A DNA stretch of 64,000 nt. Origin: Muribaculaceae bacterium (lineage in GTDB: Bacteria > Bacillota > Clostridia > Lachnospirales > Lachnospiraceae). Position 1 is the first letter of the stretch. Every line of letters begins with the position of its first letter. A program made the position numbers and the translations under genes. Below the pieces are notes generated by a model. The model did not search any database. It saw only the letters and a program-made list of their open reading frames with translations, and was not told where the DNA came from. The stretch spans positions 369,764 to 433,763 of the forward strand of contig JAMPCA010000001.1 of NCBI GenBank assembly GCA_023666425.1, written 5' to 3'. Positions 1 to 64,000 of this stretch are shown one piece after another.

Positions 1-20
1 ACAGAGTAAGGAAAATACAG

Positions 21-2174
21 ATGAGTGAAGCGATGGATGCGGCAAAGGAAGGAACCGAAGAAAAGAAAAAAAGGTATGCGGGCATACACTGCCTGAACAC
101 GGTGGCGGTTTACTATGGGATTTCGGTAGACGTGGAAGGGCTGGTGCACAAGCTGGGACTTGAGGGAAAAAGCCTGACGCCGCAGGATATTCTGCGGGCC
201 TCAAAAGAAATAAAGTTTAAAAGCCGGCTGACAAAAGTAAACCGCTATGCACTGGAAAAGATGACAGTGCCGGCCATACTGGTCACAAGGGACGGCGGCT
301 ATGTGATCCTCGCGAAAGCGCAGCCGGATAATGTGCTGCTGGTATACCCGTTTAGCCAGAGGCCGGCCGTATTGCCGTATGAGGAGCTGGAGGACATATG
401 GGACGGGGATATCATCCTGCTGATTCCACGTTCCCACAAAGACCGTGATATAAAGTTTGGATTTCGGTGGTTCCTGCCATCCATACTAAAATACAGGCGG
501 CCGCTGCTTGAGGTACTGCTGGCGGCGTTCATCATACAGATTTTATCCATATGTTCGCCGCTGATCACACAGTCCGTAATTGACAAGGTGCTGGTGCATA
601 ACAGTTTATCAACGCTGGATGTACTGTCCATTGCCCTGATTGCTATGCTGGTATTTGACATGATTCTGTCCATTGCGCGCAATTACATTCTGGTGCATAC
701 CACCAGCAAAATAGACGTCATGCTGAGCAGCCGTCTGTTTGACCACTTATTCCGGCTGCCGCTGCGGTATTTTGAAAGCAGAAGGATCGGGGATACAGTG
801 GCAAGGGTCAGGGAGCTTGAGAACATCCGCCGTTTTCTGACCGGTGTGCCGATGATGACGCTTCTGGACTGCGTATTTCTGGTTCTCTATATCATTATCC
901 TTTTTAGCTATAGTACAATACTGACATGGATCGCACTGGCGGTTATCCCGCTGCTTGCTTTTGTATCGGCGGCGGTAACGCCTGTGCTGCGGGAAAGGTT
1001 AAATAACCAGTTCAACTGCGGGGCGGAATCCCAGTCATACATTGTAGAGGCCGTTACAGGGGTTCAGACAATAAAATCATTTGCAATTGAGCCCACGGTA
1101 CAGAAAAAATGGGAGGGGCTCCTGGCGGACTATACGCTGGCGGGATTTAAAACCACTATCTTATCAGGAACGGCAGGAGCCGTTGCAAAATTCATCCAGC
1201 GTTTATTTGATGTGATCATTTTGTGGTATGGGGCAAAGCTGGCGATGAAAGGCGCCCTGACAGTGGGACAGCTGATTGCATTCCGAATGCTGGCGGCAAG
1301 GGTCAGCGAGCCGGTCATGCGTCTGGTTCAGTCATGGCAGGACTTCCAGCAGACATCTATTTCTGTCAGCCGGCTGGGAGATATTTTTAACAGCAAGCCG
1401 GAGAAGAATGCAATGGGCGTAAATACCAGACTGCCATCCGTGCAGGGGAATATACAGTTTCAGGCGGTCAGCTTCCGCTACACGGTGGAGGGGCCGGAAA
1501 TTATAAAGGATATGAGTTTTACCATAAGGCCGAATACAGTTGTCGGCATTGTCGGGCGGAGCGGTTCCGGGAAAAGTACCATATCCAAACTGATCCAGCG
1601 CCTTTATCTGCCCGAGGGCGGGAAGATTCTGATCGACGGCGTGGATATCTCCTCCGCAGACCCGGTCTGGCTGCGAAGACAGATCGGTATCGTGCTGCAG
1701 GAAAATTTCCTTTTCAATGCGTCCGTAAGGGAAAATATAGCATTGCATAACCCGGCGGCTTCCATCGAAGAGATTGTGCGTGCCGCCCGCATTGCCGGGG
1801 CGGATGAATTTATTACAGAGCTTCCGAACGGTTATGATACGGTAGTTGGGGAAAAGGGCGTCGGACTGTCGGGAGGGCAGAAACAGAGGATTGCCATTGC
1901 GAGAGCCCTGCTGTGCAATCCCAAAATCCTGATTTTTGATGAGGCGACCTCCGCACTTGACTACGAGTCAGAGAGCATTATCCAGAGGAATTTAAAGGAT
2001 ATCTGCAGGGGAAGAACCGTGCTGATTATTGCACACAGGCTGTCCACCCTCCGGGACGCGGATGCAATCATGGTAATTGAAAAAGGAAAGCTTGTGGAAT
2101 ATGGCCCCAAACAAAAGCTTATAGAAGCAAAGGGACTGTTTTGGCACTTACTGCAACAGCAGAGCGGAGTCTGA
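21..2174 (+). CDS. Type I secretion ABC exporter with non-catalytic C39-like domain
   Basis: 717-residue inner-membrane ABC exporter of the HlyB/PrtD type, fusing an N-terminal C39-like domain (about residues 15-140), a transmembrane domain (about 155-460) and a nucleotide-binding domain. The NBD shows Walker A GRSGSGKST, signature LSGGQKQR, Walker B ILIFDEATSALD and an H-loop in IAHR. In the C39-like domain the catalytic Cys position aligns with Ala, and the usual His before the hydrophobic strand is Tyr (GGYVIL). By analogy with HlyB it should bind substrate rather than cleave a leader. A HlyD-type adaptor starts 8 bases downstream, so the two probably form one secretion unit. The exported protein is not in the window and may lie upstream. 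The start is the ATG behind a weak AAGGA site. Confidence 0.88.
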   Translation: MSEAMDAAKEGTEEKKKRYAGIHCLNTVAVYYGISVDVEGLVHKLGLEGKSLTPQDILRASKEIKFKSRLTKVNRYALEKMTVPAILVTRDGGYVILAKAQPDNVLLVYPFSQRPAVLPYEELEDIWDGDIILLIPRSHKDRDIKFGFRWFLPSILKYRRPLLEVLLAAFIIQILSICSPLITQSVIDKVLVHNSLSTLDVLSIALIAMLVFDMILSIARNYILVHTTSKIDVMLSSRLFDHLFRLPLRYFESRRIGDTVARVRELENIRRFLTGVPMMTLLDCVFLVLYIIILFSYSTILTWIALAVIPLLAFVSAAVTPVLRERLNNQFNCGAESQSYIVEAVTGVQTIKSFAIEPTVQKKWEGLLADYTLAGFKTTILSGTAGAVAKFIQRLFDVIILWYGAKLAMKGALTVGQLIAFRMLAARVSEPVMRLVQSWQDFQQTSISVSRLGDIFNSKPEKNAMGVNTRLPSVQGNIQFQAVSFRYTVEGPEIIKDMSFTIRPNTVVGIVGRSGSGKSTISKLIQRLYLPEGGKILIDGVDISSADPVWLRRQIGIVLQENFLFNASVRENIALHNPAASIEEIVRAARIAGADEFITELPNGYDTVVGEKGVGLSGGQKQRIAIARALLCNPKILIFDEATSALDYESESIIQRNLKDICRGRTVLIIAHRLSTLRDADAIMVIEKGKLVEYGPKQKLIEAKGLFWHLLQQQSGV

Positions 2175-2181
2175 TAAAGCT

Positions 2182-3735
2182 ATGAGAAACACAGGACAAA
2201 AAGTAAAAGTATATATAGAAAAACGCCGGGCGGCCGGGCAGGAAAAAATGCGCCGGGAATTTCTCCCGGAGGCGCAGGAGATCGTTGAAAAGGCGCCGTC
2301 GCCGATTGGGCATTTTGTAATACTGACCGTTGCCCTTGTGGTGATTTTTTTCACGCTGTGGTCGGTCATTGGAACCATGGACGAGGTTGTCACCGCTCGG
2401 GGAAAAGTGGTAACGGTCAGCGGGGTACAGAGCATTCAGTCACGGGATGCCGGACTGGTGGAGGAAATCTGTGTAAAGGAGGGCGAGCATGTTTCGGCGG
2501 GACAGCCCATCGTGCTGCTGGATACATCCATCAGCAGCCTCACCATGCAGAATACGGAGGAGAGCCTTGCGCTCTTAAAACTTGAGAATGAACTTTTATC
2601 TGCTGTTCTGGAAGGTGAGGATATATCCGGGCGGCTGTCCGGGGAAGAGGATGCGGACAGAATACAGATGATCAATTATGTACTGGCAATCCAGACAGAA
2701 TACCAGAGCCGGAGAAAAGAGCTGGACAGTGCCGTCAGCCAGGCACAGTCGCAGATAGAGCTCGAAGAGGAAGCACTGGAAAAAATGAAGGAGAACATCG
2801 CCTTTCTTGAGACAGAGAGGGAGGCGCTGGCGGAACTGCTGAATTATTCCAACGCAGAGGAGTGGAATGCAGAAAAGATACAGTTATCCATTGCCTACAA
2901 GGAGGAGGAGCTGGAATCATACCGGAAGCTCTACGAGCTTGGCGCATTGTCAAAAGCGGAGGTTGCGCAGGCCGAACTGGAGCTTGAACAGCTGAAAAGG
3001 GATTATGAGAAGCAGAAGGGGCTGGTGGTTTATGAGGATTCTGACAACAGCCTGCGAATGATTGAAATAGATAACCAGCTGCTTGCCGGGCAGAGAGACT
3101 GCAACAGCCAGGAGATGGTGATTGTACTGGCAGAGCAGAAATACCGGCAGGCTTTGGGCAGCCTGGGTACTTTAGAGGCAGAGTTCCGGGAAAAGATCGC
3201 GGGTCTGCTTGTTGAAAATGAAAACAGAATCAGCGCGCAGGAGGGGGACTACGAAAAACAGCAGATTTATGCTAAGCAGCAGAAAATCGTGGCGCCGGTA
3301 GACGGAATTATCAGAACACTGGACGTAAACACGAAGGGAGCCGCTTTAACAATGGCACAGCCGGTCGCGGAGCTGCTTCCGGATGGCGGGCAGATGATCG
3401 TGGAAGTGACGGTGCTGAATCAGGATATCGGCTGCATTCAGGTGGGACAGCCGGTCGCCCTGAAACTGGACGCATACAATTTTCAGGAATACGGAAAGCT
3501 GGAGGGGACAATTGTTTCCATCAGCCCGGATGCGCTGCCGGATGAACAGAGGGGCTGGGTCTATCAGGCAAAAGTTGAGATTGACGATGAAGCGTTTCGG
3601 GAGAAAAACCCGGATGCAGAAATCGGCACAGGACTGGAATGTACGGCAGAGGTAAAGGTTGGAGAGCGGAGGATCATAGACTTTTTCCTAGAGCCAATTG
3701 TGGAGCATTTTGACGGAAGCCTGAAAGTGCAATAG
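2182..3735 (+). CDS. HlyD-family membrane fusion/adaptor protein of the exporter
   Basis: 517-residue periplasmic-adaptor-type protein. A cytosolic N-terminus is followed by one membrane segment (about residues 47-70, HFVILTVALVVIFFTLWSV). Next come a biotinyl-lipoyl-like half motif (GLVEEICVKEGEHVSAGQP), a long Glu/Gln-rich coiled coil (about 130-380), the second lipoyl half (KIVAPVDGIIRTL) and a beta-barrel tail. This is the HlyD/LapC architecture. It starts 8 bases after the ABC gene and should form the trans-envelope part of that exporter. In a Gram-positive cell there is no outer membrane channel, so the adaptor probably spans membrane to wall. The substrate is unknown. A strong GC-rich hairpin follows the stop. 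Confidence 0.85.
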   Translation: MRNTGQKVKVYIEKRRAAGQEKMRREFLPEAQEIVEKAPSPIGHFVILTVALVVIFFTLWSVIGTMDEVVTARGKVVTVSGVQSIQSRDAGLVEEICVKEGEHVSAGQPIVLLDTSISSLTMQNTEESLALLKLENELLSAVLEGEDISGRLSGEEDADRIQMINYVLAIQTEYQSRRKELDSAVSQAQSQIELEEEALEKMKENIAFLETEREALAELLNYSNAEEWNAEKIQLSIAYKEEELESYRKLYELGALSKAEVAQAELELEQLKRDYEKQKGLVVYEDSDNSLRMIEIDNQLLAGQRDCNSQEMVIVLAEQKYRQALGSLGTLEAEFREKIAGLLVENENRISAQEGDYEKQQIYAKQQKIVAPVDGIIRTLDVNTKGAALTMAQPVAELLPDGGQMIVEVTVLNQDIGCIQVGQPVALKLDAYNFQEYGKLEGTIVSISPDALPDEQRGWVYQAKVEIDDEAFREKNPDAEIGTGLECTAEVKVGERRIIDFFLEPIVEHFDGSLKVQ

Positions 3736-3754
3736 AAGAGTATCTGAAAACATA

Positions 3755-3783
3755 ACGGGGGGGAGGCGGCTGCCTCCCCCCGT
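3755..3783. terminator. GC-rich hairpin between convergent genes
   Basis: A near-perfect inverted repeat with arms ACGGGGGGGAGGC and GCCTCCCCCCGT lies between the stop of the HlyD gene and the stop of the minus-strand HD-GYP gene. It has no clear T-run on either side, so it is a probable bidirectional terminator judged on stem strength and position only. Confidence 0.6.
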
Positions 3784-3787
3784 CATG

Positions 3788-4999
3788 TCACGCCCGCGCG
3801 TCGTAGGACTGCGGCTGCGGCTCCGCCTCCCGCGCCCTCTCGTGGGCTTTTCTTAATCCCTCCCGGAACCGGCTGGTGAGTTTCGTCAGCTCCTCGTCCG
3901 GCACAAACTGTTTGATGGTTTCCTCGTCCACCTTGATCCGGTTGTCCATGGTCTTCATAATGTCCACGATCTGGATCTCCCGGTGTACCCGGAAAATACT
4001 CAGGTCGTAGATCTGATTATCCGAAAGACGCAGGATTACCGGGCGGAGATAGTCGTCTGTGTTCTCCACGAGGACGATGCCCTTGTCACCGGTCGAGAGA
4101 TCCACGCTGGCGGCCTTTGGCACGATATGGATGCACTCCGCGAGTGTAGAGACAACGTCCGGGTGATACAGACCGGGAGAATTCTTTAGCTGCTGCATGG
4201 CCATGATCTCGGAGATGGGCTCATAGCCCACATTCATCGCGGTAATCTGGTCGAACTGCACCGCGACCCTGAGCATGTCCACCATGTACTGCAGATCCTT
4301 GTCAGGGGCGGCGGAGAGCTTCTCCGGATGGTCAGCGAACACAAAAGCCTGAATCAGCGCCAGCGCGCGCGGGAAAAAGTCATAGCTGCCCGCATACATG
4401 GAGAGATACTCAAGCCCCTGCTCGAGACTCTGCTGAATGAGCTTTTTATCCTCGGCAGTGCGGTTCGGCCCCTTTTCCAGCGTGGACTTCGGCACATACT
4501 GATAGCCGATATCATAGAGCAGGGCGGCTGTCACCATCGTCATCTGCTTGGGGACAGAGTACTGCATCCGGCTGGTCATCATCGCAATCAAAATCGCGGT
4601 GCTGATGGCATGCTTGTACATGAAATCATCCCCGCTGCGCAGATTCTGGTTAAAATTCACCCGGTGGTCGAGGGAACCGTAGTGCTTAAGAATATCCTGC
4701 AGAAAGGAGTAGAGAGGCTCCAGCTTTTTGCGCTGCAGGATCAGATTCACACACTCCCGCAGCTTAAACATGTACACAGTCTGGAGCTGTTCGAATTCCA
4801 GATCCTCCCGGGTAAGGGGAGGCACAGGTTCCGCGGGCTCAAGGATATAGATTCCGAACAGTCCAAAATTATTGACACTGGCAATGCCTGCCTCCGTGAG
4901 CTGGGAATTGCGCTCGTAGAGCAGGACTCCGTTTTTGTTGTAGATAGGCTTGGCCAGACGCATGCCGGCCTTCAAGTTCTCCGTTCTGATAAAACGCAT
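3788..4999 (-). CDS. Degenerate HD-GYP-domain protein
   Basis: 403-residue cytoplasmic protein. The N-terminal part (LKAGMRLAKPIYNKNGVLL) is the small domain often found ahead of HD-GYP phosphodiesterases. The HD-GYP core is recognisable but altered. The metal-binding HD(I)GK motif reads YDIGY in LLYDIGYQYVP, and no HHExxxGxGYP motif is present (FADHPEKLSAAPDKD at that place). It is therefore unlikely to hydrolyse cyclic di-GMP and may act as a binding or scaffold protein. The start at 4999 is chosen because AGGAGGAAATGACGAT precedes it; a frame extension upstream has no ribosome site. It is convergent with the exporter genes and divergent from the butyrate operon. Confidence 0.7.
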   Translation of the reverse strand: MRFIRTENLKAGMRLAKPIYNKNGVLLYERNSQLTEAGIASVNNFGLFGIYILEPAEPVPPLTREDLEFEQLQTVYMFKLRECVNLILQRKKLEPLYSFLQDILKHYGSLDHRVNFNQNLRSGDDFMYKHAISTAILIAMMTSRMQYSVPKQMTMVTAALLYDIGYQYVPKSTLEKGPNRTAEDKKLIQQSLEQGLEYLSMYAGSYDFFPRALALIQAFVFADHPEKLSAAPDKDLQYMVDMLRVAVQFDQITAMNVGYEPISEIMAMQQLKNSPGLYHPDVVSTLAECIHIVPKAASVDLSTGDKGIVLVENTDDYLRPVILRLSDNQIYDLSIFRVHREIQIVDIMKTMDNRIKVDEETIKQFVPDEELTKLTSRFREGLRKAHERAREAEPQPQSYDARA

Positions 5000-5138
5000 A
5001 TCGTCATTTCCTCCTGAAGTACCCAAATATAGAAATATCTGATAGATTTAAGATACCACATTTTTACAGATTGTTCAATCAGCACAAGAAAAAAGTCCAC
5101 ATTTTTCTTTTCATACCAGCATTTTACATAAATTTTCA

Positions 5139-5167
5139 TTGCTTTTACAAGAAATATGTGGTAAAAT
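5139..5167 (+). promoter_or_regulatory. Sigma-A promoter of the butyrate operon
   Basis: TTGCTT and TAAAAT hexamers are separated by 17 bases, with a TG just upstream of the -10. The initiation point would be near 5174, about 55 bases before the thiolase start. The surrounding AT-rich segment (5027-5229) holds no other gene. Confidence 0.65.
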
Positions 5168-5229
5168 ATCTTCGTTAAAAAATTAACAGCGCTTTACGGC
5201 GCAGCTTGAAGTTAAAGGAGACGAAGCAA

Positions 5230-6414
5230 ATGGCAAAGAAAGTTGTATTAGCAGGTGCTTGCCGTACCGCAATCGGCAAAATGGGTGGAGCATTGAGCAA
5301 TACTCCGGCAGCAGATCTGGGAGCAATTGTAATCAGGGAGGCTCTGAACCGGGCCGGCGTGAAGCCGGAGCAGGTGGATGAGGTCAAGATGGGCTGTGTG
5401 ATCCAGGCGGCGCAGGGACAGAACGTTGCGCGTCAGGCGGCCATTAAGGCAGGACTTCCGATCGAGGTTCCGGCGATCACCCTCAATGTGGTGTGCGGAT
5501 CAGGACTTAAGTGTGTCAACGATGCGGCTACCATGATTCTGGCGGGAGAGGCGGATATCGTAGTTGCGGGCGGTATGGAGAACATGTCCATGGCTCCCTA
5601 CGCCATGACCAAGGCGCGTTTTGGATACCGCATGAACAACGCGACGATCATCGACACGATGGTGAACGACGCCCTGACGGATGCGTTCAACCACTATCAC
5701 ATGATGATCACGGCTGAGAACGTATGCGATAAATACGGGATTACGAGAGAGGAGCTCGACGAGTTCTCTGCAAACAGCCAGCAGAAGTGTGAGAAGGCCA
5801 TTGCCGAGGGTAAGTTCGACGATGAGATCGTTCCGGTTCCGGTAAAGGTTAAGAGAGATATGGTAGACTTCGTGAAGGACGAGGGTCCCCGCGCAGGCAC
5901 GACCAAGGAGTCTCTTGCGAACTTGAAGTGCTGCTCCGGCAAGGATGGCGGACTTGTTACCGCTGGAAACGCATCCGGCATCAACGACGGCGCGGCTGCA
6001 ATCGTAGTGATGAGCGAGGAGAAGGCGAAGGAGCTGGGCGTTACACCGATGGCTACATGGGTAGCCGGTGCGCTGGGCGGCGTAGAGCCTGAGATCATGG
6101 GCGTGGGTCCGGTAGCTTCCACCAGAAAGGTATTTGCAAAGACCGGCCTTACCATCGACGACATGGATCTGGTAGAGGCGAACGAGGCATTTGCGGCACA
6201 GTCCATCGCGGTTGCCAGGGATCTGAATTTCGATATGTCAAAGGTGAATGTCAACGGCGGAGCCATCGCGTTAGGCCATCCGGTAGGAGCCAGCGGCTGC
6301 CGTATTCTTGTTACCCTGCTTTATGAGATGAAGAAGCGCAGCGCAAACCGTGGACTTGCGACGCTGTGCATCGGCGGCGGAATGGGCTGCTCAACCATCG
6401 TTGAGAAATACTAA
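5230..6414 (+). CDS. thl: Acetyl-CoA C-acetyltransferase (thiolase)
   Basis: 394-residue thiolase condensing two acetyl-CoA to acetoacetyl-CoA, the first step of butyrate synthesis. The nucleophile Cys is in NVVCGSGLK. The catalytic His is in [14 protein letters not shown], and the second Cys is in [15 protein letters not shown] is also present. Size matches the family. The start at 5230 (MAKKVVLAG) sits 9 bases after AAGGAG; an in-frame ATG at 5206 has no such site. It is first gene of a thl-hbd-bcd-etfB-etfA operon and uses the C-rich codon pattern of a highly expressed gene. Confidence 0.96.
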
Positions 6415-6466
6415 AAAACAGAATCTTTGCCAAAGAATGATAGTATAGAATTTAGGAGGAATTAAA

Positions 6467-7339
6467 ATGAAAGTTGGTGTTATCGGCGCTGGCACTATGG
6501 GTCAGGGAATTGCCAAGGCTTTTGCACAGGTAGACGGATATGAGGTTGCACTCTGCGACATTAAGGAAGAGTGGGCGCAGGGAGGAAAGGACAAGATCGC
6601 CAAGGGCTATGCGAGACTTGTGGAGAAAGGCAAGATGACGCAGGAGGCGGTAGACGGCATCCTCGCCAAGATTACGCCAGGCCTTAAGGAGAACCTCTGC
6701 GCAGACTGCGATCTGATCGTAGAGGCTGCCTTTGAGGATATGCAGGTAAAGAAGACGACCTTCTCCGAGCTGGACAAGATTGCAAAGAAGGAGTGCATTT
6801 TTGCTTCCAATACTTCCAGCCTTTCCATTACAGAGATCGGCAATGGCCTGAGCCGTCCGATGATCGGTATGCATTTCTTTAACCCGGCAGACCGCATGAA
6901 GCTCATCGAGGTGATTGCAGGTGTGAACACCCCGGCGGAGACGGTAGATGCGATCAAGAAGATTTCGGAAGAGATCGGCAAGACTCCGGTGCAGGTAAAT
7001 GAGGCGGCAGGCTTCGTTGTGAACCGCATCCTGATTCCGATGATCAATGAGGCGGCCTTCATCAAGATGGAGGGTGTTTCCGATATCGCCGGTATTGATA
7101 CCGCTATGAAGCTCGGTGCGAACCATCCGATGGGACCGCTGGAGCTGGGAGACTTCATTGGTCTGGATATCTGCCTTGCAATCATGGACGTGCTTTACAA
7201 TGAGACTGGCGACAGCAAGTACCGCGCATGTCCGCTGATCCGCAAGATGGTACGCGGCGGCAATCTCGGCGCGAAGAGCGGCAAGGGCTTCTACATCTAC
7301 AATGCAGACCGCACCAAGACCCCGGTGGACGCGAATTAG
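6467..7339 (+). CDS. hbd: 3-hydroxybutyryl-CoA dehydrogenase
   Basis: 290-residue NAD(P)-dependent dehydrogenase reducing acetoacetyl-CoA to 3-hydroxybutyryl-CoA. The N-terminal Rossmann motif is GVIGAGTMGQGIA. The substrate and catalytic region includes SNTSSLSITEI and GMHFFNPADRMKLIE, with the catalytic His in FFNP context, followed by the helical C-terminal domain (NHPMGPLELGDFIGLD). AGGAGGAATTAAA precedes the start. It lies 52 bases after thl and 42 bases before bcd in the same operon. Confidence 0.96.
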   Translation: MKVGVIGAGTMGQGIAKAFAQVDGYEVALCDIKEEWAQGGKDKIAKGYARLVEKGKMTQEAVDGILAKITPGLKENLCADCDLIVEAAFEDMQVKKTTFSELDKIAKKECIFASNTSSLSITEIGNGLSRPMIGMHFFNPADRMKLIEVIAGVNTPAETVDAIKKISEEIGKTPVQVNEAAGFVVNRILIPMINEAAFIKMEGVSDIAGIDTAMKLGANHPMGPLELGDFIGLDICLAIMDVLYNETGDSKYRACPLIRKMVRGGNLGAKSGKGFYIYNADRTKTPVDAN

Positions 7340-7381
7340 TTTTGGGCAAGTATAATAAAAATAATGGAGGAAATGTATATC

Positions 7382-8536
7382 ATGGATTTCACTTTAGACA
7401 AGAAGCATGAGATGGCCCGCGAGCTGTTCAGCCAGTTTGCGGAGACCGAAGTAAAGCCTCTTGCGCAGGAGACTGACGAGACGGAGCAGTTCCCGGCGGA
7501 GACGGTTAAGAAGATGGCGAAATACGGGTTCATGGGAATCCCGGTTCCGAAGGAGTACGGCGGACAGGGCTGTGATCCGCTCACCTATGTGATGTGTGTG
7601 GAGGAGCTGTCCAAGGTATGCGCGACGACCGGCGTAATTGTGTCGGCACACACCTCTCTCTGCATCGACCCGATTATGACCTACGGTACAGAGGAGCAGA
7701 AGCAGAAATATGTGGTGCCCCTCGCAAAGGGTGAGAAGCTGGGTGCTTTCGCGCTGACCGAGCCCGGCGCAGGAACGGATGCGCAGGGTGCGCAGACAAA
7801 GGCCGTACTGGACGGAGACGAGTGGGTACTGAACGGCTCAAAGTGCTTCATCACCAACGGCAAGGTTGCGGATGTTTACATTGTGATCGCAATTACCAGC
7901 GTGACCGAAGACAAGAGAGGCAGAAAGAAGAAGAATTTCTCAGCATTTATCGTGGAGAAGGGCGCTCCCGGATTTTCTTTCGGAACCAAGGAAAAGAAGA
8001 TGGGTATCCGCGGTTCTTCTACCTACGAGCTGATTTTTGAGGATTGCAGAATTCCGAAGGATGCGCTGCTTGGCGTAGAGGGCAAGGGATTCCCGATCGC
8101 TATGCACACGCTGGACGGCGGCCGTATCGGTATCGCATCGCAGGCGCTTGGCATCGCGGAGGGCGCATTGGATCGCGCAATCGCTTATACCAAGGAGAGA
8201 AAGCAGTTTGGACGCTCCATCGCCCAGCAGCAGAATACACAGTTTAAGCTGGCGGATATGGCTGCGAGAATCGAGGCGGCGCAGCTGCTTGTGTACAAGG
8301 CTGCAAAGGCAAAAGAGACACAGAAGGTATATTCTGTGGAGGCGGCAAAGGCGAAGCTGTTCGCTGCTGAGACGGCGATGGCAGTTACCACTGAGGTCGT
8401 GCAGCTGTTCGGCGGATACGGATATATCCGTGAGTACGATGTTGAGCGTATGATGCGTGACGCCAAGATTACAGAGATCTACGAGGGAACCTCCGAGGTT
8501 CAGCGTATGGTTATCTCTGGTGCATTACTTAAGTAG
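7382..8536 (+). CDS. bcd: Butyryl-CoA dehydrogenase (acyl-CoA dehydrogenase)
   Basis: 384-residue FAD-dependent dehydrogenase. With EtfAB it reduces crotonyl-CoA to butyryl-CoA, in this lineage coupled by electron bifurcation to ferredoxin reduction. Family motifs include FALTEPGAGTDAQ, FITNG and QLFGGYGYIREYDVERMMRD. The catalytic base Glu is in EIYEGTSEVQRM. The start at 7382 (MDFTLDKKHEM) matches the conserved N-terminus. The in-frame ATG at 7364 overlaps the GGAGG ribosome site and is not used here. The etfBA genes directly downstream support bcd over other acyl-CoA dehydrogenases. Confidence 0.95.
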   Translation: MDFTLDKKHEMARELFSQFAETEVKPLAQETDETEQFPAETVKKMAKYGFMGIPVPKEYGGQGCDPLTYVMCVEELSKVCATTGVIVSAHTSLCIDPIMTYGTEEQKQKYVVPLAKGEKLGAFALTEPGAGTDAQGAQTKAVLDGDEWVLNGSKCFITNGKVADVYIVIAITSVTEDKRGRKKKNFSAFIVEKGAPGFSFGTKEKKMGIRGSSTYELIFEDCRIPKDALLGVEGKGFPIAMHTLDGGRIGIASQALGIAEGALDRAIAYTKERKQFGRSIAQQQNTQFKLADMAARIEAAQLLVYKAAKAKETQKVYSVEAAKAKLFAAETAMAVTTEVVQLFGGYGYIREYDVERMMRDAKITEIYEGTSEVQRMVISGALLK

Positions 8537-8554
8537 GAAGGAGAGCAAAAATAC

Positions 8555-9337
8555 ATGAATATCGTAGTATGTATTAAACAGGTTCCCGACACAAAGGGCG
8601 GCGTAAAGTTTAACCCGGACGGAACACTTGACAGAGCGGCGATGCTTGCCATTATGAACCCGGACGATAAGGCAGGCCTTGAGGCGGCGCTTAGAATCAA
8701 AGACGAGACCGGCGCGAAGGTGACGGTTCTCACCATGGGACTTCCCAAGGCGGACGCAGTGCTTCGCGAGGCGATGGCTATGGGTGCGGACGAGGCAGTG
8801 CTTGTGACAGACCGCGTGCTGGGAGGCGCTGACACATGGGCGACCTCCACGACCATTGCAGGTGCGATCCGCAATATGGATTACGATCTGATCATCACCG
8901 GGCGTCAGGCAATCGACGGGGATACGGCGCAGGTTGGCCCGCAGATTGCAGAGCATCTCGGACTTCCGGTAATCTCCTATGCAGAGGACATCAAAGTGGA
9001 GGGAGACTCCGTGATCGTAAAGCGTCAGTACGAGGACAGATACCATGAGCTTAAGGCAAAGCTGCCCTGCCTGATCACCGCACTCTCCGAGCTGAATGAG
9101 CCCAGATATATGACTCCGGGCGGAATCTTTGAGGCATGTGACAAGGACGTGACTGTATGGGGCCGGGCGGATCTTAAGGATGTGGACGATTCGAATCTTG
9201 GTCTTGCCGGATCACCGACAAAGATTGCGAAGGCTTCCGACAAGGTACCGAAGGGAGCTGGCGAGAAGGTCAACCTTGATCCTGCGGAATCAGTCAACTA
9301 CCTGATCGGCAAATTCAAAGAGAAGCACATCATATAG
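8555..9337 (+). CDS. etfB: Electron transfer flavoprotein beta subunit
   Basis: 260-residue ETF beta subunit. It begins with the family N-terminus MNIVVCIKQVPDT and contains ITGRQAIDGDTAQVGPQIAE, the nucleotide/FAD-contacting segment. It partners EtfA and Bcd in the bifurcating Bcd-Etf complex, taking electrons from NADH. An AAGGAGAG ribosome site lies upstream. It is 18 bases after bcd and 21 bases before the chosen etfA start. Confidence 0.95.
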   Translation: MNIVVCIKQVPDTKGGVKFNPDGTLDRAAMLAIMNPDDKAGLEAALRIKDETGAKVTVLTMGLPKADAVLREAMAMGADEAVLVTDRVLGGADTWATSTTIAGAIRNMDYDLIITGRQAIDGDTAQVGPQIAEHLGLPVISYAEDIKVEGDSVIVKRQYEDRYHELKAKLPCLITALSELNEPRYMTPGGIFEACDKDVTVWGRADLKDVDDSNLGLAGSPTKIAKASDKVPKGAGEKVNLDPAESVNYLIGKFKEKHII

Positions 9338-9358
9338 TTAAAGAGTATGGAGGAAAAA

Positions 9359-10405
9359 ATGGGTTTAGAAGAATATAAGGGCGTATATATCTACGCTCAG
9401 CAGGTAGACAATAAGCTCAGCTCAATCGCGTTTGAGCTGATTGGAAAAGCTAAGGATTTAGCGGGAGATCTGGGAACCGATGTGACGGCTGTTCTTCTCG
9501 GCTCCAATGTTAAGGGACTGGCGGACGAGCTGGGAGAGTACGGTGCGGACAAGGTGATCGTAGTAGATAACCCGGCGCTGGAGACTTACCGCACAGAGCC
9601 CTATGCACAGGCACTTTCCGCTGTTATCAATGAGTACAAGCCGGAGATTATGCTGGTGGGCGCGACGGCCATCGGCCGCGACCTCGGCCCGACCGTTTCC
9701 GCAAGAGTGGCAACCGGACTGACGGCTGACTGTACCAAGCTGGAGATCGGGGATTTCCCGCTCAACCCGGTACCGGGCAAGGAGGCGGAGCAGAAGCATA
9801 ACCAGCTTCTGATGACCCGTCCTGCATTCGGCGGCAATACCATCGCGACAATCGCATGTCCCGACAACCGCCCGCAGATGGCGACCGTTCGCCCGGGCGT
9901 TATGCAGAAGCTTCCGAAGGAGGCAGGACGCAGGGCAGAGGTGATCGAGTTCAACCCGGCTCTCGAGGAGAATAACCGCTATGTTGAGATTATGAATGTC
10001 GTAAAGGCGGTTGGCAATGTAAAGAATATTATGGACGCCAAGATTTTAGTATCCGGCGGCCGCGGCGTTGGCAGCAAGGAGAATTTTGCAATTCTTCAGG
10101 AGCTGGCGGATGTGCTTGGCGGAATGGTATCCTGCTCCCGTGCCGTTGTTGAGAACGGCTGGCTCGCACAGGATTACCAGGTAGGACAGACCGGAAAGAC
10201 CGTTCGTCCGCAGATCTACTTCGCAATCGGTATCTCCGGGGCGATTCAGCATGTAGCGGGCATGGAGGAGGCAGACCTCATCGTGGCAATCAATAAGGAC
10301 GAGGATGCACCGATCTTTGATGTGGCCGATTACGGCCTGGTGGGCGACCTCAACAAGATCGTTCCGCAGCTCACAGCCGCTCTTAAGGCAGAGATGGGCA
10401 AGTAA
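9359..10405 (+). CDS. etfA: Electron transfer flavoprotein alpha subunit
   Basis: 348-residue ETF alpha subunit. The N-terminal alpha/beta domain is followed by the C-terminal FAD domain with VSGGRGVGSKENF, YQVGQTGKTVRPQIY, GISGAIQH and NKDEDAPIFDVADYG. There is no added ferredoxin domain. The start at 9359 follows GGAGG by 5 bases. An ATG at 9347 lies against that ribosome site and is less likely. Last gene of the butyrate operon, followed by a strong hairpin. Confidence 0.94.
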   Translation: MGLEEYKGVYIYAQQVDNKLSSIAFELIGKAKDLAGDLGTDVTAVLLGSNVKGLADELGEYGADKVIVVDNPALETYRTEPYAQALSAVINEYKPEIMLVGATAIGRDLGPTVSARVATGLTADCTKLEIGDFPLNPVPGKEAEQKHNQLLMTRPAFGGNTIATIACPDNRPQMATVRPGVMQKLPKEAGRRAEVIEFNPALEENNRYVEIMNVVKAVGNVKNIMDAKILVSGGRGVGSKENFAILQELADVLGGMVSCSRAVVENGWLAQDYQVGQTGKTVRPQIYFAIGISGAIQHVAGMEEADLIVAINKDEDAPIFDVADYGLVGDLNKIVPQLTAALKAEMGK

Positions 10406-10428
10406 TTTCATTTGCTTCGTAACCAGTG

Positions 10429-10458
10429 ATTCCCCGGGGAATTTCCCCGGGGAATTTT
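10429..10458 (+). terminator. Terminator of the butyrate operon
   Basis: A 12-bp perfect stem made of ATTCCCCGGGGA and its complement has a 3-base loop and is followed by TTTT. It lies 23 bases after the etfA stop. Each arm contains the palindrome CCCCGGGG, so the element can also fold as two small hairpins. Confidence 0.8.
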
Positions 10459-10498
10459 AACCTGTCAACATACAGTCAGAATCAAAGGGAAATGAATG

Positions 10499-10888
10499 AT
10501 GGGATTCATAGCAGTGACGGGGGCGACATGTGCCTGCTGCTTTGGCGGCATACCCTGCAGCCTCAATGTGACCTCGCAGATGACCTGTCTCGCAGACGGC
10601 AGGCCGGCAGGCACGATCATGGACATGCAGCCGGGGACGAACCTTGCAGGTTTTGGCATGTGTGCTTCACTGGCCAATCCGGCAGTGGCGGCGGCCACCG
10701 CGGCAGCCCTTGGCGTGTTGACGCCCCAGCCCTGCACGTTTGCCCCGGCCGGGACATGGATTCCGGCAAACCCTAAGGTTTTGCTGGGAGGAAAGCCCGT
10801 TTTGACCAGCGATGCGACACTGATCTGTGCGCTTGGCGCGGGGAATATCAAAATCGTGTCGCCGGGACAGACAAAGGTTCTTCTATAA
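10499..10888 (+). CDS. DUF4280-type PAAR-like protein
   Basis: About 129 residues, Gly/Ala/Cys-rich, without a signal peptide. The pattern GATCACCFGGIPCSLNV, then FGMCASLANP, PCTFAPAGTWIP, VLTSDATLICALG and a GNIKIVSPGQ tail is that of DUF4280, a PAAR-like family thought to form spike tips or toxin-linked adaptors. Eight bases separate an AAGGGA site from the start; an ATG at 10496 is equally possible. No contractile-system gene, toxin or immunity gene is nearby, so it is an orphan member. Its link to the following ABC trio is unclear. Confidence 0.65.
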   Translation: MGFIAVTGATCACCFGGIPCSLNVTSQMTCLADGRPAGTIMDMQPGTNLAGFGMCASLANPAVAAATAAALGVLTPQPCTFAPAGTWIPANPKVLLGGKPVLTSDATLICALGAGNIKIVSPGQTKVLL

Positions 10889-10988
10889 CAACTGAATATT
10901 TTACCTTCGGTATCTGGCTGGCAAAATCCAGCCGGAACCAGACCGACTTGGCAAGATATGAAAATATAACTACCAGGAGGAAGTAACA

Positions 10989-11777
10989 ATGATTACGATG
11001 GAACATGTATGCAAATCGTACAAGGTTGCAAAAAGAAACGCGGGCTTTAAAGAGGCCTGCAGGGCGCTCGTTCACCGGGAGTACGAGGTGATCCGCGCTT
11101 TAGACGACGTAAGCTTCACGATTCACGACGGTGAGATGGTGGGCTATATCGGCCCCAACGGAGCGGGCAAAAGCTCCACAATCAAAATTCTAAGCGGAAT
11201 ACTGACGCCGGACAGCGGGACGGTTCTGGTGGATGGGCGCGTGCCCTGTAAGGACAGAATCAGTCATGTGAGCCGGATAGGCGTGGTCTTCGGACAGCGC
11301 TCCCAGCTGTGGTGGGATGTTCCGGTCATAGATTCCTTTACGCTTTTGAAGGATATCTATTCCATTCCAGATGATACCTACAAGAAAAATGTGGACGAGC
11401 TCACGGAGCTTCTTGCTCTGGGGGAGCTGCTGCGCTCTCCGGCGAGACAGCTTTCGCTCGGACAGCGGATGCGCTGCGAGCTGGCGGCGTCCCTTCTGCA
11501 CAGCCCAAAGCTTTTGTTTTTGGACGAGCCGACGATCGGGCTGGATGCTGTCTCCAAGCTTGCGGTTCGGGAATTCATCAAAAAGCAGAATGCGCTGCAT
11601 GGCACCACGGTGATTTTGACTACCCACGATATGCAGGACATCGAGGCGCTCTCCCGGCGCATCATTCTGGTGGGTAAGGGAAGAGTTCTGGTGGACGGCA
11701 CGCTGGCGGATATCCGGCGGGGAGGCAGCAGCATAGACGAGACAATCGCGGAGCTCTACCGCTCCTATGAGATATAG
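10989..11777 (+). CDS. ABC-2 type exporter ATP-binding protein (COG4586-like)
   Basis: 262-residue ATPase. It has Walker A GPNGAGKSS, Q-loop region VVFGQRSQLWWDVPV, signature LSLGQRMRCELA, Walker B LLFLDEPTIGLD and H-loop TTHD. The WWDVP segment after the Q-loop and the long N-terminal spacer (VLVHREYEVIRALDDVSF-like) are typical of COG4586 ATPases. Those pair with two unlike permeases, exactly as found in the next two genes. CCAGGAGGAAGTAACA precedes the start. Predicted exporter; the substrate is not evident. Confidence 0.85.
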   Translation: MITMEHVCKSYKVAKRNAGFKEACRALVHREYEVIRALDDVSFTIHDGEMVGYIGPNGAGKSSTIKILSGILTPDSGTVLVDGRVPCKDRISHVSRIGVVFGQRSQLWWDVPVIDSFTLLKDIYSIPDDTYKKNVDELTELLALGELLRSPARQLSLGQRMRCELAASLLHSPKLLFLDEPTIGLDAVSKLAVREFIKKQNALHGTTVILTTHDMQDIEALSRRIILVGKGRVLVDGTLADIRRGGSSIDETIAELYRSYEI

Positions 11778-11789
11778 GAGGGCGGACAG

Positions 11790-12593
11790 ATGAAAAAATA
11801 TATGGCTTTTTTCAGGCTTCGTTTTTCCATGGGCTTACAGTACCGTGTGGCTGCGCTCGCGGGCGTTGCCACGCAGTTCACATGGGGCGGTATGCTGATT
11901 ATGATCTACAAGGCGTTCTATGAGGCGGATGCGGCGGCTTTTCCCATGTCCTTTCGTGCTACGGCGTCCTATATCTGGCTGCAGCAGGCGTTTTTTTCTT
12001 TTTTTGCAGTGTGGATGATGGAAAATGAGATATTTGACGTCATTGTAAACGGCAATATCGCCTATGAGCTGTGCCGCCCGGTGCGGATCTATAACATGTG
12101 GTTTGCGAGGGGGCTGGCGAACCGGCTGGCAAGAGCGGCGCTCCGGTGTGCGCCGATTCTGGTCGTGGCGGCGTTTTTGCCGGAGCCTTACGGAATAACG
12201 GCTCCCGCATCTGCCTTTCATTTTTTTGCTTTTTTTGTGACGCTTATACTGGGACTTCTCGTGACGCTCGCTTTTTGTATGCTGGTGTATGTGCTGGCGT
12301 TTTTTACCATATCTCCGCAGGGACTTCGCATCGTGTTTGTCTCGCTGGTGGAATTCTTTGCGGGCGCGGTCATACCCCTGCCCTTTTTCCCGGAAAAGTT
12401 TAAGGCGTTCATGGAGCTTCTGCCCTTTGCCGCCATGCAGAACGTGCCGCTGCGAATCTACAGCGGGAGCATGACGGCGGGGGAGATGGAGAAAAATGTG
12501 GCTCTGCAGGTATTCTGGCTGGTGTTTCTTCTGCTGGGCGGGAGCCTTCTGTGCAGATATGCAGAGCGAAAAGTAACGGTGCAGGGAGGGTGA
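11790..12593 (+). CDS. ABC-2 type exporter permease (COG4587-like)
   Basis: 267-residue integral membrane protein with about six hydrophobic segments, rich in Phe. The arrangement ATPase, then this permease, then a second permease of similar size matches the COG4586-COG4587-COG3694 exporter set. FRLRFSMGLQYR at the N-terminus and VIPLPFFPEKFK in the late loop fit this permease family. It starts 12 bases after the ATPase gene. A clean antisense frame spans almost the whole gene but is judged a composition artefact. Confidence 0.78.
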   Translation: MKKYMAFFRLRFSMGLQYRVAALAGVATQFTWGGMLIMIYKAFYEADAAAFPMSFRATASYIWLQQAFFSFFAVWMMENEIFDVIVNGNIAYELCRPVRIYNMWFARGLANRLARAALRCAPILVVAAFLPEPYGITAPASAFHFFAFFVTLILGLLVTLAFCMLVYVLAFFTISPQGLRIVFVSLVEFFAGAVIPLPFFPEKFKAFMELLPFAAMQNVPLRIYSGSMTAGEMEKNVALQVFWLVFLLLGGSLLCRYAERKVTVQGG

Positions 12594-12597
12594 GAGC

Positions 12598-13398
12598 ATG
12601 GGAAAAAGAATCAAAAATGCCATACGGCTTTACGGCCACTATGTGTCCATCAATGTCCGAAGCATGATGCAGTATAAGACTTCATTTTTTCTGACGGTGC
12701 TGGGACAGTTTTTCGTCTCCTTCAATGTATTTCTGGGCATTTATTTTCTCTTTCAGAGATTTCAGAGCGTAAAAGGATATACCTACAACGAAGTGCTTTT
12801 GTGTTTTTCGATTGTGCTCATGGAACTTTCACTGGCGGAAATGTTTGCGCGGGGCTTCGACGCTTTTTCCGGAATGGTCAGGGAGGGGAGCTTCGATCTG
12901 GTCATGGTCAGGCCGCGAAATGAGATTCTGCAGGTGCTGGGAAGCAAATTTGAGCTCACGCGCATCGGCAGAATGCTCCAGAGCATTGTCATGTTCGCCT
13001 ACGCTGTCTGCCATTGCGGGGTTGCGTGGACGCTTCCGAAGGTGGTGACTATTCTGTTTATGCTGCTTGGCGGAACGGCCGTGTTTTCCGGTTTGTTTTT
13101 AGTGAACGCCGCTCTGTGCTTTTTTACCCTGGAGGGGCTGGAGATTATGAGCGTGTTTACGGACGGCGCCAGAGAGTTCGGAAAATATCCCCTCGAGGTA
13201 TACGGCAGGAGCCTGCTTGTGTTCGCAACCTTTGTCGTGCCCTACGCCCTGATCCAGTACTATCCGCTTTTGTATATACTGGGACGCACAGAAAGCATAG
13301 TGTACGCCCTGCTGCCGCTGTGCGCCATCGCATTCCTTCTGCCCTGCTGGCTGCTCTGGAGCTTCGGAGTCCGGCATTACCAGTCCAGCGGCTCCTGA
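12598..13398 (+). CDS. ABC-2 type exporter permease (COG3694/DUF990-like)
   Basis: 266-residue membrane protein with six predicted hydrophobic segments. It contains the family-like stretch FARGFDAFSGMVREGSFDLV and a later LEVYGRSLLVFATFVVPYA. It starts 4 bases after the previous permease and should pair with it as a heterodimeric channel driven by the ATPase at 10989. It is the last gene of the trio. A GC-rich hairpin lies 140 bases downstream. Confidence 0.78.
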   Translation: MGKRIKNAIRLYGHYVSINVRSMMQYKTSFFLTVLGQFFVSFNVFLGIYFLFQRFQSVKGYTYNEVLLCFSIVLMELSLAEMFARGFDAFSGMVREGSFDLVMVRPRNEILQVLGSKFELTRIGRMLQSIVMFAYAVCHCGVAWTLPKVVTILFMLLGGTAVFSGLFLVNAALCFFTLEGLEIMSVFTDGAREFGKYPLEVYGRSLLVFATFVVPYALIQYYPLLYILGRTESIVYALLPLCAIAFLLPCWLLWSFGVRHYQSSGS

Positions 13399-13618
13399 CT
13401 ACAGTTTACGCGGTTCGTTACCATTACGGATATCTTGTGCTAAATTCAAATTCGCAAAATTAATCATTGTCGCAATTACAACAAAATTTATTGTAAATCC
13501 TCCCTGACAAGCTGCAACAGGAATTGGAGTAGGATAGAGGGGGCGGGTAACCGCCCCCTTTACGACATACTTTTTGCCCGATATTATTACAATAAAGACT
13601 TTACACCTATACTTTGGG
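13399..13618. other. AT-rich intergenic segment with possible gene remnant
   Basis: No intact gene is seen. On the minus strand, from about 13500 down to 13402, a short open stretch ends in FANLNLAQDIRNGNEPRKL behind a GGAGG sequence. It has ordinary codon use but no good start codon, and may be the tail of a deleted gene. The base composition drops sharply compared with the ABC genes, marking the left edge of an AT-rich accessory patch. Confidence 0.35.
13538..13562. terminator. GC-rich hairpin
   Basis: A perfect 9-bp stem AGGGGGCGG/CCGCCCCCT with loop GTAA is followed by TT on the plus strand. It lies between the ABC trio and a convergent small minus-strand gene, and could terminate either. 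Confidence 0.6.
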
Positions 13619-13780
13619 TTACTCTTCCAATGCTTTTTCGATTCGCTCATTATCTTTTTCAAGATATTCAAGAGCTTTTTCATTATTGCCATTTTTGATT
13701 TGTTCAATAATCAAATCATTCAAAAACTTGTCTTTTCTTAAGGAATCTTTGTACTGCATATCTGTAGGCATATCGTTCAT
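13619..13780 (-). CDS. Small unknown protein, 53 residues
   Basis: Unrecognised highly charged, helix-prone small protein. It begins MNDMPTDMQYKD and ends LEKDNERIEKALEE, with FLNDLIIEQIKNGNNEKALE between. Lys, Glu, Asn and Asp dominate; there is no Cys, signal or membrane segment. A GGTGAAAAG sequence lies just before the ATG. The AT-rich codon use matches the neighbouring APH-GNAT gene rather than the ABC genes. Amphipathic spacing suggests one long helix or helical hairpin, as in some small regulators or antitoxins, but no function can be assigned. Confidence 0.5.
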   Translation of the reverse strand: MNDMPTDMQYKDSLRKDKFLNDLIIEQIKNGNNEKALEYLEKDNERIEKALEE

Positions 13781-13932
13781 CTTTTCACCGCTTTTTTATA
13801 TAGTACTTGTTATATGATACTATAATAAGTATAGCGGATTATACACAAGGTGTAAAGCGTTTATTCTTATCAAGGTAGGATTTTGTTAATAAAAGGCTGC
13901 TTGCTTTGATGCTACACTCTTATTTCAAGTGG

Positions 13933-15570
13933 TTAGCCTGTAATATTGATAATCTCCTTAAGTGTACCATGCTTAGTCAAAGCTTTTATAATTTTCCAGC
14001 CTTCATAACTATGTTTCAAATTCTCCGTAACTGGTGTAAAACCTAAATCCATGTACACCTTACAAGCCAGCCATGTATTTGTCTGTGTAGGAATTTTAGC
14101 GCGCACATACCCCAATGCATTCATTGCCCGAAGAACATGCGTTATCAATGGTTTTGACAGTCCGTTTCCCTGATATTCCCGCTTAACCGCCACCCAGTGA
14201 AGCCAGCCATCCCCAGATGTATCACGCCCATAAATATCATAGAATGCGGTAGCTGTAGCTATTTTCTTACCTTCATCAGTTTCGATAAAAAACATTCTGT
14301 CTGGAAGCTCATCCAGATTTGCTGCATAATAACGATTCCATGCTTCTAATCCCTGCTCATAGCTTACAAATTCTTTGGCAGACATTTCGATATCAATCCA
14401 TGCATCTCTGTCGTTGTCAGTATATGAAACGAAACGGTAACCTTTTGGAAGTTCATATTGTAGCACTTCAGTAATATTACTTTCCAGCAAAAGTTCATAA
14501 TAGCATATTCTCTCATCGTGATTATCATATTTGTCAGCCCTGATCCCGGGCAAACGGGAATTTAAGGCTTCCTTCATTTCTTTTTCAATATCCCGAATAT
14601 ACTTTATCCTCTCGACCGTGTTTCGTACCTCAGATATTCCCATCATTTTTTCTGCTTCATCAATACATGCTCCAAGCGCTCTTTGAATATTATACTCTAA
14701 CCATTCCAGCCAGGTATATGCAAGCCCAAATACAGCACTGTATGCCCGAAAACAATTATCATACGCCTCCAGATAACCGTCAAAGAAAGCAGCCATCTTT
14801 TCAATGTCCATATTGCAGGTTATAATTCCTGACCATTGAAGCGCCAGTTGAAGTGCATGGGAGACCGGATTGCCGTAGCCGAGGCATTCTAAATCTATTA
14901 CCCATGGATTCCCGTTATCCCAAATAATGTTTTTGGGATCCATATCCTCGTTAGATACACACATGAGATCCGGCAGAGATGTTCTTGCCTTATTCAATTC
15001 CTTCTCGGCATAGATTAAAAGCTTCTCATTTTCAGCCAAAAGAGTTGCAATCCCGCTTTTTTCTTCGTTCGCTTTATGGATATAGCCGTGCCAATTGATT
15101 TTACTTAATTCAGGCTCTTTATGGGAAACATTCTTAGGACTGATTGCATGAATCCTTCCAAGAATATTTCCGGCTATATGACACTGGGTGTTTGAAATAT
15201 TATTCCAGTCAGTGATATGTCCATCCTGCCAGTGGAAAATGTAAAAATAGTGTCCATCTACAGTTTGCAATTTTTTACCGAGAACTGTCAGAGCGGGCAC
15301 GATAGGAATATTCTCTTTTTCCAAAAGACATTCTATTTTCTCAGCCCTGTCGAAATTATCAAACGAACCTTCTCTTCCCATTACTTTAGGATTAAGATGT
15401 TTAACGGCATATATTCCGGATGTTGTTGTTACGCGGTACATTCTATGCATGAAACCGCCAGATACTGGTTCAATTGGAAAAATAACAGCTCCAAACCCAC
15501 ATTTTGTCATCAGGTCTGCTATTAAGTCGTCTATTGTATAATCTTTCAATATTTTTTCCCCGCCTTGCAT
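13933..15570 (-). CDS. APH-family phosphotransferase fused to GNAT acetyltransferase
   Basis: About 545 residues. The first roughly 310 form an APH/choline-kinase-like fold: VSGGFMHRMYRVTTTSGIYAVKHLN is the N-lobe with its Lys, NEDMDPKNIIW is the catalytic loop (Brenner-like, Asp kept, His replaced) and WVIDLECLGYGNP is the DFG-equivalent. Residues from about 385 form a GNAT domain with the acetyl-CoA loop VKREYQGNGLSK and a late VYMDLGFTPV. Order is phosphotransferase then acetyltransferase, opposite to AAC(6')-APH(2''). The substrate is unknown. Three starts are possible: ATG 15609, ATG 15570, or a TTG near 15552 behind GGCGGGG. AT-rich and probably acquired. Confidence 0.72.
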   Translation of the reverse strand: MQGGEKILKDYTIDDLIADLMTKCGFGAVIFPIEPVSGGFMHRMYRVTTTSGIYAVKHLNPKVMGREGSFDNFDRAEKIECLLEKENIPIVPALTVLGKKLQTVDGHYFYIFHWQDGHITDWNNISNTQCHIAGNILGRIHAISPKNVSHKEPELSKINWHGYIHKANEEKSGIATLLAENEKLLIYAEKELNKARTSLPDLMCVSNEDMDPKNIIWDNGNPWVIDLECLGYGNPVSHALQLALQWSGIITCNMDIEKMAAFFDGYLEAYDNCFRAYSAVFGLAYTWLEWLEYNIQRALGACIDEAEKMMGISEVRNTVERIKYIRDIEKEMKEALNSRLPGIRADKYDNHDERICYYELLLESNITEVLQYELPKGYRFVSYTDNDRDAWIDIEMSAKEFVSYEQGLEAWNRYYAANLDELPDRMFFIETDEGKKIATATAFYDIYGRDTSGDGWLHWVAVKREYQGNGLSKPLITHVLRAMNALGYVRAKIPTQTNTWLACKVYMDLGFTPVTENLKHSYEGWKIIKALTKHGTLKEIINITG

Positions 15571-15618
15571 GCAAAATTGTATCCGAAAATTTCCACCTGA
15601 GTATATCATATGTTTCTA

Positions 15619-15647
15619 TTGTTTTCAACGCATAATTATACTATAAT
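15619..15647 (+). promoter_or_regulatory. Promoter of the antitoxin gene
   Basis: TTGTTT and TATAAT are spaced by 17 bases. Initiation would fall near 15654, directly ahead of the ribosome site AAAGGTG of the antitoxin gene. The divergent APH-GNAT gene must share this short AT-rich interval. Confidence 0.6.
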
Positions 15648-15673
15648 TGTGCCAAAGAAAGGTGTGAAGAATT

Positions 15674-15931
15674 ATGCCACTTATTATGCCGATCAAGGAA
15701 TTACGGAATACAAACGAAATTTCCAATATTGCACACAAGGAGCAGGAGCCTATTTTTATTACCAAAAACGGATATAGTGACCTGGTTGTAATGAGTAGCG
15801 AATTGTATGATAAATTCGCAAAGATGAACCGCATTGACCAGGCTATTTTTGAATCCGAGCAGGAAATGGAAAACGGAGCTAAAGCAGTCGAGGCAGAGAT
15901 AGTTTTTGCAGAATTGGAGAGAAAGCATTGA
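15674..15931 (+). CDS. Phd/YefM-family antitoxin
   Basis: 85-residue type II antitoxin-like protein. The N-terminal half (MPIKELRNTNEISNIA, then EPIFITKNGYSDLVVMSSELYD) is the Phd/YefM DNA-binding fold. The C-terminal acidic helix (QEMENGAKAVEAEIVFAEL) is the usual toxin-wrapping tail. It has its own promoter. No complete toxin follows; only a short in-frame stretch resembling a RelE/ParE C-terminus is present before a terminator. It may now act as an orphan antitoxin or regulator. Confidence 0.78.
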   Translation: MPLIMPIKELRNTNEISNIAHKEQEPIFITKNGYSDLVVMSSELYDKFAKMNRIDQAIFESEQEMENGAKAVEAEIVFAELERKH

Positions 15932-15932
15932 T

Positions 15933-15989
15933 GAACCGCACAAAACGGTTTATGTGGTAACGATACAGTATCAGGGAAGAAATCAATAA
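15933..15989 (+). pseudogene. Remnant of RelE/ParE-type toxin C-terminus
   Basis: Directly after the antitoxin stop, 18 codons read EPHKTVYVVTIQYQGRNQ and then TAA. A hydrophobic strand followed by a short basic GRN/GRR end is how many RelE/ParE toxins finish. The rest of the toxin (about 80 residues) is absent, so a deletion between antitoxin stop and toxin tail is inferred. There is no start codon in this frame. The match is to a general pattern, not a named protein. Confidence 0.45.
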
Positions 15990-15991
15990 GA

Positions 15992-16030
15992 TAAGCGCCA
16001 AATGACAGGGTAGATCATTGGGCGCTTTCT
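15992..16030 (+). terminator. Terminator after the antitoxin/toxin remnant
   Basis: AAGCGCC and AATGA pair with TCATT and GGGCGCTT around a loop CAGGGTAGA. TTCTT follows. Its position directly after the remnant stop suggests it was the original terminator of a complete toxin-antitoxin operon. Confidence 0.65.
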
Positions 16031-16155
16031 TCAATAAATCCCAATTGTGATTTGATACTTTTAAGGAAAACAAAATTACATAAAACATTATAAATCAGGC
16101 TCCTGTTTTGCCAACATACAAGTTCTCATAAAGAGTAATTCATCATACTTTTCTA

Positions 16156-16184
16156 TTGACTTTTATGTTCGGCAAATGTAGAAT
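16156..16184 (+). promoter_or_regulatory. Promoter of the blaI-blaR1-like operon
   Basis: TTGACT and TAGAAT are separated by 17 bases. The -10 lies inside the first of two operator-like repeats, a placement that would let a bound repressor block RNA polymerase. Confidence 0.6.
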
Positions 16185-16216
16185 ATAATCAGATATTCGG
16201 CAAATGCAGAACATAA
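16165..16216. promoter_or_regulatory. Two direct operator repeats for the BlaI-type repressor
   Basis: ATGTTCGGCAAATGTAGAA (16165 onward) and ATATTCGGCAAATGCAGAA (16193 onward) are 28-base-spaced near-identical repeats. Each is an imperfect dyad TTCGGCA-AATG-TRGAA, comparable in form to the TACA-NN-TGTA dyads bound by BlaI/MecI. They cover the -10 and initiation region of the operon encoding a BlaI-family protein, so autoregulation is likely. Confidence 0.6.
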
Positions 16217-16238
16217 GAACATGTGAGGAGGGAAAGAG

Positions 16239-16607
16239 ATGAGGTACAAAACACTGCCAAATTCGGAACTGGAGCTGATGATGATTCTATGGAAAATGAA
16301 CCGCGCTATGACACGGACGGAAATCGAAGAGCTTCTGCCCCAAAAGAACCACTGGTCGAAAACGACGGTTCTTTCTTTTCTGGAGAGGCTGGAGGAAAAA
16401 GGCTTTGTGCGCGTGGAAAAGGAAGGGCGCAGCAATTGCTATATTCCCTTAGTAAAGGAAGAGGATTATTTAAAGCAGGAGAGCGGTTCAATCTTAAAGC
16501 GGCTGTATGGGAGTTCGGTGAAGAAATTTGTGGCGGCTCTGTATGATGGAGACGGGCTTTCGAAGGAGCAGATCGACGAGCTTAAGGATTATCTGGATCA
16601 GCTGTAG
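16239..16607 (+). CDS. BlaI/MecI-family transcriptional repressor
   Basis: 122-residue winged-helix repressor: LPNSELELMMILWKMNRAMTRTEIEE, then WSKTTVLSFLERLEEKGFVRVEK, is the characteristic DNA-binding domain. The rest is the C-terminal dimerisation helix pair (FVAALYDGDGLSKEQIDEL). GAGGAGGGAAAGAG precedes the start. It is followed 15 bases later by a BlaR1/M56-type sensor protease. In such pairs the protease responds to a signal and causes repressor cleavage. No beta-lactamase gene is close, so the controlled trait is probably another envelope or stress response. Confidence 0.9.
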   Translation: MRYKTLPNSELELMMILWKMNRAMTRTEIEELLPQKNHWSKTTVLSFLERLEEKGFVRVEKEGRSNCYIPLVKEEDYLKQESGSILKRLYGSSVKKFVAALYDGDGLSKEQIDELKDYLDQL

Positions 16608-16622
16608 GGAAAGGAGGCACAT

Positions 16623-19211
16623 ATGGAAAAACTGTTTTTGGAGGCAGTCTGGGTATCACTGGTCTGTGGTTTGGGGATTGTTCTGGTGTTTGCGGTGTCG
16701 CCTTTGCTTCGGAAGAGGAATACGGTGTTTTGGCGGTATTGTCTGTGGATGCTGTTTGCGGTGCGGCTGGTTCTGCCGTTTAACCTTTCGCTTCCCGGGA
16801 GGGCAGTTGTGCTTTCCTTTCCGGTCTGGGAGGCGGCAAAAGAGGCGGAGACAAGAGTTTTGCCAGATGACTGGCTGGGAAATGGTTATGGAGAGGACAG
16901 GGGAGCAGATTTCGGGAAGGGAGAGCGCGGAAGAGAAGAAAATATCTCAATGGCTGATTTTTTAGGAGAAACGACGGATGTAAAAAACGAAAACGGCAGA
17001 ATGGAACAGGAGGAAAACAAGGCGGCGATACCTGTGGAGGAAAACAGTGCAGCGGGAAAGGCGGACAATCAAAATGACGTAGTGAAGAATATGAAAGCCG
17101 TTACCACAGACCGCGTAGTTGAATGGGCAGCCGCCGTATGGGCGGCCGCTGTAATTGTTCTTTTGGTCTGGCAGCTCGTCTGCTATGCGGTTTTTTGCCG
17201 GAAAATAAAAAGGACAAGGGTGTTTTTGGCGCTTAAAGAAAATCTTCCGGTTTACACTTCCAGCGCCGTTTCATCCCCCATGCTGGCAGGCATTTGCAGA
17301 CCGCAGATCCTGCTTCCGGATTCTTTTTGCACGCAGTGTGAACAAGAGCAGCTGGACTTTATTTTGGAGCATGAATATACGCACTACAAAAGAAAAGATC
17401 TTTTGGTAAAGATGCTGCTGAGTCTGGCCTGGACAATCCACTGGTTCAATCCGCTGGTGTTTTGGATGATGCGGCAGGCGGCACAGGACATGGAGCTTTT
17501 ATGCGACAGCCGGGTCACGAAGGGTTTTTCCAGAGAAGAAAAGAGATTGTATGGAGAGACGCTGCTTGGCTGTGCGTCGGCGGAAAAAAGACGGACGGCA
17601 ATTTTTTGTACCAGCGAGTTTTCAAAGGATGCGCGGTCATTAAAGGTGCGGTTTGCAAATCTTTTTTCGCAGGAAGGGAAAAGGAAGGGGATTTTTGCTG
17701 CCGTGCTGGGTGGAATCCTTTTGGCGGTGATAAGTCTGTTTGCCGCATTTGGCACATCGGAACGGGATACGGGAAAACCGGCTGCTGTATCAGGAAAGCC
17801 GGGCGCAGGAGCGGATTATGGAGAAGATACACAGAAGGAAGCACTGGCGGATATGGCAGTTTCAGAAAATGTGCTGGAGGAGAAGCGTTCCCTGCTTTTG
17901 GGATTTCCGGCAGGGCTGATAGCAGAGGCAGAATACGGCGCCGTATTTCCAAGGCTGGTTTACGCTTCGGATCAACGGGCGGTGCTTTACGATTACTGGG
18001 GGCTTCTGGTTTATGATATCGGAAACCAGAGGATAGAGCAGATTCTGGATTTAAAGGCTGTGGATTTAAACCATATGCAGGGAGAGCGGGTGACGCATGT
18101 CGAGGTATCGGCGGACGGCGCGCAGATTTTACTTTACAATGAGCCGGATACAAAAGAGAGGTTTGTCTATTACATAGATGATAAGAGGCTGGAATATTCG
18201 GATCTGGATTCCTTTGCAGAAAACCATTATGACGGGCTTCTTGAGCGGGAAGGGCAGGCATATGCCATTACGGAAAGTGGTGCAGAGGTTTCTTTGTCTG
18301 CAGATTCCCTGCTGACAGCGGACGGGGACACTTATCATCCGGAGGATGTGCAGGGGCTTTCCCTGATTGTGAGCGGTCCGGACTGGGGAGAGTGCGGGGT
18401 CTGCCCGCTTTTCATGGAATATTTTGAAGATCAGCAGGAAGTGCTTTTTCCGCATCTGGACTGGAGCGATTTTGGCAGGGTCACGGGGAAAAAATTTCTC
18501 CATGAGGACGAGGACGGCTGGCGCTATTATCTGGAGGAGGACGAGGGAAGGGAGAGTGGGCTCTGGGAAATCGGGGCGCCTTTCGAGCCGTTGCTTTTGA
18601 CCCGGTATCAGGACGGGCAGAGGCAGGTTTTGGAGGATTTGATCTATCAGGAGGCGTATCAGGAATGTCCGGTGCTGTTTGTGGCGGGGCGGATTGTCTA
18701 CAAGGCAGCAAAAACAGCGGACGTCGTCGCCATAAAATCTCCCTCGCTGGTCAGCATTTCTGCAGATGGCAGTGACAGGAGGATTGCGGACGATATCCCT
18801 TACGGCGTATTTGACAATCTTTGTGAAGACGGCGGCTGGCTCTATTATCTGGGCTGGAGCAATGACGGCCGGCTGCCCAGACCATTGTGCCGCATATCGC
18901 CGGATTTCAGCAGCGGCTCGCAGCCTGCGGGGGAGCTGCCGGGGTATTTGTGCGGCGTCATGGATGGGTATGTCTACTATCTTGCCGGAACGCAGAAGGA
19001 GCCAGGAATCTGGAAGAAAAACCTCGCAACCGGGGAAGAACAGATTTATGACAAATGGGGGCTGGCAGCGGAAGATATTCTGTTCTTTCGAAGCAGAGAG
19101 CAGACATTTTTGTCCGGAACCCTTCACGATACAGAAACGCCGGGATGCAGGATTTTGTTTCAGACGGATTATGACAAAGGAATCTGCAGCAATCAAGTGG
19201 AATTTCGGTAA
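16623..19211 (+). CDS. M56-family (BlaR1/MecR1-type) membrane metalloprotease with long C-terminal sensor
   Basis: 862 residues. The N-terminal 380 form the M56 core: several transmembrane segments, zinc motif HEYTH in LEHEYTHYKRKDLL, and LLCDSRVTKG, all typical of BlaR1 family anti-repressors. A membrane helix (about 358-378, GIFAAVLGGILLAVISLFAAF) ends the protease part. The remaining roughly 480 extracellular residues are not a penicillin-binding domain. They look like repeated beta strands with YY, DG and GxW patterns (WLYYLGWSNDGRL, YVYYLAGTQKEPG), resembling DUF5050-type propellers. It should sense an unknown extracellular cue and inactivate the adjacent repressor. Confidence 0.85.
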   Translation: MEKLFLEAVWVSLVCGLGIVLVFAVSPLLRKRNTVFWRYCLWMLFAVRLVLPFNLSLPGRAVVLSFPVWEAAKEAETRVLPDDWLGNGYGEDRGADFGKGERGREENISMADFLGETTDVKNENGRMEQEENKAAIPVEENSAAGKADNQNDVVKNMKAVTTDRVVEWAAAVWAAAVIVLLVWQLVCYAVFCRKIKRTRVFLALKENLPVYTSSAVSSPMLAGICRPQILLPDSFCTQCEQEQLDFILEHEYTHYKRKDLLVKMLLSLAWTIHWFNPLVFWMMRQAAQDMELLCDSRVTKGFSREEKRLYGETLLGCASAEKRRTAIFCTSEFSKDARSLKVRFANLFSQEGKRKGIFAAVLGGILLAVISLFAAFGTSERDTGKPAAVSGKPGAGADYGEDTQKEALADMAVSENVLEEKRSLLLGFPAGLIAEAEYGAVFPRLVYASDQRAVLYDYWGLLVYDIGNQRIEQILDLKAVDLNHMQGERVTHVEVSADGAQILLYNEPDTKERFVYYIDDKRLEYSDLDSFAENHYDGLLEREGQAYAITESGAEVSLSADSLLTADGDTYHPEDVQGLSLIVSGPDWGECGVCPLFMEYFEDQQEVLFPHLDWSDFGRVTGKKFLHEDEDGWRYYLEEDEGRESGLWEIGAPFEPLLLTRYQDGQRQVLEDLIYQEAYQECPVLFVAGRIVYKAAKTADVVAIKSPSLVSISADGSDRRIADDIPYGVFDNLCEDGGWLYYLGWSNDGRLPRPLCRISPDFSSGSQPAGELPGYLCGVMDGYVYYLAGTQKEPGIWKKNLATGEEQIYDKWGLAAEDILFFRSREQTFLSGTLHDTETPGCRILFQTDYDKGICSNQVEFR

Positions 19212-19266
19212 TGCTATTGTCAAGGAGGGCGGTTTTTCATATAATAATGAAAAAGGGATGAAAACC

Positions 19267-19839
19267 ATGAAAGAAGCCCAAAATATCGAGAGGGAAGCGG
19301 GAGGCCTTGTGGCGGCCTGCGAATTTTCCGGGATCCGGCCTGCGATGGCAGAGCTGCCCTATCCAAAGCTGCAGGTCTGTGGGCAGAATCCGGCATATGC
19401 CGGTCTGCTGAGTATCGACTATTGCGGCCCGGTCTCGGAGCTGTCCGCCATTACGCAGTATATCAATAATGAGACGAGGCTTTCCTGCGGGTGCTGTCCG
19501 ATGGCAAAAACGCTTCTTGGCATCGCCATGGCGGAGATGATGCATCTGCAGAAGCTTGGCCAGCTCATCGTGCTGCTGGGGGGATGCCCGGATTATGTGG
19601 CGAGACAGCAGAACGGGAACGCGCGCATGTGGACGCCGGAATACTTAAAGCTTCCGGCCAAAGCCGAGATTATGCTGCGCACAGACATTGAGGCGGAGAA
19701 GAGCGCGATCAACCAGTACCGGATGCACATGCGCATGATAAGGGACGAACATGTCAACGCAGTGCTCGCCCGCATCATCATTGATGAGGAGTATCATATC
19801 ATGCTTCTGAAATCCATGCTGCGGGATTTGCTAAAATAA
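19267..19839 (+). CDS. Ferritin-like di-iron protein
   Basis: 190-residue protein with the four-helix di-iron ligand pattern: Glu in SELSAITQYIN, ExxH in EMMH, Glu in IEAEKSAINQY, and ExxH in DEEYH. This matches ferritin-like/rubrerythrin-fold proteins; there is no rubredoxin domain. A Cys-rich turn (LSCGCCPM) lies between the first two helices and is unusual. The chosen ATG is 9 bases after AAAAGGG; an ATG at 19258 is also in frame. A role in oxidative stress or iron handling is plausible but untested. Confidence 0.7.
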   Translation: MKEAQNIEREAGGLVAACEFSGIRPAMAELPYPKLQVCGQNPAYAGLLSIDYCGPVSELSAITQYINNETRLSCGCCPMAKTLLGIAMAEMMHLQKLGQLIVLLGGCPDYVARQQNGNARMWTPEYLKLPAKAEIMLRTDIEAEKSAINQYRMHMRMIRDEHVNAVLARIIIDEEYHIMLLKSMLRDLLK

Positions 19840-19864
19840 AGCTAAAAAAAGTTAAAAAACCATC

Positions 19865-19893
19865 TTCACAAATTAAATTAGTTGGTATATACT
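19865..19893 (+). promoter_or_regulatory. Promoter of the phosphohexomutase gene
   Basis: TTCACA (one mismatch to consensus) and TATACT are 17 bases apart, giving initiation near 19900 and a short leader before AAAAGGAGAGG. GCTAAAA half-site-like sequences at 19830-19850 resemble the lacI operator core but are weak. Confidence 0.55.
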
Positions 19894-19932
19894 ATAGCTA
19901 TCTAAAAAACCGCATAAAAAGGAGAGGTAGCT

Positions 19933-21657
19933 ATGAATTACAAAACGGAATACGAGAAGTGGTGCACGGACAGTTATTTTGATGAGCAGACGCAGGCGGA
20001 GCTTAAGGGAATTACCGACGAGGCGGAAATAGAGGACCGCTTTTACCGCCAGCTGGAGTTCGGTACCGGAGGGCTGAGAGGCGTCATCGGGGCGGGCACG
20101 AACCGCATGAATATCTATACCGTGCGCAAGGCGACCCAGGGGCTTGCAAACTACATTAAGAGTCAGAACGGGCAGGATAAGGGCGTGGCGATCGCCTGCG
20201 ATTCCAGAATCATGTCGCCGGAATTTGCAGACGAGGCCGCGCTGTGCTTAAACGCGAATGGCATCAGAGCCTATGTGTTTGAGAGCCTGCGCCCCACGCC
20301 CGAGCTGTCCTTCGCAGTGCGCAGGCTTGGCTGTATCGCGGGCATTGTGATTACGGCCAGCCACAATCCGAGGGAGTACAACGGCTACAAGGTCTACTGG
20401 GAGGATGGCGCCCAGATCACGCCGCCCCACGACAAGAACATTCTGGCGGAGGTGGCGGCAGTCACCGAGTTTTCCGAGGTGAAGACCATGGAAAAGGATA
20501 AGGCTGTGGAGGCCGGGCTCTATCAGGTGATTGGAAAGGAAATCGACGACGGGTACATGGAAGAGCTGAAAAAGCAGTCCATTCACCCGGAAATCATAAA
20601 AGAGATGTCGGGAGATATCAAAATCGTGTACACGCCGCTGCATGGAACCGGGAATCTTCCGGTGCGCCGGGTATTAAAGGAGCTGGGCTTTACACAGGTC
20701 TATGTGGTGCCGGAGCAGGAGAAGCCCGACGGCACGTTTCCCACCGTGTCCTACCCCAACCCGGAATCCCCGAAGGCCTTTGCGCTGGCGCTTAAGCTGG
20801 CGAAGGAGGTGGATGCAGATATCGTTCTGGCCACAGACCCGGATGCAGACCGCCTCGGCGTGTACTGTAAGGATACAAAGACCGGAGAATATGTATCCTT
20901 CACCGGAAACATGTCCGGTATGCTGATCGCGGAGTACATATTGCGGGAGAGAAAGGCGGCCGGCACACTCCCGGAGAACGGGGCGTTAGTGGAGACGATC
21001 GTGACTACGGATATGGCGAAAGCCATCGCGGCAGAGTACGGGGTAAAACTGATCGAGGTGCTCACGGGCTTTAAGTATATCGGGGAGCAGATTAAGCTGT
21101 TTGAGCAGCAGAAGAGCTATGCGTATGTATTTGGTCTGGAAGAGAGCTACGGCTGTCTGGCGGGAACCTACGCGAGGGACAAGGATGCCTGCGTGGCTGT
21201 GATGATGCTCTGCGAGGTTGCCTCATGGTGCAAAAAGCACGGCAAGACCTTGTGGTCTGCCATGCTGGATATGTATAAGAAGTACGGCTATTACAAGGAA
21301 GGGCTGGAGACGCTGACCTTAAAGGGCATCGACGGCGCGGACAGGATTTTGCAGATTATGAACCACTACAGGGAGTGCCCGCCAAAGGAGCTGGGCGGCT
21401 GCAAGGTGCTGGCAGTGCGGGATTACAAGGCGGGCACGAGGACGGATCTGACCACCGGGGAGGTGGCGCCCAGCGGTCTGCCGGAGTCCAACGTGCTCTA
21501 CTATGAACTGTCGAACAATTCCTGGTGCTGTGTGCGTCCCTCCGGCACGGAGCCGAAGATCAAATACTATTTTGGCGTGAAGGGAGATTCCCTCGCAGAC
21601 GCAGAGGGGAAATTAAAGAAATTAAATCAGGATATGATGTCGATAACGGAACAGTAA
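19933..21657 (+). CDS. Phosphoglucomutase/phosphomannomutase
   Basis: 574-residue alpha-D-phosphohexomutase interconverting hexose-1-P and hexose-6-P. The phosphoserine loop is ITASHNPREYNGYK, the magnesium loop is DPDADRLGV, the sugar loop is GLEESYG and the phosphate loop is RPSGTEPKIKYYF. Length matches the long bacterial PGM type. Position at the head of a mannooligosaccharide region suggests it converts the mannose-1-P released by the GH130 phosphorylases to mannose-6-P for ManA. It may also serve glucose phosphates, and sugar specificity cannot be read from the sequence. Confidence 0.92.
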   Translation: MNYKTEYEKWCTDSYFDEQTQAELKGITDEAEIEDRFYRQLEFGTGGLRGVIGAGTNRMNIYTVRKATQGLANYIKSQNGQDKGVAIACDSRIMSPEFADEAALCLNANGIRAYVFESLRPTPELSFAVRRLGCIAGIVITASHNPREYNGYKVYWEDGAQITPPHDKNILAEVAAVTEFSEVKTMEKDKAVEAGLYQVIGKEIDDGYMEELKKQSIHPEIIKEMSGDIKIVYTPLHGTGNLPVRRVLKELGFTQVYVVPEQEKPDGTFPTVSYPNPESPKAFALALKLAKEVDADIVLATDPDADRLGVYCKDTKTGEYVSFTGNMSGMLIAEYILRERKAAGTLPENGALVETIVTTDMAKAIAAEYGVKLIEVLTGFKYIGEQIKLFEQQKSYAYVFGLEESYGCLAGTYARDKDACVAVMMLCEVASWCKKHGKTLWSAMLDMYKKYGYYKEGLETLTLKGIDGADRILQIMNHYRECPPKELGGCKVLAVRDYKAGTRTDLTTGEVAPSGLPESNVLYYELSNNSWCCVRPSGTEPKIKYYFGVKGDSLADAEGKLKKLNQDMMSITEQ

Positions 21658-21688
21658 TTAAATGAACACATAAGGAAAGGAATGCCGC

Positions 21689-22429
21689 ATGAGAGAACAA
21701 AAGTCTGTACATCCAAAGACAGCAAAGCTTGACGAGGCCTCCGCACTCGTGAAAAAAGAAGAGGAGAGAACGGAACGCCAGAAGCTGTCTGAAATGAACA
21801 GAAAGCAAAAACTGGATTATATATTTGAATACTATGGTCTGACCATTGCTGCCGTCGTGCTTCTCGTGTTTGCGGCTTCCTTTTTACTTGTGCATTTTCT
21901 CACGAATAAAGAGACGGCATTCTCTGTGGTGGCGGTGAATGCCACGGAGCATTCTGCGACCGTGGCGAACGAGGAGAGCCATTACGCCTCCCTTTTGTCT
22001 TCCTGCGGCATTGACCCGGAGAGCGTGCGGGTGAACATCAGCAGCGACATCGGGGTGTCCCCGGATCCGAACGACAGTGCCAGCGAGGGGAATGTGCAGA
22101 CGATTCAGACATGGTTCATGGCGGGAGCGGTGGATGCGTTCTTTGCGGACGAGGATTTTTTCTACAGTCTCGCGGAGTTTGATTACTTTTCGGATCTCTC
22201 GGACTATCTGCCCGAAGAGGTGCTGTCTGCGCAGGAGGACAATATCGTGTACGCGAAGAGCGTGGAGACGGAAGCGGTCTATCCCGCGGGCGTCCGCCTT
22301 TCGGCGGACAACGCGTGGCTTGCGGACAGCGGCTGGTACGCCGATGGCGCGGTGCTTGGCATTGCGGAGGGCGCGGCGCATAAGGATGTTGCGGCCGCCT
22401 TTATTCTGGAGGTGCTGGAAGAAAAATAA
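21689..22429 (+). CDS. Membrane-anchored protein of unknown function
   Basis: 246 residues: a charged coiled-coil-like cytosolic N-terminus (to about residue 48), one membrane helix (TIAAVVLLVFAASFLLVHFL), then an acidic extracytoplasmic domain rich in Asp, Glu, Ser and Ala. The tail (DVAAAFILEVLEEK) and overall chemistry recall periplasmic-binding-like lipoproteins, but no lipobox or named motif is present. It sits between the mutase and the GH36 gene, 15 bases before the latter, so it is probably cotranscribed. Function unknown. Confidence 0.6.
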   Translation: MREQKSVHPKTAKLDEASALVKKEEERTERQKLSEMNRKQKLDYIFEYYGLTIAAVVLLVFAASFLLVHFLTNKETAFSVVAVNATEHSATVANEESHYASLLSSCGIDPESVRVNISSDIGVSPDPNDSASEGNVQTIQTWFMAGAVDAFFADEDFFYSLAEFDYFSDLSDYLPEEVLSAQEDNIVYAKSVETEAVYPAGVRLSADNAWLADSGWYADGAVLGIAEGAAHKDVAAAFILEVLEEK

Positions 22430-22444
22430 GGGAGATTTAATTAA

Positions 22445-24631
22445 ATGGGGATTAAATATTATAAAGAAACCAGAACTTTTCACCTGGATACGGCAAATAC
22501 CAGCTATCTGCTTGCGATCGTGGACGGGGAGGGATTTTTGGGTCATATCTATTACGGGAAGCGGCTGCGCCCGCAGGATGCGCTAAGTCTTTTGCGCGTG
22601 GACGAGCCGCCCTTTGTGCCCGGCGTCAATGCCAGGGAGCGCGCCTCTTTTCTGGACTCTTTTCCCACGGAGTATTCCGGCAACGGGGTCGGGGATTACC
22701 GGGAGAGCTGTATTGCGGTGCGCACGGCACAGGGATTCTCTGCGGTGATGCCGCTGTTTGATTCCTACGAGATATTAGACGAAAAGCCCGCGCTGCCGGG
22801 GCTGCCCGCTTCCTTTGCGGGCGATGAGCCGGTACAGACGCTGGTGCTCCACTGTGTGGACAAGTACCTGCGCCTGCGGGTAGACCTTCTGTATTCGGTC
22901 TTTGCGCGGGAGGATATCATTACGAGGAGCGTGCAGGTGCACAACGATGGGGAGCCCCTGACGCTGACAAAACTGATGTCGGCCTGCATAGATATGGAAG
23001 ATGCGGACTTTGAGATGCTGACGCTGCACGGCTCATGGGCGCGGGAGCGGCAGATACAGAGACGGGCGCTGGGCTATGGCAGGCAGGGCGTCAGCTCGGG
23101 AAGGGGGGAGAGCTCCCATCAGGAGCATCCCTTCATGGCATGGCTTGCGCCGGGCACAGACCAGACGAGGGGCGAAGTCTACGCCATGCATTTTGTCTAT
23201 TCCGGCAACTTTCTCGCCCAGATCGAGAAGACACAGCACGATATGATCCGCGCGGTGCTCGGCATACACCCGGAGGATTTCGCGTGGTATCTGGAGACGG
23301 GGGAGTCCTTTATCTCCCCGGAGGCCGTGCTGACCTACTCGGATGAGGGGCTGGGGAAGATGACAAGAAGCTTCCACGATTTTTACCGCAGCCATATGAT
23401 GCGAAGCAGCTATACGCATAAGAAAAGGCCAATTCTTATCAACAACTGGGAGGCGACCTACTTCGATTTTGACACGGACAAGCTTCTGGCAATCGCAAAG
23501 CAGGCGGCGGCGTCGGGCATCGAGATGCTGGTCATGGACGACGGCTGGTTTGGCCACCGCCAGAGCGACGATTCCAGCCTCGGGGACTGGTATGTGAACG
23601 AGGAGAAGCTCCCCGGAGGTCTTGCGTATCTGGTGGAACAGGTCAATGCGCTGGGGCTGAAGTTCGGGATCTGGATCGAGCCGGAGATGATATCCCCGGA
23701 CTCGAAGCTCTATGAGGCGCACAGTGACTGGGCGCTGGCCGTGCCGGGGCGTCCGGCGGCTCTCTCCCGCTGTCAGTATGTGCTGGACTTCGGGCGGAAG
23801 GACGTGCGGGATTACATCTATGAGAACATTTCCGCCGTGTTAAGGAGCGCAAATATCGAGTATGTGAAATGGGATATGAACCGCCAGCTCTCGGATCTGG
23901 GAAGCTTTGCCCTTCCGCCGGAGAGGCAGGGGGAAATCTGCCACCGCTATGTGCTCGGCGTGTATGAGATGCAGGAGCGTCTGGTGCGGGAGTTTCCACA
24001 TATTCTGCTGGAAAACTGTTCGGGGGGCGGCGCACGCTTCGACCCGGGTATGCTGTATTACAGCCCGCAGATCTGGTGTTCCGACGACACGGACGCGATT
24101 GAGCGGCTGTCGATTCAGGAGGGCACCGCGCTCGTCTATCCGCTGTCCGCCATGGGGGCGCATGTGTCGGCGTGCCCGAACCACACAGTGGGGCGCATCA
24201 CGCCCTTTGAGACGCGGGGACATGTGGCGCTCGCCGGAACCTTCGGCTACGAGCTGGACATCACGGCGCTCACGAAAGAAGAGCTTGCCATGATACCGGA
24301 GCAGGTGGCCATGTACCATAAATACAACGATCTGGTGCGCACCGGCGATTACTACCGGATCGCCTCCTACCATGACAACCACACCCATGACTGTTATATG
24401 GTCGTGTCCGCAGACCGCTCGGAGGCGCTGGTCACCTTTGTGCAGGTCATGGGAGAGCCGAACCGCAGGAGCCGCAGGATTCGCCTGCAGGGACTCGATC
24501 CCATGCGGGACTACAGGATAGAAGACAGCGGCAGGGTCTGCGGCGGCGATCTGCTGATGCAGGCGGGACTTGTGGTTGAGCGTCCATGGGGAGATTTTTG
24601 CAGCAGGCTGTATCATCTGTGTGCAGTCTGA
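22445..24631 (+). CDS. GH36 alpha-galactosidase
   Basis: 728-residue cytoplasmic alpha-galactosidase, without signal peptide. The GH36 core contains INNWEATYFDFD and MDDGWFGHR. The nucleophile Asp is in VKWDMNR and the acid/base Asp in WCSDDTDAIERL. The N-terminal beta-supersandwich and C-terminal beta domain are in the expected places and the length fits the family. In this locus it would strip alpha-1,6-galactose from imported galactomannan or galactoglucomannan oligosaccharides. AGGGAG lies about 9 bases before the ATG. Raffinose-type sugars are an alternative substrate. Confidence 0.93.
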   Translation: MGIKYYKETRTFHLDTANTSYLLAIVDGEGFLGHIYYGKRLRPQDALSLLRVDEPPFVPGVNARERASFLDSFPTEYSGNGVGDYRESCIAVRTAQGFSAVMPLFDSYEILDEKPALPGLPASFAGDEPVQTLVLHCVDKYLRLRVDLLYSVFAREDIITRSVQVHNDGEPLTLTKLMSACIDMEDADFEMLTLHGSWARERQIQRRALGYGRQGVSSGRGESSHQEHPFMAWLAPGTDQTRGEVYAMHFVYSGNFLAQIEKTQHDMIRAVLGIHPEDFAWYLETGESFISPEAVLTYSDEGLGKMTRSFHDFYRSHMMRSSYTHKKRPILINNWEATYFDFDTDKLLAIAKQAAASGIEMLVMDDGWFGHRQSDDSSLGDWYVNEEKLPGGLAYLVEQVNALGLKFGIWIEPEMISPDSKLYEAHSDWALAVPGRPAALSRCQYVLDFGRKDVRDYIYENISAVLRSANIEYVKWDMNRQLSDLGSFALPPERQGEICHRYVLGVYEMQERLVREFPHILLENCSGGGARFDPGMLYYSPQIWCSDDTDAIERLSIQEGTALVYPLSAMGAHVSACPNHTVGRITPFETRGHVALAGTFGYELDITALTKEELAMIPEQVAMYHKYNDLVRTGDYYRIASYHDNHTHDCYMVVSADRSEALVTFVQVMGEPNRRSRRIRLQGLDPMRDYRIEDSGRVCGGDLLMQAGLVVERPWGDFCSRLYHLCAV

Positions 24632-24648
24632 CAGAGAAAGGACGGGCT

Positions 24649-25275
24649 ATGAATTCAGAAAAAAACCGCGGTGTGAAAAAACTTACGGACAATCCGTTTC
24701 TAAATTTATACGAGATCGATGCGAGAACCCGTTCGGGGAAGCCGTTCTGCTACTATTTTGCCTCCCGGAAGAAGGAGGAGGGGCTTAAGCTCCATACCCA
24801 TTCGGAGAAAGCGGAGGGGATGGCGATTTTTGCCATCACAGAAGATACGCCCCACCGTCTCATCATGCTAAGGCAGTACCGCTATCCGATGGACGAGTAC
24901 CTCTACGAGCTCCCGGCGGGGCTGATCGAAGAGGGGGAGAGCGACGAGGAGGCGGCCGTGCGGGAGATGAAGGAGGAGACGGGGCTTGACCTGCGCGTGT
25001 ATCACGGGGGCGCGCCGGAGCTGCGGCGGGGTTTTTATCTGGCGCAGGGAATTTCCGATGAGCTGGTCAGCACCGTTTACGGCTATGCCGCAGGCAGCGT
25101 GAACCAGAGACTGATGGAGGACACGGAGGATATCGGGGTCTGTTATGTGGACAGGGCGGAGGCTCTTCGGATTCTGCAAAAGGAGAAGCTCTCGGCGAGG
25201 GCAGGCTATCTTCTGATTCAGTTTCTGCATTTGGACGAAGAAAACCCTTTCGGATTTCTGCACCTTTCGTCTTGA
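24649..25275 (+). CDS. NUDIX hydrolase, ADP-ribose pyrophosphatase-like
   Basis: 208 residues. The NUDIX box reads GLIEEGESDEEAAVREMKEETG (shown in part: REMKEETG), preceded by YELPAG. RQYRYPMDEYLYELPAG is typical of ADP-ribose/sugar-nucleotide pyrophosphatases. The start at 24649 follows AAAGGACGGGCT; upstream in-frame codons overlap the GH36 end. It is 17 bases downstream of GH36 and may be part of the same transcript. Its stop overlaps the -35 of the lacI promoter. Confidence 0.85.
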   Translation: MNSEKNRGVKKLTDNPFLNLYEIDARTRSGKPFCYYFASRKKEEGLKLHTHSEKAEGMAIFAITEDTPHRLIMLRQYRYPMDEYLYELPAGLIEEGESDEEAAVREMKEETGLDLRVYHGGAPELRRGFYLAQGISDELVSTVYGYAAGSVNQRLMEDTEDIGVCYVDRAEALRILQKEKLSARAGYLLIQFLHLDEENPFGFLHLSS

Positions 25276-25300
25276 CAAAACAGGGTGGAAAAACTAATAT
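25272..25300 (+). promoter_or_regulatory. Promoter of the lacI-type gene
   Basis: A perfect TTGACA and TAATAT are 17 bases apart, with a palindromic operator 12 bases downstream of the -10. The -35 overlaps the NUDIX stop codon. Confidence 0.75.
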
Positions 25301-25312
25301 TAAATTAAAGTA

Positions 25313-25326
25313 ATTTTAGCTAAAAT
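25313..25326. promoter_or_regulatory. LacI-family operator, perfect palindrome ATTTTAGCTAAAAT
   Basis: A 14-bp perfect palindrome lies between the -10 and the start codon of the lacI gene. Thirteen of 14 bases recur at 41703-41716 next to the chemoreceptor promoter. Related TTAGCT cores follow the -10 elements of the solute-binding-protein gene (27480-27490) and of the chemoreceptor gene (41663-41670). Confidence 0.65.
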
Positions 25327-25338
25327 GAAGGGGATAGT

Positions 25339-26355
25339 ATGGCAAAAGCGGTTAAATTAGCAGATATTGCAGAAATTGTGGGCGTCAGCACCGTCACTGT
25401 CTCGAAAGCACTTTCCGACCAGAAGGGGGTAAGCGAGGAGCTTCGGGAGAGGATTAAGCAGCTCGCGGCGGAGATGGGCTACCGGCCACCGGCAGCTGGG
25501 AGAAACCTGGAATCGCAGAAGCAGTATACAATTGGTGTTTTGATACAAGAAATTTATCTTGGAAAATATGTGGACTACTACTGGAAATTATATCAGGAAT
25601 TAACTAAAAAAGCAGTGGCGCGCGGAAGTTTTACGCTCTTGGAGATGGTGAGCCGAAAGGCTGTGCTTGCCTCAGAAATGCCGATGATGCTTAAGGAGAG
25701 CCGGGTGGACGGCATCGTGGTCGTCGGCTCCATGGAGAAGCCTTATCTGCTGCAGCTGGAGGAGCACGCGGGAGTGCCGATTGTCTATATGGACTATTAC
25801 GACAACGAGAGGCCGATCGACACGGTGATACCCAACAGCTTTTACGGCAGCTACATGCTGACAAACTATCTGTTTGACATGGGGCACCGGAAGATTGCCT
25901 ATCTCGGCACGCTCTGCGCGACGAACAGTATCACGGATCGTTATCTGGGCTACGTCAAGTCTCTGCTGGAGCACGGCGAACCCCTGCGGGGCGAGTGGGT
26001 GCTGGACGACAGGGACAGCGAGGGCACGATCGACCTGGAGAGGCTTTTGACCCTGCCGGAGCAGATGCCCACAGCCTTTGTGTGCAACTGTGATGTGACG
26101 GCCTCCTATCTGGTGAAGTATTTAACCAGGCGGGGCTACCGGGTGCCGGAGGACGTCTCGCTGGTGGGCTTCGACAATTACCTTTACCCGGGAGTCTGTG
26201 ATATCGGCATCACTACCTACGAGGTGGATATCGGCGAGATGGCGAGGCGCACCCTGCACAAGATCATCCGCAAAATCGCAAACGAAAAATATACCGCCGG
26301 AGCCTTCATTGTGGACGGCCGTCCGGTGTACAAGGATAGTGTAATCCCGATATAA
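25339..26355 (+). CDS. LacI-family transcriptional regulator
   Basis: 338 residues. The N-terminal LacI helix-turn-helix reads VKLADIAEIVGVSTVTVSKA with the hinge helix region MGYRPPAAGRNL. A periplasmic-binding-protein-1-like sensor follows (YTIGVLIQE, DGIVVVGSM, LFDMGHRKIAYLGT, VSLVGFDNY). It likely responds to a mannose or mannooligosaccharide effector and controls the surrounding catabolic genes. A perfect palindrome in its own leader suggests autoregulation. Its 3' end overlaps the 3' end of the convergent araC-type gene by 50 bases. Confidence 0.9.
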   Translation: MAKAVKLADIAEIVGVSTVTVSKALSDQKGVSEELRERIKQLAAEMGYRPPAAGRNLESQKQYTIGVLIQEIYLGKYVDYYWKLYQELTKKAVARGSFTLLEMVSRKAVLASEMPMMLKESRVDGIVVVGSMEKPYLLQLEEHAGVPIVYMDYYDNERPIDTVIPNSFYGSYMLTNYLFDMGHRKIAYLGTLCATNSITDRYLGYVKSLLEHGEPLRGEWVLDDRDSEGTIDLERLLTLPEQMPTAFVCNCDVTASYLVKYLTRRGYRVPEDVSLVGFDNYLYPGVCDIGITTYEVDIGEMARRTLHKIIRKIANEKYTAGAFIVDGRPVYKDSVIPI

Positions 26356-27241
26356 CAGACGGAGCCTCCTGCCGGAATACCAGCGGGGTGGCTCCGGTTT
26401 CGCGTTTAAAGAGATTGATGAAATGGTTGGTGTTCTCCATGCCCACCATCGCACCGATCTCGTGAACCGGAAGCTCCGTGGTGAGGAGAAGCCTTTTGGC
26501 CTCCCCGATTCTTCGTCTGTTCAGATATTTAAAGGGAGAGATCTTGTTATATTTTGAAAATTCTCTGCATAAGCGGTATTTGCTTATATCAAATTCCAAT
26601 TCCAGCTCTTCGAGCGAAAAATCCCTGGCATATTGCAGATCAAACAGCTCCTTCATCTGCCGGATATAGGCGGGAGCCTGCCCGCTTCTTCTGGTGGAGT
26701 CCATGGCGTAGAGGGCGAGCTCTGTCAGAATGTCCGTGAGCCACTTCGAACATTTGAGGACGTCCGCCTCGTCCGCCATCTTACAGTCCATCAGCTGGCG
26801 GATACGCTCCGGCACGCAGGAGACGCCGGAGCGGAGGAGGGAAGCGTCCGTGCACAGACGGATATGCTTCCGGTAAAGAGGAAGCGCCTCCCCCGCTATG
26901 CAGGCGTGGTAATAGCGGCAGTGGGAAGGCTCACAGTCCATGGCGGCCTCCGTAAAGAAAAATAAAAACTGTCCGGCTTCCGCAGATACGCTGCGCCCCT
27001 CTGTCGTCAGGCTCAGCCTTCCCTCGTATATATAGTAGAGATGGCTGCAGGGTTTTGCGTCAAAAACAAAGCGGCAGCCGGAGGCAAAGCTGTACTCGCC
27101 CTGCGCCAGCAGGTGAAGAAGCCCGTCGTTTTCTGTCTGCGGCATCGGAAAGCTTATCAGCCTGCGCAGATTTTCCTGAAAACTCTGTTCCCCGATCAGA
27201 CCTGAGGTTAAAGTTAATTGGTTAAAAAAACTGTCATTCAT
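26306..27241 (-). CDS. AraC-family transcriptional regulator
   Basis: 311 residues. An N-terminal cupin-like sensor (FASGCRFVFDAKPCSHLYYIYEG region) is followed by a C-terminal double helix-turn-helix domain (FSLEELELEFDISKYRLCREF, then LPVHEIGAMVGMENTNHFINLF). The ATG at 27241 is preceded by AGGGGGAATGTGCT; upstream in-frame codons lie in a promoter region and are not used. It is divergent from the solute-binding-protein gene and most likely activates the transport operon in response to a sugar. It converges on and overlaps the lacI gene by 50 bases. Confidence 0.88.
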   Translation of the reverse strand: MNDSFFNQLTLTSGLIGEQSFQENLRRLISFPMPQTENDGLLHLLAQGEYSFASGCRFVFDAKPCSHLYYIYEGRLSLTTEGRSVSAEAGQFLFFFTEAAMDCEPSHCRYYHACIAGEALPLYRKHIRLCTDASLLRSGVSCVPERIRQLMDCKMADEADVLKCSKWLTDILTELALYAMDSTRRSGQAPAYIRQMKELFDLQYARDFSLEELELEFDISKYRLCREFSKYNKISPFKYLNRRRIGEAKRLLLTTELPVHEIGAMVGMENTNHFINLFKRETGATPLVFRQEAPSVISGLHYPCTPDGRPQ

Positions 27242-27363
27242 AGCACATTCCCCCTTACGAATACTATAACGGAGAACTTCGTATTTTACAAGAGAAAGTT
27301 TAACTAAACAAAGGTTAAATATTAGATTAAATATAGAAATAAAACGAAATATCATATACATAT

Positions 27364-27477
27364 TGCACAAAAAATGGGGATAAAAAATGTGCACAATATG
27401 GAAAACGATGATTTGCACAATATTGTGTGATTAAAAACAATAATAAGTGATGATTAAATAAACAAAACATGTATACT
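27364..27477 (+). promoter_or_regulatory. Candidate AraC-type binding repeats and transport-operon promoter
   Basis: TGCACAA occurs at 27364, 27390 and 27414 in direct orientation, spaced 26 and 24 bases; the last lies within CACAATATTGTG. A -10-like TATACT is at 27472-27477, but the expected -35 position (27449-27454) reads GATGAT, so the promoter looks activator-dependent. A TTAGCTTAAA sequence follows the -10 at 27482. The arrangement fits activation by the divergent AraC-type protein, with a possible LacI-type site overlapping the start. Confidence 0.5.
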
Positions 27478-27526
27478 TAAATTAGCTTAAAAACAAAGCT
27501 ACATATTTTCATAGGAGGGAAAAAAC

Positions 27527-28960
27527 ATGAAACTGAAAAGAGTACTGGCAATGACAATGGCAGCGGTTATGACCGTATCGCTTGCAGCCTGCGGTGGCGA
27601 TGGAGACGCGTCAGGCACTGGCGGCGGGAATTCACAGGCCGCGGATGACGGGGGGGCAGATGCAGAGCAGCCCGGGGGAATCATCAGCTACACCGATTTA
27701 GACCTCGACAGTGACTGTAAGGACATCACAGCGACGGTGAGCTTCTTCAACAACCGTACCGACCTGGACGCAGATGATTATGCGGGAACCAACTGGAAAC
27801 AGTATGTGGAGGCGTTCAACGAGCTGTACCCGAATATCACCGTGGACATTCTGACCAGCACCGACTACGACGGCGACGCACAGACGCATCTGCAGTCCGG
27901 TGAGTATGAGTCTGTGATGTGCATTCCGACCATGGATAAGGCGGATATGGAGGCATATTTCTATGCATACGGCGACTACGATACGATTTCACAGACCATC
28001 AATTACGCGGACAACAACATGTACAACAACATGGTGTACGGCATTCCTTCTTCGGTAAATGCCAGCGGAATCGTCTACAACAAGAAGGTATTTGAGGGGG
28101 CAGGCATCACAGAGCTTCCGAAGACCCCGGACGCTTTCATCGACGCGATGAAGAAGATCAAAGAGACTTACGGCGACAGCGTAGATCCCTACTACACCAA
28201 TTACGCGGCAGGCTGGGCGCTCTCCGGGCAGTGGGACGGCTTCATCGGCATCCCGGCAACCGGAGACAACACCTACAAGAACCAGAAGCTGGCGCATACG
28301 CAGGATCCTTTCAAGGATTACGGCGACGACACCCATGCCTATGCATTATACAAGCTGCTCTATGACATGGTTGTCGAGGGTGTGACCGAGGACGACTACA
28401 CCACGACCGACTGGGAGGGCTGCAAGCCGAGAATGAACAACGGCGAGATCGGCGCGATGGTGCTCGGTTCATGGGCGCTTCCGCAGATGAAGACGGCCGG
28501 TGAGAATCCGGATGATGTGGGCTATATGCCTTTCCCAATCACGGTAGACGGAAAGCAGTACGCAGGTGCATCGGCGGACAGAGGTTATGGTATCAACGCA
28601 AACCTTGAGGGAGATGACCTTCAGGCGGCAATCATCTTCGTGAAGTGGCTGGTAGAGCGCTCCGGCTATGCGTACAATGAGTACTCCCTTCCGGTGGTAA
28701 AGGGCGGGGATACACAGCTCTCTTTCGACAACGTGGAGATGCTGGTTGACGAGCCGGCAATCGCAGGCGAGGAGGATCTTATGAACCTTCTGAATGCAGA
28801 TTCCGAGGTGAACATTGATCAGGACGACGGCTCCAGACTCCAGAGAGTCATCGAGCACGCAGCCAATGGCGACATGAGCTACGATGAGATCGTGGCGGAG
28901 TGGAATGAGGCGTGGACGGCAGCGCAGGAGGCCAACGGCGTAGAGGTGAGCTACGAATAA
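27527..28960 (+). CDS. ABC sugar-binding lipoprotein (mannooligosaccharide-type, family 1)
   Basis: 477-residue extracellular solute-binding protein. The lipoprotein signal MKLKRVLAMTMAAVMTVSLA ends in lipobox LAAC, followed by a Gly/Asp/Ser linker. The mature part has family 1 features: YVEAFNELYPNITVDILTS, then GIPSSVNASGIVYNKKVFEGA, later AMVLGSWALP. An AGGAGGGAAAAAA site precedes the ATG. It is followed by two matching permeases and mannoside enzymes, so manno- or galactoglucomannooligosaccharides are the likely ligands. No ATPase gene is in the operon; a shared MsmK-type ATPase elsewhere is usual. Confidence 0.9.
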   Translation: MKLKRVLAMTMAAVMTVSLAACGGDGDASGTGGGNSQAADDGGADAEQPGGIISYTDLDLDSDCKDITATVSFFNNRTDLDADDYAGTNWKQYVEAFNELYPNITVDILTSTDYDGDAQTHLQSGEYESVMCIPTMDKADMEAYFYAYGDYDTISQTINYADNNMYNNMVYGIPSSVNASGIVYNKKVFEGAGITELPKTPDAFIDAMKKIKETYGDSVDPYYTNYAAGWALSGQWDGFIGIPATGDNTYKNQKLAHTQDPFKDYGDDTHAYALYKLLYDMVVEGVTEDDYTTTDWEGCKPRMNNGEIGAMVLGSWALPQMKTAGENPDDVGYMPFPITVDGKQYAGASADRGYGINANLEGDDLQAAIIFVKWLVERSGYAYNEYSLPVVKGGDTQLSFDNVEMLVDEPAIAGEEDLMNLLNADSEVNIDQDDGSRLQRVIEHAANGDMSYDEIVAEWNEAWTAAQEANGVEVSYE

Positions 28961-28988
28961 GGCAAAAACCTTAGACAATTGTATTCCG

Positions 28989-29014
28989 ATTGAACCGGGG
29001 CTTCCCGGTTCAAT
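28989..29014 (+). other. Intercistronic hairpin between binding protein and permease
   Basis: A perfect 11-bp stem ATTGAACCGGG/CCCGGTTCAAT with loop GCTT and no T-run. Such hairpins after binding-protein genes commonly protect the upstream mRNA or partly stop transcription, giving more binding protein than permease. Confidence 0.7.
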
Positions 29015-29035
29015 CCATCGAAGGGAGGATGGTTT

Positions 29036-30064
29036 ATGGCAGCTACGACAGTTACCACAGCAGGGAAAAAGAAGCCGTTTCATCTGGGAAAATGGATTAA
29101 GAGCAGAAAGGGGCAGCAGACCTTAATCTGCATCGCCTTTGCGGTCATTCCCTTATTATTACTCTTTGTATTTACATACCTGCCGTTTGGCAAGATGATA
29201 CAGTTCAGTTTTTTGAAAATGAAATACACGACGCCGGTGGAGAAACGTCAGTTTGTCGGCTGGCAGAACTACCTGGATGTATTCCGGCGCGACGACTGTT
29301 TTGGGGCGTTAAAGCTCAGCCTCTACTACATCGTGGGAGCGCTGATCCAGCTCGTGATCGCACTGTTCCTTGCGACAATCCTAAGCTTTAAGGTAAAGGG
29401 CGGCAATCTTTTCAAGGGCTTTATGTTTTTCCCGTATCTGATCAGTGGTATCGCCATCGGCTTTATCTTCAAGTTCTTCTACACCAGGGGCTTTGTGCTG
29501 GATACGATTCTGCAGTGGTGCGGCTTTGGCGCAGACAGCCTTCCGTACTGGCTGAAGGATCAGAGCATAAATAACTGGTCACTGGTATTTACCTCCATCT
29601 GGCGGTACATGGGACAGATGATGGTGCTCTTTATCGGAGCGATCATGTCCGTGGATGCGGAGCTTTATGAGGCGGCCGATCTGGACGGCGCGAACAAATT
29701 CCAGCAGTTTCGGCACATTATTCTGCCGAGCATCAAGACCATCGTTACGTTGAATATTATTCTGGCGATTACGGGTTCCTTAAGTGCGTTTGAGCAGCCC
29801 TATGTCATCACCAGCGGCGCGAACGGAACCGGAACTTACTTCGTGATCATGGATCGTCTGGCGCACACCTCCCAGAAGATTGGTCTGGCCTGCGCGATGG
29901 CAGTCGTACTTCTTGTGATTATTCTTGTCTGTGCCGGTCTGCAGCAGCTGTTCTTTAAATATGTGTTCAGGGATGCGGATTCCGACGACGAGTCCTACAA
30001 GGCAAAGCGGGCGCGTCTTAAGATGGAAAAAGCACAGGCGAAAGCGATGAAGGGGGGACGCTGA
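29036..30064 (+). CDS. ABC sugar permease 1 (MalF-type)
   Basis: 342-residue membrane protein with six hydrophobic segments and an N-terminal cytosolic Lys-rich stretch. The inner-membrane coupling motif EAADLDGANKFQQFRHIILP is the EAA loop of carbohydrate permeases. The C-terminus is a basic tail (KRARLKMEKAQAKAMKG). GGGAGGATGGTTT precedes the start. It should pair with the next permease and the lipoprotein upstream to import oligosaccharides. Confidence 0.92.
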   Translation: MAATTVTTAGKKKPFHLGKWIKSRKGQQTLICIAFAVIPLLLLFVFTYLPFGKMIQFSFLKMKYTTPVEKRQFVGWQNYLDVFRRDDCFGALKLSLYYIVGALIQLVIALFLATILSFKVKGGNLFKGFMFFPYLISGIAIGFIFKFFYTRGFVLDTILQWCGFGADSLPYWLKDQSINNWSLVFTSIWRYMGQMMVLFIGAIMSVDAELYEAADLDGANKFQQFRHIILPSIKTIVTLNIILAITGSLSAFEQPYVITSGANGTGTYFVIMDRLAHTSQKIGLACAMAVVLLVIILVCAGLQQLFFKYVFRDADSDDESYKAKRARLKMEKAQAKAMKGGR

Positions 30065-30065
30065 T

Positions 30066-30929
30066 ATGGCAGGAACAAACACCTACGGTTCCAGAAAAAA
30101 AGTGAGCGCAATCGTACTGACGGTTGTAAAATATATCATTCTGGTTTTCTTTTCGCTGGTCGCGGTCGTACCGATCGTGTCCTGCGTGATCACCGCCTTT
30201 AAGACCGAGGCGGAGTACCAGAGCACAAATGTAATGACGCTGCCCGAAAGCTGGCTGAATTTTGACAACTTTGTCAAGGCATTCACCACGGCGAACATGG
30301 GCAGGGCGTTTATCAACTCTTTTGTCGTAATGATCTGCGTGCTGCTGGTGTCGGTTGTTGTGGGAACACAGCTCGCCTATGTGCTGGACCGCTTTAAGTT
30401 CCCGGGCAACGGCTTTATCCGAAGCCTTTTCCTGGTAGCCTCCCTGCTCCCGGCAGTTGCCATGCAGGTGACGGTGTACAACATTATGAGCGCGCTGGGT
30501 TTTGTCAACCATCTCTACGGCTACATCATTATGAGCTGTGGAACGGACGTAATTTCGATCTACATTTTTATCCAGTTTATGGAGAATATTTCCCCGTCCC
30601 TGGACGAGTCGGCGATCGTGGACGGCGCAAGCTACTGGACAATCTACTGGAAGATTATTCTTCCGCTGCTGAAACCGGCGATTGTTACCGCCTGCATCCT
30701 AAAGGGCGTGGGCATCTACAACGAGTACTACGCTGCACGTCTGTATCTGCAGACAAAGGAGCTGCGCACGGTGGCAGTGTCCCTGTACACCTTCGTGGGG
30801 CCGATGGGAAGCAAGTACAACCTGATCTGTGCGGGAGTGATCATCTCCCTGCTTCCGGCGCTGATTGTATTTATCTCGTGCCAGAAACAGATCTACAGCG
30901 GAATTACCGCAGGCGCGGTGAAAGGGTAG
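30066..30929 (+). CDS. ABC sugar permease 2 (MalG-type)
   Basis: 287-residue membrane protein of the MalG class. It has six predicted membrane segments and the EAA loop variant ESAIVDGASYWTIYWKIILP. Its C-terminus is short (YSGITAGAVKG), typical for this subunit. It starts 1 base after the first permease gene stop, indicating translational coupling, and is followed almost directly by the epimerase gene. Confidence 0.92.
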   Translation: MAGTNTYGSRKKVSAIVLTVVKYIILVFFSLVAVVPIVSCVITAFKTEAEYQSTNVMTLPESWLNFDNFVKAFTTANMGRAFINSFVVMICVLLVSVVVGTQLAYVLDRFKFPGNGFIRSLFLVASLLPAVAMQVTVYNIMSALGFVNHLYGYIIMSCGTDVISIYIFIQFMENISPSLDESAIVDGASYWTIYWKIILPLLKPAIVTACILKGVGIYNEYYAARLYLQTKELRTVAVSLYTFVGPMGSKYNLICAGVIISLLPALIVFISCQKQIYSGITAGAVKG

Positions 30930-30933
30930 CAGG

Positions 30934-32094
30934 ATGATGAAAGACGAGATTAGATCGCATCTGACCGACACGCTGATCCCCTTCTGGAAGGGCTTAAGGG
31001 ATGAGGAGAACGGCGGCTATTACGGCTATGTGGGCTATGACCTTGCCGTGGACAAACAGGCCGTCAAGGGCTGCATCTTAAACAGCCGCATCCTCTGGTT
31101 TTTCTCCAACGCCTACAGGGAGCTTAAGGAGACTGCCCTGCTGGAGGAGGCAGGGCACGCCTACGCATTTCTTAAGGATTTCTGCGTGGATAAAGAAAAC
31201 GGCGGCGTCTACTGGTCGATGACCTGTGACGGAAAACCGGAGGATACGACGAAGCACACATACAACCAGGCATTTTCCATCTATGCCCTCTCCTCATACT
31301 ACGACGCTTCAAAGGATCAGGAGGCGCTGGCGCTGGCGATGGAGCTCTTCTCACTGATCGAAGAAAAATGCACGGACGGGCAGGGCTATCTGGAGGCGTT
31401 TACGCGGGAATTTGCGCCGGAGTCCAACGAGAAGCTCTCGGAGAACGGCGTACTGGCGGAAAAGACAATGAACACGCTTTTGCATGTGTTCGAGGCGTAC
31501 ACCGAGCTTTACCGGGTCAGCCACAACGAAGCGGTGCGGGCGCGCCTCGTCTGGATGCTGGACGTGTTTGCAAAGAAAGTATATAACCCGAAACTTGAGC
31601 GGCTGGAAGTGTTTTTCGACAAAGACTACCACAGCCTGATCGACCTCCACTCCTACGGCCACGATATCGAGACGGCGTGGCTGATCGACAGAGGGCTTTC
31701 GGTGCTGGACGACGCGGACTGTACGAAAAAGCTCTCTCCTGTGACAAGAGCGCTGGCAAAGAGGATTTATGAGACCGCCTTCGACGGGCGTTCCCTCGCC
31801 AACGAGTGCGAGCGGGGCGTGGTCAATGAGCGCAGGATCTGGTGGGTGCAGGCGGAGGCCATCGTCGGATTTTTGAACGCTTATGAACACATGCCGGAGC
31901 ACAGGGAGTATCTGCAGGCGGCGGAGTCAGTCTGGCAGTTCACGAGGGATTACGTCATCGACAAACGCCCCGGGGGCGAGTGGTTCTGGTATGTGGATCA
32001 GGAGGGCGTTCCGGCGGCGGAGCCGATCGTGGGGCCGTGGAAATGTCCGTATCACAATGGGCGGATGTGTTTAGAAGTATTGAGGAGATTATGA
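30934..32094 (+). CDS. Cellobiose/mannobiose 2-epimerase (AGE family)
   Basis: 386 residues of the N-acylglucosamine/cellobiose 2-epimerase (alpha/alpha)6-barrel family. Catalytic-site His residues appear in [12 protein letters not shown] and in the C-terminal [14 protein letters not shown]; the N-terminal [17 protein letters not shown] is the family opening. In mannan loci it converts beta-1,4-mannobiose to mannosyl-glucose, the substrate of the GH130 enzyme encoded next. Two ATGs (30934, 30937) are both possible. Its stop overlaps the start of the GH130 gene (ATGATG). Confidence 0.92.
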
Positions 32095-33266
32095 TGATGC
32101 ATGAAATGTATGATGTCGAGAGAGCGCGGCAGGAAAAGCTGCTCTCCCGGAAAAATGTAAAGACGGACTTTTATAACGGTATTTACGACCGCTACGAGTA
32201 TCCGGTGCTCACGCGGGAGATGATTCCGCTCACATGGCGTTACGACCTGAATCCGGAGACGAACCCCTTCTTTATGGAGCGTCTGGGAATCAACGCGGTG
32301 ATGAATGCCGGAGCCATCTATTTAAATGGAAAATATTATCTCATTGCCCGCATCGAGGGCAATGACCGCAAGTCCTTCTTCGGCGTGGCGGAGAGCGAAA
32401 ACGGGATTGACGGCTTCCGTTTCTGGGATTACCCGATTCTTCTTGAGGACGTGTGCCCGGAGGAGACGAATGTGTACGACATGCGCCTGACGCAGCATGA
32501 GGACGGCTGGATCTACGGCGTGTTCTGCTCCGAGAGCAAGGATACCACCGTAAATGATCTGTCGGCGGCGGTGGCGGCGGCCGGAATCGTCCGCACAAAG
32601 GATCTGAAAAACTGGGAGAGGCTAAAGAACCTGAAAACACTCCGCTCCCCCCAGCAGCGCAACGTGGTGCTGCACCCGGAATTCGTGGACGGGAAATATG
32701 CCTTTTACACAAGACCCATGGACGACTTTATTGAGACGGGCAGTGGCGGCGGTGTGGGCTTCGGCCTCTGTGAGGATATCACCCACGCGGTGATCGACGA
32801 GGAGAAGATGACGAGCCTGCGCAAATATCACACCATCACCGAGGCGAAAAACGGCGCGGGAGCGCCTCCGCTTAAGACGGACAGGGGCTGGATCCATATC
32901 GCCCACGGCGTGCGCAATACGGCGGCGGGACTCCGCTATGTCATCTACGCCTTTGCGACAGCTTTAGACGACCCTTCCCGGGTGATCGCGGAGCCATCGG
33001 GACTTCTGATCGGGCCAAGAGGCGCGGAGCGCGTCGGGGATGTCTCCAACGTGGTATTTACCAACGGCGCCATTGTCAATGAAAACAACGAGGTGTACAT
33101 CTACTATGCCTCCAGCGATACGAGAGTGCATGTAGCGGCGACCACGCTGGAGCGGCTTACGGATTTTGTGTTCAACACCCCGCAGGATCCGGGCAGGAGC
33201 GTGGAGTGCGTGGCACAGCGCTGCGAACTGATCAGGAAAAATCTGGAATATCTGGAAAATAAGTAA
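32094..33266 (+). CDS. GH130 subfamily 1 4-O-beta-D-mannosyl-D-glucose phosphorylase
   Basis: 390-residue five-bladed propeller phosphorylase releasing mannose-1-P and glucose from Man-beta-1,4-Glc. The proton-donor Asp is in [16 protein letters not shown], and the phosphate-contacting Arg/His residues lie in [15 protein letters not shown] and HIAHGVRNT. The adjacent epimerase gene supports subfamily 1. Four in-frame ATGs cluster at 32091-32108; 32094 or 32097 give the best spacing to AGGAG and overlap the epimerase stop. It acts in the cytosol after import. Confidence 0.92.
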
Positions 33267-33283
33267 AGAATGGAGGTATTGCT

Positions 33284-34306
33284 ATGAGCAAGGTAAAAAT
33301 TATGACGCCGCCGGTGCCGAATGTGCCCTGGCAGGAACGGCCGGAGGGACTTACGGATGCGCCGGTCTGGAGATACAGCGAAAATCCCATTATCGGCCGC
33401 AATCCGGTGAAGGGCGTCGCCCGCATATTTAACAGTGCGGTCATACCCTATGAGGGCGCCTTTATCGGCGTATTCCGGGGCGAGCAGACCAACGGCATTC
33501 CCTATATTTATTTAGGAAGAAGTGAGGACGCGATCCACTGGAATTTTGATGAGAACAAGATTCCCTTCACAGATGAGAACGGCGAGCCATTCATGCCGGT
33601 GTACGCTTACGACCCCCGCCTGGTAAAGGTGGAGGATACCTACTACATCATCTGGTGTCAGGATTTCTACGGCGCGGCCATCGGCATGGCAAAGACTACG
33701 GATTTCAAGACCTTTACAAGAATCGAGAATCCCTTTCTGCCATTCAACCGCAACGCGGTGCTTTTCCCGCGCAAGGTGCACGGCAACTTTATGATGCTCT
33801 CCCGCCCGTCCGACAGCGGCCATACGCCCTTCGGCGACATATTTATCAGCGAGAGCCCGGACATGGAGTTCTGGGGCAGGCACAGACATGTGATGGGCAA
33901 GGGCTCTGAGTGGTGGGAGTCGGTCAAGATTGGCGGCGGCGCCGCTCCGATCGAGACATCCGAGGGCTGGCTTTTGTTCTACCACGGAGTGACCGGCACC
34001 TGCAACGGCTATGTATATTCTATCGGGGGTGCGATCCTGGATATCGACGAGCCTTCAAAGGTAAAGTACCGCTGTCAGAATTTCCTGCTCACGCCCGAGG
34101 AGTGGTACGAGGAGCGTGGTTTTGTACCGAATGTGTGCTTCCCCTGCGCAACCATCTGCGACAGCGAAAGCGGTAAAATCGCCATTTACTACGGTGCGGC
34201 GGACAGCTATGTGGGGCTGGCATTCACCGAGATCGACGATATTGTGGACTACATCAAAGCAGGCAGCGCTGTAACCGCGCAGGATACAGAGCTGGGCAGG
34301 CGTTAA
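33284..34306 (+). CDS. GH130 subfamily 2 beta-1,4-mannooligosaccharide phosphorylase
   Basis: 340-residue GH130 paralogue. The proton-donor Asp is in YAYDPRLVKVEDTYY; other family features are RNAVLFPRKVHGNFMMLSRP and LLFYHGVTGTCNG. It is shorter than the subfamily 1 protein and lacks its N-terminal extension. It should phosphorolyse mannose from the non-reducing end of mannooligosaccharides, yielding mannose-1-P. ATGGAGGTATTGCT precedes the start. A stem-loop follows in the gap to the esterase gene. Confidence 0.9.
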   Translation: MSKVKIMTPPVPNVPWQERPEGLTDAPVWRYSENPIIGRNPVKGVARIFNSAVIPYEGAFIGVFRGEQTNGIPYIYLGRSEDAIHWNFDENKIPFTDENGEPFMPVYAYDPRLVKVEDTYYIIWCQDFYGAAIGMAKTTDFKTFTRIENPFLPFNRNAVLFPRKVHGNFMMLSRPSDSGHTPFGDIFISESPDMEFWGRHRHVMGKGSEWWESVKIGGGAAPIETSEGWLLFYHGVTGTCNGYVYSIGGAILDIDEPSKVKYRCQNFLLTPEEWYEERGFVPNVCFPCATICDSESGKIAIYYGAADSYVGLAFTEIDDIVDYIKAGSAVTAQDTELGRR

Positions 34307-34348
34307 TCGAAGGTCTGCAAAGGCAGACAGAATAGTTTCTTTTTCATA

Positions 34349-34372
34349 AACCCCGGACTTAGTTCCGGGGTT
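34349..34372 (+). other. Intercistronic hairpin between GH130 and esterase genes
   Basis: A perfect 9-bp stem AACCCCGGA/TCCGGGGTT with loop CTTAGT is followed by CCTCCC rather than a T-run. It is probably an mRNA-stabilising or partial-termination element rather than a full terminator. Confidence 0.6.
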
Positions 34373-34402
34373 CCTCCCTATCATGGGGGAAAGGAGCAGA
34401 GT

Positions 34403-35539
34403 ATGGAAGAAAATATAAGCCTCCCTCTGGAGGCGCTGGAGCGGGGCATGAGCAACCGGGGAGACTGGAGCCGGATACAGTCTGTGATGCGAAGGGCAAA
34501 GGAGGGGGAGGCGTTAGTGATCGGTTTTATCGGCGGCTCCATCACGCAGGGAAGTCTCGCCAGTGAGCCGGGGCTTTGTTATGCGGCGAGAGTGTTTCAG
34601 TGGTGGGCGCAGACCTTTCCAAAAAGCAGCTTCACTTATGTCAACGCGGGAATCGGCGGCACGACCTCGCAGTTTGGCGCAGCGAGGGTGAAAGAGGATC
34701 TCCTGCGCCACAGGCCGGATTTTGTGATTGTGGAATTCTCCGTCAATGATGAGAGTACGGAGCATTTCAAAGAGACTTACGAGGGGCTGGTCAGGCAGAT
34801 TTACGGTGCGGAAAATAAGCCCGCGCTGCTCCTTGTACATAACATGTACTACGACAGCGGAAAGACCGCCCAGCTTGTGCACGGGCAGATTGGCAGGCAC
34901 TATGACGTGCCCTGCGTGAGTATGCCTTACAGTATATATCCCGAGGTGCTTTCCGGCAGAATCCTGCCCCGGGAACTGACGGAGGACAATCTGCATCCGA
35001 ACGACCGGGGGCACGGGCTTATTGCCTCGGTGATCTGCCATGCCCTGGAGCAAATTCGCGCGGATACAGCCGGGCAGAGGGAGGACACAAAGGAGCCGGA
35101 GTCTGCGGCGCTGCCGGAAGCGCTCACAGAGAACCGCTATCAGAATACCGTGCGCTTCCGGAATGCGGACGCCGAACCGGAGCTTCGCGGGTTTGTGGCG
35201 GATCTGAGGGAGCAGAACGGAATCACGGATGTGTTTAAGCGCGGCTGGACGGCGGGGGAGGAGGGAGCCTCCTTTGCGCTGAAGCTTTGCGGTCGCTGTA
35301 TCGCGGTTCAGTACAGAAAAAGTCCCGCGTGCCATGCGCCGGCGGCGCTGGTGGAGGTGGACGGGCGCAGCGTGTGCGTGCTGGATGGGAATTTTCCGGG
35401 AGGCTGGGGCGACAGCCTGGAGCTTGAGACTGTGTACGAGTCTATGGAGGCCGCGGAGCACACGGTCACTGTGACCATAGAGAGCGGGGAGGCGGTCACA
35501 AAAGATTTTTACCTCGCATCGGTGCAGGCGGCATTATAA
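34403..35539 (+). CDS. SGNH acetylesterase, CE17-like, with C-terminal beta domain
   Basis: 378 residues. The SGNH blocks are visible: catalytic Ser in GFIGGSITQGS, Gly in AGIGGTTSQFG, Asn in FSVND, and Asp-His in EDNLHPNDRGH. From about residue 240 a beta-rich domain follows (GFVADLREQNGITDVF onward), in the place where Roseburia CE17 has a CBM35-like module. Context with GH130 enzymes and a CE2 gene points to deacetylation of mannooligosaccharides. No signal peptide is present, so it acts after import. Assignment to CE17 rests on layout and context. Confidence 0.75.
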   Translation: MEENISLPLEALERGMSNRGDWSRIQSVMRRAKEGEALVIGFIGGSITQGSLASEPGLCYAARVFQWWAQTFPKSSFTYVNAGIGGTTSQFGAARVKEDLLRHRPDFVIVEFSVNDESTEHFKETYEGLVRQIYGAENKPALLLVHNMYYDSGKTAQLVHGQIGRHYDVPCVSMPYSIYPEVLSGRILPRELTEDNLHPNDRGHGLIASVICHALEQIRADTAGQREDTKEPESAALPEALTENRYQNTVRFRNADAEPELRGFVADLREQNGITDVFKRGWTAGEEGASFALKLCGRCIAVQYRKSPACHAPAALVEVDGRSVCVLDGNFPGGWGDSLELETVYESMEAAEHTVTVTIESGEAVTKDFYLASVQAAL

Positions 35540-35555
35540 GAAAGGAGTGTGGAGC

Positions 35556-36518
35556 ATGAAAGAAAAGAATGGGAGCATTTTATTTTTAGAGCCGGTATTT
35601 ACCCACAATGTATGGGGAGGAAGCAAGCTCAGGGAGGTATTCCACTACCCGGTGGAGGGGGACGATATCGGGGAGTGCTGGGGCGTGGCGGCTCACGGGA
35701 ACGGCAACTGTAAAATAAAGAGCGGTCCCTTTGCAGGGAAGACGCTCATGGAGCTGTGGGAGAGCCACAGGGAACTGTTCGGGAATGTGCCGGGGGACAA
35801 ATTTCCGCTGCTTGTCAAGATTATCGACGCGAAGGCGGATCTGAGCATTCAGGTGCATCCGGACGATACCTATGCGGCGGAGCACGAGAACGGCTCGCTG
35901 GGAAAGATGGAGTGCTGGTATATTTTAGACTGTCCAAAAGACGCTTCTCTGGTCATCGGCCACAACGCCGGGACGCGCGCGGAGCTGGCCGACATGGTGG
36001 AAAAGGGGCGCTGGAGTGCGCTGATCCGCGAGGTTCCCGTGAAGAAGGGCGATTTTATACAGATCGACCCGGGCACCGTACACGCCATCAAGGGCGGCAT
36101 CACGATTTTAGAGACACAGCAGAACAGCGACATTACCTACCGGGTTTACGATTATGGCAGATTAAGCGGCGGCAGGCCGAGGGAGCTGCACATCGCCCAG
36201 AGTCTGGACGTGATCACAGTTCCGGCAAAGCCCTTGTCCGACAGTCTGATTGCGGTGGATACCCATAGGGAAAACGAGCCTGTGCGGCTGATTGCGTGCC
36301 GGTACTATCAGGTGTTCTCCCTGCGGGTGGAGGGAAAAGCGGAAATTGCACAGTCCTGGCCGTTTCTGATTATGAGCGTCACAGAAGGGAAGGGAGCCAT
36401 TGACGGGGCGTCCATAGAAAAGGGAGATCATTTTATCGTGCCTGCAGGCTATGGGGATATGGAGCTTACCGGGGACATGCAGATCATTGCGTCCACCGTG
36501 GCGGGCAGGGAATCATAA
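35556..36518 (+). CDS. manA: Mannose-6-phosphate isomerase, class I
   Basis: 320-residue zinc isomerase converting mannose-6-P to fructose-6-P. Metal-site and family motifs: SIQVHPDD, GKMECWYILD and IDPGTVHAIKGG. The N-terminal FTHNVWGGSKLREVF is typical. The ATG at 35556 sits 8 bases after AAAGGAG; a GTG 9 bases upstream lies within that site. It completes the route from GH130-derived mannose-1-P through the mutase to glycolysis. Confidence 0.93.
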   Translation: MKEKNGSILFLEPVFTHNVWGGSKLREVFHYPVEGDDIGECWGVAAHGNGNCKIKSGPFAGKTLMELWESHRELFGNVPGDKFPLLVKIIDAKADLSIQVHPDDTYAAEHENGSLGKMECWYILDCPKDASLVIGHNAGTRAELADMVEKGRWSALIREVPVKKGDFIQIDPGTVHAIKGGITILETQQNSDITYRVYDYGRLSGGRPRELHIAQSLDVITVPAKPLSDSLIAVDTHRENEPVRLIACRYYQVFSLRVEGKAEIAQSWPFLIMSVTEGKGAIDGASIEKGDHFIVPAGYGDMELTGDMQIIASTVAGRES

Positions 36519-36542
36519 AATTGTGGAAGCGCAGGTGAAAGT

Positions 36543-37580
36543 ATGTTAGAATGGAAACAGATAAAGCTTGATGACGAGAGGCTTTTGTATACGGGACGCA
36601 TCGGCTGGCGGGACGCTTCCCCGGCCTTTGTGTTTCCCGCGACCAGTCTCCGCTTCCGCTTTCGCGGGACGGCAAAGATTACGGTGGAGAACCATAGACA
36701 GTACTGGAGCAGTTTTCTCGGCGTGATCGTGGACGGGCAGCAGAGACGGGTGCGCCTTGCGGAGACGGGAGAGACCGTCATAGACATTCCGGGAGGCGGC
36801 AGTGCAGAGCACGAGGCGCTGGTGTTCAAGCGCATGGACGGCTGCCATGAGGTGGCTCTGCGGAAACTTATGCTGGCGGGAGAGCTTCTTTCGCCGCCCC
36901 CGCGTCCGCACCGCCGCATGGAGGTGTACGGGGATTCCGTTTCCGCCGGGGAGCTTGCAGAGGCAGAGGCCTATGTGGGGAGAGCGGATCCGGAACACGA
37001 CGGGGAGTATTCCAACAGCTGGTATTCCTACAGCTGGATGACCGCCCGCCTGCTGGGCGCGGAGCTTCACGATATCGCACAGGGCGGGATCGCACTCATG
37101 GATAAGACGGGCTGGTTTCAGGAGCCGGAGCATGTCGGCATGGAGAGCGTCTGGGATAAGGTGCATTACAATAAAGCGCTGCATGAGCCGTCGCTGTGGG
37201 ATTTTTCCCGGTGGCAGCCGCAGCTTGTGCTTGTCGCCATCGGGCAGAATGACAGCAATCCGCTGGACTATATGAGACGGAATCCGCACGGGGAGGAGGC
37301 GCGCCGCTGGAAGGCGCATTACAGGGGCTTTCTGCAGAGCTTAAGGGGCGTTTACCCGCTTGCCTCCATTGTCTGCATCACGACACTTCTGGAGCATGAC
37401 AGGGGGTGGGACGATGCGATCGGAGAGGTGTGCGGCTCTCTTGCCGATCCGCGGATCACGCACTATCTCTTCCGGAGGAACGGCAGGGGGACGCCGGGGC
37501 ATCTGCGAATTTTTGAGGCTTATGAGATGGCGGAGGAGCTGGTTTGCTACATTGAGGGCTTACAGATTCAGGGGTGGTAA
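36543..37580 (+). CDS. CE2 acetylesterase
   Basis: 345 residues with the CE2 layout: an N-terminal jelly-roll (to about residue 120) and a C-terminal SGNH-like domain. The nucleophile Ser is in VYGDSVSAG and the oxyanion Asn in AIGQND. The catalytic His is in GRGTPGHLRI. Roseburia pairs a CE2 with a CE17 enzyme to clear acetyl groups from all positions of beta-mannan, matching the two esterases here. It has no signal peptide. AGGTGAAAGT precedes the start. Confidence 0.88.
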   Translation: MLEWKQIKLDDERLLYTGRIGWRDASPAFVFPATSLRFRFRGTAKITVENHRQYWSSFLGVIVDGQQRRVRLAETGETVIDIPGGGSAEHEALVFKRMDGCHEVALRKLMLAGELLSPPPRPHRRMEVYGDSVSAGELAEAEAYVGRADPEHDGEYSNSWYSYSWMTARLLGAELHDIAQGGIALMDKTGWFQEPEHVGMESVWDKVHYNKALHEPSLWDFSRWQPQLVLVAIGQNDSNPLDYMRRNPHGEEARRWKAHYRGFLQSLRGVYPLASIVCITTLLEHDRGWDDAIGEVCGSLADPRITHYLFRRNGRGTPGHLRIFEAYEMAEELVCYIEGLQIQGW

Positions 37581-37582
37581 TT

Positions 37583-38779
37583 ATGGAGAAAAAGGAAAAG
37601 ACGATTGGCGTACTGGTGGGCGGAGTTGCCGATGATTTCACACGCGCGCTGTGCGCGGGCATCCGCAGGGTGATGAAGGAGTATCCGGTTCATATTGTGC
37701 TTTTGCCGGGGAAGTTTCTGGACAGGGACTACTCGGACTTTCCGGATATTATGTACGAATACCAGTACGAGACGGTATTTTCCTTCGCGAAGAAATCAAA
37801 TATGGACGGACTGATCGTCGCTGCCAACTGTATCGGCTGCTATACGACGGAGGAGCGGCTGCGCGAATTTATGGCGCGCTACGCAGGGATTCCCTGCGTG
37901 CTGGCCTCCACCAAGATGGAGGGCTATGTGGCGGTCAACTATGACAATTACCAGGGCATAAAAGAGGGGGTCTCTTACATGATCGAGAAGCTGGGCTATA
38001 CCAGAATCGGCATGGTAGGGGGCCCTCCTGCCCTCTCGGACTCGATTGAACGGAGGGCGGCCTTTGAGCAGACCTTAAGGGAGCATGGCATCGAGCCGGA
38101 GGAGAGGCGCTATGTGTCCGGGGATCTGAGCGGCAACAGCCGCAGGGAGTTTGCGAGACTTTTAAACAATAACCCGGATCTGCAGGGCGTATTCTGTGTC
38201 AACGACGAGGTGGCCTCGGGGCTGTACGAGGAGTTAAAGCGCAGAAATCTGGTGGCGGGCAGGGATATCTCGGTGTTTGGCTACGACAATACGGCATGGT
38301 CCTCCCAGATTTTTCCCACGCTCTCCTCGGTGGAGGCGGACGTGTCTGTGCTCGGAGAGGAGACGCTGCGGCTTTTGATGCGTATGCTGGACGGGGAGAC
38401 GGTGGAGAGTGTGAATCTGCCGACAAGGTTTGTGCGCAGGGATTCTTTCTGCATGGACGACCAGACCGAGGAGGAGCGGCAGGCGGAAGTGCATGAGCAG
38501 TATCTGAAAATGAACCATCTGCTGGACGAGCAGCGCGGCAAGCACAACCGGGCGAGCTTTGAGATGAAACAGTTTATTCTTAAGGTGCTGCGCTTTGAGC
38601 GGGGCAACGACCAGAGCTACGGGGAAATCCTGGGGACAATGGACTGGCTGGGAATCCGCAACGCTTTCATCTTTCTCTATGACACGCCGCAGATCCATTT
38701 GTACCGGGAACTGTTTGCGCTTCCCGGGCGGATGTATTTAAAGTCCATGCAGTGCAGGGAGAAGGTGTCGAATGTGTAG
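37583..38779 (+). CDS. PBP1-like ligand-sensor part of an interrupted sensor-GGDEF protein
   Basis: 398 residues up to an in-frame TAG. The first 280 residues match the LacI/PBP1 sensor fold (KTIGVLVGGVADDFTRALC, DGLIVAANCIG, YTRIGMVGGPPALSDSIERR, ISVFGYDNTAW) but no DNA-binding domain precedes it. A coiled-coil-like link and the start of a second domain (LKVLRFERGNDQSY) follow. The same frame continues after the TAG for 258 codons and ends in a GGDEF domain, so this is probably the 5' part of one sensor diguanylate cyclase. It is last in the mannan operon, suggesting sugar-dependent cyclic di-GMP control. Confidence 0.75.
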   Translation: MEKKEKTIGVLVGGVADDFTRALCAGIRRVMKEYPVHIVLLPGKFLDRDYSDFPDIMYEYQYETVFSFAKKSNMDGLIVAANCIGCYTTEERLREFMARYAGIPCVLASTKMEGYVAVNYDNYQGIKEGVSYMIEKLGYTRIGMVGGPPALSDSIERRAAFEQTLREHGIEPEERRYVSGDLSGNSRREFARLLNNNPDLQGVFCVNDEVASGLYEELKRRNLVAGRDISVFGYDNTAWSSQIFPTLSSVEADVSVLGEETLRLLMRMLDGETVESVNLPTRFVRRDSFCMDDQTEEERQAEVHEQYLKMNHLLDEQRGKHNRASFEMKQFILKVLRFERGNDQSYGEILGTMDWLGIRNAFIFLYDTPQIHLYRELFALPGRMYLKSMQCREKVSNV

Positions 38780-39556
38780 GGCCCCGAGCAGGACGTGGAG
38801 GCGGAGGAGATTTTTGCCGCGGCGTTTGGACGGCTGGGACAAAAAAACGGTGCGCTGGTGACGCTTCCGCTCTACTCCAATGAGATGCTCTACGGCGTGC
38901 TGCTCTGCGATCTGACAGATGAGGTGCTGGAGAACGGGGAATTTCTCGGCAATCAGATATCGGCGGCGGTGAAGGTGATCGACCTGCTTAAGACAAACGA
39001 GGCGATTCAGAAAAAGCTGGAGGAAAGTCTTAGTGTTTTGCAGGAGAATAATCTGGAGCTGGAGACGATCTCGAAACGCGACCCGCTCACGGGAATCTAT
39101 AACCGCAGGGGCTTCTACTCTGCGGCAGAGAAGCTACGGAAGGAGTGCGCGGAGAATGGATGCTCCCTTATGCTTTTGTATGTGGACATGAACAATCTGA
39201 AAATTATTAATGACCGCTACGGACATGAGGAGGGGGATTTTTCCCTGAACACGATCGCCCGGATTCTGACGCGGGCGGCAGGCTCCGGGGTGGTTGCGCG
39301 CATCGGGGGCGACGAGTTTGCCTGCGCGCTGACGACGGAGCTTAAGGACAGCGAGCTGTTCACACAGCTTGCGGATGATTTCGATGATTTCAATGCGATG
39401 AGCGACCGCCCTTACAATGTGACGGTGTCCGTCGGGGCTTATCTGCTGCGCCCGGAGGATACGGTCACGCTTGAGAACGCCCTCCGCCTCGCCGACGGAC
39501 AGCTCTATGAGATGAAAAAGAAAAGAAAGAAGGATGTCGTCAAACATCCCTCTTAA
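38780..39556 (+). pseudogene. GGDEF-domain part of the interrupted sensor protein
   Basis: 258 codons in the same frame directly after the TAG at 38777-38779. The first 75 residues finish the second sensor-like domain (EEIFAAAFGRLGQKNG), followed by a coiled coil (LEESLSVLQENNLELETISK) and a full GGDEF domain: RDPLTGIYNRRGF, then RYGHEEGDFSLN and the intact active-site motif RIGGDEFACAL. No convincing independent ribosome site is present; a GTG at 38795 is the first usable codon. The cyclase part may be silent, made at low level by readthrough, or intact if the TAG is a sequencing error. Confidence 0.7.
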
Positions 39557-39567
39557 AGATTTTCCTG

Positions 39568-41628
39568 TCAGTTTTCGATACGGAATTTTTCCATTGCGGT
39601 GTTGAGCTCCTCGGCATCTTTGCTCAGGAGCTCCGCTTCCTGCTTCAGGCTCTGCACAGCCGAGACCTGCGCGCCCATGGAAGCGTTGACTTCCTCCGTG
39701 GAGGCGGCTACTTCCTCGGAGGCAGCGGAGATATTCATAATGGAGGCCTCTACCACGTCTTTTTCTGCCAGAATCCGGGTCAGATGATCTGTGATTGACT
39801 TGATATCTTCTACCAGTTCCCCGACGCTCTCCTGAATCAGTGTAAATACCTCTGAGGTCTTTCCCAGAGCCTGCGCCTGCTCATTGACCATCGCCTCGGT
39901 CTTTTGGGCGGAGGCCGTGGTCTGGTCTGTTGTGGCGACAATGTGCTCCACAATATGCTGGATCTGGCTGGCGGATTCGCTGGACTGGTCTGCCAGCTTG
40001 CGGATTTCCTCCGCTACGACGGAGAACCCCCTGCCTGCCTCCCCTGCCCGTGCGGCCTCAATGGAGGCGTTCAGTGACAGCAGGTTGGTCTGGTCTGCGA
40101 TATTGCTGATGATTGCGACAAAGTTCGTGATCTCCTGCGAATTCTCCTGCACTGCGCGGATATCGTCCACGAGGTTGGCTGTGAGTTCTACCGTGTGGTT
40201 GGATTTCCGGTTCAGCTCCTCTACGATGGCTCTGCCCTGCCCTACGGCGTCGATGGCGCGGTCTGCGGCGCTTCCCATATCGGAGGTGCGGTCGGTGACC
40301 ATATTGATGGAACCGGAAAAGTCGATCATTTTCTCATTGCTCTTCTCGGTGTCCTGCGCCTGACTCTGCACGCCTTTGGACACCTCTCCCATGGCGGTGG
40401 ATACATGCTCGATCGAGTCGTTCACGGTCAGGGTTTTTGCCTGCACATTGCCCGCCATATCGTTCACCTTTGAGGAGAACTGTTTCATATTGCGCATCAG
40501 CCCCCGCATACTCTGGAGCATGGAATTGAGGCTCTGGGTGAGCGTCTGGAATTCGTCCCTCCGCTTCGTGTGAAAGCTTGCGGAAAAATCGCCCTCCGCC
40601 ACCCGCGACAGCCCGGTCGTCATACTTCTGACCGTCCGGCTGATGCCTGCGGAGATATACATGCCGATCAGGAGGGAGGCAATCACGGCAAGGATTACAA
40701 TCGCAATCGTCACATACTTGATGGTCATCACCTGGCTGAGCAGATGATTTTTGGGAATCAGGGCACAGACCATGACGCCTTTGGCTCCCATGGAGCTGTA
40801 TACATACAGATAGCTCTCGCCGCCAATCGTCACATTCCGGTATCCGGGCTCCTGTGCATCCTTCGTCTCCTCATAGAAGGAGGTTCCCGAAAACCAGGCG
40901 TCGGAAAGAAGCTCCGTCTCTCCCTGCCGAAGGGCAATCTCTCTGCCGTCCGGTGAAATCACGGCTCTTATGCTGCCCTCGCCGAAGTCCATCTGCTCCA
41001 GCATATCCCGGATGGCATCCATACGGATATCCATGACCAGCACCGACTCGCCGTGGCTGATTCTCTGAAAAAAGGCAAGGCCATATTTGGACGGGTCGCT
41101 GTCTAAATTCTCATCCAGATAGCTGTGATAGCCGCACCACTGGTTCTGCGCACCGGCATCCGCCGCAAAAAATGCGCCCTCCGGGCTGGCGAAAAAGTCC
41201 TCGCTGGGATTATCCGACATGGTGCCGGAGAGGGTGGTGGCGTAGGAGCCGCCGCCGGGAATCACGGAACAGCTGTACATGGTGGAGTTCGTCGCCAGAG
41301 CGTTGCGGAGCAGGGCGGCCGCTTCCCGGTATGACTCCGCAGACTGCGAATCATTGCGCTTATAGTATTTGGAATAGTAATCACCCACGCTGCCGTTCGT
41401 GACCAGCTCCAGCGCTTTGTTGGAAACCGCGCGGCACATCAGATCGCCGTAACTGCCCACGGCGGACACCGTGGAGACGGCGGACGTCCGGTATTTGGAC
41501 ATAATCCCGGAGGAGGCGGTATTATAGCATACGACTCCCAGAACGATGATTAAAATAACCGGGACAAAAAAGCCCGCCAGCAGCGTCTGCATGATGCTGC
41601 CGGTTCGTTTTCCTTTGTGATTTTTCAT
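39568..41628 (-). CDS. Methyl-accepting chemotaxis protein
   Basis: 686-residue chemoreceptor: an N-terminal membrane helix (about 15-37), a double-Cache-like extracellular sensor (about 40-300), a second membrane helix (about 308-330), HAMP ([18 protein letters not shown]) and a long cytoplasmic signalling domain. The hairpin tip contains [20 protein letters not shown]. It is convergent with the GGDEF gene. Its promoter carries a copy of the lacI operator palindrome, so it probably responds to sugars of the mannan locus or is induced with it. Confidence 0.92.
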
Positions 41629-41662
41629 GCGAAACGATCCCCCCTGAAAAAAATTTATTTTA

Positions 41663-41716
41663 TAAGCTAATTTTACCTCATTTTATGCAAATAATCAAGA
41701 TAAATTTAGCTAAAAT
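41663..41716 (-). promoter_or_regulatory. Chemoreceptor promoter flanked by LacI-type operators
   Basis: On the minus strand TTGATT (41698-41693) and TAAAAT (41675-41670) are 17 bases apart. AATTTAGCTAAAAT (41703-41716 on the plus strand) lies directly upstream of the -35 and matches 13 of 14 bases of the operator at 25313. A related TAAGCTAATTTTA overlaps the -10. The repressor could therefore control the chemoreceptor. Confidence 0.6.
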
Positions 41717-41820
41717 AAACGAAACATTCTGCTTTGTTTTCCGGGTGGCCATGCCCGTCTGGTGATACGCGCCGCGCATGGGGAATAGAATGTAAATAAC
41801 TACTGCAGGCAGGTGCGCCA

Positions 41821-42558
41821 ATGGGACAAAAACGGACAAAGGAAAGGAGGAGAGCGGCGGCCTATGGGATCATTCTTGCGCTGGCCTTTATTCTGGGAAG
41901 GGTGGCGGCGCATGGGTTTTCCATAGAGTGGGAAGCGGTGATACGGCTGGCGGATGCTAAGAAGGATGAGGAAAAAGAGGTGGAGAAGGGCAGGGAACTG
42001 CCGAAGCAGATTGCAATCACCTTTGATGACGGGCCGAATCCCCTTTACACGGAAAAGCTGCTGGAGGGACTAAAGAAACGTGAAGTAAAAGCCACGTTTT
42101 TTCTTTTGGGCTCCGAGGTGGAGGAGTATCCAAAGCTGGTGGAAAAAATCTATGACGACGGTCATCTGATCGGCGTTCACTCCTACCGGCATGTGAATTT
42201 CGGGGAAATCGGGGACGAGGCGGCCATGAAGCAGATCGACGCCGCAAGGGAGGCCATCTACTCTGTGACCGGAGAGTACGCGGGCTTTATCCGGCCGCCC
42301 TACGGCTGCTGGAAGGATTCGTTAAATGACAAGGTTCCCATGATCGAGGTGCTGTGGGACGTGGATCCTCTGGACTGGGCCACGGCGGACGCCGACACGG
42401 TGGCACAGCGGATATTAAAGGCCGTGGATAAGGGAGGGACGATCATTCTCCTCCACGATGCTTCCCAGTCCTCGGTGCAGGCGGCTTTTACCGTGATCGA
42501 TGCGCTGACGGAGCAGGGATATGAATTCGTGACGGTGGAGGAGCTGCTGTTAGAATAG
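41821..42558 (+). CDS. Membrane-anchored polysaccharide deacetylase (CE4)
   Basis: 245 residues. One N-terminal membrane helix (AAAYGIILALAFILGRVAA) is followed by a NodB/CE4 domain with all motifs: TFDDGP, HSYRH, RPPYG, DPLDW and LLHD. Such proteins remove N-acetyl groups from peptidoglycan or other glycans at the cell surface. It stands alone between the chemoreceptor promoter and an AT-rich cassette. The start follows AGGTGCGCCA. The exact substrate cannot be read from sequence. Confidence 0.88.
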   Translation: MGQKRTKERRRAAAYGIILALAFILGRVAAHGFSIEWEAVIRLADAKKDEEKEVEKGRELPKQIAITFDDGPNPLYTEKLLEGLKKREVKATFFLLGSEVEEYPKLVEKIYDDGHLIGVHSYRHVNFGEIGDEAAMKQIDAAREAIYSVTGEYAGFIRPPYGCWKDSLNDKVPMIEVLWDVDPLDWATADADTVAQRILKAVDKGGTIILLHDASQSSVQAAFTVIDALTEQGYEFVTVEELLLE

Positions 42559-42673
42559 AGATGATTGAGAGTAGACAAAATGGGAATAGATATGATAACA
42601 TATAACAATACATTGGGAAGAATGTTTGGGGGAAAATACTTTAACAGCCAGAATAAAGGGAGCAAGGGAAACT

Positions 42674-43141
42674 ATGCCACAAATGGGAGAAGTTGATTTT
42701 TTGGAGACAATGGAAAGAATGTACAAAGACTCCAGAATATTGTTTCAAAAAGGGGAATACTATAATTGCTGTTATTTATGCGGCTATATTATGGAGTGTG
42801 CCTTAAAGTATATTTTACAAAGGTATGGAAAAAAGCAGGACGGACAGCCTTACTCGGTGAGCGACTTAAAGGAATTTGGTCATAATACCAAAGAATTAAA
42901 CAGCCAGTTAGAGAACTGGATTTCTATGACTGGCGGTATTTCGCCCGCATACCGATTAGACTGCAGAAAGAAATGTCCTTACATTTTTGTTGGGCCGGAA
43001 GGATATCCGCACTGGAGTCCGGCATATCGGTATGGTGACCATATAAAATGGCATGAAAAGGAATGGTGTGAGAGATATATCGAGGAGAGCAGATATATTT
43101 TTCAATTTGTGGCGAATATTGTAATCGGAGGTGCCGGATGA
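42674..43141 (+). CDS. HEPN-like small protein of a two-gene cassette
   Basis: 155 residues, all-helical in character. The segment FQKGEYYNCCYLCGYIMECALKY (shown in part: GYIMECALKYIL) followed by GHNTKEL, and a C-terminal helix RYIEESRYIFQFVANIV, are the pattern of HEPN-fold proteins (GYxxExxLK, then GH/N). The catalytic RxxxxH of RNase-type HEPN toxins is not obvious. RYGDHIKWH is the only nearby basic-His cluster, so catalysis is doubtful. The ATG at 42674 is preceded by AGGGAAACT; a TTG at 42626 is less likely. Its stop overlaps the next gene (ATGA), so the two are translationally coupled. AT-rich. Confidence 0.6.
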   Translation: MPQMGEVDFLETMERMYKDSRILFQKGEYYNCCYLCGYIMECALKYILQRYGKKQDGQPYSVSDLKEFGHNTKELNSQLENWISMTGGISPAYRLDCRKKCPYIFVGPEGYPHWSPAYRYGDHIKWHEKEWCERYIEESRYIFQFVANIVIGGAG

Positions 43142-45837
43142 TACATAATAATGGAGTTTTGGACAAAACCGTTGAAACAGCTATGAAATTTGCGGAAGAA
43201 TATACCGGTTTGGAGCTGTATATTGTCCAAAATGTGTATGGAAAAATTATTGTATATATGGATACTTCCCGGAAGGAGCTGGTCGCTCAACTGGAACAGG
43301 AATTGAGAGCTGCGATTGATGTATGGCTGAATTCCTGTGAATCAATCGAAGAAAATTATTTTGCGAAAGAGGAAATTGAAATATGGAAGCAGGAAAGCAC
43401 CCCTGTTAGGGAACGGGTATGGATATTTGAAAAATATATCACCAATGTATACTGGGATGCAAAAAGAAGAAAGAAAGAAAAGTGTGCTTTGTCCAGCAAG
43501 CTGGTGAGCTTCTATTCTTTTAAGGGAGGCGTTGGCAGGACAACGACAATGATGATGTCTGCGATCGGAGCCGCGAGAAGAGGAAAAAGGGTTGCTATAC
43601 TGGACTTTGATCTGGAAGCCCCGGGAGTGTCCAGTTTCTTTCCGGAAGATGCTTTGTCACAATATGGAATATTAGATTTTTTGGTGGAGAGTAATGTATA
43701 TCAGGAAGAAATCAATATTGATGAATATTTGTATCCTGTAGGCGAATACTGCAATGTCAATCAATATGGAGGTGAGATTTACATCCTGCCTGCGGTAGGG
43801 ACGGCGGTGAAAAATGACATTGAAGTCTACCGTAAAAACTTAATGCGGTTCGACATGGATGTTCCGGCATATGAAGAAGAAAAGACGCCTATTGATATAT
43901 TATTGTCGAAGATAGACTTATTTTTGAAACCGGATTATATTTTCATAGATACACGCTCAGGTATTCACCAGATTGGCGGAATTACACTAACCAGATATTC
44001 GGATCTTGCATTATTGTTTTTCTATGGAAGCAGGCAAAATATCGAAGGAATGCAGATGACTTTGCCTATTCTAAAGAGTAGCGGTACTCCATTTTTATTA
44101 ATTAACAGCAAGGTTCCGGTCAACGAATCCCTGGCGCAGATAGAAAAGAAAATGTATATTGATGGCGCCTACCATGCGCTGAGAAACTGTGATAAAGGAT
44201 ATCAGGCGGAAGAAATCCTTGTGGAGGATGAAACGGCGGAGCATTATCCGATTCATATAACCTATAATGCAGCTCTGGAGGTGATTGCCTCAACAGAGCA
44301 GCTTCTAAAAGGATACGAGGAACAGGAAACAGAGTATGGCAGGCTTGTGAATGTGATTGAGGATACACTTCAAAATGATCCTGCCGACGCAACTGTGACA
44401 GTGGGTACTGACAACGCTAAGAAAATTGCGTCAGCATTCTCTAAAATTATGGGGGGACTGGAGACAGCGGCAGCAGAAGATGAATTTGCAACTGAAAAGG
44501 ACTTGCAGAACAATTTTTATCCGTTAAAAAGTTACACGTTTATTTTCGACCAGAGGAAGTTTTTGGTTCTCGGTCAAAAAGGTGTAGGAAAGACTGCGCT
44601 GTTTAGTGCATTAAAGAATAATGAATATGCGAAAGCGCTTGCCAAATATTTGAATGTAACCACAGAACAGTACGAACATACAGAATGGATTGCAGGTACT
44701 TCGCAGGCGACGAATTATGTTGACGAATTTAGCTGCCTAAAAAATGAAGAACAGATCAGAGCATTTCTATATTACGAAACATTAAGAATTTTACTGAAGA
44801 ACGACAGTAATCTAAGCTGTATTATTTCTGATAGTCCTGTGGGAAGTATATTTAATGATGTGTCTGCAGCAAAGCTTTACAGTGAATGGTCGGGAGAAAC
44901 AGCATACCAGATGAAAAAAGTGCTGGAGAAGGTTGATCAATATTATAAGGAGAAGACCACAGTAGTTACCATTATTTATGATGCATTAGACCGGATTGTG
45001 GCGCCTAAGAAACGTGGAGAATTTGTTAGTGCTTTAATTGATATGTGGTATAAGAATGAGACGGCTATGCAGAATGTCCGGAGCAGAATTTTTCTGCGCA
45101 AAGATATTTATGACAGAGAGGTGAATGTCCCGGATAAGGTTAAATTAAAAAATTATTCAGTCACTATAGCGTGGGATTACGACCAGTTGTTTGCAATGAT
45201 CTGGAAACGAGCCATTAGTATATCGGATGATGTGAAAAGCTTATATGAAAAAATTGCTTTAAAGCAAATCAGTAAAGTAGATGGATTGGGATATATTCCA
45301 AATGTGGATGAGGTCGACAATAGAAGGATGCTGTCTGCGCTTATTGGTGTTAAGATGGGAAGTGGCAATAAGGCATCTACTTATAACTGGTTTAAAAACA
45401 GGCTTTCTGATACGCAGGGTGTCATTGTGCCCAGAAGTATGATTGATATTTTTGCAAAGGCCGCAGATAAAGAGACAGGGTCGCAAAAAGAAGGGAATCA
45501 GACAATAGGGAAGGGTATTATTCGGCCAAGGTGCTTTGAGGATGTACTTCCAGAGGTGTCAGAGAAAAGGGTAATAGATTTAAAAGAGGAATTTCAGGAA
45601 TATGCCGCTTTTTTAGATAGTTTGAAGGATACTGTTCGACGCTCGCCGGTGGATGAAGGAATACTGCAGGATGCTTTGCGAAGATGTGATTTTTCAAATC
45701 CGATGGAGGAAATACTGAATTTAATTAATATTGGAATTTTAAGACGTTATCAGCTCAGGCTATCCGATCCTATTCGTTATCATTTTCCGGATATTTATCT
45801 TCGGGGACTTGGATTGCAAAGGTCTGGTATGCGGTGA
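43138..45837 (+). CDS. Dual-NTPase protein: KGGVGR-motif MinD/ParA-like module plus Sll1717-like P-loop module
   Basis: 899 residues. After a 115-residue N-terminal domain, a MinD/ParA-type module starts with the deviant Walker A FKGGVGRTT (129-136, the usual P-loop Lys replaced by Arg, signature Lys kept). It continues with ILDFDLEAPG (154-163), DTRSG (271-275) and LINSKVP. A second NTPase starts at GQKGVGKT (479-486) with Walker B IIYDALD (612-618) and a sensor-like FLRKDIYDR (652-660), in the style of Sll1717-family ATPases. A winged-helix-like end (ILNLINIGILRRYQLR) follows. Both modules are known separately in conflict systems; the fusion beside a HEPN-like gene is unusual. AT-rich and foreign-looking. 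Confidence 0.75.
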   Translation: MIHNNGVLDKTVETAMKFAEEYTGLELYIVQNVYGKIIVYMDTSRKELVAQLEQELRAAIDVWLNSCESIEENYFAKEEIEIWKQESTPVRERVWIFEKYITNVYWDAKRRKKEKCALSSKLVSFYSFKGGVGRTTTMMMSAIGAARRGKRVAILDFDLEAPGVSSFFPEDALSQYGILDFLVESNVYQEEINIDEYLYPVGEYCNVNQYGGEIYILPAVGTAVKNDIEVYRKNLMRFDMDVPAYEEEKTPIDILLSKIDLFLKPDYIFIDTRSGIHQIGGITLTRYSDLALLFFYGSRQNIEGMQMTLPILKSSGTPFLLINSKVPVNESLAQIEKKMYIDGAYHALRNCDKGYQAEEILVEDETAEHYPIHITYNAALEVIASTEQLLKGYEEQETEYGRLVNVIEDTLQNDPADATVTVGTDNAKKIASAFSKIMGGLETAAAEDEFATEKDLQNNFYPLKSYTFIFDQRKFLVLGQKGVGKTALFSALKNNEYAKALAKYLNVTTEQYEHTEWIAGTSQATNYVDEFSCLKNEEQIRAFLYYETLRILLKNDSNLSCIISDSPVGSIFNDVSAAKLYSEWSGETAYQMKKVLEKVDQYYKEKTTVVTIIYDALDRIVAPKKRGEFVSALIDMWYKNETAMQNVRSRIFLRKDIYDREVNVPDKVKLKNYSVTIAWDYDQLFAMIWKRAISISDDVKSLYEKIALKQISKVDGLGYIPNVDEVDNRRMLSALIGVKMGSGNKASTYNWFKNRLSDTQGVIVPRSMIDIFAKAADKETGSQKEGNQTIGKGIIRPRCFEDVLPEVSEKRVIDLKEEFQEYAAFLDSLKDTVRRSPVDEGILQDALRRCDFSNPMEEILNLINIGILRRYQLRLSDPIRYHFPDIYLRGLGLQRSGMR

Positions 45838-45898
45838 AAATTTAGAGATGGACGAATTATTTAGATAATGATTTCAGAAAGGAACTTTGAGAGAGGAC

Positions 45899-46753
45899 AT
45901 GGACAGGAGACAGATTCATCAGGAATTTTTGACGGGGGAGCGGGCGCTTTTTGCGTCCAGTGGTCTGGAAATTTACGATACCATCTTCGACGACGGGGAA
46001 TCCCCCCTGAAGGAGAGCCGTGATATTGATTTGTACAACAGCATGTTCAAATGGAAATATCCGCTCTGGTACTGTAAAAATATCCGGGCATTCGACTGCA
46101 GCTGGTTTGAGATGGCGAGGGCGGGCGTGTGGTACTCGGACAATATAGAAATAAAAAATGCACTGATTGAGGCGCCGAAGAATTTCCGGCGCTGCGACGG
46201 ACTGACGCTGGAACATGTAAACTTTGCCAATGCGGAGGAGACGCTCTGGTACTGCAAAAATGTCAGAATGGACGAGGTGTTTGCAAAGGGAGACTACTTT
46301 GCGATGGGCAGCGGGAATATGGAGCTGGATCACTTTGAACTGGTGGGGAACTATTGCTTTGACGGGGTAAAAAACCTTACAATCCGCAACTCGAAGCTCA
46401 TGTCGAAGGACGCTTTCTGGAATACAGAGCATGTGCAGGTGTACGATTCCTTCATTTCCGGGGAATATCTGGGCTGGAACGCAAAGGATCTTTTACTGGA
46501 AAACTGTACGATTGAGAGCCTGCAGGGGCTTTGTTACATTGACAATCTGGTGATGAGAAACTGTAAGCTCATCCATACCACGCTTGCCTTTGAGTATTCT
46601 GCCGTGGACGCCGATATCAGCGGCAGGATTGACAGTGTCATAAATCCGAAGGGCGGCAGGATCACGGCGGATTCCATCGGAGAGCTGATTCTTGAGCGGA
46701 ACCGGATACAGCCGGAGCTTACAAAGATCGTGTGCAGGGAGAACGAAGGATAA
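45899..46753 (+). CDS. DUF3737 family beta-helix protein
   Basis: 284 residues with repeated short strands typical of a right-handed parallel beta-helix: FDDGESPLKESRDIDL, WKYPLWYCKNIRAFDCSWFEMARAGVWY, EAPKNFRRCDG, ETLWYCKNVRM. This is the DUF3737 pattern, a conserved family in gut Firmicutes with no known function. There is no signal peptide. Two starts are possible: ATG 45899 (chosen; MDRRQIHQEF) or a TTG at 45887 closer to AAAGGA. It ends the AT-rich cassette region and returns to the GC level of the main chromosome. Confidence 0.85.
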   Translation: MDRRQIHQEFLTGERALFASSGLEIYDTIFDDGESPLKESRDIDLYNSMFKWKYPLWYCKNIRAFDCSWFEMARAGVWYSDNIEIKNALIEAPKNFRRCDGLTLEHVNFANAEETLWYCKNVRMDEVFAKGDYFAMGSGNMELDHFELVGNYCFDGVKNLTIRNSKLMSKDAFWNTEHVQVYDSFISGEYLGWNAKDLLLENCTIESLQGLCYIDNLVMRNCKLIHTTLAFEYSAVDADISGRIDSVINPKGGRITADSIGELILERNRIQPELTKIVCRENEG

Positions 46754-46764
46754 GGGGGAAGGGT

Positions 46765-47208
46765 ATGAAGAAAAGCCACAGAAAAGACGTAATTATCGCA
46801 AGAGTGATTTTTGCCGCGGCGTGCCTGCTGCTGATAGCAGCGATTGTCGGCGCGGTATTTCTGGTGAGAAAAAAGCTTGCGGCAGACCAGCCGGATACGC
46901 AGGATACACAGGCGTCCCAGAGCACAGAGATAAGCGGCGCGCCCACAGAGGATACCGGGACGGAGACGGAGACAGAACCGGAGCCGGAGCCAAAGCCCGT
47001 CATGTGCACGACCACCGGCGTCAATCTGCGTGCGGAGCCGAATACAGAGTGCGAGGTGCTCACAGTGCTCACCGAAGGGACGCAGCTTGAACTGATCGGG
47101 CAGGAGCAGGACGGCAGCTGGGCCATCGTGGACTATCAGGGACAGGTGGGGTATGTAAGCATGGACTATCTGGAGGAGGTCACCTCCCAGACAGAAACGG
47201 AGGAGTAG
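46765..47208 (+). CDS. Membrane-anchored SH3b-domain protein
   Basis: 147 residues: one N-terminal membrane helix (VIFAAACLLLIAAIVGAVFLV), an acidic Thr/Glu/Pro linker (about 50-78), and a C-terminal bacterial SH3 domain (GVNLRAEPNTECEVLTVL, then WAIVDYQGQVGYVSMDYLEEV). Bacterial SH3 domains often bind cell-wall peptides, so a wall-attached function is likely. GGGGGAAGGGT precedes the ATG. It lies 2 bases before the GH31 gene and is probably cotranscribed with it. Confidence 0.85.
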   Translation: MKKSHRKDVIIARVIFAAACLLLIAAIVGAVFLVRKKLAADQPDTQDTQASQSTEISGAPTEDTGTETETEPEPEPKPVMCTTTGVNLRAEPNTECEVLTVLTEGTQLELIGQEQDGSWAIVDYQGQVGYVSMDYLEEVTSQTETEE

Positions 47209-47210
47209 AT

Positions 47211-49466
47211 ATGGAGCTGGGGAAAATCAGGGGCTGCCAGTCCAGCGGCAGCGAGGTTATAATTCGCTATGAGAAGGGGGAGGTAATCGTAAGCGTCATC
47301 ACCCCGGAGATTGTCAATGTCTTTGTCCCCTGCTGGGCAAGGGAGCACTATTCCAGGGCCATCGAGGGGGAGAAGGGGATTCCCGTGGTCATCGCGGTGC
47401 AGCAGGAGGGGGAGACGCTCACCGTGACGACGGACGCGTTAAGGCTCACCTTTGGGGAGGATCTCGCGATGCAGGCGTGGGATGCTTCGGGAAACAGGCT
47501 GTTTGCCACCTATGACAGGGGACGCACAGTGACCGGCACGGTGGACGAACAGCTCAAAAAGCTTTTGGAGGCGGAGGGGCACGACACTTCCAATATAGGC
47601 TCGCGGAATTATCCGGTGCAGCTGGTGTGCGCGCTGGATGCGGGGGACGACTTCTATGGCCTTGGGGACAAGACCGGATATTTAAATAAAAAATACTACG
47701 AGTATGAGAACTGGAATTCGGATATTCCGCAGGCGCACACGGAGGATTTCCATGCCTTGTACAAGTCCATTCCGTTTTTAATCTGCAAAAAAGAAAAGGG
47801 CGTTTACGGCATGTTTTTCGACAATACCTTTCACAGCTATGTGAATCTGGGAAAGGAGCAGCCGGACTATTTTTACTACGGCGCGGACGACGGCAATCTG
47901 GATCTGTATATCATCGGCGGAGCCTCCATGCCGAAGGTCGTGGAAAATTACACCTGTCTGACCGGACGCACGCCTCTGCCCCAGCTCTGGACGCTGGGCT
48001 ATCAGCAGTCCCGGTGGGGCTATGGGAGCGCAGAGGATATGCGGGAGATTGCGGCGGGGATGCGGGAGAACGACATTCCCTGCGATGTGCTGCACTTTGA
48101 CATTGATTATATGGACGCTTTCAAGGTGTTTACATGGGACGAAAAGAATTACGGCAGGCCGGGGGAGCTGGTTTCGGAGCTGGGAGAAAAGGGCATCAAA
48201 GTGGTGACGATCATTGATCCGGGGACGAAGCAGGAGCAGGGCTATTTCATGCATGACGAGGGTGTGGAGAATGGCTATTTTGCCACGGACGCCGGGGGAG
48301 AGGTGTATGTGAACGTAGTCTGGCCGGGCGAGTCCAACTATCCGGATTTCGGCAGAAAAGAGGTCAGGGACTGGTGGGGGAACCACCACAAATTTCTCCT
48401 GGACATCGGCGTGGCCGGGATCTGGAACGATATGAACGAGCCTGCGAGCTTCCGGGGAGAGCTGCCGGGGGATGTGGTATTTCACGACGGGGAGCGCGCC
48501 ACAACCCACGCGGAGATGCACAATGTCTACGGGCATTATATGAGTAAGGCGGCCTATGAGGGGCTGCGCAGGCTTTCGGACAAGCGTCCCTTTGTGATCA
48601 CAAGAGCCTGCTATGCGGGTACCCAGAAATATTCCACCGTGTGGACGGGGGACAACCAGAGCCTGTGGCCGCATCTGCAGATGATGATTCCCCAGCTCTG
48701 CAATCTGGGAATGAGCGGTTTTGCTTTTGCGGGAACCGATATCGGCGGCTTTGGCGCGGACGTGACGCCGGAGCTTTTGATCCGCTGGGTGGAGGCGGCG
48801 GTATTTTCCCCGCTGTTCCGCAATCACTCCGCAAAGGGCACAAGGCGGCAGGAACCGTGGCAGTTCGGGCAAAAGACGCTGGATATCTACCGGAGCTATG
48901 TAAAGCTGCGCTATCAGTTTTTGCCCTATCTCTACGATCTGTTTTATCAGGGGGAGAGCACCGGGCTTCCGGTGATGCGGCCGCTGGTGCTGCACTATGA
49001 GGAGGATAAAAATACCCGCAATCTGAACGGGGAGTTTCTCGTGGGTGAAAATCTGCTGGTGGCTCCGGTGGTGGAGCAGGGCGCGACGAAGAAGCTGGTG
49101 TATCTGCCGGAGGGCGTCTGGTACGACTACTGGACGGGAGAGCGGCTTGAGGGGCAGCAGTATATTCTAAGGGACGCCCCGATAGAGCTGTGCCCGATGT
49201 ATATGCGGGCGGGGAGCATGATCCCGACCTATGAGACAGTGGCCTATGTGGGCGAAAAGCCCTATCGCCGCCTCACGCTTCTTGCTACGCCAGAGCCTGC
49301 GGAGTATGTGCATTTTCAGGATAACGGTGAGAATTATGACTACCGGGAGGGCGGCTGTAATCTCTATACCTTTTCAAAGGCGGCGGACAATACGCTGTCG
49401 GTTCACATGGAGCAGGAGGGTTATCCCCGCTACGGGGAAATCACGGTAAAAATCATCGGAGGCTGA
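47211..49466 (+). CDS. GH31 alpha-glucosidase/alpha-xylosidase-type
   Basis: 751-residue cytoplasmic GH31 enzyme. The nucleophile Asp is in GIWNDMNEPASF, and the acid/base Asp is in STVWTGDNQSLW. Other family features are SRWGYGSAEDMREIA, FAFAGTDIGGF and SPLFRNHSAKGTRRQEPW. The C-terminal beta domains follow (YWTGERLEGQQYI). It most likely hydrolyses alpha-glucosides of starch or glycogen breakdown. Start ATG is behind GGAGGAGTAGAT. Confidence 0.92.
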   Translation: MELGKIRGCQSSGSEVIIRYEKGEVIVSVITPEIVNVFVPCWAREHYSRAIEGEKGIPVVIAVQQEGETLTVTTDALRLTFGEDLAMQAWDASGNRLFATYDRGRTVTGTVDEQLKKLLEAEGHDTSNIGSRNYPVQLVCALDAGDDFYGLGDKTGYLNKKYYEYENWNSDIPQAHTEDFHALYKSIPFLICKKEKGVYGMFFDNTFHSYVNLGKEQPDYFYYGADDGNLDLYIIGGASMPKVVENYTCLTGRTPLPQLWTLGYQQSRWGYGSAEDMREIAAGMRENDIPCDVLHFDIDYMDAFKVFTWDEKNYGRPGELVSELGEKGIKVVTIIDPGTKQEQGYFMHDEGVENGYFATDAGGEVYVNVVWPGESNYPDFGRKEVRDWWGNHHKFLLDIGVAGIWNDMNEPASFRGELPGDVVFHDGERATTHAEMHNVYGHYMSKAAYEGLRRLSDKRPFVITRACYAGTQKYSTVWTGDNQSLWPHLQMMIPQLCNLGMSGFAFAGTDIGGFGADVTPELLIRWVEAAVFSPLFRNHSAKGTRRQEPWQFGQKTLDIYRSYVKLRYQFLPYLYDLFYQGESTGLPVMRPLVLHYEEDKNTRNLNGEFLVGENLLVAPVVEQGATKKLVYLPEGVWYDYWTGERLEGQQYILRDAPIELCPMYMRAGSMIPTYETVAYVGEKPYRRLTLLATPEPAEYVHFQDNGENYDYREGGCNLYTFSKAADNTLSVHMEQEGYPRYGEITVKIIGG

Positions 49467-49530
49467 TTGCTTTGCACAGACCGGAGGGCTTTTGCATATG
49501 CTATAGTGATAACAGCTTGGAGTGAACGCC

Positions 49531-49986
49531 GTGGATTATAAGGAAGAAGCCTACCCGAAGATCCCCTTTTATATGACCTATCCCATGCAGAATATGTATT
49601 TGACGGAGATGGAGTATGAGAAGGATATCGAACGAATGAAGTCGTATTATCCGAAGGAGGCCCAGATGGTGATGAAGCAGGTGGAGGATCGTCTGGACGA
49701 ACTGGAATATGAAGGGAGCCGGATTTATGACGAGGAGCCGGACCGGATGATGATTCAGATGGAGGTTGACCGGCTCTACCAAAAAATTGCCGACGAGGTG
49801 TCGGAAAAGCCTGTGGGAAAGATGTATTTTGATATGGTGCCCATGGAGATTGCGGGGCCGGGACTTGCGGCGGCGGGACAGAGCGGGTGCCGGGACAGCT
49901 GGCTGTGCAGTATGGTGGGCGTGCTTTTCGGCAACGAGCTCTACCGCAGAAGATGCAGGCACCGCCGCTGCCGAAGATGGTGGTAA
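49531..49986 (+). CDS. Small protein of unknown function with Cys/Arg-rich C-terminus
   Basis: About 151 residues, unrecognised. The N-terminus (YPKIPFYMTYPMQNMYL) is Tyr/Met/Pro-rich, the middle is an acidic coiled-coil-like region (QVEDRLDELEYEGSRIYDEEPDR), and the end is highly basic (ELYRRRCRHRRCRRWW). The GTG at 49531 has GGAG 9 bases upstream; a GTG at 49522 lies against that site. The arrangement recalls a Lachnospiraceae family of spore- or envelope-linked proteins, but no function is claimed. A tandem repeat array begins 12 bases after the stop. Confidence 0.6.
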   Translation: MDYKEEAYPKIPFYMTYPMQNMYLTEMEYEKDIERMKSYYPKEAQMVMKQVEDRLDELEYEGSRIYDEEPDRMMIQMEVDRLYQKIADEVSEKPVGKMYFDMVPMEIAGPGLAAAGQSGCRDSWLCSMVGVLFGNELYRRRCRHRRCRRWW

Positions 49987-49997
49987 TTGTCATCAAA

Positions 49998-50172
49998 GCA
50001 GCCCGGAGGGATCTTTGATGACCCGTCACCCGAGCAGAGCGAGGAGTGACCACATTGGAAGCAGCCCGAAGGGACCTTTGATGACCCGTCACCCGAGCAG
50101 AGCGAGGAGTGACCACATTGGAAGCAGCCCGAAGAGTGACCACATTGGAAGCAGCCCGAGAAGGAGGCAGCC
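49998..50172. repeat. Tandem 63-bp repeat array
   Basis: Two full 63-bp units start at 49998 and 50061 and differ at only a few positions. A third unit at 50124 has lost its middle (27 bases kept), and a fourth begins at 50151 before diverging. Each unit carries GCAGCCCGAAGG, TTTGATGACCCGTCACC and CGAGCAGAGCGAGGAGTGAC. There are no spacers, so it is not a CRISPR array. Lies between two genes on the same strand. Confidence 0.85.
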
Positions 50173-50184
50173 CCTGGCTGCCTC
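50164..50184 (+). terminator. Hairpin after the repeat array
   Basis: A perfect 9-bp stem GAGGCAGCC/GGCTGCCTC with loop CCT lies 23 bases before the start of the next gene. It lacks a T-run (GTATATC follows), so it may terminate weakly or act in the leader of the downstream mRNA. Confidence 0.45.
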
Positions 50185-50207
50185 GTATATCATAAAGGAT
50201 TTGGAGT

Positions 50208-52739
50208 ATGAAGCGAAAAATGATTAAGCCGATTGTGATGCTTGTCGTATTTTTTACGGCGCTCACAATCTTTGCATTTACACTGAATAAGGACAAGCAG
50301 GATCTGACGACCTCCATGCCGGAGGCGACCCTTCCGGTTCTCAGCTTTACCTACGAGAATACACCGGTCAATGAATTGCACGGTTATGTGAATGAGATGG
50401 ACGCCACCGCCATGCGGGACAGCATCACGCCGGTGAGCGGCGAGAGGCAGCTGCCCGTTACGGTTAAGACCTACGGGCGGAGAATAGACGGCGTCCACTG
50501 TGAAATCCGCAGCATGGATTCCCAGCGGCTGGTGGCAAAAAATGACGTGGAGAATCTGCGGACGGAGGGGGAGTCCGCCTTCGGAACTATTGAAATCCAG
50601 AACGTGCTGGAGGAGGATCAGGAGTATGTGGTAATCCTCACGGTGACTTCCGGGGAGGAGAACTTTTATTATTATACAAGGCTTATGCAGACGGACGGCA
50701 CGGCGGCGGGCTGTCTGGAGTTTGCGCAAAAATTCCATGAGTACACATTCAGGGAGGACGCGGATGAGTTCATTCCCACTTACATGGATGCGGCCACCGG
50801 GGACGCCACTACGCTGGATTATGTGGATTTGAGCTGTACCCTAAGGCAGATCACATGGGCGGATTTTCCGGGGAAAAAACTGACACAGCCGATGATCTCC
50901 TTTAAGGAGCTGAACGATTCCTATAATGTGCTGACGTTTCACTATGTTATGACAAACCAGAATGCCGCCGGGGAGACGGAATTTTACAACGTGGAGGAAT
51001 ACTACCGCCTGCGCCTTACCAGCACCCGGATGTATGTGCTGAATTTCGAGCGCAGAATGAATCAGATTTTTCGGGGGACAAATACCTTCCTCTCGGATGC
51101 GGGAAGCATTCAGCTGGGAATTCGGAGCGCCGATATCGAGTACGCCGCCAGCGAGACGGGGGACATCATCGCCTTCGTGCAGGAGGGCGAACTCTGGTGC
51201 TATGACCGTCTGGGCGGCAAAATCGCGCAGGTGTTCAGCTTTCGCGGGGCGGAGGGCATAGACGCCCGGGAAAACTGGAACCAGCACGACATCAAGATTG
51301 TGCGTGTGGACGAGGCCGGAAGCGTGGATTTTGTCGTGTACGGTTATATGAACCGCGGCAACCATGAGGGGGAGACAGGAATCGGTGTGTACCACTACGA
51401 CGGACTTGTGCACACGGTCAATGAGGAGGTATTTATCCCCTCCGAAAAATCCTACGAGATTATAAAAGCCGAGATGGGACAGCTCATGTATGTGAACGAT
51501 CTGGGCATTTTATACCTGATGATCGACCGGAGGCTGTACAGTATAAACCTCGATACTTTAGAGACGAAGGTGGAGGTCGATAACCTCAAGGAGAGCTGCT
51601 GTAAGACCTCCGCCTCCAGCCGTTATTTTGCGTGGACGGACAGCGAGAGGGAATTTGCGGGCGACGTGATTCATCTGATGGATTTTTCCGACGGCACCGT
51701 CTATGAGATCACAGAGGAGAGCAAGGTATATCTGCGGCCGCTGGGATTTATTGACGAAGATTTTATTTACGGGGCGGCTCCAAAGGAAAAGGTGGAGGTG
51801 GACGCGGCGGGCAACACGGTTTTTCCCATGAAATTTTTAAAGATTCTGGCGACCTCACAGGAGAGCCGGGAGGTTCTGAAAACTTACCGGCCGCAGAAGG
51901 GAAAAATAGAGTCCATTTCGGTGGAGGGCTATACGATTACGGTAAATTTATTTAAAAAATCCGGCGGACAGTATCTGGCCTGCGGCACGGACGCCATTAT
52001 GAACCGCGTGGCGGACACAGAGGGGCGTGTGGCCGTTGGACAGCTTGTGACAGAGGACAAGCAGACCCAGCGGAGGATTGTCCTGCAGAATGCGGCACAG
52101 AGCGACAAGACGGTGATGGTCACTTCCAAGGTGATCGTGCAGGAGACGCCGAGGATTCTCTCCTTCGAGGAGAGGGAGGCGCAGGAGCGCTTTTATGTCT
52201 ATGTGAAGGGGAATGTGCTTCTGGCAACCGACGATATTGCGGACGCCATAATTTTCGCAAATGAGAGTCTCGGGGTGGTGGTGGACAATAACCAGCAGTA
52301 TATCTGGAGACGTGCCCGCAAGACGGTTCAGAACGCTTTTACCGGAGTGAAGGTCAATGACGCGGACCAGGGATCCTCCCAGGTGGTGCAGGCGCTGTCA
52401 GCCATGCTGGAATACGCAGGAGAGGGGCTGAGCGTGAAGGAGCTGATCGACAATGGAGAGACGCCGAAAAGCGCGCTGGAAACGACCCTGCGGGAGAGAG
52501 TGGTGCTGGACGTATCGGGCTGTACGGTAAACGAGATTATTTATTATGTCAGCGAGGGCAGTCCGGTTTTTGCCATGACGGGGAGTGAGAGCGCGGTGCT
52601 GGTGACCGGATATTCTGCAAATATGATTTATTATTATGACCCGGCAGCAGGTGCAACAAAATCTATCTCTTACGAGAGTGCGGGAGAATGGTTTTCAGGA
52701 GCGGGAAATGTGTTTTTCACATATTTAAATGAAAAATAG
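50208..52739 (+). CDS. Large membrane-anchored protein of unknown function with C39-like C-terminus
   Basis: 843 residues. An N-terminal signal anchor (PIVMLVVFFTALTIFAF) is followed by a long beta-rich extracytoplasmic region with propeller-like strands (DIIAFVQEGELWCYD, GILYLMIDRRLYSI, YFAWTDSEREFAGD). The last 110 residues resemble a C39-type papain fold: AMLEYAGEGLSVKELIDNG, VLDVSGCTVNEIIYYVSEG, SPVFAMTGSESAVLVTGYS and MIYYYDPAAG. The catalytic His position reads Ser/Ala and there is no clear active Cys at its start, so it is likely inactive. Function unknown; probably envelope-linked. Confidence 0.65.
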   Translation: MKRKMIKPIVMLVVFFTALTIFAFTLNKDKQDLTTSMPEATLPVLSFTYENTPVNELHGYVNEMDATAMRDSITPVSGERQLPVTVKTYGRRIDGVHCEIRSMDSQRLVAKNDVENLRTEGESAFGTIEIQNVLEEDQEYVVILTVTSGEENFYYYTRLMQTDGTAAGCLEFAQKFHEYTFREDADEFIPTYMDAATGDATTLDYVDLSCTLRQITWADFPGKKLTQPMISFKELNDSYNVLTFHYVMTNQNAAGETEFYNVEEYYRLRLTSTRMYVLNFERRMNQIFRGTNTFLSDAGSIQLGIRSADIEYAASETGDIIAFVQEGELWCYDRLGGKIAQVFSFRGAEGIDARENWNQHDIKIVRVDEAGSVDFVVYGYMNRGNHEGETGIGVYHYDGLVHTVNEEVFIPSEKSYEIIKAEMGQLMYVNDLGILYLMIDRRLYSINLDTLETKVEVDNLKESCCKTSASSRYFAWTDSEREFAGDVIHLMDFSDGTVYEITEESKVYLRPLGFIDEDFIYGAAPKEKVEVDAAGNTVFPMKFLKILATSQESREVLKTYRPQKGKIESISVEGYTITVNLFKKSGGQYLACGTDAIMNRVADTEGRVAVGQLVTEDKQTQRRIVLQNAAQSDKTVMVTSKVIVQETPRILSFEEREAQERFYVYVKGNVLLATDDIADAIIFANESLGVVVDNNQQYIWRRARKTVQNAFTGVKVNDADQGSSQVVQALSAMLEYAGEGLSVKELIDNGETPKSALETTLRERVVLDVSGCTVNEIIYYVSEGSPVFAMTGSESAVLVTGYSANMIYYYDPAAGATKSISYESAGEWFSGAGNVFFTYLNEK

Positions 52740-52811
52740 TTGTTAATTTGAACAATTTGTAAAAGAGATTTGGCTCACATTAGTGAACATTAACAAAAAT
52801 ATTTTCAACAC

Positions 52812-52840
52812 TTGCAAATATTCATAAACTAGAGTATATT
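52812..52840 (+). promoter_or_regulatory. Promoter of the HPr-like gene
   Basis: TTGCAA and TATATT are separated by 17 bases in an AT-rich gap (52740-52879) with no other gene. Initiation near 52847 leaves a leader of about 33 bases. Confidence 0.6.
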
Positions 52841-52879
52841 TTGATTATGTGTTTATACAGAATTGGAAAAGGAGCGCGT

Positions 52880-53134
52880 ATGAGTAGGAAAAATGTAGTT
52901 GTTTCAAACGTGGCTGAAGGACATGATAATCCAATTGCTGAGCTTGTTCAGGTAGCTTGCAGATTTGACAGTGATATTATACTGGAGAGCGATAACCGGC
53001 GCATAAATGCGAAGAGCATTATGGGTATTATGGCATTTAATCCTTCGGAGGGAATGTCAGTGGATATTGTGACTGAGGGGGCTGATGAACAGGAAGCACT
53101 TGTTGCAATTGAAAATTTTTTAGTCTGTGCGTAA
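52880..53134 (+). CDS. HPr-family phosphocarrier-like protein with altered active-site loop
   Basis: 84 residues, the usual HPr length. The second half is typical (NAKSIMGIMAFNPSEGMSVDIV, with the Ser46-equivalent in KSIMG). In the active-site loop the common GLHARPA reads EGHDNPI: the His aligns with His15, but the Arg17 position is Asn. It may be a modified phosphocarrier or a regulatory HPr (Crh-like, though Crh lacks the His). The ATG at 52880 follows AAAAGGAGCGCGT; an upstream frame extension has no ribosome site. It is followed by a DUF6465-like gene 26 bases later. Confidence 0.8.
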   Translation: MSRKNVVVSNVAEGHDNPIAELVQVACRFDSDIILESDNRRINAKSIMGIMAFNPSEGMSVDIVTEGADEQEALVAIENFLVCA

Positions 53135-53160
53135 ATTATAACCAATAGGAGGGAGAAATT

Positions 53161-53541
53161 ATGCAGGAGAAAAAGGAAACTAAGGCGGCAATGTCAGCGG
53201 CAGAGGAAAAGGTAACTGCGGAGACCGCTGCAACAAAAGAGGTGAAGGGCACGGAGGCAAAGAAGCCGGGGCGTAAGCCGGGCGCAAAGAAGCCGGGCCG
53301 CAAGCCGGGCGCAGCGAAGAAGGAGAAAGCCGAGATGGAGCTTAAGCTGGTGGTACAGACCAATAACCGCCCGGATATTGATACGGCTGCCGTGCAGGAG
53401 AAGATCAAGGCGAAGTTTGTTGCAGAGGGTCACAGAGCCGGCGCAATCAAGAAGTTCGAGGTTTACATTCAGCCGGAGAACAACAAGGCTTACTATGTGA
53501 TCAACGACGGCAAGTTTACCGGAGATGTAGACTTGTTCTAA
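53161..53541 (+). CDS. DUF6465-like protein with Lys/Pro-rich basic linker
   Basis: 126 residues. An acidic/Ala-rich N-terminus leads into an AT-hook-like repeat KKPGRKPGAKKPGRKPGA (about 35-52), then a compact alpha/beta domain (MELKLVVQTNNRPDIDTAAV, ending AYYVINDGKFTGDVDLF). The end resembles DUF6465, a small Lachnospiraceae family without known role. The basic repeat suggests nucleic-acid binding. It shares a transcript with the HPr-like gene and ends at a strong terminator. Confidence 0.7.
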   Translation: MQEKKETKAAMSAAEEKVTAETAATKEVKGTEAKKPGRKPGAKKPGRKPGAAKKEKAEMELKLVVQTNNRPDIDTAAVQEKIKAKFVAEGHRAGAIKKFEVYIQPENNKAYYVINDGKFTGDVDLF

Positions 53542-53561
53542 TTGCATAGAGAGGATGCTTA

Positions 53562-53600
53562 AAAAGCCGATCCGCATATCCATATGCGGGTCGGTTTTTT
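53562..53600 (+). terminator. Rho-independent terminator
   Basis: A long stem AAAAAGCCGA-CCGCATAT pairs with ATATGCGG-TCGGTTTTTT around a two-base centre and ends in six T. It lies 20 bases after the DUF6465-like stop and faces the minus-strand tRNA genes. Confidence 0.9.
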
Positions 53601-53671
53601 GTTACGCTGTTTTGTAATTTTGCGAATAGAAAAGCCGGGAGGATTGTGCTAGAATAGAATAAAAAATAAAG

Positions 53672-53742
53672 AGCGGGTGATGGGAATCGAACCCACGTAT
53701 CCAGCTTGGAAGGCTGGTGTTCTACCATTGAACTACACCCGC
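53672..53742 (-). tRNA. tRNA-Gly (anticodon TCC)
   Basis: On the minus strand a 71-base cloverleaf starts GCGGGTGTAGTTCAATGG and ends CACCCGCT. The anticodon stem CCAGC/GCTGG encloses loop CTTCCAA, giving anticodon TCC. The T-arm has GTTCGATTC. CCA is not encoded. It lies 1 base downstream of tRNA-Phe on the same strand. Confidence 0.93.
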
Positions 53743-53743
53743 G

Positions 53744-53816
<73 letters not shown>

Positions 53817-53921
53817 ATGAAGTCAAAACTGACAACATGAACATTTTACCTGAATCCCCTGATGCTGTCAAGGGTTTTTGTGGAGAAGAAAAAATCAGAA
53901 AAATCGGAGGAGGTAACTGAA

Positions 53922-54365
53922 ATGATTAAGAAAAACTTATATACGATACTCATGTGGAGTGTAGATTGTATTCCTGTCCTGCTACTGTATTGGATTGCGT
54001 TTCTTTTATACGAGGATCCGGTGGATTCCTGGCTGGGAAGGCTGTTGCCAGTCGGGATACTTGTATCAAATACTTTTCTGATAATTGTTGGAATTATGGA
54101 AATAAAGAGAGCGGTATCCGGTAAAACAGATAAGTTAAGACAGAAAAAGGTGATTCTGTTATCGAATACAGTGCTTATACTTGCAATTATTCTCTCTTTA
54201 ACTTTATGCTCTGGGAACACAGGAGGCCGTCTTTTTGGATTTCTCGGCGAATTTGTTTTATGCGTATGGGCGCTGTTTGTAGAAGGGCCGACCTTTCTTG
54301 TAGCAATCGTTCTCTATTTTGATGCCTATATTGAAGCCCGCAAAAAGTGTGAAGGCAGAGGATAA
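53922..54365 (+). CDS. Small membrane protein of unknown function
   Basis: 147 residues with about four hydrophobic segments (LYTILMWSVDCIPVLLLYWIA, LLPVGILVSNTFLIIVGI, VILLSNTVLILAIILSLTL, FVLCVWALFVEGPTFLVAI). Loops are short and basic. AGGAGG lies 8 bases before the ATG. Codon use is AT-rich like the following toxin-antitoxin genes. No family recognised. Confidence 0.6.
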   Translation: MIKKNLYTILMWSVDCIPVLLLYWIAFLLYEDPVDSWLGRLLPVGILVSNTFLIIVGIMEIKRAVSGKTDKLRQKKVILLSNTVLILAIILSLTLCSGNTGGRLFGFLGEFVLCVWALFVEGPTFLVAIVLYFDAYIEARKKCEGRG

Positions 54366-54466
54366 CAAAGTCCTTCAAAAGCGCAAAATTACGACCGGAA
54401 AAATAGAAAACGTTGTTAAGAGATATAGAAAATTGTACAGCGAAATTAATTCACATGTAAATTCGC

Positions 54467-54495
54467 TTGCGAAAATATGTGGATATGTATATAAT
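54467..54495 (+). promoter_or_regulatory. Promoter of the Phd-RelE module
   Basis: TTGCGA and TATAAT are separated by 17 bases; initiation near 54502 places it just ahead of AAGGAGGAGATATT of the antitoxin gene. The segment 54366-54466 holds no gene. Confidence 0.65.
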
Positions 54496-54527
54496 GAAAA
54501 AAAGTCTGGTAAGGAGGAGATATTATT

Positions 54528-54788
54528 ATGCCTAATATAAAACCAATTTCTGATTTGCGAAATTACACAGAAGTACTGAAGCAGGTAGATGCTTCAAACC
54601 GTGTGTATCTTACGCGCAATGGACATGGGGAATATGGTATTCTTACTATGTCAGAAATAGATGAACTTGACAGATGCAGGGCTGCTTATACACTTTTTTC
54701 CAAATTAAAGGAGGCAGAGGAACGTGCAGATAAGGAAGGCTGGATTTCTGCAGACGATTTGGAAAAAGAATTGGGGGTAGCAGATTGA
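54528..54788 (+). CDS. Phd/YefM-type antitoxin
   Basis: 86 residues. The N-terminal fold (PNIKPISDLRNYTEVLKQV, RVYLTRNGHGEYGILTMSEID) is Phd/YefM-like; the C-terminal part is a charged helix (KLKEAEERADKEGWISADDL). It overlaps the toxin start by 4 bases. It should bind and neutralise the toxin and repress the shared promoter. Confidence 0.85.
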   Translation: MPNIKPISDLRNYTEVLKQVDASNRVYLTRNGHGEYGILTMSEIDELDRCRAAYTLFSKLKEAEERADKEGWISADDLEKELGVAD

Positions 54789-55132
54789 AGAAACTGAAGT
54801 ACTCTCCGGATGCTCGTGAGAAGTTAAAGCAGATAAAACAGTATGTGACGCAGAAGTTTGGTGCTGACACAGCGGGTAAAGTCACTAAAGAAATGACAAA
54901 ATCCATTCGAGATTTACAGAAATTTGAGGAAAAAGGTATTTCTGTGGAAAGTGTTTTAGGTATTCCATGTGATTTCAGAATGTTATATGTTCAGCATAAT
55001 TATGTGTTTTATCAAATTGAAGTTGATGTTATAAAAATCACAGATATATACAATGAAAAAGAGGACTTTATGTGGAAGCTCTTTGGAATTAAAACTACTA
55101 CAGAAGAGGCAGAGAATTATTGGAAAGATTAG
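54785..55132 (+). CDS. RelE/ParE-family toxin
   Basis: 115 residues from a TTG start overlapping the antitoxin stop (TTGA). The fold pattern KLKYSPDAREKLKQIKQYV, GIPCDFRMLYVQHNYVFYQIE and VIKITDIYNEKEDFMWKLFG is RelE/ParE-like, the last part being the family's closing beta strand and tail. It is longer than usual at the C-terminus by about 20 residues. Whether it cleaves mRNA or targets gyrase cannot be told from sequence. Confidence 0.83.
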   Translation: MKKLKYSPDAREKLKQIKQYVTQKFGADTAGKVTKEMTKSIRDLQKFEEKGISVESVLGIPCDFRMLYVQHNYVFYQIEVDVIKITDIYNEKEDFMWKLFGIKTTTEEAENYWKD

Positions 55133-55490
55133 TGACAACATTTTGGCGACAGAAAATTAGCAGGCCATAATAAATGATGTAATTGAAGTGAAAAAGGGAG
55201 TGTATTTGCATAAAATTTAAACAAAAATAGTTAAGAGAAACAAAAACCACGCCAGGTTCGAGTAGTACGAGAGTGCATAATAGAGAAACTATGTTTGAAA
55301 TTGTGAATTCAGAAATAAATAGATATTCAGAATAAACGTCTTTTATGGATAATGTATTTTAATGATGCGGAAAGATTGTATTGTGATGTATATCCACCGT
55401 CGCATCCGGGTATGTTTTGGAAAAAGATGGAAGAATGAAATGAGGAGAGCAGACGGGACAGATAAAGCTGTGAATGGAGGAATGCCTAAA
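55133..55490. other. AT-rich gap without clear gene
   Basis: No intact gene, RNA gene or strong hairpin is seen. An open frame continuous with the NUDIX gene starts at 55362, but its first 43 codons are Arg/Lys-rich, show no family match and lack a ribosome site. They are treated as leader. Confidence 0.4.
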
Positions 55491-55919
55491 ATGACAGAGG
55501 TTAAATTTTATGAAAGTGTGGAGGATGAGCTGCTTCGATTTGCTGTGATCATATCCAAAACGCAGGATAAATACGTTTTTTGCAAGCATAAGGACAGAGA
55601 TACATGGGAAATTCCCGGAGGACACCGGGAGCAGGGAGAAAATATTACAGATACGGCAAAGCGGGAACTGTATGAAGAAACAGGTGCGCTGGAATTTGAT
55701 ATAACACCCATCTGTGTATATTCAGTTGTACGTCCGGATAATCTTGACGGCAGGGAGAGCTTTGGAATGCTGTTTTTTTCTGATATAAAAAGATTTGAAG
55801 CGGAGTTACATAGTGAGATTGAGAAAATTGCGATCATGTCAGATCTGCCAGAGCTGTGGACATATCCCGATATTCAGTCGCATTTGATGCAGGAGGCGAA
55901 GAAGCGGGGGTATTTATAA
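55491..55919 (+). CDS. NUDIX hydrolase
   Basis: 142 residues. The NUDIX box spans GGHREQGENITDTAKREL and YEETGAL, with WEIPGG ahead of it. This is the small 8-oxo-dGTP/other-nucleotide class. The ATG at 55491 has GGAGG 10 bases upstream; an ATG at 55482 is too close. It sits alone in an AT-rich stretch between two toxin-antitoxin modules. The substrate is not predictable. Confidence 0.85.
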   Translation: MTEVKFYESVEDELLRFAVIISKTQDKYVFCKHKDRDTWEIPGGHREQGENITDTAKRELYEETGALEFDITPICVYSVVRPDNLDGRESFGMLFFSDIKRFEAELHSEIEKIAIMSDLPELWTYPDIQSHLMQEAKKRGYL

Positions 55920-56103
55920 AATGAGAGAAAATTTAGCAACAATGAAATTATTTCTTCCACTCCTGCTGAGAAAGCTCTTGATACATGTATTTTGATGACT
56001 TGCCAACACTGAGAGCGTAGCAGAGGATATAACAGATAAAAGCGACTATTTTTAGTTGCACATTTTCTGAATAAATGTTATATATATATTGAGGAGAATT
56101 AGT

Positions 56104-56355
56104 GTGAGTAAAAAGGACAAATTGATTGATAGATTATTAAAAAAGCCTAAGGATTTTACTTTTGATGAGATGGAATCTTTACTACTATATTTTGGATATG
56201 AACTGAAACAAGGAGGAACTGGTTCAGGAGTTAAATTTATAAAGGACGGAAGTAATAAAGTAATAAACTTCCATAAGCCGCATCCGGAAGGAATATTAAA
56301 ACGGTATATTTTGGAGCAGGTTATAGAGAAATTAAGAAAGGACGGTTTGTTATGA
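56104..56355 (+). CDS. HicA-family toxin
   Basis: 83 residues from a GTG start behind GAGGAGAATTA. The dsRBD-like fold is visible: DFTFDEMESLLLYFGYEL, GGTGSGVKFI and INFHKPHPEGILKRYIL. In classical HicA the catalytic His lies at G-S-H; here that turn reads GSGVKF, so the active site may use the later HKPHP His residues, as in a divergent HicA subgroup. Its stop overlaps the hicB start (ATGA). Confidence 0.8.
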   Translation: MSKKDKLIDRLLKKPKDFTFDEMESLLLYFGYELKQGGTGSGVKFIKDGSNKVINFHKPHPEGILKRYILEQVIEKLRKDGLL

Positions 56356-56684
56356 GTAATTTATTGTCGTACAAAAATTATAATGGAACAGTGGAATATT
56401 CAAAAGAAGATAGCTGCCTTTTTGGAAAAGTGATTGGAATAAAGTCGTTATTGTCATATGAGGGAGATTCTGTCAAAGAATTGGAACAGGATTTTCAGAA
56501 TGTGATAAATGTGTACCTGGAGGACTGTAAGGAACGGAATGTGGAGCCGGAGCAGCCTTATAAGGGAACCTTTAATGTGAGAATTAGCCCGGAGTTGCAT
56601 CGGAGCATTGCGGTGTATGCGATTGAGCATGGGAAAAGTTTAAATGCGGTTGTTGAAGAAGCTATTGGAAATATGGTTGGGTAA
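56352..56684 (+). CDS. HicB-family antitoxin
   Basis: 110 residues with the HicB_lk layout: an N-terminal partial RNase-H-like fold (YNGTVEYSKEDSCLFGKVIG, YEGDSVKELEQDFQNVINVYLEDC) and a C-terminal ribbon-helix-helix (GTFNVRISPELHRSIAVYA, SLNAVVEEAI). It overlaps hicA by 4 bases. It should neutralise HicA and repress the pair. Confidence 0.88.
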   Translation: MSNLLSYKNYNGTVEYSKEDSCLFGKVIGIKSLLSYEGDSVKELEQDFQNVINVYLEDCKERNVEPEQPYKGTFNVRISPELHRSIAVYAIEHGKSLNAVVEEAIGNMVG

Positions 56685-56720
56685 CTGGAAGAATATTGCA
56701 GGGGGTTTTGCCACCACCAT

Positions 56721-56756
56721 AATGCCCGGGCCGGATAAAACCGGAGCCCGGGCATT
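56721..56756. terminator. Terminator between convergent hicAB and transglutaminase genes
   Basis: AATGCCCGGG-CCGG pairs with CCGG-AG-CCCGGGCATT around ATAAAA. The T-rich flank (TTTCATAT) is modest. It serves as a bidirectional terminator. Confidence 0.75.
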
Positions 56757-56781
56757 TCATATACCGGCCAGCTGCCGGGAT

Positions 56782-58086
56782 CTATTTTTTCACATATACC
56801 GTCGTCTTGAATTTCAGGGTAATTCCCTCCAGCTTTACCTTCGTCGTGATGACGGCGGTTCCTGCCTTCTTTGCCGTGATCTTTCCCTTTTTGCTCACGG
56901 TGGCAACCTTTTTGTTGCTGGATGTGTAAGTGATCTTCGCTTCTTTTAGATCAATATATTTGCAGACTCCGGCCTTCTTCACACTGAGCTGCTTTGTCTT
57001 GCCCTTCCCAAGCGTGAGGCTTGTCTTCGAGATGGACAGCCCGCGCTCGAAATCCTGCTGCATCCAGTATTTCGTCTCATCATCCGGCATCATTCTATGG
57101 TCTGTGGAAATTGCTTCCAGCGTGATGTCAAAGTATGTATGGCGCGGCGCTTTTTTCTCGGAATACACTCCGTCCCGGTATTGATTGTAGGAATCCCATG
57201 TGGTATCTACTATAACCCAGCGGCCGTCCACATACGCTTCATTCCATGAATGCGGAGCTCCGGCAGTTCCGTAAACCTCAATGGTCGGGATTCCGAGCGC
57301 GCGCAAAAGCTCCTCCGTCAGGGCCGCATAGCCGCCGCAGACGGTTCTTCTTTTTTCCAACACATACATGGGGTCAATGTGATTCGCATCCGGGTCATCC
57401 GGGTGTCCGTCGCGAAGATCATAATCGTACCAGATGTTTTCTGCCACCCAGTCATGCACTTTCTGGAGCTTGACATAATCAGAATCATTCTTGTTCACGA
57501 GGGTTTTCGCGAATTTCTTAAGCTCCGGCACATCGACCTCGCTGAGCACCAGCGGCTGCAGATAGTATCCGAGTGCAGTCTTGCTTGTGCTTCTTTTTGA
57601 GTAGATTTCATAGTTGTTCTTGTAGTATTCCGGCTCCGCAAAGGAAGCCAAACCGCCGGAAACCACGATTCGAAAACTGTAGGCGTCCATTTCGTGGACG
57701 CTGCCGTTTCTGACGGAAAGGAGGAGCTGATAGCTCCCATCCTTCTGCGGGAGTGTTGCCGTGTACGGAAAGGAGACATTGCTCTTCTGGGAAACCGGCT
57801 GGTGTTCCCGCACCCAGAAGCCGTTTTTATAGTTCATCGAACACAGATTGACCGTTATGTTCTTGCCAGTGTGTTCCTGCGGAATGGACTCTACGGTCAC
57901 ACGGTTGCCCTCGATCGAGTAGCAAAACGCGCTGTCCTTCCGGACATTTGTGCTGTAGGTCGTAAGCCCCGCAGCGGCGTATGCGGGCTGCGCCGCCGCA
58001 GGCAGCAGGCCTCCCACACAAAAGATGCAGCTCATCAGGATGCCCAGAAGCCGCGTTTTTAGTTTTTTACTTCTTATATGTTCCAT
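56782..58086 (-). CDS. Secreted transglutaminase-like protein with C-terminal Big2-type Ig domain
   Basis: 434 residues. A signal peptide (LLGILMSCIFCVGGLLPAAA, then AQPAYA cleavage-like) is followed by a beta-rich region (about 40-150) and a transglutaminase core with the Cys-His-Asp triad: VCGGYAALTEELL, APHSWNEAYV and VDTTWDS. The C-terminus is one bacterial Ig-like domain (LTLGKGKTKQLSVK, ITYTSSNKKVATVSKKGKIT). Likely acts on cell-wall or surface proteins. A GGGGGAAGGC ribosome site is upstream. Confidence 0.88.
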   Translation of the reverse strand: MEHIRSKKLKTRLLGILMSCIFCVGGLLPAAAQPAYAAAGLTTYSTNVRKDSAFCYSIEGNRVTVESIPQEHTGKNITVNLCSMNYKNGFWVREHQPVSQKSNVSFPYTATLPQKDGSYQLLLSVRNGSVHEMDAYSFRIVVSGGLASFAEPEYYKNNYEIYSKRSTSKTALGYYLQPLVLSEVDVPELKKFAKTLVNKNDSDYVKLQKVHDWVAENIWYDYDLRDGHPDDPDANHIDPMYVLEKRRTVCGGYAALTEELLRALGIPTIEVYGTAGAPHSWNEAYVDGRWVIVDTTWDSYNQYRDGVYSEKKAPRHTYFDITLEAISTDHRMMPDDETKYWMQQDFERGLSISKTSLTLGKGKTKQLSVKKAGVCKYIDLKEAKITYTSSNKKVATVSKKGKITAKKAGTAVITTKVKLEGITLKFKTTVYVKK

Positions 58087-58170
58087 AGCCTTCCCCCTTG
58101 CAGATATTCACTTTGATATGTACAATTATAGCACCCATACACAGGACATACAATAAAATTTTCCCTTTCT

Positions 58171-58719
58171 TCACACCATTACCATATCCTGATAACTGCC
58201 GGACAAAAATTCCCTTATTCCCACATAGCAGATCCCGTTTTCATCTGTCCATGGCACGATGGCATCCTTTACTACTACAATCTTTTTAAAGGAATTATTT
58301 ATCTTAAGAAGCGAGGCCGTTTCCTGCTCTCTTTTTTCTGCGGAATCTACATTTAGTGCGGACTGTACATATATCTGGCTGTCACCGAGCTTTGCAATAA
58401 AATCAATCTCAAGCTGTGAACGGATATCCTTCCCCGCTTCACTTCTGTACCTGTATTCCACCACACCAACATCAACACTATAGCCTCTGATTACAAGCTC
58501 ATTGTATAGGATGTTTTCCATGATATGATTCTCCTCCTGCTCCAAAGGAAGAAGTAGGAGGTTATCCTCTTTTATTCCGTTTTCTATTAAATAATTTCTG
58601 TAAAGCTCAAACAACAGATAGGATTTTCCGCATCTGCGGAGTCCCGTAATAATCTTTATAAGCCCATTATCTTTCCGCGCTATTAACTGATTCAGATAAT
58701 AATCTCTTTTTACTTCCAT
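58171..58719 (-). pseudogene. AAA/DUF4143 ATPase gene with large internal in-frame deletion
   Basis: The first 60 residues match the AAA_14 N-terminus (KRDYYLNQLIARKDNGLIK, Walker A GLRRCGKSYLL), but the Walker B part and most of the middle are absent. From about residue 65 the sequence jumps to a DUF4143 C-terminus (HIMENILYNELVIRGYSVDVG, EIDFIAKLG, KKIVVVKDA). Family members are about 400 residues; this frame codes 182. The junction keeps the frame, so a shortened protein could still be made, but it should not hydrolyse ATP. The ATG at 58719 follows GGAGGGCTTT. Confidence 0.75.
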
Positions 58720-58826
58720 AAAGCCCTCCAAAAGATTTTTGCCGCATACGGCATTTTTCTTTTGAATACATTCTAATGCCTTTTTCTTATTAAATCAGGC
58801 CGCTGTTAAAAACATTCTCTCCCCAC

Positions 58827-60953
58827 TTACCGGAGTACATCCTCCGTATAGCAGCGCAGGACTTCCCCGACGCTCCATGCCTGCGCATAGCAGCCCCGGC
58901 AGGTATGCGGGCTGTCTCCGTCAAAAATCTCCGAGATTGAGCCGATACAGCCCTCCGTTTGCATATGCTCCATGACGGGAGCAAGAAACTCCATCGCCCG
59001 CCTGCGGGTCGCTTCATTTTTTCCGTGAACCTTTGTGTAGGCGGTGATGAAAGCGCCCATCGGGAAGCCCCATGCCGTCCCCTGATGGTAGGCGGCGTCC
59101 CGCTTGGGGAGGGAGCCGCAGTAGACGCCGTGGTAGTCCTTGTGGCGGCAGGAGAGAGAGCGGATGCCGGGGCCGGCCAGGAGCTCATGTTCTGCGGTGT
59201 CCACAACAGCGGACGCCTGCGCGTCGTCCAGCATGGTGTAGGGCAGGGACACGGCATAGAGCTGGTTCGGCCTTATGCTGGCATCCTTTTCTTCCCCGTT
59301 CACAACATCATACAGACAGCCATCCGCTTCATTCCAGAATTGCGCAAGAAAGGAGTCCTTCACCTGCCCCGCGAGAGCCCTGTAGTCCTCCCCCGGCTCC
59401 CCAAAGGATTCGGCGAGCCCGGCCATCACCATGAGCGCATTGTACCACAGCGCGTTGATCTCCACGGGCTTTCCGTGTCTCGGCGTCACTACCCAGTCGC
59501 CCACCCGCACGTCCATCCAGGTCACCTGATCCACGCCCGAGCCCGCGTGAATCAGTCCGTCCGTGTCCATATAGATGGAAAAACCGGCGCCGTTTCGGTA
59601 GGCGGCGAGAATCTCCTTAAGTGCCGCAAAGAGCTCTTTTCTGACAAATTCATAGTCCTCCGGGGCGCCGGTGTAGCGCAGGTACTGGTCTGTCGCATAG
59701 AAATACCATAAAGAGGCGTCCACCGTGTTGTAGAGCGGTGCCTGCCCGTCGTCCGGGAACATGTTCGGCACGAGGCCGCCGCGGATGTAGCGGGCAAAGG
59801 TGACTAAAATTTCCCGGGCTTCGGCAAAGCGTCTGGTGACGAGGGTCAGACCGGAGAAGGCGATCATCGTGTCACGTCCCCAGTCGGTGAACCATGGGAG
59901 TCCTGCAAGCACGGTCATCAGTCCGGTGGAGCTGCGGAAGGCCAGAAACTGATCCGCGGCGGCCACAAGGGAAGCGGCAAATGCGTCCCCGCCATAGCCG
60001 GAGTTGTCAGTCAGTCCCTGCAGGCGGGCGCGTTTAGCGTCTGCCAGAGAGCGCGCCGTCTCATCTGTGATCCCGGGGAGACCTGCGGCATTTTCACCGG
60101 TTACAGCGGAACAGACCACAGAGAACTGTACCGTGGAGTGTGCCGGAATGGAGACGAGAAGATCGCAGGGCATGTAGTGGCAGTCCAGTCCCGGCGTCTC
60201 GTTGTCCACCTCAATCTGGTATTGCATGTCCCGGTCAAAACGATCTGTGCGCGCGGTAAGCGAGCCCCGGCTGCTGCGAAACACAATCTGCAGCTTAGGA
60301 TTTGCCATGGGGCGCAAAAGAAGCCCGGCCGTGCCGTCGTCCGTGAAGAGCTCCTCCTCAAAGCGCAGAGAGTCCTCCGTCGCGGAGGCACTGTGCTCTC
60401 TGTAATTAAAGAGCGGGGTGACGACGAGCCTGGCGTCGCCGCCTGTGTTATGTACCTCATAGTCGATGGCGGCCGTGTTCTCCCCCTGCACAAGCGTGAG
60501 CTGCTTTTTGAGCGTGAGGCTGCCCGCACGGTAGGAAAAGGTGACGTTTCCATCGTAATCAAAAGCGGTGAGGAAGCGCTGCCCTTCGGTGTAGACGGGA
60601 CGGCGGGGAATAAAGTCAGAGGCCACATTTACCGTGTCCGTGCGCCGGTATTCCTCCGGAAGGCTGGCATGATCCACCACATGTTCTGTGGAGAGAGGCG
60701 CTCCCGCGTGCTGCGAAGTCTCGAGGTCATAGCATGTCCCATCTGCAAACAGGCGCTCTCTCGTGCAGGCAAGGAGCAGATAGCGCTCGACAGGCGGATG
60801 CAGGCTGGCGATGAGATAGCCCTGGTGGGTGCGGCACATGGCCGCGGTCACAGAGCCTCCGGCATAGCCGCCAAGCCCGTTGGTCATCACCCATTCCTTT
60901 CGGATATTTGCTGAAAGATCCGACAGTTGTTCTCCTGAAAAATGAAAATTCAT
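58827..60953 (-). CDS. Glycogen debranching enzyme (amylo-alpha-1,6-glucosidase, GH133-type)
   Basis: 708 residues. The N-terminal beta domain has EWVMTNGLGGYAGGSV, RTHQGYLIAS. The C-terminal (alpha/alpha)6 barrel carries the catalytic segment GLPWFTDWGRDTMIAFSGL and later ALWYNALMVMAGL, YHQGTAWGFPMG. This is the bacterial GDE_N/GDE_C layout cleaving alpha-1,6 branches of glycogen. The ATG at 60953 follows GGGAGGCGCTT; 10 in-frame codons upstream are not used. It is divergent from the gene at 61099. Confidence 0.9.
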   Translation of the reverse strand: MNFHFSGEQLSDLSANIRKEWVMTNGLGGYAGGSVTAAMCRTHQGYLIASLHPPVERYLLLACTRERLFADGTCYDLETSQHAGAPLSTEHVVDHASLPEEYRRTDTVNVASDFIPRRPVYTEGQRFLTAFDYDGNVTFSYRAGSLTLKKQLTLVQGENTAAIDYEVHNTGGDARLVVTPLFNYREHSASATEDSLRFEEELFTDDGTAGLLLRPMANPKLQIVFRSSRGSLTARTDRFDRDMQYQIEVDNETPGLDCHYMPCDLLVSIPAHSTVQFSVVCSAVTGENAAGLPGITDETARSLADAKRARLQGLTDNSGYGGDAFAASLVAAADQFLAFRSSTGLMTVLAGLPWFTDWGRDTMIAFSGLTLVTRRFAEAREILVTFARYIRGGLVPNMFPDDGQAPLYNTVDASLWYFYATDQYLRYTGAPEDYEFVRKELFAALKEILAAYRNGAGFSIYMDTDGLIHAGSGVDQVTWMDVRVGDWVVTPRHGKPVEINALWYNALMVMAGLAESFGEPGEDYRALAGQVKDSFLAQFWNEADGCLYDVVNGEEKDASIRPNQLYAVSLPYTMLDDAQASAVVDTAEHELLAGPGIRSLSCRHKDYHGVYCGSLPKRDAAYHQGTAWGFPMGAFITAYTKVHGKNEATRRRAMEFLAPVMEHMQTEGCIGSISEIFDGDSPHTCRGCYAQAWSVGEVLRCYTEDVLR

Positions 60954-61098
60954 AAGCGCCTCCCGTAAAATTGATAAGACCATTTTATCCTGCCCGGCGA
61001 AAAAAAGCTATGATAATTATGAAAAAAGAATAATTTTATGGAAAAAACAAAGCAGTTACGGTATAATAGAGGGAGTCTATACAAAAGGAGAGCGAAAA

Positions 61099-61596
61099 AT
61101 GTTAGAAGTTTATGTGCTGGTGCCGGTCAGAAAGAGCTTTCTGACGGTATTTGTCGGGATCCTGGGCTTTGTGCTGGCCCTCATGTCCCTGGTGATGTCC
61201 TGCTTTAGCATGGTATTTGCCGCCCTGATGGTGGTGTTCGGCGCGCTGGGATACTGGTTTACCTTTCAGACGAACAAGGAGTTTGAGTATTCCTATTTTG
61301 ACGGGGAGGCGCGTTTCGCAAAAGTCATCAATAAGAGCCGCCGCAAGCGTCTTGCGGTGTATTCGATGGACGAGGTAATACAGATCGCACCGTCGGAGGA
61401 CAGAAGCGTATATAAGTATCAGAATGACAATTCTGTAAAGGTCGTGGATTATACTTCCCACCGCAAGGGTGCCCCGTACTACGTCATGGTGCTGAATAAG
61501 GAGGGACAGATTACCCTGATCCGTTTTGAGCCGGACGACAAGTATCTGGAGGCTGTCATGGTCAAATACAAGGGCAAGGTCATCTGCAGGCAGTAA
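61099..61596 (+). CDS. Small two-helix membrane protein (DUF6106-like)
   Basis: 165 residues. Two membrane helices (FLTVFVGILGFVLALMSLVM, MVFAALMVVFGALGYWFTF) precede a cytosolic beta-rich domain (YFDGEARFAKVINKSRRKRL, YKYQNDNSVKVVDYTSHRKG, ITLIRFEPDDKYLEAVMVKY). The layout resembles DUF6106, seen in Lachnospiraceae, and the cytosolic part resembles a PH-like fold. AAAGGAGAGCGAAAA lies before the ATG. TATAAT at 61062-61067 is a likely -10. Confidence 0.7.
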   Translation: MLEVYVLVPVRKSFLTVFVGILGFVLALMSLVMSCFSMVFAALMVVFGALGYWFTFQTNKEFEYSYFDGEARFAKVINKSRRKRLAVYSMDEVIQIAPSEDRSVYKYQNDNSVKVVDYTSHRKGAPYYVMVLNKEGQITLIRFEPDDKYLEAVMVKYKGKVICRQ

Positions 61597-61605
61597 GAGC
61601 AAACT

Positions 61606-61633
61606 AAAAAAGAGTCGCGGAGACTCTTTTTTT
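61606..61633. terminator. Bidirectional terminator
   Basis: AAAAAAGAGTC pairs with GACTCTTTTTT around GCGGA, giving a T-run on the plus strand and an equivalent T-run on the minus strand. It separates the convergent genes ending at 61596 and 61640. Confidence 0.88.
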
Positions 61634-61639
61634 GTGAGA

Positions 61640-62059
61640 TCAGGATTTTTTGTCGCTGTCCAGAAAGCGCATACGGCTGTCTTCCCCGCTCTGTTTGTGG
61701 AAGGAGTAGCCCTTGCCGCTGTTCATCGACTTTAAGCATTTGGGGCATAAAGTGCCGAAGGATATCGGGGCGCCGCAGTTCTGACAGTGCAGACTGGCCA
61801 CATTCAAAGCCGGATCCTCGGTACGGTATTCAATTCTTCCCTCGCGAATCCATTCCTTCACCTGCTTAAGAGGGATTTTGAAATGCTGCGCGACTTCGTA
61901 CTCGTTGACATAATTGGAGCGTATGTACTCCTTCACGTCACGGAAAAGCTGGGCCTCCAGGCATCTCGGACACAAATCGGCTTCGTAATGCTTGGAGAGC
62001 GGACGTCCACAATAGGAGCAGTGCTTATATTTGCCAAAAAGTCCTTCTTCCTCTGCCAT
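61640..62059 (-). CDS. YvyF-like flagellar operon protein
   Basis: 139 residues with two zinc-ribbon-like CxxC pairs (HCSYCGRP, CPRC; then CQNCGAP, CPKC) around a MerR/excisionase-type helix-turn-helix (YVNEYEVAQHFKIPLKQVKEW, then IREGRIEY). This is the YvyF/TIGR03826 flagellar-operon pattern. Here it stands alone, away from flagellar genes. The ATG at 62059 follows GGAGGAAATC. Together with the chemoreceptor it suggests a motile organism. Confidence 0.85.
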   Translation of the reverse strand: MAEEEGLFGKYKHCSYCGRPLSKHYEADLCPRCLEAQLFRDVKEYIRSNYVNEYEVAQHFKIPLKQVKEWIREGRIEYRTEDPALNVASLHCQNCGAPISFGTLCPKCLKSMNSGKGYSFHKQSGEDSRMRFLDSDKKS

Positions 62060-62145
62060 GATTTCCTCCGTAGAAAGACATGTGATTACCACATACCATT
62101 ATACCACTAACTACCGATAGAATGCAAGAGCGGAAAGGATGAACC

Positions 62146-62931
62146 ATGACCTATACGTTGCAGAAAAGCGGACCCATCGCGGTCTTTGATTCAGGGGTGG
62201 GGGGCGTCAGCGTCTTAAAGGAGCTGCTGCGTCTGATGCCCGGCGAGGATTACCTCTATTTCGGGGATTCAAAGCACGCGCCCTACGGCGTGAAGGATAC
62301 AGCCGATGTGCGTGCACTGACCTGCGAAAATGCCAGACGTCTTTTTGACAGGGGGGCAAAGGGGCTGGTGGTGGCCTGCAATACAGCCACCAGCGCGGCG
62401 GTGCGCTCGCTGCGGGAGCAGTATCCCTATATTCCCATTGTCGGCATCGAGCCTGCGGTGAAGCCTGCGGCGCTCTGCGGCAGTCATCCGCGGGTGCTTG
62501 TGATGGCGACGCCCATGACGATACGGGAGGAAAAGCTTAAGCGTCTCATGGAACAATACGCGGATGCGGCGGAGCTGATCCCTCTGGCCTGCCCGGGACT
62601 GATGGATTTTATAGAGCGGGGAGACCTGGACGGGGAGGATCTGCACAGCTATCTGACACAGCTTCTGGCGGATTACCGGGAGGGGGCGGTGGATTCCGCC
62701 GTGCTCGGCTGCACCCACTATCCCTTTGCCCGCCGGCAGATTCAGAGGGTGCTCGGTTCCGGCGTAAAAATCTTTGACGGCGGGGAGGGGACGGCGAGGG
62801 AGATGAAGAGAAGACTCTCCGAAAAAAATCTGCTGCATCAGGACGGGCAGGGACATGTGGTTTTTGAAAACAGCGCAGAAGATCCCGGCAAGATTGCGCT
62901 CTGCGAAATGCTGTTATCCCTTAAAATTTAA
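62146..62931 (+). CDS. murI: Glutamate racemase
   Basis: 261-residue racemase supplying D-glutamate for peptidoglycan. The catalytic Cys pair is in VVACNTATSAAV and LGCTHYPF, with PIAVFDSGVGGVSVLKEL, YFGDSKHAPYG and FDGGEGTARE as further family motifs. AAAGGATGAACC precedes the ATG. Monocistronic by spacing; a terminator follows about 170 bases later. Confidence 0.95.
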   Translation: MTYTLQKSGPIAVFDSGVGGVSVLKELLRLMPGEDYLYFGDSKHAPYGVKDTADVRALTCENARRLFDRGAKGLVVACNTATSAAVRSLREQYPYIPIVGIEPAVKPAALCGSHPRVLVMATPMTIREEKLKRLMEQYADAAELIPLACPGLMDFIERGDLDGEDLHSYLTQLLADYREGAVDSAVLGCTHYPFARRQIQRVLGSGVKIFDGGEGTAREMKRRLSEKNLLHQDGQGHVVFENSAEDPGKIALCEMLLSLKI

Positions 62932-63097
62932 AGAATCTAAAATCATTCTTAAAATATTTTCTAAGAAATTTAGAATTGTTTTTCAAAATGGACATATAAA
63001 AGACACATTTACGGGATATACTATACACTGTAAACGGAAGTAATTCCTTTACATTATTCCCTTTTTATTTATAAACATTTTCATAACTAAACTCCTC

Positions 63098-63133
63098 GAA
63101 AGGAAGCTGTCCCGTATGGGATGGCTTTCTTTC
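63098..63133 (+). terminator. Terminator-like hairpin downstream of murI
   Basis: GAAAG-AAGC-TCCC pairs with GGGA-GCTT-CTTTC around GTAT with two small bulges. It lies in the 362-base gap 62932-63293, which holds no gene but is strongly AT-rich up to 63090. Confidence 0.6.
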
Positions 63134-63234
63134 ACTGTGGAAAAAATGCGCAAAAATTCGATATATTTTGATAAAAAATTAGGAATAGTTGCTATGTTTT
63201 TTTTTTTCTTCTTTTGCTAATATAAGGGAAGGAA

Positions 63235-63269
63235 ACCGTCGGAAGTTGTGCGTCCCGGCGGTGCTTTTT
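63235..63269 (+). promoter_or_regulatory. Leader hairpin with T-run ahead of the permease
   Basis: ACCGTCGG pairs with CCGGCGGT (one T-G pair) and is followed by GCTTTTT, 25 bases before the permease start. It has the form of a terminator placed in a leader, which could be an attenuator. A poly-T tract lies at 63196-63207. No known riboswitch core was recognised. Confidence 0.45.
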
Positions 63270-63293
63270 ATGAAGAAAAGGAGAGTGAGTTAC

Positions 63294-64000
63294 ATGTTAG
63301 TAGCACAGATTCTTGCAGTCGTTATTTTTGTGATCATGTTTGGCATGATTGTCTTAGACAAAATCGCGAAGGAGTATGTGACGCTGACGGCCGGAGCGGC
63401 TACGCTGATTCTGGTGTTTGGCTTTACGATGCACAGCCTGTCGGCCGTATGGGAGACTTTAAATATCCGCTCCATTTTTACGCTCGGCTTCTGGTACGCG
63501 GGGAAGGAAGCGTCGGAATCCTCCTCGGGAGTCAACTGGGCGACGATCATCTTTCTGTTTGGAATGATGGTCATGGTAGAGGGGATGGCAAAGGCAGGAT
63601 TTTTCCGCTGGCTGTGTATGCGCCTCGCCAGGCTTGTGAACTATAAACCGGTTTCGCTGTTTGTGGCATTTATGATTATGTCTGCAATTCTTGCGATGTT
63701 TATCGACAGCATCACGGTGATCTTATTCCTTGCGGCGGTGACGGTGGAGCTGGCGCAGCTGCTGAAGTTCGATCCGGTGCCCATGATTTTGTCCGAGGTG
63801 TTCTGTGCGAATCTGGGAGGTTCCGCGACCATGTGCGGCGATCCGCCCAATATTATCATCGGTACGGCGCTCGGCTATTCCTTCACCGACTTTTTGACAA
63901 ACACGGGTCTGATCGCGGGCGTCTCGCTGGTCATTATCGTACTCTATTTTTACATCATCTTCCACAAACAGATGAAGTCGTCGGGAGCTGCGATTGATCC
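63294..64000 (+). CDS. ArsB/NhaD-superfamily anion permease (partial)
   Basis: N-terminal 235 residues of an integral membrane transporter cut by the window end. It begins MLVAQILAVVIFVIMFG with repeated membrane helices, then NWATIIFLFGMMVMVEGMAK and the family hallmark GGSATMCGDPPNIIIG. This is the ion-transporter (SLC13/ArsB/NhaD/CitM-like) superfamily. AAAAGGAG lies 10 bases before the ATG. The substrate (sodium/proton, arsenite or dicarboxylate) cannot be told from this part. Confidence 0.85.
   Translation, partial: MLVAQILAVVIFVIMFGMIVLDKIAKEYVTLTAGAATLILVFGFTMHSLSAVWETLNIRSIFTLGFWYAGKEASESSSGVNWATIIFLFGMMVMVEGMAKAGFFRWLCMRLARLVNYKPVSLFVAFMIMSAILAMFIDSITVILFLAAVTVELAQLLKFDPVPMILSEVFCANLGGSATMCGDPPNIIIGTALGYSFTDFLTNTGLIAGVSLVIIVLYFYIIFHKQMKSSGAAID

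Follow-up and report, generated by a model that had tools for sequence, protein, structure and literature searches.

A stretch of 64,000 nucleotides from contig JAMPCA010000001.1 of a gut bacterium placed in the Lachnospiraceae, referred to here as the window, carries two genes whose base composition differs from that of their surroundings. This raises the question of what the two genes form together and what they might do for the cell. The GC content of this cassette is 39.9%, against 54.3% in 16 kb of flank, and its genes overlap by ATGA, so the initial annotation was right to describe two coupled AT-rich genes. It had also proposed that they were inserted between two genes, which it named as a polysaccharide deacetylase on one side and DUF3737 on the other. 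Two genomes of the same genus support an insertion between unrelated genes, since in both of them the same flanks are adjacent and the cassette is absent. Four Lachnospiraceae loci with the cassette (73–81% protein identity) have the cassette, and only the cassette, in common with the window. The cassette genes are under purifying selection. Of 14 comparisons, five were saturated, and the nine for which dS could be estimated gave a dN/dS of 0.04–0.11; dS was below 1 only in the three comparisons against one locus (L014), with ratios of 0.05–0.11. The features of the cassette are collected in the table.

Table. Features of the cassette, with positions in the window
Feature	Position	Strand	Evidence
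Gene A, 155-aa HEPN-like protein, PDC-M28A; alternative upstream TTG start at 42626	42674..43141	+	ORF; PF05168 E 2.9e-6; PDC-M28A E 9.4e-11
Ex3K motif of A, E41–K45	42794..42808	+	E, K in 49/49 (profile alignment)
Insert histidine H70 of A, candidate alternative active-site residue	42881..42883	+	Motif count
RY motif of A, R119–Y120, expected start of Rx4-6H, H absent	43028..43033	+	R, Y in 48/48 (profile alignment)
ATGA start/stop overlap joining both genes	43138..43141	+	Sequence
Gene BC, 899 aa, PDC-M28B (aa 5–413) fused to PDC-M28C (aa 445–847)	43138..45837	+	E 2.5e-53, 2.4e-35
N-terminal domain of B, ~aa 1–115, diagnostic of the trio	43138..43482	+	In 49 KGGVGR proteins, 48 with A, 48 with C
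KGGVGR MinD/ParA-type NTPase domain, aa 121–308	43498..44061	+	NF047398 E 7.8e-46
Deviant Walker A of B, KGGVGR, aa 129–134, Arg for P-loop Lys	43522..43539	+	K129, R134 in 36/36
Sll1717-type, STAND/ORC-CDC6-like NTPase (C), aa 443–870	44464..45747	+	NF047389 E 1.1e-31
Walker A of C, GQKGVGKT, aa 479–486	44572..44595	+	G479, G482, G484, K485 in 35/35
Walker B of C, IIYDALD, aa 612–618	44971..44991	+	D615 in 35/35, D618 in 30/35

The identity of the cassette follows from the component profiles of PADLOC-DB 2.0.0. The small protein (A) matches PDC-M28A (PDLC04558). The first half of the large protein (B) matches PDC-M28B (PDLC04559) over profile positions 6–434 of 438, and the second half (C) matches PDC-M28C (PDLC04561) over positions 19–411 of 480. 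The gene order, A and then the fused BC, is the A-B-C order of PDC-M28. Because all three components match, the cassette can be assigned to a phage-defence candidate that is already listed, as a form with B and C fused; the assignment uses component profile matches and gene order. On these matches, it is a divergent member of PDC-M28, with the same components, and it differs in having B and C as one polypeptide. The earlier statement that the combination could not be matched to a named system is thus superseded. Relatives embedded in BREX-2 operons match the profiles far better (E 7.3e-132 for the B of L068; 2.2e-143 and 5.7e-167 for the B and C of L038). PDC labels are predictions, and they reportedly originate from a 2024 preprint by Payne et al. 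In a native-host study, two other PDCs were without activity. A literature search with thin coverage of subscription papers and preprints found no functional test of, or paper on, PDC-M28, KGGVGR or Sll1717 proteins.

Both NTPases that had been read in the large protein exceed curated cut-offs. The KGGVGR-motif ATPase family NF047398 is matched with 156.8 bits (cut-off 90) and the Sll1717 ATPase family NF047389 with 110.4 bits (cut-off 75); these are domain families whose names state no system or function. The motifs that had been pointed out, KGGVGRTT (aa 129–136), GQKGVGKT and IIYDALD, are present, and the key B and C residues are retained in homologues down to 16–17% identity. In B, the P-loop lysine of KGGxGK is arginine in all 36 proteins, while the first lysine is kept; the arginine is partly a matter of definition, as the KGGVGR family is named after it. 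When B was compared with solved structures, the matches were MinD/ParA-type chains. The same comparison gave no usable match for C, which looks like a complete STAND/ORC-CDC6-like NTPase. Among 25 C homologues, Pfam detected ORC-CDC6-like domains in nine (best E 9.7e-8), NACHT in five and nSTAND1 in two, and for the window C itself only P-loop matches below the cut-offs, with ATPase_2 as the best.

The linkage of the three components is near-obligate. With three atypical KGGVGR rows left aside, and in a sample biased to loci having B and C by the use of B or BC as the search query, A was found at the same locus in 48 of the 49 KGGVGR proteins with the N-terminal domain of B, and C likewise in 48. 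Neither A nor C accompanied any of the 12 KGGVGR proteins without this domain. The exceptions are an A-B pair without C (L043) and a locus without a detectable A (L046). The survey of homologues thus confirmed a conserved pairing and did not reveal mostly unpaired housekeeping genes. The strict linkage between A and the N-terminal domain of B predicts that this domain contains a docking site for A. The trios occur in Bacillota, Cyanobacteriota, Pseudomonadota and Actinomycetota. The window proteins belong to a close group with 69–83% identity, and homologues outside it have 14–39%. On both the B tree and the C tree, a single branch parts the fused proteins from the split trios and one change is enough, with 4 of 36 and 3 of 35 rows, respectively, uncounted for having no C, a partial C or no full B. 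A repeated fusion was considered and rejected, since four changes (B tree) or two (C tree) were obtained only when such rows were labelled as split. Owing to the fusion, B and C are expected to form a unit with a constant 1:1 ratio.

The nature of protein A is less straightforward. The window A matches the HEPN family PF05168 (27.9 bits; Pfam gathering cut-off 22) in a partial alignment of residues 26–70 with profile positions 5–49 of 117. At E ≤ 0.01, PF05168 was detected in 8 of 28 A members. Among ten divergent members scanned, it covered most of the protein in four and was not matched in five, and one gave a weak match to AbiV (PF18728, E 0.0013). The search of A against solved structures returned no usable match. 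The canonical RNase motif Rx4-6H is absent in the window A and occurs at the conserved arginine in only 5 of 47 homologues. Within the segment from the conserved lysine to RY, a motif H-x(3,4)-[LIVMF] is present in 46 of 47 homologues; in 2000 shuffles the mean was 33.9 (sd 2.9) and the maximum 45. This histidine does not form an aligned column: MAFFT places it in 21 of 34 sequences, and the profile alignment in fewer than 60%. Taken together, A appears to be PF05168-like, with a pattern of Ex3K, candidate insert histidine and RY resembling that of the AF0298/AbiV HEPNs, which are described as retaining R, having lost the H of Rx4-6H and carrying an alternative H in the helix 2–3 insert. A stays below the cut-off for AbiV proper (14.8 bits; TIGR04498 cut-off 27), for which the 2013 HEPN table lists no operon partner (PMC3710099). 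The Pfam match supports the HEPN-like assignment made in the initial annotation, whose proposal of a HEPN effector is weakened by the missing Rx4-6H. As A lacks this motif, the predicted effector role rests on a non-canonical site, and an RNase activity is uncertain.

The cassette has spread between genomes and replicons. Twelve trios are on plasmids: three inside BREX-2 operons, two further ones close to type III or type I restriction genes, and all nine outside BREX-2 without BREX annotation within 6 kb. Trios on viral contigs adjoin integrase, terminase and tape-measure genes. These surroundings agree with the link to conflict systems that had been suggested from the protein families, and a defence function of the cassette is likely.

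A mechanism can be outlined from these observations. We tentatively favour, at somewhat less than an even chance, a reading of the cassette as a B-C fused PDC-M28 module, a mobile and most likely anti-phage conflict system in which B and C gate A. C would be the likely sensor or assembly platform, and B, with its altered P-loop, the likely nucleotide-locked switch, whose N-terminal domain would hold A. Upon infection, C would change state and B would release or re-arrange A. A would act as the effector, probably on RNA via its AF0298/AbiV-type site, and the cell would be stopped.

Two other readings, both unlikely, assign different roles to the same proteins. One regards the cassette as a toxin-antitoxin-like dyad with an added sensor, in which A would be an RNase toxin and B its antitoxin, and which would maintain mobile elements rather than sense phage. 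Such a role was proposed for HEPN(MAE_18760)-ParA/Soj dyads, in which a small HEPN gene similarly stands with a ParA/Soj-type ATPase gene and a conflict role was predicted (Anantharaman et al. 2013, PMC3710099). Plasmid and viral locations, a HEPN gene that comes first and overlaps the next, and the A-B pair of L043 are in line with this. However, MAE_18760 is a different HEPN family, listed as retaining Rx4-6H, and the accessible part of that survey mentions no C component. Furthermore, a C with full NTPase motifs is present at 48 of the 49 loci, and BREX-2 embedding points to immunity. The second reading, of similarly low probability, takes the missing Rx4-6H (42 of 47 homologues) as the sign of a catalytically dead HEPN. 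As a sensor or adaptor, A would then bind nucleic acid or something produced by the invader, and B-C would be the output, for instance by oligomerising or by restricting DNA. The 2013 survey suggested that HEPN domains without any of the conserved polar residues are binding domains (PMC3710099). Against this, the invariant E, K and R and the recurrent histidine motif are unlike a pure binding domain, and neither Pfam nor NCBIfam detected a nuclease or any further kind of effector domain in the window B or C. A role as an accessory or regulator of BREX and of further systems, such as a partition-like or transcription-related switch, instead of an autonomous defence, is suggested by the BREX-2-embedded plasmid trios but is very improbable in view of the nine other plasmid trios and of the window, where the cassette is on its own and neither neighbour is named as a BREX gene.

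Returning to the gated-effector reading, a broader form of it is conceivable but rather doubtful: PDC-M28 may represent a distinct class of immune switch, in which a ParA/MinD-fold protein frozen by the Lys-to-Arg P-loop change common to the family and a STAND-type sensor gate an alternative-histidine HEPN RNase; the fused lineage would then show that both NTPases work together as one 1:1 unit. The P-loop arginine and the non-canonical HEPN site are both biochemically unusual and can be tested directly. With its two genes, the fused cassette is a compact representative of a widespread candidate, and it is simpler to clone and to assay than trios of three genes. A MinD/ParA-fold domain within a predicted conflict system is also found in the VMAP ternary systems, whose MinD/ParA-like effector domains are predicted to be inactive (Kaur et al. 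2020, PMC7159879); the accessible part of that account does not mention the HEPN-KGGVGR-Sll1717 trio.

Several smaller observations concern the locus and its relatives. As named in the initial annotation, the genes adjoining the cassette are neither defence genes nor BREX genes. The gap between them was considered as a defence hotspot, which is unsupported; in one genome (G010) it spans 11.6 kb, whose ORFs look by eye like sensor kinases and regulators. The cassette lies between copies of an 8-base direct repeat, TAGAGATG, which was rejected as evidence of a target-site duplication, because 608 of 2000 shuffles gave one as long or longer. Promoter and terminator scans of the cassette gave background level only. 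The BC protein had no match among 50,697 phage records, and the DNA of the Enterobacter and Pantoea cassettes had none among 20,395 records in which E. coli copies were sought. Around chromosomal trios, the commonest matches among the first 25 neighbouring families were mad3 and mad8, probably cross-matches of a scan without background control. Finally, the sister KGGVGR proteins (616–1096 aa) have the same NTPase core and differ from the trio in lacking the N-terminal domain of B, A and C; their partners are different, and on plasmids these include an MqsA-family gene (L067, L069).

The two-gene cassette very probably belongs to PDC-M28, a phage-defence candidate with the parts A, B and C that is listed in PADLOC-DB 2.0.0, and B and C are fused here. 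With PADLOC, the HEPN-like protein A matched PDC-M28A (E 9.4e-11), and the fusion protein BC matched PDC-M28B over residues 5–413 (E 2.5e-53) and PDC-M28C over residues 445–847 (E 2.4e-35). NCBIfam matches above cut-off assigned residues 121–308 to the KGGVGR ATPases and 443–870 to the Sll1717 ATPases. The initial annotation, which could name no system for this combination, was therefore wrong; what is new in the window is a divergent, fused member of an already known candidate. One full copy is present in the genome. The GC content of the cassette is 39.9% vs 54.3% over 16 kb of flank, and purifying selection is observed (dN/dS 0.04–0.11 in 9 of 14 comparisons, the other 5 being saturated).

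Coordinates of the cassette, its flanking genes and other features of the window
Feature	Position	Remarks
Partly AT-rich region	13936–19208	
Polysaccharide deacetylase	41821–42558	Flanks cassette; named in the initial annotation from sequence alone
Gene A	42674–43141	Overlaps BC by ATGA
Gene BC	43138–45837	Overlaps A by ATGA
DUF3737 gene	45887–46753	Flanks cassette on the other side; named likewise
tRNA-Gly/tRNA-Phe	53671–53816	
AT-rich region	54785–56684	37–40% GC
186-aa ORF	58174–58731	

The components are tightly linked. Among 49 KGGVGR proteins with the N-terminal domain of B, A was present in the same locus in 48 and C in 48; the exceptions were L046, without a detectable A, and L043, without C. 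By profile, 15 KGGVGR proteins were without this domain. Three were set aside (L058, a 238-aa fragment with A and C; the truncated L094, with C; the divergent L111, with A and C), and the other 12 had A in 0/12 and C in 0/12. These counts contain the near-copies L001/L014, L062/L066 and L089/L090, and the use of B or BC as the query biases the loci toward B and C, but not A. A small gene precedes each of the sister KGGVGR proteins of 616–640 aa without the domain (L067, 5489–7866; L069, 5461–7881; L093; L099; L102); by annotation it encodes an MqsA-family antitoxin in L067 and L069, and in the rest its product looks Cys-rich by eye. The small gene and the sister protein are a second KGGVGR pairing, different from the trio.

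A search of genome contigs found five loci at 73–97% identity, whose source records carry the names Blautia, Lachnotalea or Lachnospiraceae; every one has the fused form. Over 18.5 kb, L014 aligns collinearly with the window at 93.5%, and L015–L018 have the cassette alone in common with it; across the window and these five loci, the GC content of the cassette is 37–43% vs 44–57% in the flanks. M28B profile matches (E <= 1e-10) were found in 8/299 genomes of the family and 9/398 of the phylum, the window's own genome included in both. Of 31 plasmid records matched by tblastn, 15 were examined: 12 carried the trio (10 split, with B and C as separate genes; 2 fused), 1 had C only, and in 2 the KGGVGR protein had a different partner. 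In viral contigs, 26 loci were identified: 15 with A, full B and C, L111 with A and a divergent fused BC, L094 ending at a contig edge, and nine with other KGGVGR proteins. BC had zero matches among 50,697 phage records.

The fused form looks like a single lineage, since fused and split forms part on one branch in both trees (B, 36 rows, support 91/87; C, 35 rows, 99/100; 15 true fused vs 17 true split trios). The trees are unrooted, with some long branches, and are thus compatible with either fusion or splitting. The fused side also includes plasmid trios from Nostoc and Pantoea, and the split form occurs in G016, a genome of the window's own genus. The A-B locus L043 (5525–7206) groups with the fused L044 in the B tree (support 91/76), which suggests that its C part was lost.

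Active-site-like residues are conserved in all three parts. In C, Walker A, D615, R654, D656 and W679 are present in 35/35 and R766 in 34/34; R654 and R766 resemble sensor 1 and sensor 2. Pfam matches of C homologues to ORC-CDC6-like, NACHT and nSTAND families support a STAND/ORC-like NTPase. In B, K129, G130, G131, G133, R134, D156, D158, E160, P162, G163, D271, R273 and G275 are invariant (36/36); Arg replaces Lys in the P-loop of every member, partly because it defines the family. In the profile alignment of A, E and K of Ex3K are conserved in 49/49 and R and Y of RY in 48/48. An insert His motif occurs in 46/47 (shuffled mean 33.9, sd 2.9, maximum 45; 2000 shuffles), but this His is not a clean column (21/34 by MAFFT, <60% in the profile alignment) and any H in the insert shows little excess (47 observed vs 43.1 expected). 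PF05168 matches 8/28 members at E 0.01. Among ten homologues scanned singly, which partly overlap that set, five matched PF05168 (four over most of their length), one had only a weak AbiV match, and four had neither.

In the most economical reading, C would be the sensor, B the switch and A the effector; we infer the trigger, the interactions, A as an RNase and the abortive outcome. A conflict or defence function is probable, and A as a gated RNase effector is a tentative prediction, at somewhat under even chances. A toxin-antitoxin-like dyad, of the kind put forward in 2013 for a different HEPN family, would be a rival explanation. A might also be a dead-HEPN sensor; Rx4-6H at its conserved R is present in 5/47 only. 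A BREX accessory is a further rival: BREX-2 operons enclose 3/12 plasmid trios. In its available portion, a 2026 BREX survey (PMC12839542) does not mention the trio. PDCs originate in a guilt-by-embedding study (Payne et al. 2024, cited in PMC12988326), and two others assayed in their native host had no activity (PMC12409345). The DefensePredictor paper (PMC13092281) describes, in its accessible part, four HEPN systems, none with a KGGVGR partner, and the MinD/ParA-like domains that Kaur et al. 2020 (PMC7159879) predict to be inactive belong to other conflict systems.

Mobility is also observed. Two genomes of the window's genus, G005 (two copies) and G733, carry the deacetylase beside DUF3737, ~85–100 bases apart; these junctions are unoccupied cassette sites, and G756 has the cassette between these genes, as in the window. 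In G010, the gap measures 11.6 kb (L082, 2530–14026), and by eye its ORFs resemble sensor kinases and response regulators. Upstream of 5/12 plasmid trios lies a tyrosine recombinase or integrase gene, and 2/12 are near restriction genes of type III or type I. Neighbours of viral-contig trios include integrases, terminases, tape-measure and Q-like proteins (73/107 neighbour ORFs; near-copy L090 omitted). PADLOC scans of neighbour ORFs (100/125 and 73/107) gave a few restriction-modification and other defence matches among the first 25 families listed, and add little because they have no background control and are limited to that listing.

Elsewhere in the window, a ParE-like toxin ORF lies in the AT-rich region beyond the tRNA genes, together with genes for a NUDIX and a HicB-family protein. 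DNA similarity to L014 ends within tRNA-Gly at 53725; an element at a tRNA would fit, but L014 itself stops just 157 bases further on. The 186-aa ORF matches AAA_14 and the end part of PDC-S01 in PADLOC (309–408 of 412 in the best stretch, E 1.3e-34), and may be what is left of a second defence candidate. In the partly AT-rich region upstream of the cassette, a gene for a BlaI-like (Penicillinase_R) repressor adjoins a BlaR1/M56 peptidase gene; the region also encodes an APH-GNAT two-domain protein.
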